A DNA stretch of 64,000 nucleotides from Paenibacillus sp. 37 (lineage in GTDB: Bacteria > Bacillota > Bacilli > Paenibacillales > Paenibacillaceae). The DNA is taken from assembly GCF_008386395.1 (NCBI RefSeq), contig NZ_CP043761.1:2170001-2234000 (forward strand), read 5' to 3'. Position numbers and translations under genes: made by a program. Positions 1 to 64,000 of this stretch are shown here, in pieces. Each line of letters starts with the position of its first letter. Within the stretch, counting starts at the first letter, position 1. Under the pieces are notes generated by a model. The model was not told the DNA's origin. It saw only the letters and a program-made list of their open reading frames with translations, and did no database searches.

Positions 1-3000
1 CATTTGATGCAAATACAGTGAATGATACAACGTTGAATGACATTTCTGGTAATGGTCATCACGCAACACTCGTAGGTGGAGCAACGATTAATGAAGAGGA
101 TCGCATCGGTAAAACGGGTGGTGCATTAGAGCTTAATGGATCAACAGGATATGTGAAGCTGCCAGATCACTTGATTCAATCCTTGAATCTGGAGAAGGCT
201 ACGTTCTCTACATGGGTTCAAATGGACAAAAATCAGGCCAATCAAAGAATATTTGATTTTGCTTCCGAAACAGGCAGACAGGTTAACCGCAACACCATGT
301 ACTTGAGTACACAAGGGGATACAGGTAGTCTGGAGTTCGCTGTCGTAACCCCTTTTACAGAGAAATTTAGCAATGACAGCACGAAACTAGGATCTGATTA
401 TAAATATGCAGTGAGAAATGCTGGACTTTTACCAACGAAGACTTGGCAGCATGTTGCCATTACAATGGATGAATTTGATGCCGTATTGTACGTGAATGGT
501 CAAGAGGTTAAACGCAGCTCGACATATAACGTGGAGCCGAGAATGTTACTGGAAACAACGATGAATTATATTGGTAAATCGAGAAACAGCTCTCATAGTC
601 TATTTGATGGTAAATTGGATGATTTCCGTATCTATAATCGTGCATTATCCGTTGAAGAGATTGCAACTTTGGCTAATGAAGACGTTACTCCTCCAGTAGA
701 GCAGCCATCTGGGGCAGAACTCATTCTCCACTACGATATGAATGATATCGATGGTGCGACAGTTGTTGACCAAACAGGAAACTTTAACGGAAAATGGATG
801 AATCCATCTAAAGCAGAATGGATTCGTACACAAGATGCGGGTGTACTAAGCTTTACTGGTGGCACAACTAACTCCTATGTAGAGCTGCCACAAGGAGTTC
901 TCGATGGATTAACGGATATCACCGTTTCATCCATTGTGAACTGGAGCGGTAAAAACGCTGCGGAGTGGTTATATGCATTAGGAAGACCAAACAATAATAC
1001 GCACTATACGTATTTCACACCACGTTATAATGCTAACGGTCTAGCCCGGTTGGGTATCGCGACGAATGCCTGGAATAATGAGTCTTCAGCTTCGACCACG
1101 GGCTTAAAGAATAATGAATGGAAAGTCGTTACGACGGTTGTTTCAGGTACAGATGGTACACTAACGCTTTATATTGATGGAGTTCCTGTTGCATCAGGCT
1201 CTACGAATGGAATGACATTAGAACAAATAAAAAATACTTCAGGCAGTAGTGGAAACATTGGTAAGTCATTCTATACAGATGATCCATACTTCGGCGGGTT
1301 GATTGCAGACTTCCAAATCTATGATGGTGCTATGACTGTTGCGGATATTAAATCACTTAAGGCTCAGGCAGATCAGAAGATTGCTTTACTGGAGGGCATG
1401 CTTGTATCGGCTGCGACAGAGAAATTAACGATTGATGATCTTCTTGCCTCGAATACATCAAAAGATGAGATTATAAGCAATGTAACGTTGCCAACATCAG
1501 GTGCTTATGGCACAACAATAAGCTGGACTTCGGATAAGGGGAATGTAATCTCAACTACAGGTGCCGTAACCAGACCAGCGAACGCAACTGGCGATCAAGT
1601 TGTAACGTTAACAGCAGTATTTACAGATGGTACAGAGACAGATCGCAAAACCTTTACGTTGATGGTTAAGGCATTGCCAAGCGATGCCACTTCTGTAGAT
1701 GAAGCAAAAGCAGCGCTAGTCGTTCATAACATTAGTGATGTTAGAGGTCATCTCTCATTACCGGAATCTGGACTATATGGAACAACCATTACTTGGACTT
1801 CTGTTCAGCCAAATGTCATTTCAGTGACTGGTGAAGTACAACGTCCGGCGCACGGTAGTGGAGATGTAGACGTGAAGCTTACAGCTACGATTACATTAAA
1901 TTCAGCATCCACTACAAAGGAATTTATGGCGAAGGTGAAGGAACGGCCTGCTGATGAAAAATATGCGGGATACTTCTTCACATATTTTACTGGAGAAGGT
2001 ACCTCAACAGGCGAGCAAGTTCACTTTGCACTAAGTAACGGTAATGATCCATTGAACTGGCGAGAATTGAATAATGGTAAACCTGTATTAACCTCTACCT
2101 TAGGGGAGAAGGGAGTACGTGATCCATTCATTATTCGTTCGCCTGAAGGTGACAAGTTCTACATGATCGCTACCGATCTGAAAATTAACGGCAATGGTAA
2201 CTGGGGCAGAGCACAGACATGGGGCAGTCGTTCCATTATGGTGTGGGAATCGAATGATCTGGTCAACTGGACAGATCAACGCATGGTAGAGGTTGCACCG
2301 GAAGAAGCGGGTAATACATGGGCACCAGAAATTATGTACGACAACACCACAGGTGAATATATCGTATTCTGGGCTTCAAGAATGTTTGATGATGCATCCC
2401 ATACAGGTAGTGCATATCAAAAAATGATGTATAGCAAGACAAGAGATTTCTATACGTTTACTGAACCGAAAGTATATTTGGATTATGGATACTCCATCAT
2501 TGACACAACGATGATTGAGCATGATGGAAAAGTGTATCGATTTACGAAGGATGAGCAGGACAACGGAGCTTCTGCTCCATTTGGCAAGATGGTTTTCCAA
2601 GAGGTTGGTAACTCGATCTTAGATCCAGCCTTCAAGATGATTAATCAAGGTGTGGGTAACATGAAATGGGTTGAGGGTCCAACGATCTTTAAATCAAATA
2701 CAGATGAAAAATGGTATTTATTCGTGGATGAGTTTGGTGGAAGAGGTTATCTTCCATTCGAGACCACCAATCTTGCATCAGGTGTCTGGACATTATCTTC
2801 TAACTACAATTTACCCGCTAGTCCGCGTCACGGAACGGTAATTCCCATTACACAAAGTGAGTATGATGCACTTAGTGGGAAGAACGTACCCGTTAGCGGA
2901 ATTAGCTTGGACAAAACGACGATGTCCATCGTAGAAGGTCAATCAGGGCAATTGACAGCTACGGTAACACCAGCTAATGCAACGAAAAAAGCAGTAACAT

Positions 3001-4661
3001 GGAGCTCTAGCAATCCAGCTGTAGCGACTGTAAGTGCGACAGGCCAAGTAACAGCAGTGGCACCAGGAACAGCAAGCATTACAGTAACTACAGTAGATGG
3101 TGGGTTATCATCCAGCGCTACGGTAACGGTAACACCATCGGTTGAGCCGACTGCACCAGGAGAAGTGACAAAACCAAGTGTAACAGCGAGTAATCAAAAG
3201 CTGACTCTGAAATGGAGTAATCCTGCAGAAAGCGATTTGGTCGCTATTAAGATTACAGGGTATGGAAATACAGAGTTTAAGACGGTAACGCTGAACAATG
3301 CGGCTAGCAGTTATGAAGTCACAGGACTTGCGAATGGTACGCTTTATGAATTCCGTATTACTACGGTAAACGCAGCGGGACATGAATCCGCAGGGGTTGT
3401 GGTGTCAGGAACACCACAAGCACCAAGCAGTGGTAATGGAAATGGTGGCGGTGACGGTAACATTCCTGCACCTACAGTACCAACAGCTCCAGGTGGAAAT
3501 GAGCCAGTGGTCATGGACAACGGCCAAATAAACATTAAACCAGTTGTAAATGAGAACGGTACTTCTGAAGTGAAGTTAAGTGCGGATACAATGAAGCGTG
3601 CGCTTGATCAAACGACAGGCGGTAAGCTGCAAGTAGGAGTTGATGGTGATCAAAGCTTGAATGAGCTAACGATTGAGCTAGCAGTAGATGCAAGCTTAAC
3701 AAGTGGAACGTCTACGGTAGATCGCATCGAGATCAACACTGGCTCTGCAGTCGTAACAGTGGCAACCGAACTGCTTGGAACAGGAACAAGTGCAGGGAAA
3801 TCGTTAGGATTGGTGCTTAAGAAAATAGCAGCTAATCAACTGTCAGCTAGTGCACAAGCTCAGCTGAACGGTGAGGTCGTTTACGATATCGAGTTAACGA
3901 TTGACGGTAAGAAGCTTACAGAGTTTGATGGCAGAGATGATCTCGTGATTGAATTGCCATACACCCTAAAAGCTGCCGAAAATCCAAACAACGTCGTCGT
4001 ATACGATGTGAAGGACAACGGAGAGCTAAGAGTGGTGACGAATGGTAAATACAATGCAGCGACAGGAAAAGTAGAGTTCAAGCCAACGTATGCGAGCAAG
4101 TATACGGTAGCGTATGTTGCAACGAGCTTTAAGGATGTGACCCAAGACTGGGCGAAGGACGCGATCTCAGCATTGGGAGCAAGAGGCATTGTGAAGGGTA
4201 TGGGCGACGGCGAATTTAATCCGAATGGTCAAGTGACAAGAGCAGAATTCATCACCATGCTGATGAATATGTTGGAGCTATCAGATGAGAACGCAACGAC
4301 AAGTTTTAGTGATGTGAAGCCAGGAGAATGGTACCATGGAAATATCGCAACCGCGCAGAAGCTGGGGATTGTGAACGGGAAACCAAATGGACGATTCGGA
4401 GTTCATGAGAACATTACGCGAGAAGATATGGCGGTTATGGTATACAAGGTTGTCCAAATTAAGCAACTGGCGTTAGCAAGTGGTGAAGCTACAGCCTTCA
4501 AGGATGAAGCAAACATCGCAAACTACGCGAAGCAAGCGGTAGAGGCAATACAGGGAGCAGGCATAATCAACGGTGTAGGTAACGATGAGTTTGCACCGAA
4601 GAAGAATGCTAGCCGTGCAGAAGCAGCAGTGATGATCTATAATTTGTTGGGTTTGATGTAG
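1..4661 (+). CDS. SLH-anchored GH43-type glycoside hydrolase with LamG domains (5' end missing)
   Basis: The frame is open to the left edge (codons begin at base 3), so the start and any signal peptide lie outside the window. In order it holds two LamG/concanavalin-like folds (about bases 30-680 and 700-1370), two short bacterial Ig-like repeats (1400-1940), a GH43 five-blade propeller domain (1950-2870), a Big_2 Ig domain (2890-3140), a fibronectin III domain (3150-3410), a Gly/Asn linker, an unrecognised domain of about 200 residues, and three SLH repeats (4129-4661). The GH43 acidic triad is visible: Asp at 2121 in VRDPFI, Asp at 2502 in IIDTTMI, Glu at 2673 in VEGPTI. The SLH repeats should bind pyruvylated wall polymer, so the enzyme probably sits on the cell surface and trims arabinose- or xylose-containing plant glycans. 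The exact substrate cannot be read from the sequence. Confidence 0.9.
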
Positions 4662-4705
4662 ACACGTTAAGTATAAGGCAGTTGCTATTGATTTACTCAG
4701 ATAAT

Positions 4706-4744
4706 AAAGTTGGGCGGAAGAACTTGTTCCGTCCAACTTTTTAT
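4706..4744. terminator. Terminator between convergent genes
   Basis: A 14-bp stem (AAAGTTGGGCGGAA with TTCCGTCCAACTTT, one wobble pair) and a 7-base loop are followed by a T-run. It lies between the wall hydrolase and the convergent apbE and may serve both. Confidence 0.85.
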
Positions 4745-4805
4745 CTGTTTAATCAGTGAGCAGGAACAGCCGTTAGATCCTGGCTTAAAGAAGTAGCTGT
4801 TAACT

Positions 4806-5744
4806 TTACCTTAATAGGGGCTCAATTCTTCCTCTAAGATTATCTGTATAGGCCAGGTTTCCATCCGTTGTTATCACGGCAGCCTCGATATCCTTCATTT
4901 TATTAACTTTATGAATAATGGAGACCACATCTAACCCAAACAATTCTGTCGTATATATATCGCAGTCGAGCGATCTATCCGCAATAATCGTTAAAGAAGC
5001 GATATTACTTTCTACTGGATAGCCTGTTCTGCTGTTAAATATATGATGGTACTGACTCCCTTCCTTCTCTAAAACTCTCTCGTATATTCCTGATGTAACA
5101 ACGGATTGCTCCCATATACTAACGAGTGCTGCTGCATTTCCTCTTGGTAAAAAGGGATTTTGGATTCCAACTTTCCAGTGACTGGACCCGGTGGGAGAAT
5201 CGCCATGAACCAAAACATTGCCGCCCATATCGACCATAGCTGATGCAGCTCCGTTTTTCTTAAAAAATGACATAACTTGATCAGCAAAATAACCTTTAGC
5301 GATTGCTCCAAGGTCGATTTCCATGCCCTTTTTGAATAAATGAACCGTTTGCAGCTCATCGTCAAGCTGTATATGCTCCGGATTTAAGAGCTTCAGCACT
5401 GATTTAATCTCGGTATCGTCCGGCACATGTGCCTCGTGAAAACCAATTCTCCACAATTTGATCAAAGGCCCTATCGCAATATTTAAAAATGAATCTTTAT
5501 TCAGGCTGTGTTCTTTGCCTATCTTAATAAGATCATACAGTTCCTTGTCTACTCTAAGCGGATGTGATGCGGCTTCTTTTTTTAGCATGGCAAGCTGCGA
5601 TTGCTCACTGTTGGCACTGAACACTTGTTCATAACGGACAAGCATATTCACGGCTTCCTCGGCAAGCTCTTCAGCATCTGTCCCCTCGATATAGAGTGAT
5701 ATGTTCGTTCCCATGAGCGGTATCGTTCTCGTAAAAGATTTCAT
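4806..5744 (-). CDS. apbE: ApbE-type FAD:protein FMN transferase
   Basis: ApbE enzymes move FMN from FAD onto a Thr or Ser of target flavoproteins, with Mg2+. At 312 residues this has the usual family length and motifs: DLGAIAKGY (144-152), GGNVLVHG (174-181), TSGIYER (217-223), HHIFNSRTGYPV (233-244) and a late Asp/Thr metal-binding segment near 262-266. There is no lipobox or signal peptide, so it should act in the cytoplasm, unlike many exported ApbE proteins. The ribosome site GGAGG lies 5 bases before ATG. It follows the LysR gene by 9 bases, so the two form one minus-strand operon. The likely client is the FMN_bind domain of the large flavoenzyme encoded at 7494-9944. Confidence 0.92.
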   Translation of the reverse strand: MKSFTRTIPLMGTNISLYIEGTDAEELAEEAVNMLVRYEQVFSANSEQSQLAMLKKEAASHPLRVDKELYDLIKIGKEHSLNKDSFLNIAIGPLIKLWRIGFHEAHVPDDTEIKSVLKLLNPEHIQLDDELQTVHLFKKGMEIDLGAIAKGYFADQVMSFFKKNGAASAMVDMGGNVLVHGDSPTGSSHWKVGIQNPFLPRGNAAALVSIWEQSVVTSGIYERVLEKEGSQYHHIFNSRTGYPVESNIASLTIIADRSLDCDIYTTELFGLDVVSIIHKVNKMKDIEAAVITTDGNLAYTDNLRGRIEPLLR

Positions 5745-5753
5745 GATAGCCTC

Positions 5754-6683
5754 CTATATCGCACATTGTTGTCCGTGATTGAGAAACGTATGGATGAGGT
5801 CATGATCCACGCTATTCAGCTTTTTTTCTCCATGATGGGCTATAAAATAATCCAGACTCATTTTCTCTACAGGGATTGGATAGATGTTGTATTCCGAAGG
5901 GCACTCCTTGATATGGATACTTTCAGGCACAAAGGTCAGACCTAAATTATGCTTTGCAAGTTTGAGTACAGTGTAGATTTCATTGCTTTCCATAACGATA
6001 TTAGGCTGTACCTTGTAGACACTGAGCAATTGATCAATCTGTTTTCGGATTGCCGAACCTTTGGACGTTAGAATAAGCTTTTGGTTCAAAATGGTGCTGA
6101 TCTCAATCGTGCCCTCCGGGATGACTGCAACATTCTCTTGATATAATTCGCAGCAACGCGGAATGATGGCTTGGTAACTGTGCCTGCCCCAGTTAAACGA
6201 GTTCAAGTTAGGGGAGATACTGCTTGAATTTTGCCCGATCCAGAAGTCCAGCTCATTATTTTGGAGACGTTTCTCATTTTTTTCAGGTAAATCCTCGACA
6301 AGATTAATTTTATAAGCAGAATGAATTTCCAGAAAATCTGGTAAAAAAAGAGGCGTTAAGTAAGAACCAAGGCTGGGAAGGATTCCGATCCGTATCACCT
6401 TATTGCCAATATCCGATACATATGAAATTTCCCTTATAAGCTTGGCGTAGCTATGTTCGAGTGACGTTAGGTATTGATAATATATTTTCCCCTGCTCGGT
6501 TAATCGGTACGGAAGTTTGTTGCGAGTGATCAGCTCACAGCCCAACTCAATTTCGATTTTCTTGATAACCTTTGTGAGGTAGGGTTGAGATATGTAAAGG
6601 GATTGAGCAGCCCGGCTATAGTTACTGTATTTCAATAGGCTGTCAATGTAACACAAGATATCCTGCGATTCCAATTTAGACAT
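5754..6683 (-). CDS. LysR-family transcriptional regulator
   Basis: The N-terminal winged HTH (about residues 10-65, with SRAAQSLYISQPYLTKVIKK) and the C-terminal effector-binding region match the LysR family at the usual length of about 310 residues. An upstream GTG at 6692 is possible, but the ATG at 6683 has AAAGAGGT 7 bases upstream and is preferred (309 residues). It is transcribed with apbE and divergently from the FMN reductase/flavoenzyme pair, the classical LysR layout. It therefore probably senses the substrate of that reductase and switches on the plus-strand genes. The effector is unknown. Confidence 0.88.
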   Translation of the reverse strand: MSKLESQDILCYIDSLLKYSNYSRAAQSLYISQPYLTKVIKKIEIELGCELITRNKLPYRLTEQGKIYYQYLTSLEHSYAKLIREISYVSDIGNKVIRIGILPSLGSYLTPLFLPDFLEIHSAYKINLVEDLPEKNEKRLQNNELDFWIGQNSSSISPNLNSFNWGRHSYQAIIPRCCELYQENVAVIPEGTIEISTILNQKLILTSKGSAIRKQIDQLLSVYKVQPNIVMESNEIYTVLKLAKHNLGLTFVPESIHIKECPSEYNIYPIPVEKMSLDYFIAHHGEKKLNSVDHDLIHTFLNHGQQCAI

Positions 6684-6734
6684 GTCCCTCACCTCTTTGT
6701 GAAAAAAGTAACAAACTTTGAATTTGAGGTGATT

Positions 6735-6750
6735 ATAACAAATTAGTTAT
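6735..6750. promoter_or_regulatory. Candidate LysR binding site
   Basis: ATAAC-N6-GTTAT is an interrupted palindrome in the 182-bp divergent gap, and the wider flanks extend it (TGAT ... ATCA). It fits the loose T-N11-A pattern of LysR boxes. Binding is inferred from position and symmetry only. Confidence 0.4.
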
Positions 6751-6865
6751 CAAACTGCAATGAATAACTATTAGATCATTTGAGCTTTGATATGTTAGAG
6801 TTAGGCCGAAAGAACGAGTCTGACATGTACGAACATCATCTTCGAATGACAGAGAGGGGATTACG

Positions 6866-7480
6866 ATGAATTATTTAGCTATTGTGGGTACCAATTCGGA
6901 TGTGTCAACTAACCGCATGTTGCTTCAATTTATGCAAAAGCATTTTTCGAGTGAGGCCCAGATTGATTTATATGAAATTAAGGATTTACCTGCGTTCATT
7001 GAAAAAGATGAAATAGAGGATGCTGAAGTTGGTATTCCTGCGAAGGTACAGGACTTATTGGGTCAAGTCTCTAAAGCGCAAGGCATCATTATCGCTACTC
7101 CTGAGTACGATCATGCAATCCCTGCCGTTCTGAAAAGTGCGCTGGAATGGATCAGTTACACGACTCAAACCTTGAAAGACAAGCCTGTTCTCATCGTGGG
7201 TGCATCACATGGTTCACTTGGTTCTTCCAGAGCGCAAGCTCATCTCAGACAAATCCTGGATTCGCCTGAGCTTGGTGCGAGAATGATGCCGAGCAGCGAG
7301 TTTCTTTTGGGAAAATCACAGAGTGCATTTGATAACAGCGGTAGCCTGATCAGCGCTGAGAAAGTAGCGGAGCTCGACGAAATCTTCAATGAGTTTGTTT
7401 TGTTTACGGAGATCACTACGGAACTGCTATCAAAAAGGACATTGATGAAAAAAACGAAAAAATTTTCCTGGCAAGAGTAG
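6866..7480 (+). CDS. NAD(P)H-dependent FMN reductase, flavodoxin-like
   Basis: A 204-residue flavodoxin-fold protein of the FMN_red family. It shows an N-terminal nucleotide loop region ([13 protein letters not shown]), the [19 protein letters not shown] segment typical of YdeN/azoreductase-type FMN reductases (about 88-106), and [13 protein letters not shown] (about 113-125). These enzymes use NAD(P)H to reduce bound FMN. It resembles the first domain of the next gene, 13 bases downstream, so the pair probably arose by duplication and works together. It may supply electrons to the larger flavoenzyme or be a separate subunit. It is transcribed divergently from the LysR regulator. Confidence 0.88.
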
Positions 7481-7493
7481 GGGGCTAATCACA

Positions 7494-9944
7494 ATGAAAA
7501 TCATAGCGATCGTTGGCACAAATGCAAAGAAATCGTATAATCGCAAGCTGCTTCAATTCATACAAAAGCATTTTGAGTCCAGAGCAGCCATTGAAATCCT
7601 GGATATTACAGATGTTCCGATGTTTAATCAGTCCGATAACCAAACAAACAGTGCAATTATACAATCGTTTAATGAAAAAATTATGGCAAGTGATGGTGTT
7701 ATTATTGCGACTCCAGAATACAACCATTCCATCCCTTCATCTCTTAAAAGTCTGCTTGAATGGTTGAGCTTTGAAATCCATCCGCTGGCTGGAAAACCCG
7801 TGATGATCATAGGCGCGTCACAGGGAACACAAGGTTCCTCGCGTGCACAGCTGCATCTTCGTCAAATTCTGGATGCACCAGGTGTCGAAGCTAACGTGAT
7901 GCCAGGGTATGAATTTTTGCTTGGCAGCGCACATAAAGCATTTGACGAATCAGGCAACCTGAACAATGAAGGAACGATTGATTTCCTGGAAACATGTTTC
8001 CTGCGGTTCCTTCGGTTTGCCAAAATTTCAAATCAGCTCAACGAAGAAGAGGAGTTCACCTATAGACCTGGTATGTATGAGATCAATGCCATAGGTCACA
8101 GTGGCAATCTGCCGATGAAGGTATCCTTTAGTGAAAATAGAATTGAAAGCATCGATATCGATTCGAAGGGTGAAACCGAAGGCATCGCCGATGTTGTTTT
8201 TGTAAGAATTCCGAATAAAATCATTGAGGGACAGACGCTGAATGTAGATGCTCTCTCAGGTGCTTCTGAAACCAGTAATGCTGTCATCAATGGTGTAGCC
8301 AAAGCGGTTAAGCTTGCCGGAGTGAACCCCGACATCCTGAAAAGACGTCCAAAACCTGCTAGCAGCCAGATGAGGGCTGACGAAGAATATACTTGCGATG
8401 TGGTCGTTGTAGGTGGAGGTGGCGCAGGACTTAGTGCTGCTGCTACAGCTTTACAACAAGGAGCAAGTGCGATTGTACTTGAGAAATATCCTGCTGTTGG
8501 GGGAAATACGATCCGCTCAGGTGGTCCTGTCAATGCTGCAGATCCTGTATGGCAACAACAGTTCACTGAGAATCCAGGGGAAAGACAGACGATTGAGAAT
8601 TTATTAAGTACCGATGCGAGCTTGATCCATCCGGAATATATCGATGATTTCCATGCACTCAAAGAAGAGTTTACTGCGTATCAGGAAAAGTTCGGCACAG
8701 AAAAGGCTTATTTATTCGACTCCCCACTTCTTCACAGAATGCAAACGTATTTCGGGGGCAAACGAACGGACCTGAATGGAAACATGATCTATGGACAGTA
8801 CGATCTGGTCAAAGTACTTACAGACCGTGCCTTGGAAAGTGTAACGTGGCTAGAGGATATCGGGGTTGAGTATGATAAAAGTATCGTATTTGCTCCAGTG
8901 GGTGCCCTTTGGCGTCGTGGCCATAAACCTGTCAAAAGTTATGGCTCTGCCTTTATCATTGCACTTAGCAAATATGTAGAAGAAAATGGCGGACAAATTA
9001 TTACAGATAGTCCGGTCAAACAGCTAATCATCGAAGATGGAAAAATTGCAGGTGTTATCGCAACGGGTGTAAATGGTCAGAAAATCACCGTTCATGCCAA
9101 AGCGGTTGTGCTTGCTAGCGGCGGTTTTGGTGCTAATACACAGATGCTCAAGGAATATAACACGTACTGGAGCCATATTGACGATGATATCAAAACAACG
9201 AACTCCTATGCGATGACTGGGGATGGAATATCGCTGGGTAAGAGTGCAGGAGCAGCGCTTACAGGCATGGGCTTCACTCAAATGATGCCTGTAGCGGACC
9301 CGGAAACGGGCGAACTCTTCAGTGGGCTGCAAGTACCTCCTGAAAATTTTGTCATTGTTAACAAAAAGGGTGAACGGTTTGTTAATGAATTTTCTGGACG
9401 AGATGTCTTAACCAAAGCGGCTATCGAGCAGGGAAGCTTGTTTTACCTGATTGCGGATGACGAGATCAAGAAAACCGCAGCAAACACAAGCCAGGAAAAG
9501 ATAGATCAGCAAGTAGAAGCGGGTACTCTGTTTAGAGCCGATACGTTAGAAGAGCTGGCTGTGAAAATTAATATGGACCCTCAGGTTCTTAGAACTACCA
9601 TTGATAAGTATAACTCTTATGTGGATGCGGGCTTTGATCCGGAGTTCCATAAGGATACGTTTAGCTTAAAAGTCGAGAAGTCTCCATTCTACGCTACACC
9701 AAGAAAACCTGCAGTTCACCATACGATGGGCGGTATTAAGATCGATACGAAAACCCGTGTATTGGATGAAAACGGTCAACCCATAGCGCATCTGTATGCC
9801 GCTGGAGAAGTGGCCGGAGGTATACATGCAGGCAACCGTTTAGGCGGTAATGCTTTGACGGATATCTTTACTTTTGGACGAATTGCTGGTAAGACTGCTG
9901 TGGATGAGATGAATGATGTGGAGAATATAAACAAAGAAATATAG
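7494..9944 (+). CDS. Three-domain flavoenzyme: FMN reductase + covalent-FMN domain + fumarate-reductase-like domain
   Basis: Residues 1-180 are an FMN_red flavodoxin fold. About 190-285 is an FMN_bind domain with the ApbE target motif D252-A-L-S-G-A-S258. About 300-805 is an FAD_binding_2 domain of the flavocytochrome c/urocanate reductase type ([10 protein letters not shown]). Catalytic positions of this superfamily are kept: R636 in GRD, H742 in HHTMGG, R782 in NRLGGN. At the place where fumarate reductases have a substrate His, the sequence reads [10 protein letters not shown], so the substrate is probably not fumarate but another 2-enoate (acrylate-, cinnamate- or urocanate-like). Expected route: NAD(P)H to FMN_red flavin, to covalent FMN, to FAD, to substrate, all in the cytoplasm. 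The terminator follows at 9974. Confidence 0.9.
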
Positions 9945-9973
9945 ATCATTCATGACCATTTAAAGCTCTAAAC

Positions 9974-10018
9974 AACCCGGTAAACACAAGGATATCCTAG
10001 TGTTTGTCGGGTTATTTT
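9974..10018 (+). terminator. Terminator after flavoenzyme operon
   Basis: AACCCGGTAAACAC pairs with GTGTTTGTCGGGTT (two central mismatches), followed by ATTTT. Confidence 0.75.
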
Positions 10019-10049
10019 CAATTCATAAATGTGTTCTTGGAAACTAATC

Positions 10050-10063
10050 TGAAAGCGCTTTAT
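10050..10063. promoter_or_regulatory. Weak cre-like site (catabolite control)
   Basis: TGAAAGCGCTTTAT resembles the CcpA operator core TGWAAGCGYTWNCA but misses the final CA. It lies 156 bp before the hydrolase gene. CcpA control is a guess from similarity. Confidence 0.25.
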
Positions 10064-10096
10064 TTTTCTTGTAGACAAGAGAACATACCAGATGAT

Positions 10097-10121
10097 ATAT
10101 TGTTTCTGTAAGAAACAATAT
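10097..10121. promoter_or_regulatory. Palindromic operator candidate upstream of hydrolase/MarR operon
   Basis: Perfect 10-bp arms ATATTGTTTC and GAAACAATAT are separated by 5 bases. The symmetry and position, 98 bp before the hydrolase start, fit an autoregulatory site for the MarR protein encoded by the second gene. A weak terminator role is also possible because a T-rich stretch follows. Confidence 0.5.
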
Positions 10122-10218
10122 TATTTTTATTGAGAACTATATTATACGTGTCCTTGTTAAGGGCGGAGGAAATGATCTCTCGGAGCTTAAGCTTGGACAC
10201 CACAAAAAGGACGGGGAA

Positions 10219-11031
10219 ATGATGACTAAAACCGAGACAACAATTCAATCCTTTGATGGCACACAGCTTTATTTCAGCAAGGATACAGTGGAAAATGCTA
10301 AAGCCGCTGTCGTTATTGTACACGGATTAGCGGAACATACCGGTCGCTATGATTATGTGACAGAGAAGCTGAGTCAGCGCGGGTTTAACGTATATCGATT
10401 CGATCATCGCGGTCATGCCAGATCGGAAGGACAGCGTACGTTCTACAGTGATTTTCACCAGATCATAGAGGATGTCAACGTTGTGGTGGAGACTGCTTTG
10501 CAAGAAAGCGGCAATCTTCCGCTGTTTGTTATCGGACATAGTATGGGCGGCTTCGCAACCTCGTCTTTTGGAACGAAATATCCAGGCAAGGTTAAAGGTA
10601 TCGTGTTATCCGGAGCGCTCACTCGTTACAATACAAAAGTTGCGGGAGAATTGCCTATGGATCTGCCTACAGGCACGTATTTCCCGAATGAGCTGGGCAG
10701 CGGCGTATGTAGTGATCCCGCAGTTGTATCCGCTTACGCGAATGACCCACTAGTTGAAAAGCAAATCTCTGTAGATTTGTTTAACAGTCTGGGAAATGGC
10801 ATAACATGGCTGAAGGAGAACGCTGAGCAGTTTATAGATCCCGTACTTGTTCTGCATGGGGCGAATGACGGGCTGGTCAGCGAAAAGGATTCTCGTGATT
10901 TTTACGGAGATATCGCTTCAACCGATAAAACACTCAAAATTTATGCTCATCTGATGCATGAGATATTTAATGAACCAACCCGTGATGACGTTATTGAAGA
11001 AGCAATCACATGGATTGAAAAACGGATCTGA
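10219..11031 (+). CDS. Alpha/beta hydrolase, lysophospholipase/monoacylglycerol-lipase type
   Basis: A 270-residue serine hydrolase of the Hydrolase_4 (monoglyceride lipase) family. The oxyanion HGLAEHTGRYD segment is at about 35-45, the nucleophile elbow GHSMGG at about 110-115, a late Asp is in HGANDGLVSE, and the final His in LMHEIFNE completes the triad. No signal peptide is seen, so it is cytoplasmic. It probably releases fatty acid from monoacylglycerol or lysophospholipid. GGACGGGG precedes the ATG. The MarR gene follows by 47 bases, suggesting an operon whose product level is set by a fatty-acid-like or phenolic ligand. Confidence 0.88.
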   Translation: MMTKTETTIQSFDGTQLYFSKDTVENAKAAVVIVHGLAEHTGRYDYVTEKLSQRGFNVYRFDHRGHARSEGQRTFYSDFHQIIEDVNVVVETALQESGNLPLFVIGHSMGGFATSSFGTKYPGKVKGIVLSGALTRYNTKVAGELPMDLPTGTYFPNELGSGVCSDPAVVSAYANDPLVEKQISVDLFNSLGNGITWLKENAEQFIDPVLVLHGANDGLVSEKDSRDFYGDIASTDKTLKIYAHLMHEIFNEPTRDDVIEEAITWIEKRI

Positions 11032-11078
11032 TTTCAGTAGAGTAAGAGAGAGAATCTGAATGATGAAAGGGATTATCC

Positions 11079-11606
11079 ATGAAATTAGATTGGATGGGCG
11101 ACCATCGGGAACTGATTGAGAAAATTATCAAATACGGCAATGCGTACTCGAATACCTATAAGTTGCAGCGAAGTTATGGTACGGATATGATGTTCTCGGC
11201 TTCACAGATTCAGACGCTGGAGTACATTCTGGAAGCCGAGGACAAGGAAGAGAAGATGACGGAAATGGCCGCGCGCCTGGGCGTAAGCCGCAGTACATTC
11301 TCCAAGAACGTGAAGAATCTGACCGAAAAAGGACTGCTCGAGAAATTCCATCTAAGCGGTAACCGCAAAGATATTTACGTCAAACCTTCGGCAAAAGGGC
11401 GCGAGGTATATGGCAAGTATACCGAATTTGTGCGAGAGCTTTGCTTTGATGAGATTTTCAAGTATGCAGATCAGATTTCAGATGTGGACAAACAAAACTT
11501 TATTCGCATTATGGATATGTTCGCCGATGTACTCGTCTGGTATGGTGAAAAGGAACAGGAAGCGCGTAAATTAATCAGAATTGATTCCGATTCGGGCAGC
11601 GACTAG
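11079..11606 (+). CDS. MarR-family transcriptional regulator
   Basis: A 175-residue winged-helix protein. The HTH is visible as KMTEMAARLGVSRSTFSKNVKNL (about 64-86, cited for position), followed by a wing with NRKDIYVKPSAKGREV, and long flanking helices for dimerisation. It is the second gene of the hydrolase operon, with GAAAGGG upstream of ATG and a strong terminator directly after it. Its probable operator is the 25-bp palindrome at 10097. The ligand is unknown. Confidence 0.85.
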   Translation: MKLDWMGDHRELIEKIIKYGNAYSNTYKLQRSYGTDMMFSASQIQTLEYILEAEDKEEKMTEMAARLGVSRSTFSKNVKNLTEKGLLEKFHLSGNRKDIYVKPSAKGREVYGKYTEFVRELCFDEIFKYADQISDVDKQNFIRIMDMFADVLVWYGEKEQEARKLIRIDSDSGSD

Positions 11607-11615
11607 TTTCGAGAT

Positions 11616-11668
11616 AAAAGGGATTTTCCTCAAGGCTGTTCTGTGGCCGGAAAGGAAAATCCCTTTTT
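11616..11668 (+). terminator. Terminator after MarR gene
   Basis: AAAAGGGATTTTCCT pairs perfectly with AGGAAAATCCCTTTT around a 22-base loop, then T residues. Confidence 0.9.
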
Positions 11669-11798
11669 GCTTGCTCTGAAACACGAACCTTGAAATTAAG
11701 GGCACCAGCCCATTCCCTCCGCGAATGTCCGTCATACAGTATAAAGTGCTTGAAGCAGCAGAGGCTGTAAGACAATTATTCAGCAGGGAGTGGAACGT

Positions 11799-13148
11799 GT
11801 GAAATCAAAAACGAAACTGACCGGACGAGTGATCTTCAGAGGTGATCCAGGATATGAGGCCGCCCGAAAAAACTGGGACCCGCATACGGACAGATTTCCT
11901 AAAGTATTTGTTTTTGCTCAGAAAACAAAAGATGTCTCCAATGCCATCCGATGGGCTCGTGAGAATGATGTGCCGATCCGGCCGCGAAGTGGCAGACACG
12001 CGCTTGAAGTGAACCTTTCACAGGTGAATGGCGGTATCGTGATTGACGTGAGTGATCTGAATTCGATCAAGCTTGATAAAAAAAATGGAATCGTCGTTGT
12101 AGGAACAGGCAACCGGGTAGGAAGAATTGCGAATACCCTCGCCAAGCAAGGATTCATCGCTCCTTTTGGTGACAGCCCTACAGTTGGAATCGGTGGGATT
12201 ACGTTAGGCGGGGGAATTGGACCTCTCCAGCGTACCATAGGTCTCATCAGTGATAACCTGCTTGAAGTGGAAATGGTGGATGCCAACGGAAAAGTCATTC
12301 GGGCGAATAAAAATCTTAATGCAGATCTCTTTTGGGCCTCACGTGGTGGGGGTGGTGGTAACTTCGGAGTATATACCCGTTACAAATTCAAAGTGCGCCG
12401 GGCACCAGCGAAGGCGACTGTATTTAAAATTACCTGGCCATGGGCTCAATTCGAGAAGGTACTCAAAGTATGGCAGAAGTGGGCTCCCTCGGTGAACACG
12501 AGACTGGGCAGTGAATTGTCCATCGGACCGAAAAAGGGTGGAAATGTTATGATGGAGGGACTGTTCCTAGGCTCTAAAACAGAGGCCCTCCGATTATTGC
12601 AGCCAATGATTAGTGTCGGTACGCCGACGAGCTCCACGGTTCGTTTGTTGCCTTACACGGAAGTTGTGAAGTTCTTATTGCAGCCTGACCCGATTCAAAC
12701 GCAAAGATTCAGTAACCAGTTCTCCTCCGGTTTCGGAAGAAAACCATTTCCTGATAAGGCCATCAAAACGATGCGGGCATTTTTGGAGAATCTGGAAGAG
12801 GGGCCAGGCGGATTCTATTTCCTGAACTGGGGAGGAGCGGTAAGTCGCAAATCACCTCGATCAACCGCGTTTTTCTGGCGAAAAGAGAAGTTCTATGTGG
12901 AATGGACCAGTACGTGGATCAAACCATCCCATGCCGCTAAAAATATTGCACTCGCTCGTAATACTCGCAAGAAATTGCAACCATACATTGTCGGTTCCTA
13001 TATCAATGTTCCGGATCAAGGAATCAAAAATTCCGGTCCAGTGTACTATGGAGCCAACTATGCCAGACTGCGGAGAGTCAAAGCCAAGTATGATCCGAAA
13101 AATGTGTTTAACAATCCGCAAAGCATCACGCCGGCTCGGAGAGCGTAA
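11799..13148 (+). CDS. FAD-dependent oxidase/dehydrogenase, BBE (berberine bridge) type
   Basis: A 449-residue protein of the FAD_binding_4/BBE family (6-hydroxynicotine- or oligosaccharide-oxidase-like). The PCMH FAD domain spans about 30-200. His67 in RSGRHALE is the expected site of the 8-alpha-histidyl FAD link, although the usual RSGGHSY is altered. The Cys for a second covalent bond is absent (SPTVGIGG), so the flavin would be singly linked. The C-terminal KYDPKNVFNNPQSI is the BBE signature. GTG at 11799 is chosen because AGGGAG lies 8 bases upstream; GTG at 11790 overlaps that site. The substrate is unknown. It stands alone between terminators. Confidence 0.87.
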   Translation: MKSKTKLTGRVIFRGDPGYEAARKNWDPHTDRFPKVFVFAQKTKDVSNAIRWARENDVPIRPRSGRHALEVNLSQVNGGIVIDVSDLNSIKLDKKNGIVVVGTGNRVGRIANTLAKQGFIAPFGDSPTVGIGGITLGGGIGPLQRTIGLISDNLLEVEMVDANGKVIRANKNLNADLFWASRGGGGGNFGVYTRYKFKVRRAPAKATVFKITWPWAQFEKVLKVWQKWAPSVNTRLGSELSIGPKKGGNVMMEGLFLGSKTEALRLLQPMISVGTPTSSTVRLLPYTEVVKFLLQPDPIQTQRFSNQFSSGFGRKPFPDKAIKTMRAFLENLEEGPGGFYFLNWGGAVSRKSPRSTAFFWRKEKFYVEWTSTWIKPSHAAKNIALARNTRKKLQPYIVGSYINVPDQGIKNSGPVYYGANYARLRRVKAKYDPKNVFNNPQSITPARRA

Positions 13149-13221
13149 GGTAGAGCCATTCATTTTTACTAGCAGCTAGTGCTAATCAGAAGTTAAATTC
13201 ATCTATGTATTACTGATAATA

Positions 13222-13257
13222 AAGACACGTCTTTTATGGCGTGTCTTATTGATTTTT
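13222..13257 (+). terminator. Probable terminator after BBE oxidase
   Basis: AAGACACG ... CGTGTCTT stem with a 10-base loop, followed by a broken T-run. Confidence 0.65.
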
Positions 13258-13333
13258 ATGGTAGTATAGATGCCAAAACGATATATGAAACGATACAGTT
13301 GCTGTTCGAGACCCTTAAATGGAGGTATTGCTC

Positions 13334-16021
13334 ATGTATGCACCGATCTTATCTACGAAATTAACCATTCCAGTTCAGCGCTCTCATGTAGTGGATCGTC
13401 CCCGCCTGTATGTCCGTTTCGGCGAGGGGATGCACGCTAAACTCATACTGGTCTCTGCTCCTGCAGGATCAGGCAAAACACTACTAGTTAATCAATGGGT
13501 TAAGTCTTCCTCTTTAGATACAGCTTGGCTCTCGCTGGAAGAAGCAGATAACGATCCTTCACGTTTTTTGACATATCTATGTGCTTCGTTACAGACGATT
13601 GTCCCCAAGCTTGCTGAAGGAATGATGGGATTTGTTCAATCTTCCGAGCCGCTACCTATCGAGACCATTATTACATACCTTCTTAATGAAGTTTCTGAAA
13701 TAACCAATCATTTTGTACTTGTTCTGGATGATTATCATCTCATGACTTCAGAAGTGATCAATCAAGCGCTGGTCTACTTACTGAGGCACATGCCCCCGCA
13801 TATGCATATCGTCATGACTACGCGTCGGCAACCCAAGTTACCTTTGGCTCGACTGCGGGCAAAGGGGGAATTGATTGAAATACGTGGTAGTGATCTGCGT
13901 TTTACTTCTGCCGAAAGCAGTGAGTTTTTGGATCGGGTCATGGGATTGAAACTTTCAGAGGAACATGTTGCTCTCCTTGAAAAGCGAACAGAAGGCTGGG
14001 TTGCCGGGTTGCAGCTAGCGGCCTTATCCGTACAGGGTTCTTCTGATCCGAATCACTTTATGGAAACGTTCAGTGGCAGTGACCCATTTGTACTGGACTA
14101 TCTAATGGAAGAAATATTACAAGGGCTAACCGAACAGGTACAGAACTTTTTGTTGAAAACGTGCATGTTGGATCGATTATGCGGTTCATTGTGTGATGCG
14201 ATCTTTGATATAGATGAACCCAAGGAACATGAATCCGTTGATTTTACCGGACAGGACATGTTGGAGTGGCTAGAGCAAGCCAATCTTTTCATCGTTCCCC
14301 TGGATAATGAGAGGCGATGGTATCGTTACCATCATCTGTTTGCAGATTTATTGCGTAAAAGAGTACACCAGAATTCAAATTACGCCGGTACAGCTGAGAC
14401 CGATCTGTCTATTACTGAGATACATAAGCGAGCGAGCTTCTGGTATGAGAAGCATCAAATGGAGCTGGAGGCTTTCAATCATGCTGTAGCTGCGGCAGAT
14501 ACTCATCGGGCATCAGATCTGTTGGAAGGAAAAGGTATGCCACTTCTTTTTCGCGGAGGTGCTGTTCCTGCCTTGCAATGGTTGAATTCACTATCCTGGG
14601 CAGAAATGGATTCAATACCTTCCCTATGGGTGATGCATGCGGCTGCGTTATTAGTGTCAGGACATATGATAGACGTGGAACCCAAATTGCAGTCTGCTGA
14701 ACAAGCGTTACAAAATACGGAACCTGAAAAGATCAATTCTGATCTCATCGGACATATCGCTTCCATCCGAGCCACGCTGGCTGTCAGCCGACACGATGCG
14801 GATACAATTATTACGGAGTCACTTCGAGCACTCAAATATTTGCATCCTCATAATCTGCCCATTCGTGCAGCAACAGCTTGGACATTAGGATATGCATACC
14901 AGCTTCAGGGAAAACGTGTGGAAGCCGAATTGTCCTACGAGGAATCATTATTGAACAGTACCAGGATCGGACATCATATCATCACGATGATGGCGACACT
15001 GGGCGTGGGGAATATGCAGGAATTCAACAATCAGCTACACCTGGCGACTGAAGCCTATCAGCAGGCGGTACATATGGCAGGCAAACCACCGCTACCCATT
15101 GCTTGTGAAGCCCATTTGGGTCTGGCGCGAGTTCATTATGAATGGAATAACCTTGATGTGGCGATGTTCCACGCTCAACAGAGTGTGCAGTTGGCACATC
15201 AATTTGTCCAAACGGACAGGGTTGTTGCAAGTGAGTTATGGCTCGCTCGAGTGACGCTTGCGAAGGCGGATCTTCATAAAGCCGCTATCATGTTAGATAG
15301 AATCAACGAAACGGCCCAACGGTTAAATTTTACAAAGGCGATCCCTGATATTACTGCTGCATACGTTCTTGTGCTCCTTCGTCAGGGCGATCTGAAAAAA
15401 GCAATGCGATTATCATGGGACAGAAATCATGCGCTTAGTCAGGCCAGAGTATTGTTGAAGCAGGGGAACACCTTGGAGGCACTTGGTATTATGGAATCCT
15501 GTCTTCGCTTGGCCATAACCAAAGGCTTCAAGGATGAACAGCTCAAGGCAACAATCCTTCTGGCGGCTATCCATGAGGAACATGGAAATAGAACACAAGC
15601 TATCGAGTTCCTGACTGAGGCCATGACGATGGCAGAGCCAGCAGGCTTCATTCGTGTATTTGTAGACGAAGGTGTTGTTGTGCACAGCCTTTTGAAGAGG
15701 ATAACAGCACGCGGTGACTCACGTTTATATCTGCTTCAATTATTGGCTGCATTTGAAGCTGAGGACAACAGAATAGAAATGATTTCGGAAGAAACAAATG
15801 TATATCCGTACGTTTCTGAACTGCGAATTGATACGCTAAGCGTGAGAGAGCTCGAAGTATTACATCTCATTGCGCAGGGAAGATCCAATCGGGAGATTAG
15901 TGAGATACTTCATATTGCACTGCCTACCGTGAAAGGACATAACCGGATTATTTTTGACAAAATGCAGGTGAAGCGACGAACCGAAGCAGTGGCAAAAGCG
16001 CGTGAATGGAAGCTCCTGTAA
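13334..16021 (+). CDS. MalT-like LAL (large ATP-binding LuxR) transcriptional activator
   Basis: At 895 residues this has the full LAL layout: a STAND NTPase with Walker A APAGSGKT (42-49) and a Walker B-like FVLVLDDYH (about 132-140), a long helical TPR-like sensor region (about 370-780), and a LuxR/GerE HTH at the C-terminus ([19 protein letters not shown], about 835-853). The ATG at 13334 is preferred because GGAGG lies 8 bases upstream; the ATG at 13319 precedes that site. Such proteins bind ATP and an inducer, oligomerise, and activate promoters. The MDR oxidoreductase 91 bases downstream may be its target. The inducer is unknown. Confidence 0.9.
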
Positions 16022-16112
16022 CTTGTTATTCACGAACGATACTTTAGTATCTAGGGGCCGAACCCACTTCCCGATATACTGTTGGCAAACAGGAATATGT
16101 GGAGGGAAAGAT

Positions 16113-17033
16113 ATGAGAGCTATCATATGTACAAAGTATGGATCACCAGATGTGTTGCAACTTAAAGACATAGCGAAGCCATCACCTAAAGATCATGAGA
16201 TTCAGATTAAAATACACGCAACAACTGTAACATCCGGGGACTGCAGAGTTCGTGGTTCCAATGTTCCGTTTCTGTACTGGGTACCGATGCGTCTTTTTTT
16301 GGGATTCCGAAAACCTCGAAATTCGGTCCTGGGCGTAGAGTTGGCAGGAGAAGTTACGGCGATTGGCAAGGAAGTAAAGCAATTTAAGTTAGGTGATCAG
16401 GTGTATGCCATCAATGGATTGTCTTTTGGTGCCCATGCTCAGTATATATGTCTCTCCGAAGAGGATCCAGTTGCTCTGAAACCCTTCAACGCAACGTATG
16501 AGGAAGCAGCAGCAATTCCGTTTGGTGGAACTACGGCCTTATATTTTCTGCGCAAAGGAAACATTAAACGGGGAATGAAAGTGCTCATCTATGGAGCTTC
16601 GGGAGCCGTAGGAACTGCTGCTGTACAGCTTGCGAAATATTTTGGAGCAGAAGTAACGGGGGTATGCAGTACAACGAATTTGGAGTTCGCGAAGTCACTT
16701 GGTGCCGAGCATGTTATAGATTATATGAAGGAAGACTTTACAAAGACAAGTCAGCGGTATGATCTGATATTGGATGCAGTTGGCAAAGTCTCGAAAGGTC
16801 AATGTCGGCACCTATTGGCACCTAACGGTACATATGTCACTGTTGAGGGGCAAGGCATCGCAAGGGTCACTGCAAAGGATCTGATACTTCTAAAAGAGTT
16901 GGTGGAGGCTGGTGAGATGCAAGCGGTGATTGACAGACGTTTTGCCTTGGAGCAAATTCAGGAAGCTTATCGTTATGTGGAAACAGGGCGTAAGAGGGGA
17001 AATGTCGTGATTACGGTCAAACATGAGAACTAA
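16113..17033 (+). CDS. Zinc-free MDR oxidoreductase (quinone reductase-like)
   Basis: A 306-residue medium-chain dehydrogenase/reductase. It has an N-terminal GroES-like fold (about 25-110) and a Rossmann domain with [20 protein letters not shown] (about 150-169). No Cys/His/Glu zinc ligands are present, which places it with NADPH:quinone oxidoreductases (zeta-crystallin-like). The longer frame upstream overlaps the preceding gene, but the ATG at 16113 has GGAGGG 6 bases upstream and starts the conserved [15 protein letters not shown]. It probably reduces quinones or enones with NADPH. It may be under the LAL regulator just upstream. Confidence 0.88.
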
Positions 17034-17223
17034 TTGGCAATGCGGCCTCTTTGAGTTGGAACGGAACCTAACGAATCTAATAGGATGAATGGAGCATGAA
17101 AAGATCGTATTACGAAGAAAACAAGTACACCCCATGATTGACCTAGAATAAATAGCCAACACATTTGCACAGCAGTTATTTAGACGTACATGAGGTCAAC
17201 TGACCGATTGGTGAAAGGGAACT

Positions 17224-17263
17224 AAAAAGCCGCTTTTGGTCATATGACCAAAAGCGGCTTTTT
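17224..17263. terminator. Bidirectional terminator
   Basis: A perfect 20-bp inverted repeat (AAAAAGCCGCTTTTGGTCAT and its complement) sits between the convergent MDR and ABM genes, with A- and T-runs on both sides. Confidence 0.95.
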
Positions 17264-17297
17264 CACATGCCAACTACGCATGTCAGTTATTGGGCAA

Positions 17298-17594
17298 TTA
17301 AACGTTAACTTTTTCTCCTGCAAATACTTCCACGTTCATTGGAGCGGCCATAAAAGCTGCTGCTTGTTGAACAAAAGCCTGGAAATGTGAGCTTGTGTTG
17401 TGGGCAGCTGTAGCAGCTTCGTCTTTCCACAGTTCGATCATCGTGTATTGTTGTTCGTGTTCTGTGCCTTTTGCCAGATCGTAGCTGATGTTACCTTCTT
17501 CTTGACGTGTAGCCGTAATCAGTTCTTTAGCTGCAGCCAGAAAAGCTTGTTCTTGAGCCGCTTGAATTTGCAGATATGCGTGAATGATAATCAT
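17298..17594 (-). CDS. ABM-domain monooxygenase (YgiN-like quinol monooxygenase)
   Basis: A 98-residue ferredoxin-like antibiotic_biosynthesis_monooxygenase domain. The pattern is an N-terminal strand IIIHAYLQI, NISYDLAKG, YTMIELWKDEAATAAHNTSSHF and a final VEVF strand. YgiN-type members oxidise quinols or protect against quinone/electrophile stress, usually as dimers without cofactor. GGAGG lies 9 bases before ATG. It is the last gene of the minus-strand MarR - nitroreductase - ABM operon, which points to quinone or nitroaromatic detoxification. Confidence 0.85.
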   Translation of the reverse strand: MIIIHAYLQIQAAQEQAFLAAAKELITATRQEEGNISYDLAKGTEHEQQYTMIELWKDEAATAAHNTSSHFQAFVQQAAAFMAAPMNVEVFAGEKVNV

Positions 17595-17701
17595 AATAGT
17601 TAACCTCCATAGTGTGTTTGATAGTGTTTGTTTGGAATGTGTTAAGAATGTATGCTTATTGACCAGTATAATCGTGACTTACAGGGAAACCGTCCCTGAT
17701 A

Positions 17702-18352
17702 TTATGCCCAAGTTGTGATTGTTTCTACTGGCAGACGGTAGGAAGGATGACCTTCTTTGGCTGATTTACCGATCGAGATCAACATAACCGGTTGATAACG
17801 CTCTTTGTCCATGCCAAATGCTTCTGCAATTTGATCTTTCTCATAACCACCGATTGGGTTGGTGTCATAACCATGAGCACGTGCAGCAAGCATCAATTGC
17901 ATGGAAGCAAGGCCAGCATCGATCAGGTTAACGTCACGAAGATCGGAGGCAGCCATCTTTTCGTAATAAGGCATTACAGTTTTGAGCTGCATATCCTTAA
18001 TGTCTTGTGGCATGTAACCAAGTTCTACAGCTTTACCAAAAATCTCATCCATATATTCAACGTTGTTCATATCAATGAATACGCCAATAACAGCGGCAGA
18101 AGTCAAAACCTGATTTTGATTGAATCTTGCAAGAGGCGCAAGCTTTTCTTTGCCTTCAGCTGTATCTACAACCAGAAAACGCCAAGGCTGCAAATTGATC
18201 GAAGATGGTGCACGGGAAGCTTCTGACAGAATTTCAGTCATTTCTTCACGGCTGATTTTCACTTCAGGATCGTAAAGCTTCACAGAACGGCGACCGTAGG
18301 TAATTTCGTTGAAATCATTGGTTTTTTGGAATTTGCTTTGAATTGTACTCAT
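17702..18352 (-). CDS. FMN-dependent nitroreductase family protein (YdgI/YodC-like)
   Basis: A 216-residue nitroreductase fold. The FMN-phosphate-binding segment is YGRRSVKLYD (about 19-28), followed by SRAPSSINLQPWRFLVV (about 45-61) and, near the C-terminus, GYDTNPIGGYEKDQIAEAFG. These enzymes reduce nitroaromatics, quinones or enones with NAD(P)H. The gene lies between the MarR regulator and the ABM gene in the same orientation, with 27 bases between it and the MarR stop. In Bacillus, similar nitroreductases are controlled by quinone-sensing MarR repressors (YodB, MhqR), and this operon looks analogous. Confidence 0.9.
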   Translation of the reverse strand: MSTIQSKFQKTNDFNEITYGRRSVKLYDPEVKISREEMTEILSEASRAPSSINLQPWRFLVVDTAEGKEKLAPLARFNQNQVLTSAAVIGVFIDMNNVEYMDEIFGKAVELGYMPQDIKDMQLKTVMPYYEKMAASDLRDVNLIDAGLASMQLMLAARAHGYDTNPIGGYEKDQIAEAFGMDKERYQPVMLISIGKSAKEGHPSYRLPVETITTWA

Positions 18353-18379
18353 GCATGGATCTCTCCTCTATATATGGGT

Positions 18380-18799
18380 TTAGAAATTGTTGTGCATACG
18401 TTCCAGGAAATCGGCGAGTGACTGAACTTCGTCTTCACTGAAATCCTGTAAAATCTGGTTGATAAAATTAGTCTTCTCAGCTTTGTAGCCTTCAATCTGC
18501 TTCCGGCCGTGGTCCGTCAGACGAACAAAAGTGACCCGATTATCATCGGGGTTCTTACGTCTTGTAACCATCAGGTCCGCCTCAAGCTGTTTTAAGTGGC
18601 GTGTTATCGCAGCACTATCAATGTTAATGATTTTCTGCAGCATGGATTGGTTAATCTCATCGACCTGATCCAGCTCATGCAGAATTTCAAAGCGAGAGGA
18701 ACTGATACCCGTACAGCGTTCGAACTTGGGACTGATTTTGTTGCCCAACACGTTCAGCAGGTTGATGATCTGTTCTTCTTTGGAAACAATACGTGTCAT
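18380..18799 (-). CDS. MarR-family regulator of the nitroreductase operon
   Basis: A 139-residue winged-helix protein. The HTH lies in QSMLQKIINIDSAAITRHLK and the wing in RKNPDDNRVTFVRLTDHG. The start was set to the ATG at 18799 because GGGAGG lies 7 bases upstream; an upstream in-frame ATG has no such site. No Cys residue suitable for YodB-type thiol sensing is conserved near the N-terminus (a single Cys is in ERCTGIS), so the sensing mode is open. It is first in its operon and probably binds the three-copy repeat at 18911-18954. Confidence 0.87.
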   Translation of the reverse strand: MTRIVSKEEQIINLLNVLGNKISPKFERCTGISSSRFEILHELDQVDEINQSMLQKIINIDSAAITRHLKQLEADLMVTRRKNPDDNRVTFVRLTDHGRKQIEGYKAEKTNFINQILQDFSEDEVQSLADFLERMHNNF

Positions 18800-18910
18800 G
18801 ACTAGACCTCCCGGGTGAATCTGAATCATGAACAACGGCGTATGTTAACCAATGATTAATGTTGCAGTATACAATGCCATTGCCTAATGATTATTTGGAT
18901 GCTCTCGATC

Positions 18911-18954
18911 ATTGATGTATCAATATTTGATGCGTCAATCATTGATGGCTCAAT
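18911..18954. promoter_or_regulatory. Triple tandem operator, 15-bp period
   Basis: Three 14-bp palindromes ATTGATGTATCAAT (18911), TTTGATGCGTCAAT (18926) and ATTGATGGCTCAAT (18941) each follow ATTGA-N4-TCAAT and are separated by one base. They lie 112 bp upstream of the MarR start and are probably its cooperative binding array. Confidence 0.7.
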
Positions 18955-19090
18955 TAATATATCATGCCGTTTATGATTTTGCAACAGCTTAGAAAATGTT
19001 GCTGATGCTGGCGCTATTTTCCCGCTACGTATACATTACAGTCCGTATAGGGTGTCCAAATGTATAAGTTAATATTGATTATTTATGTTA

Positions 19091-19119
19091 TTGAGAATTG
19101 TTATCAACTAATTTATAAT
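19091..19119 (+). promoter_or_regulatory. Fur-controlled promoter of siderophore locus
   Basis: The -35 TTGAGA (19091-19096), a 17-bp spacer and the -10 TATAAT (19114-19119) form a strong sigma-A promoter. TGAGAATTGTTATCA (19092-19106) matches the Fur 7-1-7 box at 12 of 14 informative bases and covers the -35. Confidence 0.85.
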
Positions 19120-19218
19120 AAAATGAAATGTACATGATGAACGAAATTAACAGGCAGTTCATAACAGCAGCAAAAAGGTTTGTCGATGTAGCATGGCAGG
19201 AGGGAAAGTACAGCGGAG

Positions 19219-21240
19219 ATGAATTTGAATGATCACATCAGGTTGTGGAATCATGTTTTTGTCAAAATACTGGATGTACGCCAAAACGCTTTGCATCCTG
19301 GGGAGAAGCTGAAGAATTATCAACTACCAGCGAGTACCTATCTATATATCACCGACGGAAGTGCACGGATACGAATGGATCAACACAGATACATCGTGGA
19401 GGGATTCCACATCATTCATGGAGGCAAGCAGGCGTATTTAAACATGGAGACGGATTCGGGCGTGGTGTATTATATGATTTTGTACAAAGCCATTCTGGCC
19501 TTGCCCTGTGGGATGGAAATTCAGCATCTGATGGACCATGAACGTCCGTTTCAGGACCAATATGCACTCGTACCAACCCGCCCGCTGCACATGTATCAGT
19601 GTATGGAGGAATTGAAGCAGGAGTGGGAGCAGTCTACTAAGCTTGCAAAGTTACATGCCAAAACTCTATTTCATCAATGGGTATATTCTTTGTTGGCAGA
19701 CGTACACGAACAATCCATTCAACCATGGAAACCGGACACGGTCACACAGGCTATTGATTATATGAATGCTCATCTGCACGAACCCATAGCTCTTGATGTA
19801 ATGGCAGAAGCATTGGAATGCAGCGTGGGGCACTTGTCCAGATTGTTCAAGCAAAAGTTGAACATCAGTCCCATCCAATATCTTGGACAGATCCGAATGG
19901 AGAGGGCTGCACATCTTCTGGTGCATACGGGTGCTACGTTGCAACAGATTGCAGAGCAAGTCGGTTATCCAGATGCACATTCACTAAGTCGCAGTTTCAA
20001 AAAAATCAAAGGACTATCACCAATTCGTTACAAAAAAGGTCTAAGCCAACGGTTACATAACTCAAAAAAGGCATTGGCAATGAACCAAAAGCAAGATTTG
20101 CCCAGTGTAATGCAAGAAAATGCCCTTCATCCGCTACATACCTCTCTATATAATGATATTGATTATCAATATCAAAATAATGTTGGAGGGGAATTACTGA
20201 TGCAAGGAAAATTCAAAATGACAGCAGTAAGCATGATGCTGTGTCTCACATTACTACTCGCGGCCTGTTCCAGTCCTGCACCGTCTGCAAGTGGTACGCA
20301 AACAGAGACTAACGCGGCTACTACACAATCGGGTAACCAGGTAACGGAGGCAGGGAAATCGACTGCTCAACCAGAGACACGGACGGTTTCTACATTGAGA
20401 GGAGATGTGGTGATTCCGGCCAACCCGCAGCGTGTTGCTTCGGATCAATATATGGGGTACCTGCTGAAACTGGGCATTGTACCGGTTGGTGTAAGAACAT
20501 TTATGCTGAACGAAGGATGGATTGAAAAGTCTGGCATTGCTGCTGATGTTATAGCGGGTATTGAGGATTTGGGAGGAGAGTTCCCAATGAATCTGGAGAA
20601 GTTAGTGTCACTTGAGCCGGATCTTATCATCGGTTCCATTGATAAAAATATTGAGGATTACGAAAAAATTGCAACGACTGTCTTTTTACCTTATTGGGAA
20701 GGCGATAAAACGTCTGGCCCACTGGAAAAGCTGCGCCGAATTGCTGGTGTTTTTGGAAAAGAGAAGGAAGCAGAGCAATGGATCACGACATATGAAGAGA
20801 ATATCGAAGAGACTAAGAAGCAGATTGCTGGTGTAATTAAAGAAGGCGAGACCGTATCGATGATACAAATAGGGTACAAAGCGTTGTATGTACTTGGTGC
20901 AGAAGGCGGGAACTATGGTAGTTCCACGATCTATGAGATGCTGAAACTGCCTCCAACTCAGCAAGCACTCGAAATGAAGGATGGATTCGAGACGATCTCC
21001 CTTGAAGTACTGCCTGAGTATATGGGAGACCATATCTTCTTATATGGTTCGGGTAGTGAGGACGCCAAAGAGATCCTGAACAGCGAGGTTTGGAAACGTC
21101 TGCCCGCTGTGCAGAAAGGACAAGTCTACGCCTATGGTTCCTTGGATGGTACAGAGGATGAGTTTGTCATGGAAGATCCCTATTCACTGGAGTTGCAGTT
21201 GGATAGTATAAAGAATTTACTATTGGGAGCTGAAAAATAG
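19219..21240 (+). CDS. AraC-family regulator running in frame into a siderophore-binding lipoprotein
   Basis: One 673-residue frame covers two products. Residues 1-170 are a cupin-like sensor. Residues 177-273 are a complete AraC double HTH (ECSVGHLSRLFKQKLNISP; QIAEQVGYPDAHSLSRSFKK). Residues 274-327 look like translated intergenic DNA. A lipoprotein signal peptide and lipobox LLAAC follow from residue 328, then a TroA/FeuA-like binding domain. No stop separates them, yet a -10 TATAAT, a Fur box and GGAGGGG lie at the junction, so the lipoprotein can be made separately from ATG 20200. If the fusion is made, the signal peptide could serve as a membrane anchor between an inner DNA-binding part and an outer siderophore-binding part. 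The start is uncertain: the ATG at 19219 has GGAGGG 15 bases away, and TTG 19225 is an alternative. Confidence 0.75.
   Translation: MNLNDHIRLWNHVFVKILDVRQNALHPGEKLKNYQLPASTYLYITDGSARIRMDQHRYIVEGFHIIHGGKQAYLNMETDSGVVYYMILYKAILALPCGMEIQHLMDHERPFQDQYALVPTRPLHMYQCMEELKQEWEQSTKLAKLHAKTLFHQWVYSLLADVHEQSIQPWKPDTVTQAIDYMNAHLHEPIALDVMAEALECSVGHLSRLFKQKLNISPIQYLGQIRMERAAHLLVHTGATLQQIAEQVGYPDAHSLSRSFKKIKGLSPIRYKKGLSQRLHNSKKALAMNQKQDLPSVMQENALHPLHTSLYNDIDYQYQNNVGGELLMQGKFKMTAVSMMLCLTLLLAACSSPAPSASGTQTETNAATTQSGNQVTEAGKSTAQPETRTVSTLRGDVVIPANPQRVASDQYMGYLLKLGIVPVGVRTFMLNEGWIEKSGIAADVIAGIEDLGGEFPMNLEKLVSLEPDLIIGSIDKNIEDYEKIATTVFLPYWEGDKTSGPLEKLRRIAGVFGKEKEAEQWITTYEENIEETKKQIAGVIKEGETVSMIQIGYKALYVLGAEGGNYGSSTIYEMLKLPPTQQALEMKDGFETISLEVLPEYMGDHIFLYGSGSEDAKEILNSEVWKRLPAVQKGQVYAYGSLDGTEDEFVMEDPYSLELQLDSIKNLLLGAEK
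20149..20173 (+). promoter_or_regulatory. Internal promoter with Fur box inside the AraC/lipoprotein frame
   Basis: A perfect -10 TATAAT (20149-20154) is followed directly by GATATTGATTATCAATATC (20155-20173), a perfect 19-bp palindrome matching the Fur consensus at 16 of 19 positions. The -35 is weak (TTCATC, 17 bp upstream). GGAGGGG at 20185 then leads to ATG 20200. Confidence 0.8.
20200..21240 (+). CDS. Siderophore-binding lipoprotein (internal start within the fused frame)
   Basis: This 346-residue product is read from an ATG 8 bases after GGAGGGG. It begins with a textbook lipoprotein signal (MQGKFKMTAVSMMLCLTLLL, then AACSS), a Ser/Thr/Gly-rich linker, and a class III substrate-binding fold: RGDVVIPANPQRVASD, then LVSLEPDLIIGS, and a long connecting helix. 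Such proteins capture ferric siderophores on the outer face of the membrane for an FecCD-type ABC importer. The importer is not in the window. The Fur box directly upstream implies iron repression. It is listed separately because its own promoter and ribosome site make separate synthesis likely. Confidence 0.85.
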   Translation: MQGKFKMTAVSMMLCLTLLLAACSSPAPSASGTQTETNAATTQSGNQVTEAGKSTAQPETRTVSTLRGDVVIPANPQRVASDQYMGYLLKLGIVPVGVRTFMLNEGWIEKSGIAADVIAGIEDLGGEFPMNLEKLVSLEPDLIIGSIDKNIEDYEKIATTVFLPYWEGDKTSGPLEKLRRIAGVFGKEKEAEQWITTYEENIEETKKQIAGVIKEGETVSMIQIGYKALYVLGAEGGNYGSSTIYEMLKLPPTQQALEMKDGFETISLEVLPEYMGDHIFLYGSGSEDAKEILNSEVWKRLPAVQKGQVYAYGSLDGTEDEFVMEDPYSLELQLDSIKNLLLGAEK

Positions 21241-21291
21241 AGTGTAATCATTTCACATAGAATCGGATCAGAACAGGGAGGGGACGTGAGC

Positions 21292-22893
21292 ATGGAGGAA
21301 AATGATTGGATCAAACAACTGGAGCAACTACATTTCTCTGCTGTCCACGTCTGCCATTACTCTAGCAATCCGCGGGCTGTTCAGCGTCGGATCTGGAAAA
21401 GGTTCGCCATTTGCAGGGTCATCGCGGGCAAGGGATCTTTGTCTATGGATAACATTGTACATACGGTATCTCAAGACGAGTGGTTTTTGTTGAAGCCAGG
21501 AATGCATGTGGAGTTTCAGACGGATATGGAAGCACCTGTCCGATATCAGATCATTTTATTTTCCTGTGTTACACTTACCCGGCGTCGGAATGCTTGGCAT
21601 ACCGAGGCATTTGATCTCCCTGTGACGGGCAAGCTTAATGTTCCTTCCAATACACGTGATATTCAGGAGATGATGGATACCCTGGTGAGTGGAAAACACT
21701 CGTTTACGAGTCTGGAAAAGACGCGCAGGAAACATCTTTTGCATCAGTTGTTGATTCAGTTAATGATGCACGTGAATGAAGCAACACCCCCTGTAGCGGG
21801 GATGGATTTGGCACTTGATTATATGACGCATCAGTATATGGAAGACATTCGAATTGATCAGATGGCCCGCATGGCAGGGCTTAGTGTGAATCATTTTATA
21901 AGAACATTCAAACGACAAATAAATATGACCCCGATTGAATATATACTGAAGCTACGTATGACAAAGGCCAAACAGTTGTTATTTTCTTCAGATAAAATCA
22001 AGGAAATTGCGGAGCAAGTGGGTTATAAGGACGAGCACTATTTCAGCAGAGTCTTTAAGAAAAACGAAGGAATCGCCCCAACGTTGTATATGAAAAATAA
22101 AGTGAATCGCATTGCCACCTTATATTACGGGTTGGACGATTATGTGATAACGCTCGGTTTGAGGCCAGTATCCGCTTTATCCTATGGTCAGAGGGTGGCT
22201 CGTCATGTTGCCATACCTGCGCTTCAAGCACACAGTCATCAGGGGGTTATCCTGGATAGCTTCAATCAGAACTATGATGATTTGAGGCGAGTCCAACCGG
22301 ACCTGATCATTACGAGTGATCGTTTGGAACCAAATGACTCACTGCATCGTATCGCGCCTACCACCATGCTGGAGCACACCAACCATTTTGGGGAAAGACT
22401 TCTGTATATGGCGGACATTATGGGCCGCACCGAACAGGCTGTACAGTGGATAGAACAACATGCTGAACTGAGTCGGGTTCTTCGAGGGCGTATTCAATCG
22501 AGGTGGGGGAAACAGAGTGCCATGTTCATCCGAGTGACTTCTCATTTCTACCGAATGTATGGATTGAACAACCAGACAGGTGCCCTATTGTATGATGATC
22601 TGGGATTTTATTTGCCTCGTGATTTTCCGGAACAACAGTGGGCTGTAGAGAGTAAAGTTAGCGATTTGCAGTTATACGAAGTGGATCATGTGTTTGTAAT
22701 GGTCGATCCCACAGAAGAGGCACGTGCTCAACTGAGGCAATTACAGCAATCCAGTGCATGGTTGGCATTAAAGGCTGTTCAAGAAGGCCATGTATATAAT
22801 GCAGGAGATATTTTTTTCAAAACGCTGGGTCCCACCGGACGCATGTGGGCCATGCGATATGTGGCAGAGCAACTTGGGGTTACCTTACGGTGA
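21292..22893 (+). CDS. AraC-type regulator with cytoplasmic siderophore-binding domain (Btr-like)
   Basis: A 533-residue protein with a cupin-like N-terminal part, an AraC HTH pair at about 160-265 (IRIDQMARMAGLSVNHFIRT; IKEIAEQVGYKDEHYFSRVF), and a C-terminal TroA-like substrate-binding fold (about 270-533). No signal peptide is present, so the binding fold is inside the cell. This is the architecture of B. subtilis Btr (YbbB), which binds bacillibactin and activates the feu uptake operon. It probably senses imported siderophore and activates the neighbouring lipoprotein genes. The ATG at 21292 is chosen (AGGGAGGGG 8 bases upstream) over the closer GTG 21286. Confidence 0.9.
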   Translation: MEENDWIKQLEQLHFSAVHVCHYSSNPRAVQRRIWKRFAICRVIAGKGSLSMDNIVHTVSQDEWFLLKPGMHVEFQTDMEAPVRYQIILFSCVTLTRRRNAWHTEAFDLPVTGKLNVPSNTRDIQEMMDTLVSGKHSFTSLEKTRRKHLLHQLLIQLMMHVNEATPPVAGMDLALDYMTHQYMEDIRIDQMARMAGLSVNHFIRTFKRQINMTPIEYILKLRMTKAKQLLFSSDKIKEIAEQVGYKDEHYFSRVFKKNEGIAPTLYMKNKVNRIATLYYGLDDYVITLGLRPVSALSYGQRVARHVAIPALQAHSHQGVILDSFNQNYDDLRRVQPDLIITSDRLEPNDSLHRIAPTTMLEHTNHFGERLLYMADIMGRTEQAVQWIEQHAELSRVLRGRIQSRWGKQSAMFIRVTSHFYRMYGLNNQTGALLYDDLGFYLPRDFPEQQWAVESKVSDLQLYEVDHVFVMVDPTEEARAQLRQLQQSSAWLALKAVQEGHVYNAGDIFFKTLGPTGRMWAMRYVAEQLGVTLR

Positions 22894-22956
22894 TATTGTG
22901 CAAGAGAAGAGAGTGGAATAATCCATGGTAAGCCTGTATGCTTTTCCCTACTATAG

Positions 22957-22971
22957 TGATAATGATTATTA
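22957..22971. promoter_or_regulatory. Fur box
   Basis: TGATAATGATTATTA matches the 7-1-7 Fur consensus TGATAATNATTATCA at 13 of 14 positions and lies 30 bp before the lipoprotein start at 23002. Confidence 0.85.
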
Positions 22972-23001
22972 TTATTAAATAGCAGAGGGGATTTACTACA
23001 A

Positions 23002-23982
23002 ATGGTAAGACAGAGAGCAGCAACGATGATACTGTTGGCCCTGCTTGTGCTCGTTCTGACGGCATGTAGCAAGGCATCAGAAGTAACGGAAGCAACGCCT
23101 CCGCAACAGGATACACCTGTGGAAGAGAGTGGTACGCAAACGATTGAGCATCTTAAAGGAACAGCGGTTGTACCGCAAAAGATAGAGCGTATGGTGGTAT
23201 TATCTGCTGCTTACATCGATCACATGTTGACGATTGGTGAGAAACCAGCAGGCGTTAATGTAGAAGTTCGTTACGGAGGAGATTATTTGCCTTACCTTGC
23301 AGATCAGCTTGCCGGCGTTCCAACGGTAGGGTCGGCAGATAGTCCTAACCTGGAGGCTATCCTTCAGATTGATCCGGATGTCATCGTTATTGAGAGTCGA
23401 ACTGCGGAGAGTATGTATGATCAGTTGGAGAAAATCGCTCCGACGATTGTACTTGGTACTGAATGGCTGGATTATGCTGATGATACAACCTATTGGACAC
23501 AGGATCTGTTGACCATTGCCGGGATGTACAACAAAGTGGATCTGGCAAAAGAAAAGATAGCCGAGGTAGAGCAGCAAGCGAAGCAATTAAAAGCGAAGAT
23601 CGAACAACTGGATCAAAAAAAGTTGGCTTATCTGCGTGTAAGAGAGAAGACCTTGCAAATATACGCGGCAAAAGGGCATCCAACCAACACACTTTTATAT
23701 GATGATCTTGGATTTGTGCCAACGAGTGTGACACCTGCCGAACAACGTGAGGATTTATCCATGGAGAAAATAGCAGATGTGGATGCTGATTTTGTAATTC
23801 TGGAGATTGACCCGAATGCCGATGAGTATTTAAACAACATCAATGCAAGCTCACTCTGGAAGGGAGTACCGGCTGTTGGTGCAGATCAGGTCTATACGAC
23901 AGACTCGTTCTGGTTGTTTAAGGGCTGGGGAGCGATTGGGCGAAGCGAGATTATCAACGAAGTTGAAGAGATGATTCAATAG
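23002..23982 (+). CDS. Iron-siderophore ABC transporter substrate-binding lipoprotein
   Basis: A 326-residue class III binding protein. The N-terminus has a basic start, a hydrophobic stretch MILLALLVLVL and lipobox LTAC at about residue 21, then a Glu/Thr-rich linker. The binding fold includes GTAVVPQKIERMVVLS, ILQIDPDVIVIESR and a long helix rich in Lys/Gln. It should deliver ferric siderophore to an FecCD permease, which is not encoded here. It follows the Btr-like regulator, is preceded by its own Fur box, and its stop codon abuts the start of the FhuF-like gene. Confidence 0.9.
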   Translation: MVRQRAATMILLALLVLVLTACSKASEVTEATPPQQDTPVEESGTQTIEHLKGTAVVPQKIERMVVLSAAYIDHMLTIGEKPAGVNVEVRYGGDYLPYLADQLAGVPTVGSADSPNLEAILQIDPDVIVIESRTAESMYDQLEKIAPTIVLGTEWLDYADDTTYWTQDLLTIAGMYNKVDLAKEKIAEVEQQAKQLKAKIEQLDQKKLAYLRVREKTLQIYAAKGHPTNTLLYDDLGFVPTSVTPAEQREDLSMEKIADVDADFVILEIDPNADEYLNNINASSLWKGVPAVGADQVYTTDSFWLFKGWGAIGRSEIINEVEEMIQ

Positions 23983-24795
23983 ATGAGACGTTATCCAAGA
24001 CATGACTATTTAGAGATGTCGGAAGCGTTACAGCAATTTTTTGTGACGACGATCCGAGTGGACTGCGATGATTCCAAGTATCCTTTCCGTGTGAAGGATC
24101 TGCTGAATGAAGAGAAACGAAACTTGATATTGCGTGAACAGGCTATGCAGCAAGGGCTTCAACTGGGAGGCAAAGGAAGTGTGGCCGTTGGTACACTTTT
24201 TGCTAAGCGTTACTCCGTATTTGTTATGTCCGTAATCTCAGCATTCAGTCTATACGATACGATACTTAGCATTGCAGACGATGATGTGCGGTTTGAATTG
24301 AATGGAGCAGGTGGCATGCGATATGAGACTCGGTTGAAGAGCTCCTTTCTGGAGGGTGGAGATCCTGTTCAGCGCAGATCAGAGAGCGGCTTGCTCAAGA
24401 AGAGAATGCTGTTACATCTGGAACCCGTTCTGCGAGCAGTAGCCGTTAGTACAGGAGCGAGCGATAAGGTAATGTGGTCTCTAGTTGCCCATAATGTGCA
24501 ACAATTGTATGAACGAATGATCAATGATCAGAGCATATGGAAGACGGATCAGCGGCTTGAACAGATCAAGGAAGATCAAAGCCTATGGTTTGACGAACAA
24601 AATGAAAATGCATTTACATTTGCCATGAAGCTGAATCGCTTTGATCACCCCGAGTGGCAAGGACCGCCGTTCTTGATACGTCGATATTGTTGTTTGGCTT
24701 ATCAAGTTGGAGACGGCAGTCATACACATGGTTATTGCAACAGTTGTCCGAAGCTGGATTCGGATTCCCGATTGAGCAAACTTCTCCAGCAGTGA
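23983..24795 (+). CDS. FhuF-like [2Fe-2S] ferric siderophore reductase
   Basis: A 270-residue protein. It ends with RRYCCLAYQVG, then YCNSC: a Cys-Cys-X14-Cys-X2-Cys cluster like the one that binds [2Fe-2S] in E. coli FhuF, where the gap is X10. Most of the rest has the helical IucA/FhuF-type layout with little motif content. These enzymes reduce ferric siderophore in the cytoplasm to release iron. The ATG starts right after the TAG of the lipoprotein gene, so translation is coupled and the two share the Fur-controlled promoter. The function fits the locus well. Confidence 0.82.
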   Translation: MRRYPRHDYLEMSEALQQFFVTTIRVDCDDSKYPFRVKDLLNEEKRNLILREQAMQQGLQLGGKGSVAVGTLFAKRYSVFVMSVISAFSLYDTILSIADDDVRFELNGAGGMRYETRLKSSFLEGGDPVQRRSESGLLKKRMLLHLEPVLRAVAVSTGASDKVMWSLVAHNVQQLYERMINDQSIWKTDQRLEQIKEDQSLWFDEQNENAFTFAMKLNRFDHPEWQGPPFLIRRYCCLAYQVGDGSHTHGYCNSCPKLDSDSRLSKLLQQ

Positions 24796-24893
24796 ACAGA
24801 CACTCTTGTACCGTATGGTACGAATCTGTTTCAGACAATCCATGTTCTCTTCGGTTTCCAATGGGTAGAATCTAGGATCAACAAGCTACACAA

Positions 24894-24937
24894 CCTGCAG
24901 CGGCTTGAGCCAGCGTCTGCGGGTTTGTTGGCTTTGT
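24894..24937 (+). terminator. Possible terminator after FhuF-like gene
   Basis: CCTGCAG pairs with CTGCGGG around an inner GGCT/AGCC hairpin. A poor T-run follows, so the call is weak. Confidence 0.4.
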
Positions 24938-24954
24938 ACAGGGTCACGATACCT

Positions 24955-25010
24955 TTGCATTGAGGGATAGTATTCGTTATACTACAAGCTATTGATCAAT
25001 TAATCACTAA
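24955..25010 (+). promoter_or_regulatory. tetR promoter and operator copy A
   Basis: The -35 TTGCAT (24955-24960), a 17-bp spacer and the -10 TATACT (24978-24983) precede operator copy A (24989-25010), which fits the 22-bp TetR-site consensus (TTAGT-N-ATTGATCAAT-N-ACTAA) at 15 of 20 positions. Repressor bound here would lie just past the start of transcription. Confidence 0.65.
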
Positions 25011-25030
25011 CTATTGGAGGACGAATTACC

Positions 25031-25552
25031 ATGGCTAAAGATACAGCAGCGTCGGTTAACCGGCGAAATGATATTATCTCTGCAGCAATTGACGTCTTCG
25101 CGGAAATTGGCTATTATCGTGCGACTACAGCTCAGGTGGCTGAACGGGCACAGATCTCACAGCCGTATATATTTCGTTTTTTCAAAACAAAAGAAGCTTT
25201 ATTATTAACTGCAATTGAGGTCTCATGGACACGGGTGATTGATTCGTTTCGAATTGTGGTTGAGACGGCGACGCCAGATCAGTTGGAACATGATCTAATT
25301 GAAGCCTACGATAAGATTCTGGAATCGCACAAGAGCGAAATCTTGCTTCAGATGCAGGCGCAAACGATCCGGGAGGAAGTCATTCGTCAGGCCATGCAAA
25401 AAGGCATTAGTGATGTACGAAGCATGGTATTGGAAGCTTTCACCGTTGCAGGAATTGCTGAACCGCTAAAAAGAACCATGATTTTTCTGGCAATCGGGAT
25501 GTTGTGTAATGTATCTAATGCACTGGATATGCCGGAGCTGAAGGAGCGATAG
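25031..25552 (+). CDS. TetR-family repressor
   Basis: A 173-residue protein. The N-terminal TetR HTH is clear: IISAAIDVFAEIGYYRATTA followed by VAERAQISQPYIFRFFKTKE (about 16-55). The remaining helices form the ligand domain. GGAGG lies 10 bases upstream of ATG. The same near-palindromic 22-bp sequence occurs before this gene, twice before the next gene, and once before the collagen-like gene, so it probably represses itself and those neighbours. The inducer is unknown. Confidence 0.88.
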   Translation: MAKDTAASVNRRNDIISAAIDVFAEIGYYRATTAQVAERAQISQPYIFRFFKTKEALLLTAIEVSWTRVIDSFRIVVETATPDQLEHDLIEAYDKILESHKSEILLQMQAQTIREEVIRQAMQKGISDVRSMVLEAFTVAGIAEPLKRTMIFLAIGMLCNVSNALDMPELKER

Positions 25553-25580
25553 AGAGGGAGGAAAAATCCCTTTTTGAATT

Positions 25581-25647
25581 TTAGTTATTGATCAATCACT
25601 AAATATGGTTTATATTGTTTTCAGGTAAGTAATTGATCAATAACTAA
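25581..25647 (+). promoter_or_regulatory. Epimerase promoter with twin TetR operators (copies B and C)
   Basis: Copy B (25581-25602) is a perfect palindrome: TTAGT, one base, ATTGATCAAT, one base, ACTAA. Copy C (25626-25647) differs at one arm base. Their centres are 45 bp apart. A promoter with -35 TTGATC (25588-25593, inside copy B), a 17-bp spacer and -10 TATATT (25611-25616) lies between them, an arrangement suited to tight repression. Confidence 0.8.
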
Positions 25648-25668
25648 ATGGATGAAAGAGGTCGATGT

Positions 25669-26625
25669 ATGATGAAAAGAGCTATTGTGATCGGAGCCAC
25701 AGGTGGAACAGGTGCAGCAATTACGGAAGAATTGATTAGACGGGGTATTTTTACAATTGCATTTGGGCGATCCCGTCAAAAACTGGAGCAACTTGCGGTA
25801 AAGTTGGGATCTCCAGATCACCTGCAAATCGCAGTGGGAGATGCATTTCGGTCGGATGATATTATCGCTGCTTCCCTAGAAACGGATGTCATGTTTCATT
25901 GTGCGAATGTCCCGTATAACGAGATGGAAAGCAGGCTAATTCCGCTGGGCGAATCCGTGATGGCGGCGGCAGAACACTTGGGTCTTAACGTGGTTGTAAT
26001 AGACGGAATTTACCCTTATGGTAGAAGACAAATGAGCGAGGTAACGGAAGAACATCCGAAGCAGCCACATACCCGAAAAGGCAAGACACGACTTGCCTAT
26101 GAACAGATGTTATTCAGCACAAGATGGAGCAGAGCTCAGGTGATGATTGTTCGCTTGCCAGACTATTATGGCCCATCGGCTAATCAAGCTTCCTATCTGG
26201 GTTCAACCCTTGAAGCGATAGCAAAAAGTAAGATGGCTTTTTTTATCGGAAATATGAAGGTACCCAGAGAGTACATCTATTTACCGGATGCTGCAGTCAT
26301 GGTGGTGGAGCTGGCTAGCAGAGAGATGACGTATGGACAGAATTGGAACATTCCTGGATCGGGGATCATCTCGGGTCATGACATCGTGCGATTGGCACAG
26401 AAGGCTGCGGGAAGAAGCAAACCTGTGATGGCGTTAGGAAAAATAGGGTTGTCGTTGATTGGACTAGGTGTACCCGTTATGAAAGAAATTGTAGAAATGT
26501 TATATCTGACCGAGGAACCCCTGATCTTGAGTAGACAGAAATATGAGGAACGGATTGGCCCGGTTGTGGCAACATCTTTTGAAGAAGGAATTGCGTTGAC
26601 GATTAAGGAGTTGCAGGGGGAGTAG
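25669..26625 (+). CDS. NAD(P)-dependent epimerase/dehydratase-like protein (extended SDR)
   Basis: A 318-residue Rossmann protein. It starts with KRAIVIGATGGTGAAITEEL (glycine-rich NAD(P) loop), has an acidic residue-poor second strand suggesting NADP(H), and YEQ-type downstream residues where the SDR Tyr would be (RLAYEQMLF, about 140-148). DVMFHCANVPYNE and YYGPSANQAS are typical of extended or atypical SDRs such as NAD-dependent epimerases. ATG 25669 is used because AGAGG lies 7 bases upstream; the ATG at 25648 abuts operator C. The substrate is unknown. It is controlled by the TetR encoded upstream. Confidence 0.83.
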   Translation: MMKRAIVIGATGGTGAAITEELIRRGIFTIAFGRSRQKLEQLAVKLGSPDHLQIAVGDAFRSDDIIAASLETDVMFHCANVPYNEMESRLIPLGESVMAAAEHLGLNVVVIDGIYPYGRRQMSEVTEEHPKQPHTRKGKTRLAYEQMLFSTRWSRAQVMIVRLPDYYGPSANQASYLGSTLEAIAKSKMAFFIGNMKVPREYIYLPDAAVMVVELASREMTYGQNWNIPGSGIISGHDIVRLAQKAAGRSKPVMALGKIGLSLIGLGVPVMKEIVEMLYLTEEPLILSRQKYEERIGPVVATSFEEGIALTIKELQGE

Positions 26626-26647
26626 AGGGGAATATATTTTTTAGAGA

Positions 26648-26669
26648 AAAGTAATTGATTGATCACTAA
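26648..26669. promoter_or_regulatory. TetR operator-like copy D upstream of collagen gene
   Basis: AAAGT-A-ATTGATTGAT-C-ACTAA matches the operator consensus at 16 of 20 positions. It lies after the epimerase stop and 118 bp before the collagen-like start, suggesting that the same TetR also affects that gene, or a relic of duplication. Confidence 0.5.
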
Positions 26670-26699
26670 CTGCTAAGGTGTTATAGGTATATTTAATAG

Positions 26700-30929
<4,230 letters not shown>

Positions 30930-30988
30930 AAAATTCTCAACGGGTGGAGCCTATGGACAAATTCGTAAAATTGTAATAAGTTAGTTTG

Positions 30989-31010
30989 AAGATATTCGAA
31001 ATATCTTTTG
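30989..31010 (+). terminator. Small hairpin after collagen gene
   Basis: AAGATATT-CG-AAATATCTT gives a short AT-rich stem followed by TTTTGG. It is a weak terminator candidate, or a leader hairpin of the DUF896 gene. Confidence 0.35.
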
Positions 31011-31040
31011 GAAAGTGGACTAACAAGTGAGGTGGATTAC

Positions 31041-31280
31041 ATGATTCCTATTTTGGGACGCATTAATGAATTAAGTCGAAAACAACGCAGCAGCGTCGGA
31101 CTGACGAAAGCAGAAAAAGGCGAGCAGCAAGAGCTTAGAAAACAATATTTACAGGCTATTCGAGGTCAGGTACTGACAACCATGTTGGCAGTATCCGTTG
31201 TGGACCCACTTGGTCATGATGTGACCCCCGAGAAATTAACCAATGAAAAAATGCAGCGCCGTGAACAGGCCGGCCAATAG
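31041..31280 (+). CDS. DUF896 family protein (YnzC-like)
   Basis: A 79-residue protein opening with IPILGRINELSRKQRSSVGL and a two-helix layout typical of DUF896, including the EQQELRKQYL segment. B. subtilis YnzC forms a helical hairpin. The role is not firmly known, though paralogues near SOS genes exist. The ATG at 31041 was chosen because GAGGTGG lies 6 bases upstream. A strong terminator follows. Confidence 0.9.
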   Translation: MIPILGRINELSRKQRSSVGLTKAEKGEQQELRKQYLQAIRGQVLTTMLAVSVVDPLGHDVTPEKLTNEKMQRREQAGQ

Positions 31281-31616
31281 CATTCCTTTAATAAGACAGA
31301 CCAAGATTACATCTTGGTCTGTCTTTTTTTATATTCTGCAAATCTTCCGTCTAAAAGGAAGCACATCAAAAGAGGAAGGTACCATCCGTTAGGTATTTCG
31401 TGCGAATTAACAAGCATGTCAGTTATTTTTAGTGTTGGTGACAATAAAGCTGCCGCGAACTTCAAATCATCTCTGATAACTCATATAATAACGCTAATAT
31501 ATTTTAGGAATACAAGATGAAATCACAATTCTCCTCAATATAACTCACAACAATATCACATCCAATAATCAAAGAAAGAATAGTTCATATATGTATCTCG
31601 AAAGGGTTGATGAATC
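31281..31616. other. 336-bp intergenic stretch
   Basis: The left end holds a strong terminator (31293-31330). The remainder is AT-rich with no gene that has a ribosome site or recognisable product. The leader of the next gene begins somewhere in it, but no clear promoter was identified. Confidence 0.6.
31293..31330 (+). terminator. Strong terminator after DUF896 gene
   Basis: AAGACAGACCAAGAT pairs perfectly with ATCTTGGTCTGTCTT around a 3-base loop, then a T-run. Confidence 0.95.
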
Positions 31617-33047
31617 ATGAGCCTGGAAGCTTTGAATGAACGTGTGAAGAATGATCTGACTTATTTGTCATTTGGTAGCGCGAACTGGGTACGTCCAAGA
31701 GAACATGCAGATGGTCGTGTTTATGATGTCGTCATTGTGGGTGGAGGCCAGAGTGGATTAGGGGCGGCATTTGGACTTCTTCGTGAACGGATCTCCAATA
31801 TTGTCGTCATTGACGAGAATGCATCAGGGCTTGAGGGACCTTGGGAGACTTATGCACGTATGGTAACTTTGCGCACACCCAAGCATCTGACTTCCATCGA
31901 TTTGGGTATACCCTCGTTAACCTTTCGCTCATGGTGGGAAGCACAGGTTGGGCCCGAAGGTTGGGAAGAGGTAGACAAGATCCCGCGTGGAGACTGGATG
32001 AATTATTTGCGCTGGTATCGGGAAGTATTGAAGCTGCCTGTGCTTAATGAGGTGAAATTGACGCTGGTTGAGCCTATGGAGAACGGAATACATCGACTTC
32101 ATGTGAACAAGGCAGGAAATCAGATGGATGTTATACTTGCTCGCAAAGTCGTGTTTGCTACGGGAATACAAGGTGGTGGAGAGTGGCATGTGCCATCCAT
32201 GATTGCCGATAGATTACCTCGGGATCGGTATGCCCATACGTCTGAAGCGATTGATTTTGATCGGTTAAAAGGTAAAAGAATTGCTGTACTTGGCGGCGGT
32301 GCTTCTGCATTCGATAATGCCAGTTATGCCCTTGCCACCGGTGTGGCGGAGGCTCATGTATTTGTACGGCGGGAACAACTGCCAAGTATTAATCCCATTC
32401 GTCAAATGGAACAATCCGGTATGATCGAGCGATACCATGCTCTTCCGGTTGCTGATAAATATGAAGTGATCTCTCATTTCTTCAAATTCAATCAACCCCC
32501 AACCAATGATACGTTTAATCGTGCGGCAGCCTGGCCTGGTTTCGAGTTGCATTTGAATTCGCCTTGGCTGAGTGTAGAAGCAACAGAGCAAGGAGCGATT
32601 GTTCACACGGCAAAGGGAGCATTTACGTTTGATTTTCTAATTATTAGCACAGGTTTGCTTAGTGATCCGGCACTCCGTCCTGAACTGAAGCTTGTGGAGC
32701 CATACATCGCGCGCTGGGAGGACTGTTACCAGGCTCCGCCAGAGCATCGCAATGCATTGCTGGACGCACATCCGTATCTGAGTTCCGGGTTTGCGATGAC
32801 TAGCAGGAGTGAACAAGGTGAGAAACCGTTGCACGGACTGTTTGTATTTAATTACTCTGCACTTGCCAGCTGCGGTCTGTCGGCATCGGCAATATCGGGG
32901 ACCAAGAGTGCGGTGCCCAAACTGGTCACTGCCATAGCGGATCAATTGTTCCTCGATGATCGGGAGATTATTTTGCAGCAATTCTATGCGTATGAAGAAC
33001 AGGAATTTACGGCTACATGGGTGAAAAGTGGTGCCCTCGCTGAGTAA
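31617..33047 (+). CDS. FAD-dependent NAD(P)-binding oxidoreductase (flavin monooxygenase-like)
   Basis: A 476-residue two-dinucleotide-binding-domain flavoprotein. The first nucleotide loop is DVVIVGGGQSGLGAAFGLL (about 37-55, FAD) and the second is IAVLGGGASAFDNASYAL (about 220-237, NAD(P)H). Between them lies LRTPKHLTSIDLGIPSLTF, typical of proteins annotated as lysine/ornithine N-monooxygenase or FMO-like. It probably oxygenates an N- or S-containing or carbonyl substrate. There is no signal peptide. GAAAGGG precedes ATG. It stands alone, so the substrate cannot be inferred from context. Confidence 0.85.
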   Translation: MSLEALNERVKNDLTYLSFGSANWVRPREHADGRVYDVVIVGGGQSGLGAAFGLLRERISNIVVIDENASGLEGPWETYARMVTLRTPKHLTSIDLGIPSLTFRSWWEAQVGPEGWEEVDKIPRGDWMNYLRWYREVLKLPVLNEVKLTLVEPMENGIHRLHVNKAGNQMDVILARKVVFATGIQGGGEWHVPSMIADRLPRDRYAHTSEAIDFDRLKGKRIAVLGGGASAFDNASYALATGVAEAHVFVRREQLPSINPIRQMEQSGMIERYHALPVADKYEVISHFFKFNQPPTNDTFNRAAAWPGFELHLNSPWLSVEATEQGAIVHTAKGAFTFDFLIISTGLLSDPALRPELKLVEPYIARWEDCYQAPPEHRNALLDAHPYLSSGFAMTSRSEQGEKPLHGLFVFNYSALASCGLSASAISGTKSAVPKLVTAIADQLFLDDREIILQQFYAYEEQEFTATWVKSGALAE

Positions 33048-33067
33048 TTGCACTCCATAATATTGCG

Positions 33068-33099
33068 AACGTGTGGCATCTGATGCTGCACGTTTTTTT
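33068..33099 (+). terminator. Terminator after flavin monooxygenase-like gene
   Basis: AACGTG-GCATC stem with GATGC-CACGTT, one internal mismatch pair, followed by seven T residues. Confidence 0.85.
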
Positions 33100-33181
33100 G
33101 TTTTTCATATGATGAAGGTTACACTTGCCTTTAATTTGTTGTAAAATGTCGGTTGGAACATGTTAAAGGCAGGGATAATAG

Positions 33182-33673
33182 ATGAATGAAATAAAAATGA
33201 ACTATGAACAATTTAGAGCCCATTTGAAGAAAGCGTCACGTAAACGAAATGTACCTTTGATTAAGATCGTTGCATTTCAAGAGAAATACATGAAGATTGA
33301 AGAAGTTCAGTTTTACGATGTGGAACAAAATCATATGAGTGTTCAGGCCTGCAATACGTTATGGATGCATCTGGAGAATAAATCTTTCCGTAATATTGTG
33401 TCCCAACATTTGCAATTTTATAGAGATATGCAGAACCTGGGTCGGCATTCCTTTGAGAATCTGATCAAAGAACTATATGATACGTCTGTTCCTGTGCTGC
33501 TCGATTACAATCCCGCTCATTATTACACCTCGGGGCAGCTCGCTGAGATTCTGGTCATGGATGAGGAGAGGCTTATTGAACAATTGGAGATGGGCCGCTT
33601 CAAAGGGGCTTTTATTAATGAGGATGGCAAATGGCTTAAACCAAAACCAGATGAAATGGTTGTAGAGTCATAA
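33182..33673 (+). CDS. Protein of unknown function with excisionase-like C-terminal HTH
   Basis: A 163-residue protein that I do not recognise as a whole. The N-terminal 110 residues are helical and contain no clear motif. The C-terminal 45 residues (HYYTSGQLAEILVMDEERLI then EQLEMGRFKGAF and DGKWLKPK) follow the pattern of the MerR/excisionase HTH (HTH_17): sequence TSGQLAEIL as first helix, a recognition helix, and a G-x-W-L-K-P wing. It may bind DNA. The start ATG follows GGCAGGGATAATAG. No phage or integrase gene is nearby, so a prophage role is not supported. A bidirectional-type terminator separates it from the convergent peptidase. Confidence 0.6.
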   Translation: MNEIKMNYEQFRAHLKKASRKRNVPLIKIVAFQEKYMKIEEVQFYDVEQNHMSVQACNTLWMHLENKSFRNIVSQHLQFYRDMQNLGRHSFENLIKELYDTSVPVLLDYNPAHYYTSGQLAEILVMDEERLIEQLEMGRFKGAFINEDGKWLKPKPDEMVVES

Positions 33674-33698
33674 ACGCCATACATTTCCCATGAAAAGC

Positions 33699-33746
33699 AA
33701 AATCCTGCAACGCCACGCATCTAGCGCTGGAGGCTGCAGGATTTTT
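33699..33746. terminator. Terminator between convergent genes
   Basis: AAATCCTGCA pairs with TGCAGGATTT. A second hairpin lies inside the loop, and T-rich sequence follows on the plus side. Confidence 0.85.
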
Positions 33747-33820
33747 GATGGAGATACGAGGGCCGCGAAATACCAACTACAAGAACATGAAGTAAATAAC
33801 TTCATTCAATCGTTGAATAC

Positions 33821-34504
33821 TCAAGTGTTGCGACGAACTGTAAATCCATCTTTGCACCGATTAGGGGCGCCAGGGATTGAGACGATACCTCGTCCTTGGA
33901 CCATAATCCCTTTTTGAGAGGGACAAAAAGCAGGAGACTGTCCATTCAATCGGCACATGTTGAAGGTTACGGGGGTAAGCCGCGCCATGGAGGCAATGGA
34001 GCTCCCTACAGTGGGGGCTTCAACAATCCACTCCGCAGAGGACTGCGGACCCGAATAATACTGAATGGTACGGAAAGTCCAGCCTAGCGTTAGATTAGAG
34101 AGAGTAATGCACCAGGTTTTGCGTGTTAGTTTGGCGATGACTGCCCGAATGCGATGACCAGAGGAAACGGGATGTGGAATGATGATCTCTGCGTCAGGAA
34201 GGATCTCCCACCAGGCATAATAGCTGGGCTTGCCTTGAAACCAGTCGTGACCTGTTCCGGTCTGAATGAGACTGCTGTTCTCGAAACCATCAATTCCAAT
34301 CCATGCGGATGAATATGTGTTACGGGTACTAGGTAGAACGTAGGGGACAGTCCATTCCGCTGAAATGCGACGGTATTGGTTCTGTGTTCCTGTGCGAGCA
34401 TAACCGCTGCAATTGGAGGAGATCCATCCAAAACGAGGAGAGGAAACTTTCTTTTTCTGATGCAGGGCGCAAGGTTTGCGACGTTTGTGTGGGTGGTCTG
34501 TCAT
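33821..34504 (-). CDS. Bacterial glutamic peptidase, G1 (eqolisin/peptidase A4) family
   Basis: A 227-residue protein matching the eqolisin fold. It shows NCSGYARTG, AEWTVPYV, SSAWIGIDGFENSSLIQTGTG with the candidate catalytic Gln81, YYAWWEILPD, and SSAEWIVEAPTV with the candidate catalytic Glu158. G1 peptidases are acid proteases with a Gln/Glu dyad, first known from fungi and found sparsely in bacteria. Here the N-terminus is short, basic (KRRKPCALHQKKK) and has no hydrophobic signal peptide or propeptide, which is odd for an acid protease. It may be released by lysis, be spore-associated, or be non-catalytic. GGTGGTGAC lies upstream of ATG. It faces the fructose operon divergently. Confidence 0.82.
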   Translation of the reverse strand: MTDHPHKRRKPCALHQKKKVSSPRFGWISSNCSGYARTGTQNQYRRISAEWTVPYVLPSTRNTYSSAWIGIDGFENSSLIQTGTGHDWFQGKPSYYAWWEILPDAEIIIPHPVSSGHRIRAVIAKLTRKTWCITLSNLTLGWTFRTIQYYSGPQSSAEWIVEAPTVGSSIASMARLTPVTFNMCRLNGQSPAFCPSQKGIMVQGRGIVSIPGAPNRCKDGFTVRRNT

Positions 34505-34608
34505 CAGGTCACCACCTTCGATAAAATCGGGACTAGATTATCAGATGCGCGTTCAGGAGTCAGGGAAAGGGACAATCGGACAAGAAAATAAGTCGAAAGA
34601 TGCGGTTT

Positions 34609-34672
34609 TTTTGAATGTTTTTAAATTATTTTGAATGAAAGTGGTTGTTTTTTGAGTGAATTATGATACTAT
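34609..34672 (+). promoter_or_regulatory. fru promoter with three FruR-type direct repeats
   Basis: TTTTGAATGTT (34609), TTTTGAATGAA (34629) and TTTTGAGTGAA (34650) are spaced 20-21 bp, about two helical turns. The -10 TACTAT (34667-34672) follows, with a poor -35 TTGTTT. DeoR-family repressors such as FruR commonly bind direct repeats, so this is probably the FruR operator. Confidence 0.7.
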
Positions 34673-34694
34673 AGAAGCAGTTGGAGGAATGAAG

Positions 34695-35441
34695 ATGCTG
34701 ACTGAAGAACGATATGCTGCAATTATAGAGCGCTTACATTTACAGGGAATTGTGAAATTGCAAGAGCTTGTTGATGTGTTGGGTGCTTCTGAATCAACGA
34801 TTAGGCGTGACTTGATCGATCTGGAGAGTCGTCAGATGCTCAAACGCATCCACGGCGGTGCCGCACTGGTGAATGAAAAAACGCTGGAACCGGGCATGGA
34901 AGAAAAAACGTTCAAAAACATTCAACAAAAAACGACGATTGCCCGTTTGGCTGCACAGGAGATCGAAAATGGCGAATGCATTTATCTGGATGCAGGAACG
35001 ACAACGTTAGCCATGATTCCTTTTATTGAAGCTAAAGACGTAACGGTTGTTACCAACGGACTTTCACATGTTGAGGCTTTGGTAAGCAAGCGTATTCGCA
35101 GTTATTTGCTCGGAGGTATGATGAAAATTCATACAAAAGCAGTCATTGGCAGTATCGCATTACAGAACATGGATAATTTCCGTTTTGATAAATGTTTTCT
35201 TGGAAGCAACGGAGTTGATCCCGAAATGGGGTATACAACACCGGATCCGGAGGAAGCCTTGATTAAAAGGCGTGCACATCAATTGTCGGGAAAATCTTAT
35301 GTGCTGGCTGATTCCAGCAAAATAGGGGAAATTACTTTTGCCAAATTGTTTGATTTGGAGGAGGCCGATTTGATTACTGAGCAGATGCCAGAACATTGGC
35401 GGCCTGGAATCGCCCAGAAAACTAAAATAATTGAGGGATAA
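34695..35441 (+). CDS. fruR: DeoR-family fructose operon repressor
   Basis: A 248-residue DeoR regulator. MLTEERYAAIIERLHLQGIV opens the HTH, the recognition part is LGASESTIRRDLIDLE, and the sensor domain has IYLDAGTT (ISOCOT phosphosugar-binding loop) and GGMMKIHTKAVIGS. It should sense fructose 1-phosphate and repress the operon in its absence. ATG 34695 lies 6 bases after GGAGGA; the earlier in-frame ATG 34689 touches that site. Its stop is 2 bases before the fruK ATG. Position as first gene of fruR-fruK-fruA is the standard Bacillales order. Confidence 0.93.
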   Translation: MLTEERYAAIIERLHLQGIVKLQELVDVLGASESTIRRDLIDLESRQMLKRIHGGAALVNEKTLEPGMEEKTFKNIQQKTTIARLAAQEIENGECIYLDAGTTTLAMIPFIEAKDVTVVTNGLSHVEALVSKRIRSYLLGGMMKIHTKAVIGSIALQNMDNFRFDKCFLGSNGVDPEMGYTTPDPEEALIKRRAHQLSGKSYVLADSSKIGEITFAKLFDLEEADLITEQMPEHWRPGIAQKTKIIEG

Positions 35442-35443
35442 CG

Positions 35444-36355
35444 ATGATATATACGATAACTCTTAACCCGTCCATTGATTACATCGTGGAAGTGGATGAG
35501 CTGAAGCTTGGCGGATTGAATCGAATGAATCGGGATTTGAAGCTCCCTGGCGGCAAAGGCATTAATGTCTCTCGCATACTGAATCAACTTGGAGCAGATA
35601 ACACGGCCATTGGTTTCCTTGGTGGATTTACTGGACGTTTCATTAATGACAAGTTGCAAGAAGATAACATTCGGACAGACTTTGTTACGATTGCAGACGA
35701 TACTCGCATTAACATCAAGTTGAAGCATGGAGAAGAGACAGAGATTAATGGTCTTGGACCTGCAATAAGTGCCGAAGAGGCCGAGCAGTTGCTTCACAAA
35801 TTGTCTTCGTTGGAAAAAGGAGATATTGTCATTCTCTCCGGAAGTGTACCGCCTTCACTTGGAACGGATTTTTATGATCGTCTCATTAAAGTATGCAAGC
35901 AAACAGGTGCTGAATTTGTAATTGATACAACTGGCCCTGCGTTAATGGAAGCTCTTGAACATGCACCATTGCTGGTGAAGCCAAATCATCATGAATTGGC
36001 TGAACTGTTCGGTGTAACGATTGATACTCGCGAGGAACTGGTGTTATACGGGCGTAAGTTGCTGGAAGCCGGTGCTAAACATGTGTTGATCTCCATGGCA
36101 GGTGAGGGTGCGCTATTTATTACCAAAGCGGAAGTTCATCATGCAAATGTGCCAAAAGGCATTGTGAAAAACTCAGTTGGTGCCGGTGACTCCATGATTG
36201 GCGGATTCGTAGGCACCTATGTACAGAGCGGAGATTTGCTGGAAGCTTTCCGCACAGGGGTTGCATCTGGAAGCGCAACTGCGTTCTCAGATGATCTGGC
36301 AACACGTGAATTGATTGATGAATTGCGTAATCAAGTAACCATTACGACGATTTAG
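35444..36355 (+). CDS. fruK: 1-phosphofructokinase
   Basis: A 303-residue PfkB-family kinase of the usual length. It starts MIYTITLNPSIDY, and the substrate motif LPGGKGINVSRIL (about 33-45) and the C-terminal NSVGAGDSMIGGFVG with the catalytic Asp (about 245-259) are intact. It converts fructose 1-phosphate made by FruA into fructose 1,6-bisphosphate using ATP. Only 2 bases separate it from fruR, so translation is coupled. The downstream gap to fruA is 91 bases and contains an 18-bp palindrome. Confidence 0.96.
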   Translation: MIYTITLNPSIDYIVEVDELKLGGLNRMNRDLKLPGGKGINVSRILNQLGADNTAIGFLGGFTGRFINDKLQEDNIRTDFVTIADDTRINIKLKHGEETEINGLGPAISAEEAEQLLHKLSSLEKGDIVILSGSVPPSLGTDFYDRLIKVCKQTGAEFVIDTTGPALMEALEHAPLLVKPNHHELAELFGVTIDTREELVLYGRKLLEAGAKHVLISMAGEGALFITKAEVHHANVPKGIVKNSVGAGDSMIGGFVGTYVQSGDLLEAFRTGVASGSATAFSDDLATRELIDELRNQVTITTI

Positions 36356-36402
36356 CCTAACGGCCATATAAAAAGGTTTTTACTGTAATTGTAATGTAGT
36401 GA

Positions 36403-36420
36403 GGCCTGCCTAGGCAGGCC
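36403..36420 (+). promoter_or_regulatory. 18-bp GC-rich palindrome between fruK and fruA
   Basis: GGCCTGCCTAGGCAGGCC is a perfect palindrome 26 bp before the fruA ATG, with no T-run. In mRNA it would form a hairpin that may stabilise or process the transcript and adjust the FruK to FruA ratio. Confidence 0.6.
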
Positions 36421-36446
36421 GACTGAACTTAAGGGAGTGTACCAAG

Positions 36447-38414
36447 ATGAGAATAACAGACTTGATGATCCAGGAAACGATGATCATGGACCTGCAAGCC
36501 TCAACCAAAGATGAGGCTATTGATGAACTAATTGCAAGCCTGAACCGAAGCGGACGAATCAATGATCCGGTCCTGTTCAAGGAAATGATCTATAAAAGAG
36601 AAGCTGAATCCAGCACGGGTATCGGTGGCGGAATTGCAATGCCACATGCCAAAACAACAGCAGTGAACGAACCAACAGTTGTATTTGCCAAGAGTAGAAA
36701 AGGGCTTGATTTTGAAGCGTTGGACGATCAGCCAGCTCATGTGTTCTTCATGATTGCGGCTCCAGAAGGCGCAGGTAATACCCATCTGCGTACGCTTGCA
36801 GCTCTTTCCAGGTTGTTGATTGATAGCGATTTCATCTCACAATTGATGAGTACAGATACACCTGCCGAAGTTAGTGCATTGTTTGATGCCAAACAGGCAG
36901 AAGCAGCTGAGAAGGAAGCAGCCAAAGAAAAAGCAAAAGCTGAAAAAGCAGTAAATGCCGCATCCACTTCTACTACTGGTCAGCAACAGAATACTTCTGG
37001 TGTGATTGTAGGTAATGCCAATTCGGAAGATTTTGTTGTTGCAGTTACAGCCTGTCCAACCGGTATAGCGCATACGTTTATGGCTGAGGATGCACTTAAA
37101 AAGAAAGCTCAGGAAATGGGCATTAATATTCGCGTAGAGACCAACGGTTCCGAAGGAGCACAGAATGTTCTCACTGCTGATGAGATCGCTCGTGCTAAAG
37201 GGGTTATCGTTGCCGCAGACAAAAATGTGGAGATGGCACGTTTCGATGGCAAACCGGTATTGCAAAGACCGGTGAGTGATGGAATCCGTAAATCCGAAGA
37301 GCTGATTCGCAAGGCCGTTAACGGTGATGCACCGATCTATCGTAGCCAAGGTGGAAACGCCAAGGAAGAGGGCGCAAGTACTGGTAAGGTTAGTGTAGGT
37401 AGCAAAATCTATAAAGATCTGATGAATGGTATCTCGCATATGCTGCCGTTTGTTGTAGGTGGCGGTATTCTGCTAGCAATTTCCTTCTTGTTCGAACAGC
37501 TCGCTAGCCCTGAGAATCCGATTGTACAATTGCTTCAAACGATCGGTGGCGGAACAGGTGCGTTCCACTTCCTGATTCCGGTACTTGCCGGATTTATCGC
37601 GATGAGTATTGGTGATCGCCCGGCCCTGATGCCTGGTATGGTCGGTGGATTGATGGCGGTTAACTCAAACGCCGGTTTCCTTGGTGGTTTGGCTGCCGGT
37701 TTCCTGGCGGGTTATGTCGTTATTGGTCTCCGTAAGTTGTTCAAAGGATTGCCAAAAGCGATTGATGGCTTGAAACCAATCTTGCTGTATCCGGTATTTG
37801 GCTTGTTGATCGTGGGTGCAATCAGTTTCTATGTCTTTGATCCAATCTTTGGTTCACTGAACACATGGCTTGTAGATGCACTTGGTAACTTGGGTACAGG
37901 TAATGCGGTATTGTTGGGCTTGTTGCTTGGCGGTATGATGTCCATCGATATGGGTGGACCGTTCAACAAAGCGGCTTACACGTTCGCTATCGGCGTATTC
38001 ACATCCAGTGGTAACACAGACGGTGCATGGATGGCAGCGGTTATGGCAGGCGGTATGGTACCTCCTCTGGCGATTGCACTTGCAACAACGTTCTTCAAAT
38101 CCAAATTTACGGAGCAAGAACGCAAATCAGGCCTGACTAACTATGTACTTGGATTCTCTTTCATTACAGAAGGTGCAATTCCATTTGCTGCGGCTGATCC
38201 ATTGCGTGTATTGACTTCTTGTATTCTGGGTTCCGCTGTTGCTGGCGGATTGACACAACTGTGGAGCATTAATGTACCAGCTCCGCATGGCGGGATCTTT
38301 GTTGCAGCACTGGCGAACCACGCATTATTGTTCCTGCTCGCTGTTGCGATTGGTTCTGTGATCTCCGGTCTGATTCTGGGACTGTGGAAGAAGTCACCAA
38401 CGCTCGTGAAGTAA
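36447..38414 (+). CDS. fruA: PTS fructose transporter EIIABC
   Basis: A 655-residue fused permease. Residues 1-150 are EIIA with the phospho-His67 in MPHAKT. An Ala/Glu/Lys-rich linker follows (about 150-190). EIIB has Cys203 in VTACPTGIAHT. EIIC spans about 320-655 with about 8-10 membrane helices and the motif GGMMSIDMGGPFNKAAY. It imports fructose across the membrane while phosphorylating it to fructose 1-phosphate, using phosphate from HPr. Domain order A-B-C is that of B. subtilis FruA. It is the last gene of the fru operon and is followed by a terminator. Confidence 0.96.
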   Translation: MRITDLMIQETMIMDLQASTKDEAIDELIASLNRSGRINDPVLFKEMIYKREAESSTGIGGGIAMPHAKTTAVNEPTVVFAKSRKGLDFEALDDQPAHVFFMIAAPEGAGNTHLRTLAALSRLLIDSDFISQLMSTDTPAEVSALFDAKQAEAAEKEAAKEKAKAEKAVNAASTSTTGQQQNTSGVIVGNANSEDFVVAVTACPTGIAHTFMAEDALKKKAQEMGINIRVETNGSEGAQNVLTADEIARAKGVIVAADKNVEMARFDGKPVLQRPVSDGIRKSEELIRKAVNGDAPIYRSQGGNAKEEGASTGKVSVGSKIYKDLMNGISHMLPFVVGGGILLAISFLFEQLASPENPIVQLLQTIGGGTGAFHFLIPVLAGFIAMSIGDRPALMPGMVGGLMAVNSNAGFLGGLAAGFLAGYVVIGLRKLFKGLPKAIDGLKPILLYPVFGLLIVGAISFYVFDPIFGSLNTWLVDALGNLGTGNAVLLGLLLGGMMSIDMGGPFNKAAYTFAIGVFTSSGNTDGAWMAAVMAGGMVPPLAIALATTFFKSKFTEQERKSGLTNYVLGFSFITEGAIPFAAADPLRVLTSCILGSAVAGGLTQLWSINVPAPHGGIFVAALANHALLFLLAVAIGSVISGLILGLWKKSPTLVK

Positions 38415-38422
38415 TAAATATA

Positions 38423-38466
38423 AAAAAACATCTCCTGGGTGAAATTCACTTGGGGGATGTTTTTTA
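38423..38466 (+). terminator. fru operon terminator
   Basis: AAAAAACATC pairs with GATGTTTTTT, with an imperfect inner stem, followed by a T-run. Confidence 0.85.
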
Positions 38467-38553
38467 TTTGAGCTTTTTTGTTAGGTAGTGGAAAGTTGCC
38501 TCCGGATTTGTGTAAAATGCTTATTTAGCTTTTACATTCATGTGTGGTAAAAT

Positions 38554-38569
38554 AAATATAATTATATTT
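38554..38569. promoter_or_regulatory. AT-rich palindrome before methyltransferase
   Basis: AAATATAATTATATTT is a perfect 16-bp palindrome 45 bp before the start codon. It could be an operator, but such AT-only palindromes arise readily by chance. Confidence 0.3.
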
Positions 38570-38614
38570 TGAAACTATGTTTCGTCTAATGAAACTTGTG
38601 CAGGAGGAATTGGA

Positions 38615-39403
38615 ATGTCTGATGTAATCAAAAGTCAGGTGCAGAAGCAGTTTGCGAAAAATGCAGGTAAATATGTGACGAGTTCGGGGCATGCCAGAGG
38701 TGAGGATCTCGCGTTGCTCGTGGCTTCATCTCAAGCCACTCCGGATATGAACGTGCTGGATATCGCCACTGGAGGAGGGCATGTCGCTAATGCATTGGCT
38801 CCACTTGTTCAGCGGGTGACAGCCCTCGATCTAACGGAAGAAATGCTTCGGGTAGCTGAAGCATTTATCCAGGGCAATGGACACCGTAATGTAGATTTTG
38901 TTGCCGGAGATGCAGAGAAGCTGCCATTCGATGATGATGTCTTTGACCTGGTAACCTGCCGAATCGCTGCTCACCATTTTCCGGACGTTTCTTTGTTTGT
39001 TCATGAGGCATTACGCGTCATGAAGCCCGGTGGAAGGTTGTTATTCATTGACAACGTGGCGCCTGAACGGGATGAGAATGACCAGTTTTACAATGAAGTA
39101 GAGAAGTGCCGAGATGCAAGCCATGTTCGAGCATGGCGCAAGACGGAATGGATTCATATGCTGGAGTATGCGGGCTTCCGAATGGAAACGATGGTTTCCT
39201 TCCAGAAACGCTTTAAGTTTGAAGAGTGGTGTAATCGTGCGGCACTGCCGGAACGGGAGAGGAGGGAACTTGAAGCAAGTATGTTGAGTGCACCGTCCAT
39301 CATCAGAAAATTTTTCGATTTTGAAGTGACAGCGAACGGGAAGCTCGATAGCTTCCAAGGAGAAAGTGTATATATTCAAGCGACTAAGCCGACTCATGTC
39401 TGA
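38615..39403 (+). CDS. Class I SAM-dependent methyltransferase (UbiE/YcgJ-like)
   Basis: A 262-residue Rossmann methyltransferase. The SAM loop is VLDIATGGGHVANAL (about 47-61), an acidic end of strand 2 is in TALDLTEEML, GDAEKLPFDDDVFDLV is motif II/post II (about 100-115), and MKPGGRLLFIDN is motif III. It resembles the Bacillus YcgJ group, usually of unknown substrate. AGGAGG lies 7 bases before ATG. It stands alone and is terminated by a shared hairpin with the convergent dehydrogenase. Confidence 0.9.
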   Translation: MSDVIKSQVQKQFAKNAGKYVTSSGHARGEDLALLVASSQATPDMNVLDIATGGGHVANALAPLVQRVTALDLTEEMLRVAEAFIQGNGHRNVDFVAGDAEKLPFDDDVFDLVTCRIAAHHFPDVSLFVHEALRVMKPGGRLLFIDNVAPERDENDQFYNEVEKCRDASHVRAWRKTEWIHMLEYAGFRMETMVSFQKRFKFEEWCNRAALPERERRELEASMLSAPSIIRKFFDFEVTANGKLDSFQGESVYIQATKPTHV

Positions 39404-39465
39404 TTAGGTACAGACCATTTAGCTGGCTGAGCAGTTTATGCAACAGTAACAGGATGAATGTCGAT

Positions 39466-39517
39466 AAAATAAAGCAAGCAGAGTACCTTGAACAGGTAGT
39501 TCTACTTGTTTTATTTT
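39466..39517. terminator. Bidirectional terminator
   Basis: A long imperfect stem from AAAATAAAGCAAG to CTTGTTTTATTTT lies between the convergent methyltransferase and dehydrogenase genes. Confidence 0.8.
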
Positions 39518-39542
39518 GCATATTTATAATCAAAACGACGGT

Positions 39543-40682
39543 TCAGGGTTTTAGTATAACTTTGGTACATTCGTCTTCATGATCGTTGAAAATGCGATAC
39601 GCATCGCTTGCATTCTCTAGTGAAATCCGATGGGAGATGATCTCGGTTGGATCAAATTCACCAGCAGTGATTTTGCGGAACAATTCAGGCATGTAATGTA
39701 TAACAGGAGCTTGTCCCATTTTAAGATTGATATTGCGTTCAAACAGATTGCCTAACGGAAACATGTTGTAGGAAGAGCCATATACACCCGTAAGTTGGAG
39801 TGTACCGAATTTGCGGATTGCTTTCATGCCGATTTCAATCGCACTCAGTGAACCGCCATGAAGTTTCAGCTTCTGTCCGATCTCCTCCAGCGTGGTTTTT
39901 TTACCATCCATACCTACACAGTCGATAACAACGTCGGTTCCGCCTTGTGTAATCTCGCGAATGTGCTCACCCATATCATCGTAATCTTCGAAATTAAAGA
40001 TCTCTGCATCGTTCAAACGTTTGGCTTTCTCCAGTCGATAGGGCAGACGATCCACAGCAATAACGCGTTTGGCACCTTTCATCCAGGCGAACTTCTGCGT
40101 CATCAACCCAATGGGTCCGCTACCGAGTACGGTGACCGTATCTCCCGGTTTAACCCCGGCATTCTCGACGCTCCAGTAAGCGGTTGGAAGAACATCGGAC
40201 AGGAACAATAAGGCTTCATCTTCCAGTTCACAGGATTCCGGAATCACAAACGGAGTGAAGTTCCCGTAGGGAACACGCAATAATTCCGCCTGACCTCCAG
40301 GGTGGTTTCCGTAACGCTCAGTGAACCCAAAATAACCACCTGTATGAATATCGGGATTGCCATTGGAATTATCGCATTGGCTCTCCATGTCATGATTGCA
40401 ATAGAAGCATTCACCACAAGCGATGTTAAAAGGCAGGACCACACGGTCCCCCTTCTTCACACGTGTCACTTCAGGACCTACTTCTTCCACAATGCCCATC
40501 GGTTCATGACCGATAACGTAATCTTTGGCAGCAGGCAAGGCTCCCTGATAAATATGCAGATCCGATCCACATATAGCTGTAGAAGTAATACGAACGATAA
40601 TGTCATCCTTCTGTTGCAGTTTGGGATCTTCAACCTCTTTGACTTGAATGTCCTTGATTCCCTGAAACGTAACGGCTCTCAT
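39543..40682 (-). CDS. Zinc-dependent alcohol dehydrogenase (MDR, formaldehyde-dehydrogenase-like)
   Basis: A 379-residue MDR enzyme. Catalytic zinc ligands appear in ICGSDLH (Cys38) and GHEPMG (His/Glu). The structural zinc lobe is CGECFYCNHDMESQC, with four Cys. The Rossmann loop is VTVLGSGPIGLMTQKFAWMK (about 184-203), followed by an Asp in VIAVDRLPYR that favours NAD. Length and sequence type match glutathione-independent formaldehyde/threonine-dehydrogenase-like proteins common in Bacillales. AAGGAGG precedes ATG. The oxalate decarboxylase homologue lies just upstream on the same strand, but 79 bases separate them, so co-transcription is possible and unproven. Confidence 0.9.
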   Translation of the reverse strand: MRAVTFQGIKDIQVKEVEDPKLQQKDDIIVRITSTAICGSDLHIYQGALPAAKDYVIGHEPMGIVEEVGPEVTRVKKGDRVVLPFNIACGECFYCNHDMESQCDNSNGNPDIHTGGYFGFTERYGNHPGGQAELLRVPYGNFTPFVIPESCELEDEALLFLSDVLPTAYWSVENAGVKPGDTVTVLGSGPIGLMTQKFAWMKGAKRVIAVDRLPYRLEKAKRLNDAEIFNFEDYDDMGEHIREITQGGTDVVIDCVGMDGKKTTLEEIGQKLKLHGGSLSAIEIGMKAIRKFGTLQLTGVYGSSYNMFPLGNLFERNINLKMGQAPVIHYMPELFRKITAGEFDPTEIISHRISLENASDAYRIFNDHEDECTKVILKP

Positions 40683-40761
40683 CTTTCATATTCCTCCTTA
40701 TATAGTGGGATTCTCTGACAATTACCCCATTTCAGCATAAATGATAGATATACATACTAAA

Positions 40762-41925
40762 TTAAACGACAGGCCATTTTACTTTACGCAAGGCATTGAG
40801 CAACTCAGGCGGCGCATTCAGATTGTCACGGACCAGATCCCGCGGGGTTAACGCCATCCACTGATTCAGTGATACATCCTCAAATCGATCACTTCGGAAT
40901 ATCTCCAAAAACCATAAAGTGTCTGTGCCGGTATTTTGTATATAGTGTCCCATGGCGACAGGAACATATCCGACATCCCCAGCCCGATAGTCAAATGTAC
41001 GAGCAATGCCATTGCCTCCAAACACTGTCATTCTTCCTTGTCCTGTCAGATAATATTGCCATTCATCCGCATTGGGATGCCAGTGCAGCTCACGCATGGC
41101 GCCAGGTCGGATCTCAACGAGTGCTGCTGCAACGGTAGTTGAGATGGGGAAGTTAGTGGAGTCTACGATCCGCACGCTTCCGCCGGGTGTGATGAGCGGT
41201 TCTTGAGCCAGCAACCGGTGTTTGAATGTGAGAGGAACGGTACCATATGGCGACTGAACTTCCTGGCTCTCGATGGAACCCGGGACGGTATCTTGGAAAA
41301 TGTAGACCTGTTCCTTCGGCATCGACTGAAAAGCGGATTCGGGCACGCCGAAATTGACAGACAATACCTCTGGTGGGGTATGGGCAAACCAATCCGATAT
41401 GGATAATGTATTCAGATCGGAGAAGGACCCGTCATCAAACACAAGCAGAAATTCACAACCATCCTCCAGTCCCTGAATGGAATGGGGTAGACCTTTTGGG
41501 AAAAACCAGAGATCGCCAGGTCCGACATCCGCAATAAAATTACGTCCGTTCTGATCTACCGAAGTGATTCTTGCCGTTCCCCAGATCATATAAGCCCACT
41601 CAGATTGTTGGTGCCAGTGCAATTCTCGTACACCTCCCGGTGTCAGGCTCATGTTCACACCAGCCAGTGTAGTGGCAATAGGGAGATCCCGTACGGTGAT
41701 TTCACGTGACCAACCCCCATGGTTCAATTGCATATGCGTATCGGAAAAAGACATTTTTAGATTGGGCAATAACCCGTTATCGGTTACCGGAGGTACCAGC
41801 ATATCGGGGTTCTGTATATCTCTCATGACGTCTCTGGGTCCCAGATCAGGTCCTCCAGCGCCATCACTGCGAATGGGTTGCGGGATAATAAATGGTTTTT
41901 CGTTAGGTTGCTGTCCTTTGGTCAT
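40762..41925 (-). CDS. Bicupin oxalate decarboxylase family protein (OxdC/OxdD-like)
   Basis: A 387-residue double cupin. The N-terminal Mn site is H103, H105, E109, H148 ([10 protein letters not shown] ... LPHSIQG). The C-terminal site is H281, H283, E288, H327 ([11 protein letters not shown] ... GHYIQN). Oxalate decarboxylases turn oxalate into formate and CO2. The flexible lid that carries the catalytic Glu (SENST in B. subtilis OxdC) reads S169-D-L-N-T173 here, so Asp replaces the Glu and Leu the Asn. This may change the balance between decarboxylase and oxidase activity, or the substrate. No signal peptide. OxdD of B. subtilis is a spore-coat protein, so a spore role is possible. Confidence 0.87.
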
Positions 41926-42025
41926 TGAGTGATCCCTCCAGATTCAGTGGCATGTCACACGCGACATGGTATCGTTATGTCTACACCTATGAATCAGGGC
42001 CTGGATAATATGAGGGACAAACGAC

Positions 42026-42058
42026 AAAAAAGACATGACCGCATGCGGTCACGTCTTT
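42026..42058 (-). terminator. Terminator on minus strand
   Basis: AAAGACATGACCGCATGCGGTCACGTCTTT is a near-perfect palindrome (described as stem AAAGAC/GTCTTT plus TGACCGCATGCGGTCA), with the T-run on the minus strand. It ends transcripts from the SDR gene and GntR remnant before the oxalate decarboxylase gene. Confidence 0.85.
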
Positions 42059-42095
42059 ACACGTAGTGAGAAGGTTGAATAATCCATGAATCCGG

Positions 42096-42242
42096 TTATC
42101 GAATCAGATGAAGGCAGAATTCCAGATCGGATTGAAGATGCTCTTTCATCAGTCGTTCGGCAGTCTGCCCGACATGTGCCTTGATCGCTTCACAAATCTG
42201 ATGATGCTCTTCTATGAGGAAGGGGCACTGATGATATAGTGC
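42096..42242 (-). pseudogene. Remnant of a GntR-family (FCD domain) regulator
   Basis: Only the last 48 codons survive. The minus strand reads FLIEEHHQICEAIKAHVGQ, then TAERLMKEHLQSDLEF, then CLHLIR and a stop. This is the C-terminal helix pattern of FadR/GntR FCD effector domains (EHxxIxxAIxxxxxxxAxxxMxxHL, with the metal-binding His). A stop codon precedes it in frame, and the HTH and most of the ligand domain are missing. The upstream part was presumably lost by deletion next to the SDR gene. Confidence 0.7.
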
Positions 42243-42256
42243 TCAACCTCTCATGA

Positions 42257-43135
42257 TTAAGATGGGCTGGTTGTGGTCTTCCCAGACTGCGTTGTACGAA
42301 AATGCTGCTCGTAGATCTCGTTTACCCGATGGAGAACGGCAGGACCTTGCTCTGTGAAACGAAGTGCTGTCGCTTTATTTTTCACCAGAAATGTACCGGA
42401 TTCATGTCTGGTGGGTGATAAAGCCGCGCTGTAGAGCAATGAAGCACCATGACTTGGATGAGGAAAGAACCATTTCATAATAGGTTTGATATAGAAGGGC
42501 AGGCCGGATGTTTTGTTGCCCCTTAGCGTATTATTTCCACCGGGATCTACGCTTAGCAGTTGTATGCCATTCGCTTTGGCAGACTTGGCAACCTCACGTG
42601 TCCATAGAGATAGACCGAGCTTCGAAGTGGCATAGGGACCAAACAGCTTTTTGAATTCAGTTGGACGTTCCAGGATGTTTAGATCAAATTGTTTGACCAT
42701 ACTGAACGCGGTGGTGGAAGTATTGACGACTGTTTTCATCTGTCCTTTGAGCAATAGCTCCACTAATTCCATGTAGATGATGTAAGGGACTACAGTTTGA
42801 AGTTCAAAGTGCAGTTCATGCCCCTGATCAGAGAAACGAAGCTCCGAAGCGCTGCCACCCGCATTGTTAAACAAGACATCAATTGAATCGGTATCGGATT
42901 TAATCTGATCCAGTGCAGTCCTCAGACTGTCGTAGTTGGTCAGATTAGCCTGAACCCAACGGAGCTGGTCTGAACGTAAGGCGTTCTGAATATCGGTATC
43001 CTCGGATGGGAAAGCAGAACGGTTGAGACCGATTACCTGCCATTCTTCAGCCAGTAACTTGCGTGTCAGTTCAAGACCAATTCCTGATGTTGAACCTGTG
43101 ATGAGAGCGGTGCGAAGCTGATTTTGTATATTCAT
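42257..43135 (-). CDS. Short-chain dehydrogenase/reductase
   Basis: A 292-residue classical SDR. The cofactor loop is ITGSTSGIGLEL (about 12-23), NNAGG is near 91, and the active site is a Ser in VVNTST with YATSK (Tyr-x3-Lys, about 168-172). The basic residue after strand 2 (GLNRSA) suggests NADP(H). The C-terminal extension resembles retinol-dehydrogenase/oxidoreductase-like SDRs. It is divergent from a MerR regulator and has a mirror-image MerR-type promoter. It is therefore probably induced by that regulator's ligand, in the manner of redox- or drug-responsive SDR/MerR pairs. Confidence 0.88.
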   Translation of the reverse strand: MNIQNQLRTALITGSTSGIGLELTRKLLAEEWQVIGLNRSAFPSEDTDIQNALRSDQLRWVQANLTNYDSLRTALDQIKSDTDSIDVLFNNAGGSASELRFSDQGHELHFELQTVVPYIIYMELVELLLKGQMKTVVNTSTTAFSMVKQFDLNILERPTEFKKLFGPYATSKLGLSLWTREVAKSAKANGIQLLSVDPGGNNTLRGNKTSGLPFYIKPIMKWFFPHPSHGASLLYSAALSPTRHESGTFLVKNKATALRFTEQGPAVLHRVNEIYEQHFRTTQSGKTTTSPS

Positions 43136-43186
43136 ATATACCTCCAGATAGAATGGGATTACAGAACGAATCTGTATGCTGCGCTC

Positions 43187-43217
43187 ATTCTATAACTTGG
43201 AGTCGACTCCAAGTCAA
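43187..43217 (-). promoter_or_regulatory. MerR-type promoter of the SDR gene
   Basis: On the minus strand the -35 TTGACT (43212-43217) and -10 TAGAAT (43187-43192) are 19 bp apart, with the perfect 20-bp palindrome ACTTGGAGTCGACTCCAAGT (43195-43214) between and over them. The overlong spacer is the mark of MerR-activated promoters. Confidence 0.88.
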
Positions 43218-43244
43218 GGGGTGTTAGGGTGGAAGGGATCATGC

Positions 43245-43275
43245 TTGACTTGGAGTCAGCTCCAAGTTGTAATAT
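43245..43275 (+). promoter_or_regulatory. MerR-type promoter of the merR-like gene
   Basis: The -35 TTGACT (43245-43250), a 19-bp spacer and the -10 TAATAT (43270-43275) contain ACTTGGAGTCAGCTCCAAGT (43248-43267), a near copy of the operator facing the SDR gene. Confidence 0.88.
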
Positions 43276-43304
43276 GGAGAGAAATGAATGTGGAGGAGGC
43301 CCAT

Positions 43305-43742
43305 ATGATGAGAGAGAAAGAAGTATTCTCCATTAAAGAAACGTCAGAACAGGCCGGATTATCGGAAGATACAATTCGTTATTATGAGAAGATTGGGCTG
43401 CTTCCTCGAGCGGAACGCAAAGCCAATCGCCATCGGGTATATCGCTCTGAGGATATCCATACGATGAAGTTGATCACTTGCCTGAAAAAAACAGGGATGT
43501 CTCTGGAGGAAATGAAGCCTTATTTACAAATGTCCATGGATTCCGATCTCGCCGATTTCCCGGATGAACGGGAGATGCTGGTGAATCACCGGAAGAAAGT
43601 TGAAGCACAGATTGCTTCGCTACAACAAGTCGTTGATTTTATCGATGAGAAGTTGGAAAAACGAAGTATGTACCCTGATGAATGTCCTATTACCGGGGAG
43701 AACCAGATGTCTGTTTTTGAAAAACAGAACATATTCTCTTGA
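43305..43742 (+). CDS. MerR-family regulator
   Basis: A 145-residue MerR protein. The winged HTH is FSIKETSEQAGLSEDTIRYY then EKIGLLPRAERKANRHRVY (about 7-46). A coiled-coil dimer helix follows (about 85-120, with REMLVNHRKKVEAQIASLQQ), with a single Cys in DECPITG near the end. It resembles the AdhR/TipA-like group that controls divergent dehydrogenases. ATG 43305 or 43308 follows GGAGGAGG. Longer versions would read through the promoter and are rejected. It activates the SDR gene and itself through twin operators. Confidence 0.92.
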   Translation: MMREKEVFSIKETSEQAGLSEDTIRYYEKIGLLPRAERKANRHRVYRSEDIHTMKLITCLKKTGMSLEEMKPYLQMSMDSDLADFPDEREMLVNHRKKVEAQIASLQQVVDFIDEKLEKRSMYPDECPITGENQMSVFEKQNIFS

Positions 43743-43769
43743 TGGCGCAGCTGCCTATTTGAATCCGAA

Positions 43770-43799
43770 AACCCACGTCATGATGACGCGGGTCTTTTT
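43770..43799 (+). terminator. Terminator after MerR gene
   Basis: ACCCACGTCA and TGACGCGGGT form a stem with one mismatch, followed by CTTTTT. Confidence 0.85.
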
Positions 43800-43986
43800 G
43801 CTGTTTCTAGCATTTAATATCGAGTGTATGGCCAGGTTATTAGATATCACTTTTTACGGAGAGGGTTGTCTGAAAAGAAGCTTAATGAAGCAGGGATATG
43901 ATATATTAAAGAGCAATGTTACATTTTTTTGATAGCAACCACATCTGCAGATTGAGAAGAATTCCAGATAAGAGAGGAACGACAGC

Positions 43987-46590
43987 ATGGATTACTGGGG
44001 AATACTTGGTATAGAGCCTACTGAAGATTTAAATGCGATTAGACGGGCTTATTCATTACGGTTAAAACAAAATCATCCAGAAGAGAATCCTGAAGGTTTC
44101 CAGGAACTTAGAGCAGCTTACGAGCAAGCTAGAGAGATTGCGTCAACAGGTTCAATTCAACCGATACATGTTGAGTCTGATGATGATCCTACTCACCACT
44201 TCACGGAAGATACGCAGGATTTAGCTCAAGGTATACATATCGAAGACTTACATATAACTCCTCCACAGCGGGAAGACCCGCTGCGTGAAGCTGTAAATCA
44301 TTTTCTGGAGAGAACGATTAGACTTTATGAAGATTTTGACTCACGCATTCGTTACGATCTATGGGTGAACCTTGTAGAGGATGAGCAATTCTGGAGCATT
44401 CAGGTTCGGGAAAGACTACACAGCGAATTGTTAGATGTTTTGGCAGAACGAAGCTGGCTGCCTGGTATGGTTTGGAAATTATTAGATGATACGTTTGGCT
44501 GGATGGACAATGAACTGGAGTTAAGCGAGCGATTTTCTTCCTCGTTTCTAAATCACATTCGTTACCAAAGTCAAAGTTTATATGATTTGCAGCTTGAATA
44601 TTTACACCAAGCGGCAGCAGCTGGTTTGGAGATCGACGATTATTTATATTTTCGTGAATTCGCAAGACGTGCACTCATTCATCAAGACTTGGACACAGCG
44701 CACGAGATGTTGGGCAAAGCTTACGCCATGTATGAACAAGACCCTGTGTTACTGCGCTTGATTGCGTTATATTCGATGAACGTTGAGGATTGGGAGACTG
44801 CGCTCCACATGTACTCCAGGCTTGCAGTTATACTATCGAATGAGCCTCAAATTCTCCGTCACTTGGCAGACATGTTACTGAAGTGTGGACATGTGGAAGA
44901 AGCGTTATCCATCAACATGCAGTTGTCGGAGGCAACTGAAGCGATGATCTATAGTCCTGCTTTATCATCTGCAGCGCAGTGTCTAATCCAGTTGGGTAGA
45001 AATAATGAAGCCATAGCCGTATATGAGGCAGCGTTAGAACGATTCCCAGCGGACTTGGAACTACGAACTCGTCTATGGCATGTACGGCATGAATATGAGC
45101 AAGAACGCATGACGATTTTGGAAGAGGAGCTTCAAAATGACAACCCTCCTGGAACGGAACAGATCGAGGAACTGATTGGGCTTTACCGTATAAGGAAACA
45201 ATCAGACAAGGTAATATCCATGGTTGAAGGATTTGGATCAGAAGTACTGTTAAGCAGTAATGCTTGGTTTTTGGCTGCTCAAATGGCATACGATGTTGAT
45301 CTAAAACTTGCTTTACACTACATTAATCAGTCTGTCAAAAGGGCTAAAGAAGAGGTCTTTGTTCACCAAGAGGCTTTGTACATACGCATAAAGGTCAATT
45401 ATAATCTAGATCATTATGAGGCAGTAATCTCAGACGGTCTTATTCTGAAAGAACACATGGCAGAAGAGCCGGGAGTTTATTTTTATCTCGGGGAATCCTA
45501 TCGTATGCTTGAAGAATATGAACAGGCGATCTTGAACTATTTGCAGGCAAAAACATTAAATGGGGGCGCAGGCTACGAATTTGGATTAGCTTTCAGTTAC
45601 TATAATTTAGAAAAGTATGATAAGGCTATAACGTGCTTTGAGACTTATATGAATGAAGGTAATGAAAGTGCTGATCTCTATCACTACCTTGGCATCTCGT
45701 ATATGAATGTAGAGCGATTCGAGGATGCTGTTCAGTGTTTCCAAGCTTGTTTACGTATCGAGAGTTATCCGAGCACACTTTATCATCTATTTACAGCCTA
45801 CAGAGGACAAGCCAAGATTGATCTTGCATTGTCTACCATTGAACAATATTTGGAGACTGGGGACACTGCGTATCAAAATGAAGCTCTTGGTGCAGCAGCG
45901 GATCTCCATTTTGATAGAAAGAACTGGACCACTGCTCATGATTTCTTCTTAGCTCTTCACAAAAAGATACCGGAGGTTTCTTTATTAACAAAAATGATTG
46001 CTGTTTGCCTCCTTGCGGATCGTAAGTTTGAGGAGGCAGCAAAATGGATTCTGAAGATTCAGGATCACGAGCCTAATAATCCGTGGGCGCTTTTACAGAT
46101 GATTCGCATCTTTGCCGAACTCAAGCAGTGGGATGAGTTGGACAGCGCTATGGTGCATTATTATAAAACAGTAGAACCTGCCAAGATTGATGGTTACAGC
46201 TATTATTATGGGGGCTTACATCTATATCAGGCACGTAAATACGATGTCGCTCGCAAAATGTTGACCCGAGCTTACGAGTTTGGTTTGCGGGGGGATACAT
46301 GCAGTTTACTGAGTTTATCCTATATGCATCTTGGTCAAGGAGAGTTGGCACTTGTGTATGCCAGAGAGGCTGTGGCAGACCGGCCTGATCATCCGGATTA
46401 CCTTGCACGTCTGCAGGATATGGAAGAGCGTCTGAGTCAACGGGGAGCCTGGTTTAATAAGCTGAAGTTCAATATATTCCAGATGGGATTGAAACAAACG
46501 GTACCACTTCAATTCCCTGATCTTTTGAATGATGAAGAGCTCAGACCGTATTATAACGTGGAGGTATTCAACGATGTATTCTTTGCTTGA
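43987..46590 (+). CDS. J-domain protein with TPR repeats
   Basis: An 867-residue protein. Residues 1-55 form a J domain (MDYWGILGIEPTEDLNAIRR, then LKQNHPEENPEGFQELRAAY). The invariant HPD is HPE here (H30-P31-E32), which may weaken ATPase stimulation of Hsp70. From about 200 to 800 there are many TPR-like helix pairs (for example AIAVYEAALERFPADLELRT, AILNYLQAKTLN, YHYLGISYMNVERFEDAVQC), suited to binding peptides or partner proteins. No membrane segment. It overlaps the DUF1266 gene by 17 bases, so the two are translationally coupled. A co-chaperone or assembly scaffold role is inferred. Confidence 0.85.
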   Translation: MDYWGILGIEPTEDLNAIRRAYSLRLKQNHPEENPEGFQELRAAYEQAREIASTGSIQPIHVESDDDPTHHFTEDTQDLAQGIHIEDLHITPPQREDPLREAVNHFLERTIRLYEDFDSRIRYDLWVNLVEDEQFWSIQVRERLHSELLDVLAERSWLPGMVWKLLDDTFGWMDNELELSERFSSSFLNHIRYQSQSLYDLQLEYLHQAAAAGLEIDDYLYFREFARRALIHQDLDTAHEMLGKAYAMYEQDPVLLRLIALYSMNVEDWETALHMYSRLAVILSNEPQILRHLADMLLKCGHVEEALSINMQLSEATEAMIYSPALSSAAQCLIQLGRNNEAIAVYEAALERFPADLELRTRLWHVRHEYEQERMTILEEELQNDNPPGTEQIEELIGLYRIRKQSDKVISMVEGFGSEVLLSSNAWFLAAQMAYDVDLKLALHYINQSVKRAKEEVFVHQEALYIRIKVNYNLDHYEAVISDGLILKEHMAEEPGVYFYLGESYRMLEEYEQAILNYLQAKTLNGGAGYEFGLAFSYYNLEKYDKAITCFETYMNEGNESADLYHYLGISYMNVERFEDAVQCFQACLRIESYPSTLYHLFTAYRGQAKIDLALSTIEQYLETGDTAYQNEALGAAADLHFDRKNWTTAHDFFLALHKKIPEVSLLTKMIAVCLLADRKFEEAAKWILKIQDHEPNNPWALLQMIRIFAELKQWDELDSAMVHYYKTVEPAKIDGYSYYYGGLHLYQARKYDVARKMLTRAYEFGLRGDTCSLLSLSYMHLGQGELALVYAREAVADRPDHPDYLARLQDMEERLSQRGAWFNKLKFNIFQMGLKQTVPLQFPDLLNDEELRPYYNVEVFNDVFFA

Positions 46591-47257
46591 TGCAAGACAA
46601 CAGTGGACACTGGCAGCGGGAGCTATTTTACTTGAGGCAAATGCTTTGGAATTCGCCACAGGGTATGATATTGAACGATTGGATGGGAAAAGGGAAGGCA
46701 TCATTGAAATGTTTGGTCGAGCATGGAGTATTCGGGACGAGCAGTCATTTCATCAGCAAATGGAAAGTTTTCGAGAAGGAAGCGGGCACCATGATAAATT
46801 TGATCAACGCAGGGCGTTATTGTCTGTAATGACTCATCAGGAGCAGGAAAACTACATCCTTGGTTTGGAGGATGAGACGATCAGAACCCAATTGAAGGCC
46901 ATCCAACTCTATGACAGCCGCCTGAATGCGGCAAGCATCAGCGCCTGGGACTGGGGAAGAGCCATATCAATTACACGCATGGCGATGCAGGTCGGTTATG
47001 TAGATGAGAAGACAGCATGGACTTTTATGTATGAAATGGCGCAGCGGATTCAAAAAGCGTATTCAAGTTGGACGGAATTCGGACTTGCCTATCTCATAGG
47101 ACGTCAGTATGGGTATGAAGAATTGGAGACAGAGTCAGCCCTGGAGCACTTTTCGCTTGTAGAGCATTTGTTCGAACGGGCAGACAGTCCATGGAATGTA
47201 CTTCCGTGGGAAGAAGCAACTGTTGGTCTGCCTGTTGAACCAGAAAGAGAGGGATAA
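46574..47257 (+). CDS. DUF1266 family protein
   Basis: A 227-residue protein whose C-terminal half carries the DUF1266 signature: ISAWDWGRAISITRMAMQVG, EKTAWTFMYEMAQRIQKAYS and SWTEFGLAYLIGRQYG. The function of the family is unknown. ATG 46574 has GGAGG 9 bases upstream, inside the end of the J-domain gene; the longer frame is not supported. In E. coli, DUF1266 proteins (YbeR, YbeU) sit beside J-domain proteins DjlB and DjlC at the hscC locus, so the pairing here may be an old functional link. Confidence 0.85.
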   Translation: MYSLLDARQQWTLAAGAILLEANALEFATGYDIERLDGKREGIIEMFGRAWSIRDEQSFHQQMESFREGSGHHDKFDQRRALLSVMTHQEQENYILGLEDETIRTQLKAIQLYDSRLNAASISAWDWGRAISITRMAMQVGYVDEKTAWTFMYEMAQRIQKAYSSWTEFGLAYLIGRQYGYEELETESALEHFSLVEHLFERADSPWNVLPWEEATVGLPVEPEREG

Positions 47258-47261
47258 GACC

Positions 47262-48164
47262 TTGACCCTACAACAATTAAAATATGTAATTGAAGTTGCC
47301 ACACGCGGTTCCATGAATGAAGCAGCCAAACGCCTGTTTATCTCGCAACCCAGCCTGTCCAATGCCATCCGGGATCTGGAGCAGGAGTTGCGAATTACCA
47401 TTTTTGAACGTACCAATAAGGGAATATCTTTGTCTAAAGAAGGCGTTGAGTTTCTAAGCTACGCACGTCAGGTGGTAGAACAAGCTGAGTTGCTGGAGAA
47501 TCGTTATCTGAACGCCAAGCCATCTCCGCAGCATTTCTCTGTATCGACACAGCATTATGCGTTTGCGGTGAATGCCTTTGTTCGTCTGGTCCAGCAGTAT
47601 GGGCAGGATGAATATGAGTTGGCACTTCGGGAGACGAAGACCTACGAAATTATTCAGGATGTGAAAAGCCTGCGTAGTGAAATTGGCATCCTGTATTTGA
47701 ATGAATTCAATGCCAAGGTGATTAACAAATTGTTAAAAGATGCAGGTCTGGTTTTCACCAGCTTGTTCACAGCCAAGCCCCATATCTTTATCAGTGTGAA
47801 GAACCCGCTGGCGAAGCAGGAGTCGGTCGCGATTGAGCAATTGCAAGATTATCCGTACCTGTCATTTGACCAGGGAGAGTACAATTCGTTTCATTTTTCC
47901 GAAGAGATCCTGAGTACGTTATCTCACCCCAAAAGCATACAGGTCAATGACCGCGCAACATTGTTTAACCTGTTGATTGGTCTGAATGGTTATACGATCT
48001 CTACGGGCGTACTTAGCGCTGATCTGAACGGAAACGAGATTATTCCTGTACCGTTGGAATGCGAGGAGACCATTAATGTGGGCTGGATAAGCCACAAGAG
48101 CACTTCTCTCTCCAATCTGGGCGTGGAATATGTCCAGGCTCTGCATGAGGCCATAGGGTCTTAG
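47262..48164 (+). CDS. LysR-family transcriptional regulator
   Basis: A 300-residue LysR protein of the CysB/CbbR-like type. It begins LTLQQLKYVIEVATRGSMNE (HTH helix A-B), followed by AAKRLFISQPSLSNAIRDLE as the recognition part. The effector domain has the two-lobed pattern through LTPISV-type strands. The start is TTG 47262, with GAGAGGG 8 bases upstream; the longer frame runs back into the DUF1266 gene. It lies 4 bases after the DUF1266 stop, so it may be read from the same transcript. Its targets are not evident because no divergent gene is adjacent. Confidence 0.9.
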   Translation: MTLQQLKYVIEVATRGSMNEAAKRLFISQPSLSNAIRDLEQELRITIFERTNKGISLSKEGVEFLSYARQVVEQAELLENRYLNAKPSPQHFSVSTQHYAFAVNAFVRLVQQYGQDEYELALRETKTYEIIQDVKSLRSEIGILYLNEFNAKVINKLLKDAGLVFTSLFTAKPHIFISVKNPLAKQESVAIEQLQDYPYLSFDQGEYNSFHFSEEILSTLSHPKSIQVNDRATLFNLLIGLNGYTISTGVLSADLNGNEIIPVPLECEETINVGWISHKSTSLSNLGVEYVQALHEAIGS

Positions 48165-48189
48165 AAGTGTTAGATGGTTCATCAAAAGG

Positions 48190-48220
48190 CCGTTTCCGTA
48201 TGAGTCGGAACGGTTTTTTT
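48190..48220 (+). terminator. Terminator after LysR gene
   Basis: CCGTTTCCG pairs with CGGAACGG around a 7-base loop, then seven T residues. Confidence 0.92.
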
Positions 48221-48287
48221 GTTGTACTATGACCTTTCAAGTATATAGGGTGGAATGTTGTCATCCCGTGTAATAGAATGAAGGTAT

Positions 48288-49064
48288 ATGTCGAAAAGGC
48301 TTAAGAGATTGAAGGGAGAACGGTTAGTGAGAGTTCTGTATCGGAATAAAAGTGAACAGCATGAGCTGACGGTATATGATACCAAAAAGCTTTATGGAGA
48401 GAAGGGCCAGTTTCGTGTATTAGAATTCTCCAACGCAGCTGTGCAGGGAGCCATGGATCTGGATGAGCCTAACCGGATGGTGTTGGAGTATCCGAGAGCG
48501 ATGGTGCATCTAATGGAACGGAATGATCCTAAGTTTGATACCGTATTTGTGGTGGGACATGGTATTGGCACATTGCCAACCTACTTGTCTGATCGTCAGG
48601 TAAAAGTAGCTGAGCTTGACGCAGAGGTCGTGGAGTTGAGTCAAACTTTTTTTGGATATGAGGGAAGTCCTGTGCTCATCGGGGATGGTCGTGAATTATT
48701 AGGCCAAGAACCCGCTGCGACATATGATTATATTATTATTGATGCCTTTACGGCAACGGGTACACCCGAGCAGTTTATATCCAGTGATTTTTTTGCCATG
48801 GTCAAGGACAAGCTGGACTCGGACGGAGCTGTGATCCTTAATGTGTTTGGGCGTGCGGGCAACGATCGGCTTGTCAATGCGATCTATACGACACTTCAGG
48901 CACAGTTTGCCTATACACGTGCATTTGCATTACCTACAGAAACAGCGGATGAAGTCCAGAATCGAATTTTAATGGGCAGTCATCACCCAATCGAATTTCA
49001 GGTTTGTCACATGGCAGGGTTTGTTGAACAAGAACCAGAAGAAGGATATATCATTGTCGATTAG
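48288..49064 (+). CDS. Spermidine synthase-like methyltransferase-fold protein
   Basis: A 258-residue protein of the spermidine synthase superfamily, similar to proteins annotated 'spermidine synthase-like' or fused MFS/SpeE domains. The nucleotide loop is FVVGHGIGTLPTYL, where authentic SpeE enzymes have GGGDG, and the acidic residue in KVAELDAEVVEL follows. DGRELL and YDYIIIDAFTATGTPEQFIS correspond to the Asp/Tyr region of the aminopropyltransferase site. Because the glycine loop is altered, polyamine synthesis is uncertain. Ribosome site GAAGG is modest. It stands alone between terminators. Confidence 0.8.
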   Translation: MSKRLKRLKGERLVRVLYRNKSEQHELTVYDTKKLYGEKGQFRVLEFSNAAVQGAMDLDEPNRMVLEYPRAMVHLMERNDPKFDTVFVVGHGIGTLPTYLSDRQVKVAELDAEVVELSQTFFGYEGSPVLIGDGRELLGQEPAATYDYIIIDAFTATGTPEQFISSDFFAMVKDKLDSDGAVILNVFGRAGNDRLVNAIYTTLQAQFAYTRAFALPTETADEVQNRILMGSHHPIEFQVCHMAGFVEQEPEEGYIIVD

Positions 49065-49133
49065 GGCGATCCTGAGCAGTGATTCTTCCAGGGAAAGTAA
49101 AATGTCATTAAATCGTCAATCTTACGATGTAAT

Positions 49134-49171
49134 TGTTAAGATTTCTCAAACTCTTTATTTGATCTTAACAA
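49134..49171. promoter_or_regulatory. Interrupted palindrome upstream of diguanylate cyclase
   Basis: TTGTTAAGAT and ATCTTAACAA are perfect 10-bp arms separated by 18 bases, 58 bp before the start codon. The wide gap could suit a DNA-bending or tetrameric regulator, or an RNA hairpin. Confidence 0.45.
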
Positions 49172-49228
49172 CTTTTGTATAAGATAGAAGGAATATGCCT
49201 TTTCATGAAAATCCGGGGGAAGTAAACG

Positions 49229-50845
49229 ATGATTGCACAGATCAAGAGATCTAGGTTACGAAAAAAAATAAAAAACATCAAGAAGATCAGCCTCACGGCT
49301 TTACTCGGCGGGTTGGTCACTATATCAGTTATAATGACATTGACCCTCATGGTCATCTCATCTTATACATCTCAGAAACAGTCACTCATTGATAACACCC
49401 TTTCGCTAAACTATGCAAGCGCTGTGCAAATGAGCCAAACGCTGGATTCGCTTTTTTATTCCATGCAGGAGAGCTTGAAATATGCAGCTCAATATTTCCC
49501 GGATATGGATCACGCCAATACAAAAGAGTTGAATTCCACATTGGATTTGGTTCGCAATAGTAGTAATTTTTTTAATTCCGTTTCTTTGGTAAATAAAGCG
49601 GGGGTAGTCAGGTCTACCTCACCTTACTCACAGGCTAGTGTAGGTCACCATGTTAGTTCCAATGCAGCAAAAGAAGCGGTTAAATTGAGGGCTTCGTATA
49701 TCTCCGAAGCGTACCAGACACCCAGAACCAAACGCAGAATTGTATTTGTCAGTGAACCGATCTTTGATTCGGCAGGGGAGTATCAAGGAACAATCGGTGG
49801 AAATATCTTTTTGCAGGAAAATAATATATTGAGTCTGTCTTTTGGTAGTCAGCTCAAGACAAGTAATGGTTCCTACTTTTTTATTGTGGATAAGAAGGGC
49901 ACTTTGTTATTTCATCCAAACACCAACCGAATTGGTGAAAATGTCAGTAAAAATGAAGTGGTGCAAAAGCTGTTGGCAAACGAGAACGGTAAAGAACAAT
50001 ACAAAAACCTGGCAGGTGTGGATTCGCTTGCAGGTTATTACAAAGTTCCATCAACAGACTGGGGCGTCGTAATCGTGTCTCCAACCCAAACGGTGTACGA
50101 TCAGTTGAATCATCATATCCGTATGTTGTTACTGTACACTTCAGTGCCTTTCCTGATCCTGACCCTTATTGTGGTTCGGGTTGCACGCAAGCTGGCCAGT
50201 CCTTTTGCTATGCTCGCTGATTTGGTGAATCAGGTCGATAAGGGACAAGTGGATCTACCTGTGATGAAGCCTCATTGGAATAGAGAGGCAGACCTTCTAA
50301 CGAGAGCAGTTGTTGGCGCATTGGCGAACTTTAGGAAACAGACAAACCAGCTTGTCTATGATGCCAGAACCGATGTTTTAACAGGCATGAACAATCGCAG
50401 AACCTTCGAAGAAGTCATCCAGGAATGGATTCAGGATGAGGTGCCATTCTCCATTATTGTTCTGGATATCGACCGCTTCAAGTCCATTAATGATACATTC
50501 GGGCATCATGCTGGGGATGAAGTATTGAAACACATTGCCAATATCATTCAATTGTCTGTTCGACCAGAAGATGTCTGCGCCCGGTTTGGTGGAGAGGAAT
50601 TTGTAGTCTTGTTAAGAAATTCCGAGTCTAACGTGGCTTTTGAGATTGCTGAACGTATCCGAATAACGGTCGAAGAAAGCATATTGCCTATAGATCGTTC
50701 CGTCACCATCTCGGCTGGAATTGCTGAATATCCGAAGCACTCCACAACTTCCACAGAACTATTTCACTTGGCGGATAATGCATTGTATCAAGCGAAGGAA
50801 GACGGACGTAACCGTACGGTTACGATCCAGACGGTTATTAAATAA
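49229..50845 (+). CDS. Membrane diguanylate cyclase with extracellular Cache sensor
   Basis: A 538-residue protein. A first membrane helix (about 23-47, LTALLGGLVTISVIMTLTLM) and a second (about 295-315) enclose an extracellular dCache-like sensor with WGVVIVSPT near its end. A HAMP-like linker follows, then a GGDEF domain (about 380-535) with active motif GGEEF (454-458). The inhibitory RxxD site is intact (R445-P-E-D448, 5 residues before GGEEF), so the enzyme should make c-di-GMP and be product-inhibited. The short N-terminus is very basic. It probably links an outside signal to motility, matrix or sporulation decisions. Confidence 0.93.
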   Translation: MIAQIKRSRLRKKIKNIKKISLTALLGGLVTISVIMTLTLMVISSYTSQKQSLIDNTLSLNYASAVQMSQTLDSLFYSMQESLKYAAQYFPDMDHANTKELNSTLDLVRNSSNFFNSVSLVNKAGVVRSTSPYSQASVGHHVSSNAAKEAVKLRASYISEAYQTPRTKRRIVFVSEPIFDSAGEYQGTIGGNIFLQENNILSLSFGSQLKTSNGSYFFIVDKKGTLLFHPNTNRIGENVSKNEVVQKLLANENGKEQYKNLAGVDSLAGYYKVPSTDWGVVIVSPTQTVYDQLNHHIRMLLLYTSVPFLILTLIVVRVARKLASPFAMLADLVNQVDKGQVDLPVMKPHWNREADLLTRAVVGALANFRKQTNQLVYDARTDVLTGMNNRRTFEEVIQEWIQDEVPFSIIVLDIDRFKSINDTFGHHAGDEVLKHIANIIQLSVRPEDVCARFGGEEFVVLLRNSESNVAFEIAERIRITVEESILPIDRSVTISAGIAEYPKHSTTSTELFHLADNALYQAKEDGRNRTVTIQTVIK

Positions 50846-50851
50846 GCAAGC

Positions 50852-50895
50852 AAAGAAGCTGTTCCCTAAAAACTAGGGACAGCTTCTTTTGTGTT
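50852..50895. terminator. Bidirectional terminator
   Basis: AAGAAGCTGT(T)CCCTA pairs with TAGGGACAGCTTCTT around AAAAC. It separates the convergent cyclase and HxlR genes. Confidence 0.93.
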
Positions 50896-51258
50896 TTATA
50901 CCTCTTGTGAGGATCTGGCCAGAACCTCATTTGTATACGTTTCTCCCCAATCTCGCATGCTGAAGATAATCGGCCGTAACGTTTCACCAAATGGTGTGAG
51001 GGAATACTCCACTTTAGGTGGAATCTGGGGGTATATTTCACGATGAACAATTCCGCTGCTTTCCAACTCTCGAAGTTGCAGGGTGAGCATACGCTGGGTG
51101 ATTTCAGGAAACAATTTTCGGATCTCGTTAAATCTCAAAGGCCCGGAGAATAAATGATACAAAATGGCACCTTTCCATTTGCCTCCGATCACACTGAGGG
51201 TAACTTCCACGGAACAGCCGTATGGCGCGGGACATAGCTTGGTAGCGTCCTTTTTCAT
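50896..51258 (-). CDS. HxlR-family regulator
   Basis: A 120-residue winged-helix protein. [22 protein letters not shown] opens the HxlR domain (cited for position 9-30), with the N-terminal Cys typical of redox or aldehyde sensing. The motif [20 protein letters not shown] is the HTH, and the wing is [12 protein letters not shown]. Such regulators respond to electrophiles such as formaldehyde or quinones and usually act on a divergent gene. Here the divergent side is the oxidoreductase gene region beyond 51482, which is co-directional, so the target is unclear. Confidence 0.9.
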
Positions 51259-51414
51259 TATAAGTACACCTCCACTTTAGGGTGATTTTCTATGGTATCT
51301 ATTTGGGTGGTTATATTTCATAAAGTACGTATAGTTCATGAAAGAGCATATCACTTATGATGCAGATTATAAACCCTAATTGTAGTCGAAGGCAGATGTG
51401 TTGATGTCTATAAG

Positions 51415-51443
51415 ATAAAAAAGAGCCCCGGTTTCAGGCTCTT
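51415..51443 (-). terminator. Terminator of the Gfo/Idh/MocA gene
   Basis: AAGAGCC ... GGCTCTT stem with the T-run on the minus strand (plus-strand AAAAAA before it). Confidence 0.85.
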
Positions 51444-51481
51444 CTCTGGATGTATAAAATATGAGGATGAGCGTATATACG

Positions 51482-52474
51482 CTACTTCAGTGACGATAGA
51501 ATGGAGTCACATAGAGCCATCGTTGCAATATTATCCTTGGCGCTGGAATGTGGGACAGTCTGATTCTGGCAACACGCGATAAAGTGCACCATTTCACCAA
51601 CAAACCCGCGTAGATAAAGGTCGCGAGAAGCTCCTGACATAGGAGATCCGGAAGGTGTATATACAGTATCTTGCTCCTCGAGAGATTTCCAGGGAAGGCT
51701 GGTCGATCTTCGGGATTGATGGACAGTAAGTGTGTTGATATCTTCAGCTGACGCAAATCCGTTGTCAAAGGTGACGAGTACACTTTCACTCTCCCGTGAC
51801 CAAGCGCTCATGCCGGTAAAATAAGCGCTGCCTACTACGTTATTCTCAAAAACAAGGGAAATGCTTTGATTAATGTGTTCCCCATCCTTCACGGTTGTGC
51901 CTGTAACCTGTATTACTTCTCCGAATAAGTAACGCATCAGATCGACCATATGTATGGCAGCGAGCTTCATGAACTGTTCCTCATCCTTGCAAAATGGGGT
52001 GCTGTCTACAGCGAATTTCATCTGGAATGAACGTACCTTACCTAGCGAACCACTATCAATGAGCTCCTTCAGCTTCATGTATACGGGAGCATAACGTTTC
52101 ATAAAACCGACCATGACAACGACGCCGCCTTGCTCGGCAGCCTCTGCTACAGCTGCGGCTTCCGCTGCATTCCATCCGAGTGGCTTATCCACGTATACAT
52201 TCTTACCAGCTCGAATGCATTCAAGGACAAGAGCGGTCTGATCAACAGGCTGGGCGACCACCACGACTCCGTCACAAGTTTCCTGTTGTAACATAAGCCC
52301 AGCGTTATCATACGCTTTTCCGTTGCTGCCAAATCGCAGCAGAGCTGCTTCAGAGCGTTCCATACTGCGTGTGGCAATGGCCTGGATCTGCGCTCCGGCT
52401 TCAACAACAGAAGGGTAAATATTCGTGGATGCATGTAACCCGGCACCGATAAAGCACAGATGGGTTGTTTTCAA
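51482..52474 (-). CDS. Gfo/Idh/MocA-family oxidoreductase
   Basis: A 330-residue NAD(P)-dependent sugar-type dehydrogenase. HLCFIGAGLHASTNIYPSVV is the Rossmann loop, DKPLGWNAAEA is the family EKP-like motif (about 95-105), and the C-terminal domain has AIHMVDLMRYLFGE with the catalytic His region and FENNVVGSAYFTG. These enzymes oxidise or isomerise sugars or inositols. TTG 52474 is chosen since AAGGAG lies 8 bases upstream; the longer ATG 52492 places that site inside the gene. The substrate is unknown. The gene is alone, with its own terminator. Confidence 0.87.
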   Translation of the reverse strand: MKTTHLCFIGAGLHASTNIYPSVVEAGAQIQAIATRSMERSEAALLRFGSNGKAYDNAGLMLQQETCDGVVVVAQPVDQTALVLECIRAGKNVYVDKPLGWNAAEAAAVAEAAEQGGVVVMVGFMKRYAPVYMKLKELIDSGSLGKVRSFQMKFAVDSTPFCKDEEQFMKLAAIHMVDLMRYLFGEVIQVTGTTVKDGEHINQSISLVFENNVVGSAYFTGMSAWSRESESVLVTFDNGFASAEDINTLTVHQSRRSTSLPWKSLEEQDTVYTPSGSPMSGASRDLYLRGFVGEMVHFIACCQNQTVPHSSAKDNIATMALCDSILSSLK

Positions 52475-52595
52475 GGTGGATCTCTCCTTCATTTTTGCAT
52501 TTGTATGGATGGTATATTTGTTTAATGCTACGATAGGGTGTTTGAAGTTGAGAAAAAAGGACATATGTCCTATTCTTGAATGAATAAAAAAGAAG

Positions 52596-52624
52596 TTGCA
52601 TTTTTATTTTGGAGCATGTATACT
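52596..52624 (+). promoter_or_regulatory. Promoter of tRNA-Leu
   Basis: The -35 TTGCAT, a 17-bp spacer and the -10 TATACT lie about 70 bp before the mature tRNA 5' end. Confidence 0.7.
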
Positions 52625-52696
52625 CTGAATTACGGTAAAACAAGGAATTGCTTCACCGGAATGCTTTTCATCGATGGATGAGGAGATACATATTAT

Positions 52697-52781
<85 letters not shown>

Positions 52782-52786
52782 TCTAA

Positions 52787-52836
52787 CCAAAAAAGGTTCG
52801 TGAGTTGCTCTAGGGCAACTCACGAACCTTTTTTGG
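52787..52836. terminator. Strong terminator after tRNA-Leu, probably bidirectional
   Basis: AAAAAAGGTTCGTGAGTTGC pairs with GCAACTCACGAACCTTTTTT. A- and T-runs on both sides allow it to end the convergent small-membrane-protein transcript too. Confidence 0.95.
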
Positions 52837-52887
52837 TTTTGTGGATCATTCGTGTGAAGCCTGCATTTTGCTATCAGCATGCTAATG

Positions 52888-53073
52888 CTAATGTTGCCGC
52901 TGGCGCAGAATGACTGCCGTGATGATCCCGGCAATGGCTCCTGCAATACCAAATAGCGTAACACTGGCAACCACTTCAACCGACTGGAGACGAAACAAAA
53001 AAGCGATACCACTGCCAAAAGTGGTTCCGGCCAGAAATCCGAGCGAAATTCCTAATTCTTTCGTTAATTTCAT
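52888..53073 (-). CDS. Small membrane protein with two helices
   Basis: A 61-residue protein with two hydrophobic helices (ISLGFLAGTTFGSGIAFLF, VVASVTLFGIAGAIAGIITA) and a basic C-terminus RQRQH. I do not recognise the family. ATG 53073 follows AGGTGA by 4 bases; the longer frame has no ribosome site. The Gly-rich helices suggest tight helix packing, perhaps a homodimer in the membrane. Function unknown. Confidence 0.7.
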   Translation of the reverse strand: MKLTKELGISLGFLAGTTFGSGIAFLFRLQSVEVVASVTLFGIAGAIAGIITAVILRQRQH

Positions 53074-53231
53074 TGCTTCACCTACTTGGAAATGTGAGAT
53101 ATGGATTTGCAAATATTGGGTATAGGCAGTAAAGTGTGATCAGGAAAATCATCACATTTTATTTCCTTTTTTATCTTGTGGTTTTAACCCGTTAATTATG
53201 CATGATATCTCATATGGGAGGGTAAGAGCGA

Positions 53232-54386
53232 ATGAATATGAACGAACGAATTGCAGCATGGAATGAGGAAGCACAGCAGTGTGCTTGCGGTCATCAACAC
53301 CGGGTGGTGGATATGCTGATTCATCTGGAAGCTGGGGCCATTCAGAGGTTACCGGGTTATTTGTCTGAGCAAGGATATCGTCAGGTGACGGTTGTTTATG
53401 ATCGACATACGTTTCAGGCGGCCGGATCTGATGTGCTGAGCAGTGTTCGCGAAGCGGGAATACATGTGGATGAGATCGCTCTGCCGGAAAATCGTGCGGG
53501 TGATATCATTGCGGATGAAGCAGCTATTGTACAGGTCATGTTGGGTGTGAAACTGGAAAGTCAGGCTGTAATTGCGGTGGGTTCAGGTACCATTCATGAT
53601 CTGGTGAGATTTGTTTGTTCCAAAATGAACAAGCCCTTTCTGTCCATACCGACAGCGGCTTCAGTGGATGGGTTTACCTCTGCGGGTGCACCCTTAATTG
53701 TAAGCGGCGTCAAACAAACATTTCAGGCTGTTCCGCCAGAGGCTATCTTTGCCGATCTGGATATTCTGGAGCAAGCCCCGCAAGTGATGACAGCTGCCGG
53801 ATTCGGAGATATGCTTGGTAAATATACTTCACTTGCAGACTGGATTGTTTCTCGTGAACTGGGCGGAGAACCGTTCTGTCCAGTTGCTTATCGGATGACA
53901 GAAGAAGCGCTGAATACCTGCATAGATCATGTACAAGCTATTGCGGAGGGGCGAGCAGAGGGAGTAGCTGTGTTAATGGACGCATTAATTGTTTCCGGTA
54001 TCTCCATGCTGATCATTGACCATTCCCGTCCGGCATCCGGAGGTGAGCATCATCTATCTCACATCTTGGAGATGGATCTGATGCAAGCGGGAGAAAGACC
54101 GGTTCTGCATGGTGCCAAAGTTGGCGTAGCTTGTGCATTGCTTACGGTGAAATATAAAGAACTTGCACAGACATCGGGTGAACCGGTGTTTGGGATATAT
54201 GACCAATTGCCGGAGGCCTCTCAGCTCATTGCATGGTTGGAACAAGTAGGTGGACCTGTGACTACTGAGCAACTCGGTGTAACCCCGGAGATGGTGGAAC
54301 ATGCATTCAACACAGCGCATACGCTTCGTCCTCGATATACCGGATTGAGATATATCAATGAAGTGTTGAACACGAGGTTAGGATGA
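53232..54386 (+). CDS. araM: sn-glycerol-1-phosphate dehydrogenase
   Basis: A 384-residue iron-type alcohol dehydrogenase fold of the AraM/EgsA group. VIAVGSGTIHDLVRF is the NAD loop (about 117-131), PTAASVDGFTSAGAPLI the substrate loop, and the metal ligands are an Asp in FGDMLGKYTSLAD and His in GGEHHLSHIL. It reduces dihydroxyacetone phosphate to glycerol 1-phosphate, in Bacillus the first step to heptaprenylglyceryl lipids. Ni2+ is the metal in B. subtilis AraM. GGGAGGG precedes ATG. In B. subtilis it sits in the ara operon, but here no arabinose genes are adjacent. Confidence 0.95.
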   Translation: MNMNERIAAWNEEAQQCACGHQHRVVDMLIHLEAGAIQRLPGYLSEQGYRQVTVVYDRHTFQAAGSDVLSSVREAGIHVDEIALPENRAGDIIADEAAIVQVMLGVKLESQAVIAVGSGTIHDLVRFVCSKMNKPFLSIPTAASVDGFTSAGAPLIVSGVKQTFQAVPPEAIFADLDILEQAPQVMTAAGFGDMLGKYTSLADWIVSRELGGEPFCPVAYRMTEEALNTCIDHVQAIAEGRAEGVAVLMDALIVSGISMLIIDHSRPASGGEHHLSHILEMDLMQAGERPVLHGAKVGVACALLTVKYKELAQTSGEPVFGIYDQLPEASQLIAWLEQVGGPVTTEQLGVTPEMVEHAFNTAHTLRPRYTGLRYINEVLNTRLG

Positions 54387-54556
54387 CCTTTTAGAGAAGA
54401 TGGTCATGACGAAATGCATAAACTTAGCTTGTAGCCGGCTGTGATGGCTCTTTTTGGGAGCAAAAAACGAAAAAGGGTAGGTTATCTGACATTTCTGATG
54501 GAATAGCCAGAACAGTGCTTCAAGTCCGAGAGAGAAGGCATGCATTTTATTTTAAA

Positions 54557-54595
54557 AAAGGCTCTGGCCTCCCTATGGGGAGATCAGAGCCTTTT
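54557..54595. terminator. Bidirectional terminator
   Basis: AAAAGGCTCTG(GC)CTCCC pairs with GGGGAG(AT)CAGAGCCTTTT, between the convergent araM and tandem-HTH genes. Confidence 0.93.
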
Positions 54596-54609
54596 GGCTG
54601 TTCGCTTAT

Positions 54610-55206
54610 TTAGTTGTTGCGACGATCTTTCAAGATGACATCTGCGAACAAAATAGTTTTCGGTATACGGAAAAATTGCTCCGCTTGTTCCTGAAACGCA
54701 GCAGAAGGCAGTGTTCCCTGATGCAGCCATTTGCGGAAAGTGCCGGGATGAACCCCGATCCAGTGGCTGACATCTGTCACCGACAGATCATGGACCATAC
54801 ACAAGCCTGTCAAAATACGGTTACTAACCGGAGAACGGGTCACCGTACGCTTCATGAAGCGAGATGACTCGGGTTGACATATGACAGGGCTATTACGCAC
54901 AACTTCTTCATTGAAGAGAATATGACGCGGGTAGCCGAGTAATTGGCAAGTCTTGTCCAGATTGGTACTGCCGGGTATCCGTCCTTCATATACCCACGCA
55001 CTGACACTGCGTGAAGAGATGGAGAGGTCTTCAGCAAGCTGGGACAACTTGATATCATTGGCCATCAGCACGGCAAGAAGAACACGATTGCGGATTTGAC
55101 AGCGTGTCGGTTTTCGGAATCGTTTAACACGGACGCCTTTTCCCAAGTATTTACGGTTGATCAGAGACCACGCCTGGATGGAATGTTGTTCTGGTTGATT
55201 AGGCAT
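54610..55206 (-). CDS. Protein with two tandem HTH (XRE-like) modules
   Basis: A 198-residue protein with an internal duplication. Module one (about 38-103) reads IRNRVLLAVLMANDIKLSQL then AEDLSISSRSVSAWVYEGRI, ending LLGYPRHILFNEEVV. Module two (about 127-193) reads VSNRILTGLCMVHDLSVTDV then SHWIGVHPGTFRKWLHQGTL, ending FFRIPKTILFADVIL. Each looks like a degenerate helix-turn-helix followed by a short strand. The basic N-terminus (KYLGKGVRVKRFRKPTR) could add DNA contacts. I know of no named family; a DNA-binding regulator is inferred. GGAGG lies 4 bases before ATG. Confidence 0.72.
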   Translation of the reverse strand: MPNQPEQHSIQAWSLINRKYLGKGVRVKRFRKPTRCQIRNRVLLAVLMANDIKLSQLAEDLSISSRSVSAWVYEGRIPGSTNLDKTCQLLGYPRHILFNEEVVRNSPVICQPESSRFMKRTVTRSPVSNRILTGLCMVHDLSVTDVSHWIGVHPGTFRKWLHQGTLPSAAFQEQAEQFFRIPKTILFADVILKDRRNN

Positions 55207-55654
55207 ATTTCCTCCGATTTTTTTTAACCAAATACTACAATAAACAACGGGGTACTTTCAAGTGCCGGGACTACCGGTTACAAATGCGTCAATGCGTGAA
55301 TTCACGATAAAGAGGGAACTACGAACTAGACCATGCGCAATTCACATCCTAGTATATTCCTAGATTACAATGTTTCACTAAAAATGAAGGGAGAAATTGA
55401 ACAGGAATAAAAATAATATAGTTCTAATTACTTATTACTAGGTCTAAAGAACTTTTATCTGTTTTTTGTTGATATGATGCGGTTTATTTCCCTGAATTCC
55501 CCAAAAGCATGTGATTTTCGTTCTCCTGTTGCGAAGAGGATGTGCACAAATCTGAAATGATAAATCCGCATGTTCAGCATGACATGTGACCTGTCAAATC
55601 TCTTACTTTTACATATATTGTATGATACTCAAGTGTAAGGGAGAGGTGAGGAAC
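55207..55654. other. 448-bp intergenic stretch
   Basis: No gene is supported. Divergent leaders of the tandem-HTH and holin-like genes lie here. A perfect 12-bp palindrome CGTGAATTCACG (55295-55306) is the only clear symmetry. The centre is AT-rich with no convincing promoter assignment. Confidence 0.55.
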
Positions 55655-56203
55655 GTGCATCTATCTGTGAATACCTTTGCTGTCATCTCGGGAGCATTTG
55701 TTACGTTTGCTTTTGGCGGATGGGATCAATTGCTGAGCCTGCTCGCGGTCGCGATGGCTGTGGATTATGTAACAGGTTTGGCAGCGGCGGTAAGAACAGG
55801 TGCCGGGTTGAATAGCAACATTGGATTCTGGGGGATTGCTCGCAAAGGGCTCATGCTGACGGTTGTTTTGCTTGCTCATCGAATTGATCTGATCATGGGA
55901 ACCGATTTTATCAAAGGCGGAGCTATTTATTTCTATCTGGTGAATGAACTCATTTCGATTACCGAGAATTATGCCAAAATCGGTCTTCCATTGCCTGCAA
56001 AGCTCAGACAGGCCATTGCAGTGTTGAAGAAACAGGAGGATCAGGAGTATCTGGCGAATCGTGAATGGTCCAAACCGCAGCCAACCCCGGACAACATCAA
56101 GCAGCAGGCTGAAACAGGACAAACTTTGCAGGATGACTCCGCGAAACAGACGATGGATGGATTGCAAAAGAAATCCGAATCGAAGGGAAACGGTTCGGAT
56201 TAG
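55655..56203 (+). CDS. Phage holin family-like membrane protein (TcdE/UtxA type)
   Basis: A 182-residue protein with three or four hydrophobic segments: VISGAFVTFAFGGWDQLLSL, LLAVAMAVDYVTGLAAAV, GLMLTVVLLAHRIDLIMG and GGAIYFYLVNELISITENYA. The signature D-Y-V-T-G and N-x-G-F-W-G-I-x-R-K-G plus the hydrophilic tail match the Phage_holin_4 (toxin secretion/lysis holin) family. Chromosomal members without lysis genes occur in Bacillales and may act in protein release or sporulation. The tail of about 50 residues rich in Gln/Lys/Asp is longer than usual. GTG 55655 follows GGGAGAGG. No endolysin is adjacent. Confidence 0.8.
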   Translation: MHLSVNTFAVISGAFVTFAFGGWDQLLSLLAVAMAVDYVTGLAAAVRTGAGLNSNIGFWGIARKGLMLTVVLLAHRIDLIMGTDFIKGGAIYFYLVNELISITENYAKIGLPLPAKLRQAIAVLKKQEDQEYLANREWSKPQPTPDNIKQQAETGQTLQDDSAKQTMDGLQKKSESKGNGSD

Positions 56204-56207
56204 TTTT
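56172..56207 (+). terminator. Terminator overlapping the end of the holin-like gene
   Basis: AATCCGAA ... TTCGGATT stem ends at the stop codon and is followed by AGTTTTT. Confidence 0.75.
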
Positions 56208-56323
56208 TCTTATCAAGAGAACGTTTCCAAGTATCCTTTCGTAATAGAGAACGTTATGATATATTTTGGATACATGAAAATTCATTCATTTCTACTATTA
56301 TATTAAACGAGGTGTTTGCCCAG

Positions 56324-56611
56324 ATGATAAAACATATTGTCCTGTTCAAAATGAAAGATCGCTCAGCAGAAAGTATTGAAGCTGCAGCTCAGGTGCTTCG
56401 CAATCTGGAAGGTAAAATTGATGTCCTGGTTTCACTTGAAATCGGGATTGATGTGCTTCGCTCGGAGAGATCGTTCGACATTTCACTCACAGCGGAGTTT
56501 GCTTCACTGGAGGATCTCCAGGCGTATCAGGTACACCCGCTTCATCAGGAAGTTATCAAGTACATGAACGAAGTCAGAGAACAGTCAATTGCAGTGGACT
56601 ACGAAATCTGA
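56324..56611 (+). CDS. Dabb (stress-responsive alpha/beta barrel) protein
   Basis: A 95-residue dimeric alpha/beta-barrel domain beginning IKHIVLFKMKDRSAES and ending in HPLHQEVIKYMNEVREQSIA and a final VDYEI strand, the usual Dabb outline. The family is stress-linked and of mostly unknown activity. ATG 56324 is chosen because GAGGTG lies 9 bases upstream; the longer frame has no such site. Confidence 0.87.
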   Translation: MIKHIVLFKMKDRSAESIEAAAQVLRNLEGKIDVLVSLEIGIDVLRSERSFDISLTAEFASLEDLQAYQVHPLHQEVIKYMNEVREQSIAVDYEI

Positions 56612-56650
56612 TCTGTCATTCAAACTACGTTGAGATAAAGGGGACTCTGC

Positions 56651-56761
56651 ATGAGCGATTTAAGAGACGTTATGGAATTTCTATATATTTTTGTTGTGTT
56701 TCTAATCGCTTGTCCTGTGATGATATTCTGGCTTAAGCGAAGAGGGAAACGGAACCGATAA
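56651..56761 (+). CDS. 36-residue single-helix membrane peptide
   Basis: A short frame: MSDLRDVMEFLYIFVVFLIA, then CPVMIFWLKRRGKRNR. AAAGGGGA lies 6 bases before ATG. The peptide has one hydrophobic helix (about 9-28) and a strongly basic tail, so it would sit in the membrane with the tail inside. It fits between the Dabb and DUF86 genes without overlap. It is unrecognised; similar short hydrophobic peptides may be toxins or regulators of membrane proteins. Confidence 0.6.
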   Translation: MSDLRDVMEFLYIFVVFLIACPVMIFWLKRRGKRNR

Positions 56762-56784
56762 CTCACTGAACGGGAAGTGAACGA

Positions 56785-57246
56785 ATGTATTATGTGAACA
56801 GAGAACAGATTGCCCGCCGGCTTGCTGCTGTACCGGAAGTAGCTGAAGGGCTTCGCGGGGCAGCAGAAGCTTGGGACGGCAGTCTCATGCTGGGGATGGT
56901 ACAGGAACGGTGTCTTCACCTGGCGATCGAGATTGTTACCGATGTGGGAAGTTATCTAATTGACGGTTTCATCATGAGAGATGCGAGCAGCTATGATGAT
57001 ATTATTCAGATTAATTATGAAGAAAAGGTTTTTGATAATCCGACCTATGAGATATTGCGTCAGCTTGTCACGTTACGCAAGCCACTGGTGCAGGATTATT
57101 ACACTTGGGAGCGGTCTGGGCTCCATCCGCTTAGCGTAGAGTTGCCGAGTATACTTGAACATTTTACTACTCAGGTTAGCGCCTACGTGGAAAAAGAACT
57201 TGGTCCTTTCAATACGGCACAGGCCGAGGGACAGCGTAAGGAATGA
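56785..57246 (+). CDS. DUF86/HepT-like protein (YutE-like)
   Basis: A 153-residue all-alpha protein of the DUF86 (HepT-like RNase) family, similar to B. subtilis YutE. Typical segments are QERCLHLAIEIVTDVGSYLI and the C-terminal RKPLVQDYYTW. HepT toxins use an R-X4-6-H-X-Y motif as RNase active site; the corresponding place here is R-K-P-L-V-Q-D-Y, with Gln for His, so RNase activity is doubtful. No MntA-like nucleotidyltransferase antitoxin gene is adjacent. The gene is 23 bases after the 36-residue peptide and 10 bases before the DUF4261 gene, so all three may be one transcript. Confidence 0.8.
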   Translation: MYYVNREQIARRLAAVPEVAEGLRGAAEAWDGSLMLGMVQERCLHLAIEIVTDVGSYLIDGFIMRDASSYDDIIQINYEEKVFDNPTYEILRQLVTLRKPLVQDYYTWERSGLHPLSVELPSILEHFTTQVSAYVEKELGPFNTAQAEGQRKE

Positions 57247-57256
57247 GGGAAATCGC

Positions 57257-58171
57257 ATGACAAATGAATCAAAAGAATTCAATGAAGCAAATACTGAAAG
57301 TAAAGAAACAAATGAATCACCGTCCGGATTCCATCCGGTGTATATGGTTGAACTTTTGTTCCGGGAACGTCCAGAGGTGAATCGCCTGCGTTTGCAGGAA
57401 GCAATGATTCGCCATACAGGACAAGTCCGACTGGATGTGAAACAAGAGAGCGGAGGGCAAAAGCATGAGATGCTTGTCTTCTATCATCTGGACCATAAGG
57501 TATCCTTCCAGGAAGGGGATATCCCTGCTCAGACTTGCATGCTTCCTGTGAATGAAATCGCAGATCGTGCTCGCTTTGGCGGTGCTCTGCAACAAGCATG
57601 GCATTGGCCTGAAGTGGGACAGGTTGTAGAAGCTTCGCAGTACTCCATCCGGATACATGATATGTTCACGGCTGCCATGCCTCGTAAGCAGCGCCTGGAG
57701 CTGTTTCAAAAGACTGTACTGGCAATCATGGAAAGTATGACCTGTGACGCGCTGTATTGGTATGGCAGTGACAAGCTCGTTGAACCGGAAGCATATACGC
57801 AAGCTCAGGAACGTGAGGAACATCTGTATGCAGCCATGAACGTTCGAATGTATCAAGCCGGAGGTACAGAGGAACAGCGCGGGTTGGTCATGGATACCGT
57901 GGGATTATCTGCGCTGGGTGTACCTGATGTCCAGTGTCACTTCGTCGGTCTTGATCCGGATACGGTGGCTCAGACCTTACTGGGTGCAGCGTATTACATA
58001 TTTGATCAGGGGGATGTTCTGCAAGATGGACAGACGCTGGGTTCTTCAGGTGGACGTCGCTGGCGGTGTGAACATCAGGCGGCATTGATTGCACCGGGAC
58101 GTTATGTGATTGATTTGGACCCGGGGGATGAGCATGCTGCGGCTGATCTCGAGCCGGCTCGTCAGAACTGA
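57257..58171 (+). CDS. DUF4261 domain protein
   Basis: A 304-residue protein. The first 30 residues are polar and disordered (Glu/Asn/Ser/Thr). The remainder matches DUF4261 proteins: YMVELLFRERPEVNRLRLQE at the start, then GLSALGVPDVQCHFVGLDPD, TVAQTLLGAAYYIFDQGDVL, DGQTLGSSGGRRWRCEHQAA and LIAPGRYVIDL. The function is unknown. Related proteins often sit beside immunity or polymorphic-toxin genes. ATG 57257 follows GAGGGA. Confidence 0.82.
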   Translation: MTNESKEFNEANTESKETNESPSGFHPVYMVELLFRERPEVNRLRLQEAMIRHTGQVRLDVKQESGGQKHEMLVFYHLDHKVSFQEGDIPAQTCMLPVNEIADRARFGGALQQAWHWPEVGQVVEASQYSIRIHDMFTAAMPRKQRLELFQKTVLAIMESMTCDALYWYGSDKLVEPEAYTQAQEREEHLYAAMNVRMYQAGGTEEQRGLVMDTVGLSALGVPDVQCHFVGLDPDTVAQTLLGAAYYIFDQGDVLQDGQTLGSSGGRRWRCEHQAALIAPGRYVIDLDPGDEHAAADLEPARQN

Positions 58172-58356
58172 GTTTAAGTCAAGTCATCTGCATCCATTCA
58201 AAAATGGCGTTCAGATTATTTTTAACATCTGGAGTGTCAAGCCAAGCCTGTGCTGCTTATAATGCATCAACAGAGTAGGCATTCGCCCGGATGGCTGAGC
58301 GACAGACCGTTGCTTCTGATCCGGTACTTAAACAATAGTAAAGGGAGAGATGTGAC

Positions 58357-58734
58357 GTGAAGGATTCTAACAAAAGTTTGTTGTGGGGAGCTCTTATTGG
58401 CTCCGTGGTTGGTTCAGTAACGGCATTATTGCTGGCACCAAAATCGGGACGTGAACTTCGTCAGGATATTACAGAAGGTGCTCGTCAGGTATCGGAAAAA
58501 GGTCAGGAACTGGCTGGTATCGTGGGAGAACAAAGTTCACAGATTGTATCCAAAGTTAAAGAGACCGCAGATGTTGTGATTCAGGATATTCAATCCTGGC
58601 GCAATTGCGCTGAAGGAAAAGAAATTCGCATATCGGCAGCCATTGTTGATAACGAGATTGATAAAGCAGCTGATGAACCCGGAATTGACATTGTAGCGAA
58701 GCTTCCTGCGGATGAGTCCAAGGACGACAACTAA
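58357..58734 (+). CDS. YtxH-like general stress protein
   Basis: A 125-residue protein with one N-terminal membrane helix (SLLWGALIGSVVGSVTALLL), the family motif LLAPKSGRELRQDI, and an amphipathic helical region (about 38-75), then an acidic tail. YtxH proteins are general-stress (sigma-B) membrane-associated proteins in B. subtilis. Whether this one is stress-controlled cannot be seen. The start is GTG 58357 after AAGGGAGAG. A terminator follows. Confidence 0.87.
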   Translation: MKDSNKSLLWGALIGSVVGSVTALLLAPKSGRELRQDITEGARQVSEKGQELAGIVGEQSSQIVSKVKETADVVIQDIQSWRNCAEGKEIRISAAIVDNEIDKAADEPGIDIVAKLPADESKDDN

Positions 58735-58746
58735 GCAAAGCTTGAT

Positions 58747-58785
58747 AAGCAGGCTTTCCTCTATTTAGAGGAGAGCCTGCTTTGT
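58747..58785 (+). terminator. Terminator after YtxH-like gene
   Basis: AAGCAGGCT(T)TCCTC pairs with GAGGA(G)AGCCTGCTT around TATTTA. Confidence 0.93.
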
Positions 58786-58947
58786 TGCGTGTCCACACAT
58801 AGGTGACGTAGCGCGGGGATTTAATTTGAACCCTGCGATGAAATCGGGTAAGATGTAGGTACCTTTTTGCCGGAATGTTCATACGGTAGGAAGAAAGCTC
58901 TGGGAAACAAACGTTTTGAGAATTAATTCAATGAAGAAGGAAGCGGT

Positions 58948-59763
58948 GTGTTCGTGCAGCAAGCAATCGCTATATTAGACTCCGGTGTGGGGGGATTGAC
59001 CGTCGCCAAGGAAGTGATGCGTCAGCTCCCGCGGGAAAAGATCATTTATTTTGGGGATACTGCCCGGACACCGTACGGACCCCGTTCGTCCGAACAAGTA
59101 AAACAATTTACGGAACAAATCGTTGATTTCTTGATCCAATTCGATCCGAAGGTTATCGTTATCGCCTGTAACACAGCAACAGCAGCCGCGCTGGAGTATA
59201 TCCGTGCCAAGGTGAATGTGCCTGTCATTGGTGTTATACATCCGGGTGCGCGGGCCGCAATCACAGCGACACGTACAGGACGTATTGGTGTGATTGGTAC
59301 CACGGGTACCATAGGTAGTGGGGCTTATACATCGGCACTCAAACAGTTGTCCCCCTATATTGATGTGGTCAGTCAGGCTTGTCCGGCGCTGGTGCCGTTG
59401 GTGGAACAAGGTGAATTTCGTTCCGAGCACACGACACATACGGTGGAACAATCATTGGGCGAGATCAAACAACAGCCAATCGATTGTCTTATTCTGGGTT
59501 GTACGCATTATCCCTTTCTCATGGACACGATTCAGGAAGTTATGGGGCAGGAAGTGAAGTTAATCAGTTCAGCAGATGAAACGGCACGTGAAATCAGTAC
59601 GATTTTATATGATAAACGAAAGCTGGCCAGTGGGGATGAGACCCCGGTGCATCAATTTTTCTGCACGGGTGACCCGCGAATGTTCCAGAATATCACCCGT
59701 CGATGGTTGGGGGAGCAGATCTCCAAGACCCCTGTTGTCTGGCAGGTAACGCAATTATCATAG
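58948..59763 (+). CDS. murI: Glutamate racemase
   Basis: A 271-residue cofactor-free racemase making D-glutamate for peptidoglycan. It begins AIAILDSGVGGLTVAKEVMR, has GDTARTPYGPRS and the two catalytic cysteines: C74 in IACNTATAA and C185 in LGCTHYPF. These are the usual positions for RacE/MurI. GTG 58948 follows GAAGGAAG; GTG 58954 is an alternative. It lies before a peptidoglycan-type peptidase gene, but a terminator separates them. Confidence 0.96.
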   Translation: MFVQQAIAILDSGVGGLTVAKEVMRQLPREKIIYFGDTARTPYGPRSSEQVKQFTEQIVDFLIQFDPKVIVIACNTATAAALEYIRAKVNVPVIGVIHPGARAAITATRTGRIGVIGTTGTIGSGAYTSALKQLSPYIDVVSQACPALVPLVEQGEFRSEHTTHTVEQSLGEIKQQPIDCLILGCTHYPFLMDTIQEVMGQEVKLISSADETAREISTILYDKRKLASGDETPVHQFFCTGDPRMFQNITRRWLGEQISKTPVVWQVTQLS

Positions 59764-59822
59764 TTATACTCAAATTATGCATGAATAAGACTTTTAATTA
59801 ATGTATTTTGGTTGTGGACTAT

Positions 59823-59852
59823 CTCGGAACTGTGAAGTTCCGGGATTTTTTG
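59823..59852 (+). terminator. Terminator after glutamate racemase
   Basis: CGGAACT pairs with AGTTCCG around GTGA, followed by GGATTTTTT. Confidence 0.92.
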
Positions 59853-59991
59853 TCGTCATTATGCATTAACAGGAGATAAACATGATTCTTGTCACATGAC
59901 GGACAACCTGACCTGCATACATATGTTACAGACACGAAATTGGTCAGAACTGGACAGGAGACCTGTCTTTTCCTGTGGAAAGGAGAACAAC

Positions 59992-61203
59992 ATGGATCTA
60001 CAGTGGATTATCGTTCAGCGGGGAGATACGTTGCCGCGAATTGCGTCAGCACACCATATGACCAAAGAGTTACTTGCTGCACTGAACCCGGAAGTGGCTT
60101 CCCAGCCTTACTTGCTGGCAGGTCAGATGCTGCGTATTGTCCCCGGGACAGGTCGCAGATACGCTGTACCGCCTGGAGAAAGTGTAGGGGAGATTGCAGA
60201 GAGATTTGGTCTGGACGAAGAGGTGTTGCGCCAGGCCAATCCCGAAATCACCAATATAACCGACTGGGTTGGTCGCTGTATTCATATTCCGGCTTCGAAT
60301 GGAAAAACTATTGTAAAGATTCAGGGAGAGTATGGTTATCGAGAATTAATCAGGGATATAGACAAGCTGGAGAATCAATACCCTTTTATCGAAACAGGGT
60401 CCATTGGAACAAGTGTCATGGGGAAGTCGCTGCCTTATTTGCGTATTGGGCAAGGGTCGAGACATATCCATGTTAATGCTTCCGTTCATGCGAATGAGTG
60501 GTTGACAACAGCAGTTCTGATGAAGTTTATTGAAGAGTATGCCGAGGCGTATGGTGCGCATAGGGCATGGCATCAATACCAGACAGAACGCTGGATGCAA
60601 GAGACGACACTCTGGGCCGTGCCGATGGTTAATCCGGACGGGGTCGAACTGGTTCAGGAAGGTGTGGTCAATCAGCATCCACATGCACAGCAGTTGTTAA
60701 CCTGGAATGCGGACAGATCACATTTTACCCATTGGAAGGCCAACATCAGAGGGGTGGATCTGAATGATCAATTTCCAGCCCATTGGGATGAAGAGGCAGC
60801 GAGAAGAGGTATAACCTCACCTGGCCCCAGGGATTATGCGGGGACAGCGCCATTGACAGAACCGGAGGCACAGGCGCTTGCGCAGTGGACGCAGCAACAT
60901 ACATTTGATGTGGTTGTATCCCTGCATAGTCAGGGACAGGAGATCTATTGGAACTACCGTGATCTGGAACCTAGAGAGAGTGGACCGCTGTCGCGTAGAC
61001 TTGCCAAAGCTTCAGGTTACAAGGCGGTGAAGCTTGGTGGCAGTGATGCCGGATACAAGGACTGGTTTATTCAAGATTTCGGTAGACCGGGCTTCACGGT
61101 AGAAGTTGGATTGGGTGTTAATCCCCTTCCCGTAGAGCAGTTTGATGATATTTGTATAGAAGTGGGAATGTTGTTGGCTGAACTGTTATCCAATGGACAA
61201 TGA
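59992..61203 (+). CDS. LysM-M14 gamma-D-glutamyl-diaminopimelate-type peptidase
   Basis: A 403-residue protein. Two LysM repeats (about 6-50 and 55-101) are followed by an M14 carboxypeptidase domain (about 112-400). Zinc ligands are H166 and E169 in HANEW and H312 in SLHSQG. E371 in FTVEVG is the general base. This is the architecture of Lysinibacillus sphaericus endopeptidase I, which cuts the gamma-D-Glu-meso-DAP bond of muropeptides. No signal peptide is visible, as in that enzyme, so it may act on recycled peptides or in the spore. ATG 59992 has AAAGGAG 6 bases upstream. Confidence 0.92.
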   Translation: MDLQWIIVQRGDTLPRIASAHHMTKELLAALNPEVASQPYLLAGQMLRIVPGTGRRYAVPPGESVGEIAERFGLDEEVLRQANPEITNITDWVGRCIHIPASNGKTIVKIQGEYGYRELIRDIDKLENQYPFIETGSIGTSVMGKSLPYLRIGQGSRHIHVNASVHANEWLTTAVLMKFIEEYAEAYGAHRAWHQYQTERWMQETTLWAVPMVNPDGVELVQEGVVNQHPHAQQLLTWNADRSHFTHWKANIRGVDLNDQFPAHWDEEAARRGITSPGPRDYAGTAPLTEPEAQALAQWTQQHTFDVVVSLHSQGQEIYWNYRDLEPRESGPLSRRLAKASGYKAVKLGGSDAGYKDWFIQDFGRPGFTVEVGLGVNPLPVEQFDDICIEVGMLLAELLSNGQ

Positions 61204-61259
61204 GGCAAGACCCCGAATGACGAAGGTGTGAAACTTAACAGTAGATCATTCGTATAACA

Positions 61260-61291
61260 GGAACGGACGCTATGAGCGACGTTCCGTTTTT
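61260..61291 (+). terminator. Terminator after M14 peptidase
   Basis: GGAACG(GA)CGCT pairs with AGCG(A)CGTTCC around ATG, followed by TTTTTA. Confidence 0.88.
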
Positions 61292-61399
61292 ATTATTTTT
61301 GATAATGGCATGTCACGTCATTCGTTCTGAATGGTTTTCGAACGGGTAATGATGGATGTGCCGTTTCGGCGACATATACAATTATACGGAGGGATTCAA

Positions 61400-61657
61400 A
61401 TGAAGTGGAGAAGACTGCTGTCGTTCAAACGATGGACACAAGTTTTCAAAAGGCTCCCCCGGCTGCTCCGGGCTCCGCAGATTCCTTTGGGAGAAAAGTT
61501 GTTGTTTATTATTCCGGCGCTGTTATACTGGGTACTTCCTGACGTCATGCCGTTTATGCCCATCGATGATATCGGGGTCACTTTGATTCTGATGAACTGG
61601 TTTGTAAGCCGGGCAGAACGTAAATATCCTGTGCTTCAGGAGGGGACACCTTCTTAA
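61400..61657 (+). CDS. DUF1232 family small membrane protein
   Basis: An 85-residue protein. After a basic, helical N-terminus (MKWRRLLSFKRWTQVFKRLP) comes KLLFIIPALLYWVLPDVMPF then MPIDDIGVTLILMNWF. The Y-x-x-x-P-D-x-x-P-x-x-P-x-D-D pattern is the DUF1232 signature. The hydrophobic stretch suggests membrane association. Function unknown. ATG 61400 follows CGGAGGG. Confidence 0.88.
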   Translation: MKWRRLLSFKRWTQVFKRLPRLLRAPQIPLGEKLLFIIPALLYWVLPDVMPFMPIDDIGVTLILMNWFVSRAERKYPVLQEGTPS

Positions 61658-61799
61658 TTTGCGGCCCAATGGATCGTTTTAACAATGAATTCGCATCAAT
61701 GTTATTGCGAAGAGCGGTAACTTTCTTTACAATAGATGCTGTAGTTTAAGAATGCTGAAATTGTTGAAACCTGCAATTACAATATAGGAGATGAAGAGA

Positions 61800-62102
61800 A
61801 TGAACTGCAAAATTACGCGTAATGCTGCTAAAGTATTGAAGCTTGAATTGGACAAGCCGGAGAACGAAGGAAAAAAACTGCGCGTTGTTATCACACATGC
61901 ACATGGTGACCATGCTCACTACGGACTTGATCTCGACACACCAAAAGAAAATGATACAGTTGTATCTACCGATAAAGAGATTGATGTCATTCTCGCGAAT
62001 GATCAGCCTTTGTTGAACGGTGTAAAAATTGATTATCTCTACTTCCCGGAAGAGGGATTTGTTATTACGAATCCGTCCCAAGGCAATCACGGCGACCACT
62101 AA
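61800..62102 (+). CDS. HesB/IscA-like fold protein without conserved cysteines
   Basis: A 100-residue protein with the Fe-S_biosyn (HesB-like) outline: MNCKITRNAAKVLKLEL at the start, VVITHAHGDHAHYGLDLDTP, then KEIDVILANDQPLLNGVKID and YFPEEGFVITNP. Authentic A-type carriers have three cysteines; here only Cys3 remains, with a His-rich loop instead, so iron-sulfur scaffold activity is doubtful and metal binding by His is possible. ATG 61800 lies 9 bases after AGGAG. The DUF1450 gene follows 21 bases later. Confidence 0.82.
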   Translation: MNCKITRNAAKVLKLELDKPENEGKKLRVVITHAHGDHAHYGLDLDTPKENDTVVSTDKEIDVILANDQPLLNGVKIDYLYFPEEGFVITNPSQGNHGDH

Positions 62103-62123
62103 GGGCGCGAAGAAGGGGAACTC

Positions 62124-62345
62124 ATGGCTAACGATATCCGCGTATGCGAAAAGTGTAATCATGTTCGACTGAAATCGATTGTGCCCAAGTTGCAAAAAAT
62201 GGCTCCAGACACGGAGATCAAGATTGGGTGCAAATCCTATTGCGGTCCTTGCGCGAAACGTGCGTTTGTCTTTATCAACGGTCGGTACATCAGTGCGCCG
62301 ACAGAAGAAGAAGTGCTCGCCAAAGTTGCAAAGTTCGTGAAGTAA
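62124..62345 (+). CDS. DUF1450 family protein (YuzB-like)
   Basis: A 73-residue thioredoxin-like ferredoxin-fold protein. Five cysteines are present: C8 and C11 in VCEKCN, then C36, C40 and C43 in IGCKSYCGPC. This layout is typical for DUF1450/YuzB, which may bind a metal or Fe-S cluster. It follows the HesB-like gene closely, so a joint role in metal or redox handling is plausible. RBS GAAGGGGAAC is 6-10 bases upstream. Confidence 0.9.
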   Translation: MANDIRVCEKCNHVRLKSIVPKLQKMAPDTEIKIGCKSYCGPCAKRAFVFINGRYISAPTEEEVLAKVAKFVK

Positions 62346-62393
62346 TAGGATATGATATAACAAGGTGAGTGGAGAAAACTGTCCACACATCAC

Positions 62394-62425
62394 AAAGGAG
62401 GGGCTACGTGCTTCTCCTTTTTTTG
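62394..62425 (+). terminator. Terminator after DUF1450 gene
   Basis: AAAGGAG pairs with CTCCTTT around a 13-base loop, then a T-run. Confidence 0.7.
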
Positions 62426-62451
62426 CGTTTGGGTAGCAGTGAAAGGCTGCT

Positions 62452-62850
62452 TCAAAATGCGGCATCATCTATCATTTCAGTAATTTGGAAGGTATCTTCT
62501 CGAATTTCAATGGCAATGACGGTAGTATCCTTTTTCAGAAAATGTACATGTCCCAGCCGTTCTTCCTCTAATTCCACCCATCCTGTATCCGCTAACTTCT
62601 GAAAATAATCCATTGGTGGGTATAGTCCTTGCTCACCCCCAATATGTTTCAGTTCATACTTAACACCTTCTTTAAGAGTGGGATGATCGGAATAAGCTAT
62701 GTTTTCAATGAGTTTTGCATTGGTTGGAACCGGGATGTCTGGGTTCATGGATGATGCTTTATATCCGTCTATCTCGTATGTTGCAGGAGCGCAGCCTTGT
62801 ACCCAAATGAGCAAGGGCAACATGCAGAGTGTCAGTAATATTTTCTTCAA
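62452..62850 (-). CDS. Putative lipoprotein of unknown function
   Basis: A 132-residue protein with a lipoprotein signal peptide (LKKILLTLCMLPLLIWVQGC; lipobox V-Q-G-C at about residue 20) and a small alpha/beta domain including DIPVPTNAKLIENIAYSDHP and YFQKLADTGWVELEEE. No family is recognised. TTG 62850 is chosen because GGGAGG lies 7 bases upstream; the ATG of the longer frame lies beyond that site. It is convergent with the DUF1450 gene, and antisense frames over it are not considered genes. Confidence 0.75.
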   Translation of the reverse strand: MKKILLTLCMLPLLIWVQGCAPATYEIDGYKASSMNPDIPVPTNAKLIENIAYSDHPTLKEGVKYELKHIGGEQGLYPPMDYFQKLADTGWVELEEERLGHVHFLKKDTTVIAIEIREDTFQITEMIDDAAF

Positions 62851-63000
62851 ATGAATTCCTCCCGACTCAGCATGTTTACCTAATAAACGTAGCGGAATCA
62901 ATTAAAGTTACGATAAAATCACAAAAGAAGAATAAGGAAGGCTTGTGCTATCCATCCTAAAGGGGTAACAGGAACATGATAATCCCAAGGAGGAATACTC

Positions 63001-63282
63001 ATGCCGAAGCGTTATGATTCCAGTTTGCAAGCCGATACCACCGTATCTCAGGCGCAAAATGCGGTGAACAAGCTTCATTATGCTGTATCTCAGGCCCTGT
63101 CTCATCCGACGGCACAGACCATTATACAGGCGGAACGTCGTCTGGCACATACGGAGCAAGCGATGCGACAAGCAGAGCTTTCACTCGGAGGGCAAGGTGT
63201 TGAGTTGGCAGAGGAAATGTTCATCGAGGAGAAGAGAAGATTGAATTCAATCCAGAGTCAGCACGGTCAAGGGAATTTATAA
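63001..63282 (+). CDS. Small helical protein of unknown function (DUF2564-like?)
   Basis: A 93-residue, predominantly helical, Gln/Ala-rich protein: VSQAQNAVNKLHYAVSQALS, then TIIQAERRLAHTEQAMRQAE. Helices of this type could form a coiled coil. It is faintly similar to the Bacillales DUF2564 group, but I am not certain. AAGGAGG lies 7 bases before ATG, so translation is well supported. Terminator follows. Confidence 0.7.
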   Translation: MPKRYDSSLQADTTVSQAQNAVNKLHYAVSQALSHPTAQTIIQAERRLAHTEQAMRQAELSLGGQGVELAEEMFIEEKRRLNSIQSQHGQGNL

Positions 63283-63299
63283 CGTTCCTGTCACATCAG

Positions 63300-63333
63300 A
63301 ACCCGCAGGGCAGCAATGCTTTGCGGGTTTTTC
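63300..63333 (+). terminator. Terminator after small helical protein gene
   Basis: AACCCGCA pairs with TGCGGGTT around a 16-base loop, followed by TTTC. Confidence 0.88.
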
Positions 63334-63456
63334 ATATCTTTTGCAACGACTCTCGATCCATGGGTTTACTCCGACAGTATGTCGAATGGTCGCTTAAAAT
63401 TCTGTGAGAAGGTTAATAGAACAAGAGCAGGCAAAATTCCATACGGGAGGTACAGA

Positions 63457-64000
63457 ATGACAAAACATATTACAGATTGTACGATTCTGAACAACGGAGT
63501 AACGATGCCATGGCTAGGATTTGGAACATATAAAGCAAAAGGTAAGGAAGTACAACAGGCGGTTGAGACCGCTTTGGAGGTTGGATATCGCAGTATTGAT
63601 ACCGCGTCCATCTATGGCAATGAAGAAGAAGTGGGACAAGCTATTGCAAGCAGTGGTGTTGCCCGTAACGAACTGTTTGTGACGACCAAGCTCTGGAACG
63701 AGGATCAGGGATTTGATTCAACGTTGAGAGCATTTGAAGCCAGTCAGAAGGCACTGGGACTGAATGTGATTGATCTTTACTTAATTCACTGGCCTGGCAG
63801 AGACCAGTATAAGGAGACGTGGAGAGCATTCGAACGTCTATATAGCGAAGGAAGCATCCGTGCGATTGGTGTGAGTAACTTTCAAGTTCACCATTTGCAA
63901 GATATCATAAATGAGGGTGGAACGGTGCCTGCGGTAAATCAGGTAGAGCTGCATCCGGGTCTGATCCAGCAGGAACTTCAGGATTTCTGCGGGGCCCAGG
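63457..64000 (+). CDS. Aldo-keto reductase, 3' end cut by the window
   Basis: The first 181 residues of an AKR5-type enzyme (YvgN/YtbE-like 2,5-diketo-gluconate reductase group). The catalytic tetrad is in place: Asp in SIDTASIYGNE, Tyr in the same segment, Lys in VTTKLWNED, His in YLIHWPG. GVSNFQVHHL and NQVELHPGL are AKR signatures. It reduces aldehydes such as methylglyoxal or keto-sugars with NADPH. CGGGAGG lies upstream of ATG. The C-terminal NADPH-binding part is outside the window. Confidence 0.93.
   Translation, partial: MTKHITDCTILNNGVTMPWLGFGTYKAKGKEVQQAVETALEVGYRSIDTASIYGNEEEVGQAIASSGVARNELFVTTKLWNEDQGFDSTLRAFEASQKALGLNVIDLYLIHWPGRDQYKETWRAFERLYSEGSIRAIGVSNFQVHHLQDIINEGGTVPAVNQVELHPGLIQQELQDFCGAQ

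Follow-up and report, generated by a model that had tools for sequence, protein, structure and literature searches.

One gene of Paenibacillus sp. 37 joins an AraC-type regulator to a siderophore-binding lipoprotein in a single open frame, and the DNA between the two halves is both coding sequence and the site of a putative Fur operator, a ribosome-binding site and a start codon. Our comparison with relatives favours two conserved outputs of this one gene, namely the joined AraC-receptor protein and the receptor alone. Sequence comparisons described below support the conservation of each element, namely open frame, Fur-type site, start site and signal peptide.

The fused gene and its neighbourhood

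The gene lies in a window of 64,000 nucleotides (64 kb), the whole stretch of DNA that was analyzed. Its features and those of its neighbours are as follows.

19091..19119, + strand: upstream promoter P1, TTGAGA-17 nt-TATAAT, 11 of 12 in the promoter scan
19092-19106, + strand: Fur-box-like site TGAGAATTGTTATCA, overlapping P1, Fur score 12 of 14
19219..21240, + strand: fused frame of 673 codons (673 aa), stop-free, running from AraC regulator through linker and lipoprotein signal peptide to siderophore-binding domain
19219..20037, + strand: AraC half, residues 1-273, with a beta-rich N-domain and an HTH at about 183-273 (Pfam HTH_18/HTH_AraC), confident in AlphaFold2
20038..20199, + strand: linker, residues 274-327, coding DNA that also contains the Fur box, ribosome site and promoter region of the inner unit
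20149..20154, + strand: inner -10-like TATAAT (P2), read from the sequence, with a weak -35
20154..20174, + strand: inner Fur box in overlapping registers, 20154-20168 (13 of 14) and 20160-20174 (12 of 14)
20155-20173, + strand: perfect 19-bp palindrome GATATTGATTATCAATATC within the inner Fur box
20185..20191, + strand: GGAGGGG, ribosome-binding site of the inner start, from the sequence and family comparison
20200..20268, + strand: inner ATG followed by the signal peptide of the lipoprotein (lipobox LLLAAC, with the codon of Cys350 at 20266-20268)
20377..21237, + strand: siderophore-binding domain, FhuD/YxeB-like, residues 387-673, from Pfam and from PDB matches by sequence and fold
21286..22893, + strand: neighbour, Btr-like AraC plus Peripla_BP_2 protein of 535 aa without a signal peptide (Pfam)
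22957..22971, + strand: Fur-box-like site before the next lipoprotein, score 13
23002..23982, + strand: neighbour, stand-alone siderophore-binding lipoprotein of 326 aa (Pfam)
23983..24795, + strand: neighbour of 270 aa, Cys-rich motif at the C terminus, no Pfam match

A preliminary description of this DNA had claimed a stop-free passage from the AraC regulator into the lipoprotein, and this was borne out, with all 673 codons open from 19219 to 21240. The junction elements that it had listed, namely the TATAAT at 20149, the palindrome at 20155, the GGAGGGG at 20185 and the ATG at 20200 with its signal peptide, were likewise all found in place.

Pfam detected an AraC HTH and a C-terminal Peripla_BP_2 domain in the single 673-aa protein, the latter at residues 457-641. 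Hydroxamate-siderophore receptors are the closest solved structures to the siderophore-binding domain, both by sequence (3hxp, E 1.8e-31) and by fold (FhuD2, 4b8y, E 4e-21). An AlphaFold2 model of the fused protein, built with 67 sequences, had a mean pLDDT of 83.6 and a pTM of 0.46, with both halves confident. Confidence was low in the linker from about residue 280, pLDDT falling below 50 at residues 289-294 and 301-334; a helix at residues 331-349 was also of low confidence, and a second low-confidence stretch covered residues 351-382. Cys350 was unchanged across the 67 aligned proteins. A one-piece membrane-anchored sensor would fit this predicted anatomy of a helix at 331-349, a lipobox Cys350 and low-confidence flanks. 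The predicted single membrane segment between the DNA-binding and sensor halves is the lipoprotein signal, which is possibly cleavable.

Fur-like sites were scored as 15-mers out of 14 against the Fur consensus. Across the 64 kb, 15-mers scoring at least 12 occurred only at 19092 (before the fused frame), at 20154/20160 (the junction) and at 22957/22963 (before the next lipoprotein), and this window scan found none between the fused frame and the 535-aa Btr-like neighbour. A generic sigma-70 scan listed no promoter using the TATAAT at 20149 because its -35 hexamer is weak, and the same scan found no excess of promoter-like sites over 18900-23200 (9 found, 9.7 expected). The C-terminal Cys-rich motif of the 270-aa neighbour resembles that of FhuF reductases. 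The whole genome has 31 Peripla_BP_2 matches, and five lie in fused frames that are 655-682 residues long. Of its five full-length fused genes, the four other than the window gene encode proteins 32-37% identical to the window protein.

Conservation of the open frame and of the putative inner operator

The initial protein search was biased, as its length limits left out separate halves. Therefore, each half was searched alone in 295 Paenibacillaceae genomes, sampled evenly out of a larger group, and the best 7 (lipoprotein half) or 8 (AraC half) candidates per genome were scored. At a threshold of E 1e-60, the lipoprotein half had 46 matching places, spread over 45 genomes. All except one lay within open fused frames (45/46), two of the 45 with a TAG within the matched part; the exception (L140) is a stand-alone lipoprotein in a 324-residue frame, the 3 kb examined showing no AraC gene immediately before it. 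The AraC half matched 128 genomes at E 1e-40 or better, and 148 of the best 150 places listed, tallied by eye, sit in fused frames. Two exceptions remain among these 150 listed places, an AraC copy with a frame break near the linker (frame of 381 residues) and a fused copy with the binding half cut short (549 residues). The fused frames spanned 638-717 residues for the lipoprotein half and 647-764 for the AraC half, lengths that were read through stops inside the match and are evidence for an open linker, not for intact copies. Damaged copies were of several kinds: a deletion in the AraC half with the lipoprotein frame intact (G025), two frame breaks (G026), a stop within the binding half (G058), a stop within the AraC half (G201, also L135, the one TAA of this kind among the 148 fused places listed) and frame shifts (L138 and L139).

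Relatives from several genera, ranging in identity from 95% to about 30%, have the same open frame. Among the named relatives are Paenibacillus, Cohnella, Lysinibacillus, Brevibacillus and Psychrobacillus, and the databases call the fused proteins mostly AraC regulators and in some cases substrate-binding proteins. For linkers of such length and composition, the probability of an open frame had a median of 0.035 each in 48 non-redundant relatives, which were themselves chosen for open frames, so that the unbiased evidence comes from the half-alone searches of the 295 genomes. The remaining two frames of these linkers contain stops in 36 and 48 of the 48 relatives. By these comparisons the open linker exceeds chance expectation; a linker open by chance is ruled out by the half-alone searches together with the median probability per linker. 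Looking for a linker stop in relatives, as the preliminary description had suggested, revealed a conserved fusion, with 45 of 46 lipoprotein-half places and 148 of 150 listed AraC-half places open. A sequencing error or a recent loss of the stop codon, a possibility that it had raised, was not borne out by these counts; it is ruled out by the open frame that relatives of several genera share even at about 30% identity, and we give it next to no credence.

The junction was described from 113 distinct frames, each at least 500 residues long from stop to stop and containing a match; 107 of these matched both ends of the window protein and were kept. The six that were dropped comprise Btr-like neighbours (L009, L010 and L016) and broken fused copies (L020, L135 and L139); the set of 107 describes unbroken copies, and copies broken earlier in the frame never entered it. 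A lipobox is present in all 107 of these unbroken frames. The best Fur-like 15-mer of the linker scored 10-14 of 14 in every frame (28 at 14, 52 at 13, 16 at 12, 10 at 11 and 1 at 10), a score that is partly circular, as the sites were picked as best matches. The site keeps one codon phase in 107/107 frames, 34-51 codons upstream of the Cys, and an equal or higher score occurs elsewhere in the frame in seven of them.

Codon-level checks were added because of this circularity. Among D/N/H/Y codons, 330 of 339 in the box end in T, compared with 7619 of 10982 in the remainder of these genes (n = 107 frames); in the 48 non-redundant relatives the corresponding counts are 157 of 161 and 3417 of 4944. 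Four third positions of the box are near-fixed, with T in 46, 45, 44 and 47 of the 48, and the fifth (position 3) has T in 29. The one free base of the palindrome, a first codon position, varies most in the box (C in 27, G in 16, T in 3 and A in 2 of 48). When the whole linker was shuffled synonymously, a score of at least 13 was reached in approximately 29% of cases, compared with 79% observed. Synonymous-codon tests on single sequences were weak, with 14 of 107 below 0.05, none below 0.01 and a median of 0.157. Conservation at the junction tracks the DNA palindrome rather than the codons, and the inner operator, a putative Fur site, is conserved as DNA. Retention of the linker peptide for its amino acids alone is ruled out, as both the third positions and the free central base track the palindrome.

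The inner start codon is ATG in 94, GTG in 9 and TTG in 4 of the 107 frames, and in the window protein and its relatives a lipobox signal peptide stands right behind this codon and its ribosome site. In 90 of 107 frames the inner start follows a ribosome site that matches at 5 or more of 7 positions, compared with 291 of 1552 other in-frame ATGs; this excess is somewhat inflated because the inner start was chosen as the best among a few candidates located 18-28 codons ahead of the Cys. Upstream of the whole gene, within -350 to +60 of the frame start, a Fur-like score of at least 12 was found in 85 of 107 cases, compared with a maximum of 11 in shuffled DNA.

Comparison classes, uptake genes and trees

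A control set of 80 named loci, partly overlapping the 107-frame junction set, yielded 79 frames in 70 loci that join both halves, and ten loci without any. Fifteen of the 79 frames are Btr-like and lack a lipobox, and by the same method their linker Fur score never exceeded 10 (15/15). The other 64 have a lipobox, and 55 of these carry a Fur-like site scoring at least 11 in the usual phase. As for the rest, one short frame (L169) has its site in another phase, one (L193) has a masked linker, and seven score at most 9 (L202, L203 twice, L209, L215, L217 and L219). Five of the low-scoring seven belong to Clostridia (Scatolibacter and two Clostridium records among them) and two to Paenibacillus. 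These seven have no linker Fur site and nevertheless keep the fused frame, the lipobox and the inner Met; thus, the fused layout does not depend on Fur. All five clostridial fused frames keep the TATAAT, after which three of the five share CAAGTTAG and two carry variants, a comparison that yielded no clear common operator. A Fur-like site is present in a Tissierellia bin (L216). Furthermore, at nine two-gene loci an AraC-type protein without a signal peptide adjoins a separate lipoprotein; both binding domains were detected in eight of the nine, with pair identities of 25-53%.

Uptake partners were surveyed by script over 62 loci (L158-L219), of which 57 have a fused frame and four are short. 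FecCD permease genes lie directly downstream at 8 of the 57 fused loci, seven found by the script and L215 by reading, and are absent from that position at 49, a few of which have short flanks. The genome's own paralogue at 3020860 is directly followed by two FecCD genes; beside the window gene there is none. Given these FecCD genes at eight loci and at the own paralogue, the binding half is likely to be an uptake receptor at the loci so flanked.

Trees were built by a quick method and have long branches, and two unclassed loci (L169 and L228) were excluded from both. The AraC tree separates all 67 fused rows from 11 Btr-like rows by a support-100 branch, a split that holds after L161, L194 and L215 were moved post hoc from the Btr to the fused class because they have a lipobox; under the original labels, a single clade was rejected. 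A further 17 of the 28 Btr-like rows are outside this tree because the AraC profile, derived from fused proteins, matched them over too short a stretch. The binding-domain tree does not keep the fused class together; its rows are interspersed with Btr-like domains and lone lipoproteins (p-AU 3e-46), and at least three changes are still forced after removing 22 of 128 rows, mostly long-branched ones. The window's clade of 20 fused rows adjoins four two-gene lipoproteins and then their four AraC-SBP partners. Either exchanged binding domains or an AraC half lost repeatedly would account for such scattering.

A proposed two-product model and known systems

The preliminary description had posed a functional fusion and a separate inner product as alternatives. 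Conservation of the fusion was confirmed, and so was that of the sites for a separate inner output; it is the either/or that failed, since the open frame is kept and the inner Fur site, ribosome site and start are conserved with it, varying in ways that suit regulatory DNA and a start codon. On balance, although with little to spare, we think it probable that one gene gives two proteins, a membrane-tethered AraC-receptor fusion from the upstream promoter and a free receptor from the inner promoter. The two-gene loci, with the two functions split over adjacent genes, and the Btr-like frames, with neither lipobox nor a high linker Fur score, also speak for this model. Counting against it are the weak inner -35 that the promoter scan passed over, the partly circular Fur scores and weak single-sequence tests, the lack of FecCD genes directly after most fused frames and beside the window gene, and the seven fused frames with no linker Fur site; in addition, signal peptidase II might cut the long form at its lipobox. 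Under Fur control, P1 would lead to reading of the entire frame, giving a protein in which the AraC half is followed by a disordered tether, one membrane-spanning segment and, outside the cell, the siderophore-binding domain. The signal peptide of this long form would be the membrane segment, with the N-terminus inside, and the protein would work as a tethered sensor that signals ferric-siderophore capture to its DNA-binding half. The inner Fur-controlled promoter, with its ribosome site and start, would yield the C-terminal half alone, an ordinary siderophore-binding lipoprotein supplying a FecCD-type permease. At low iron Fur would leave both sites, and the AraC half may act as an activator of the weak P2. 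Here we infer that both proteins are made and that Fur binds these sites, and likewise how the long form is oriented in the membrane, that it signals and that the AraC half acts at P2.

The conserved lipobox could be read differently, with the long form as a precursor that separates itself: after its insertion and its lipidation at Cys350, lipoprotein signal peptidase would split it into a signal-peptide-anchored AraC protein, perhaps freed later by an intramembrane protease, and the same lipoprotein, and the fusion would serve stoichiometry or couple AraC release to export. The lipobox is intact in 107/107 frames and Cys350 invariant in the 67 aligned proteins, and in other lipoproteins signal-peptide remnants are indeed processed by intramembrane proteases. 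Nevertheless, the short form needs a lipobox anyway, so its conservation is no proof that the long form is cut, and we consider this reading rather unlikely. The two-gene relatives suggest another arrangement, in which the long form stays unexported as a cytoplasmic, Btr-like sensor of imported ferric siderophore and the short form is the exported receptor. They hold just such a pair, with related binding domains, and four of their lipoproteins, followed by the four AraC-SBP partners, are nearest to the window's clade in the binding-domain tree. However, an internal signal sequence with a positive N-side and a hydrophobic core is expected to insert into the membrane, and AlphaFold2 places a helix, of low confidence, at residues 331-349; a cytoplasmic sensor therefore appears improbable to us. 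It is more doubtful by far that the joined product has no role and that the AraC half and the short lipoprotein alone matter. The lipoprotein frame left intact in G025 despite its AraC-half deletion would agree with that, but an open linker in deeply diverged paralogues would be unexpected if the joined product were not under selection, the median chance being 0.035 per linker.

If both forms of the two-product model are made, one stretch of DNA would encode a siderophore sensor together with its matching receptor, which would explain matched specificities where a bacterium carries many such systems. Cutting of the long form by lipoprotein signal peptidase could add a release step, and we know of none for AraC regulators. 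If true, the model would provide an AraC regulator with a sensor possibly located outside the cell, as well as a clear case of an operator, a ribosome site and a start codon in frame inside a conserved protein. More tentatively, and just short of thinking it probable, we propose a new class of one-gene siderophore system in which a binding-domain sequence is used twice, as a tethered AraC sensor and, via an in-frame inner promoter, as an uptake receptor, so that specificities are prevented from drifting apart.

Single-product database names may cause the second product to be missed, which bears on receptor counts in Paenibacillus. According to the available part of a survey of siderophore clusters in five genera (PMC13293324), 229 of 6,023 Peripla_BP_2 genes have a second domain, which is HTH_18 in 98.7% of the 229. 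In that part, the two-domain genes are tallied and not examined further, and Paenibacillus has the top receptor-to-synthesis ratio of the genera compared. Full-text literature searches gave no paper with a title or abstract that describes a fused layout with an inner promoter, a weak negative, as subscription journals were mostly uncovered.

In Btr (YbbB) of Bacillus subtilis, the sensor domain is cytoplasmic and no export signal lies between the halves. Like Btr, the window family joins an AraC half to a siderophore-binding-protein half. Unlike the Btr type, the window protein and 107/107 relatives have a signal peptide and lipobox between the halves, and the family differs from the 15 Btr-like frames (15/15 without a lipobox, linker Fur score at most 10) in the export signal, promoter region and start that its binding domain has of its own. 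Btr is described in two papers (PMC9609785, PMC6529636), the second of which states that feuABC-ybbA is repressed by Fur and activated by Btr. With the lipoproteins FhuD, YxeB and FeuA, the family shares a lipobox signal peptide, a Ser/Thr-rich tether, the binding fold and a Fur-like site before the start; unlike them, it is in frame with an upstream regulator and has its promoter region within coding DNA.

ToxR and CadC have a DNA-binding half inside the cell, one membrane segment and a sensor half outside, and the same order from inside through the membrane to outside is predicted for the window protein. Those regulators are of the winged-helix type, whereas the window protein has an AraC DNA-binding part and a siderophore-binding-protein sensor; moreover, its membrane segment carries a lipobox, and its inner promoter region would also yield the sensor alone. 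In-frame nested genes produce a shorter C-terminal isoform via an internal start in the same frame, and the window gene resembles them in its conserved inner start and ribosome site. It is set apart from them by the putative operator of its inner unit and by two products that would be exported differently.

Start codon of the fused frame

The start codon of the regulator-lipoprotein fusion (19219-21240, + strand) is ambiguous, with two candidates within 19199-19227, because the ribosome-like GGAGGG lies about 14 nt from the ATG at 19219, and the alternative TTG at 19225 has a GGAG at better spacing.

Another long frame in the window

26754-30929: collagen-like protein with Gly-X-Thr repeats, 1391 residues

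The opposite strand of this gene carries a very long open frame (26969-30514), which is probably a by-product of the Gly-X-Thr repeats.

Linker and regulator half in relatives

In the clostridial relatives (L202, L203, L217, and L219), TATAAT, the signal peptide, and the fused frame are all retained, and a common stretch stands in place of the Fur box, reading CAAGTTAG in three of the five linkers, with variants in the other two. In Paenibacillaceae genome G025 (L156 and L028), the lipoprotein frame is intact despite a deletion within the AraC half; the receptor half can persist after loss of the regulator.

Paralogue and two-gene relatives

L238:6804-10924 (own genome, about 3020803-3024923): fused paralogue with two genes for FecCD permeases immediately downstream

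This locus is a predicted sensor-receptor-permease unit. L210, L211, L212, L214, L218, and L233 are two-gene systems, in which a siderophore lipoprotein adjoins an AraC-SBP protein (AraC and siderophore-binding halves in one chain) without a signal peptide, and the binding domains of the two partners are related (36-53% identical).
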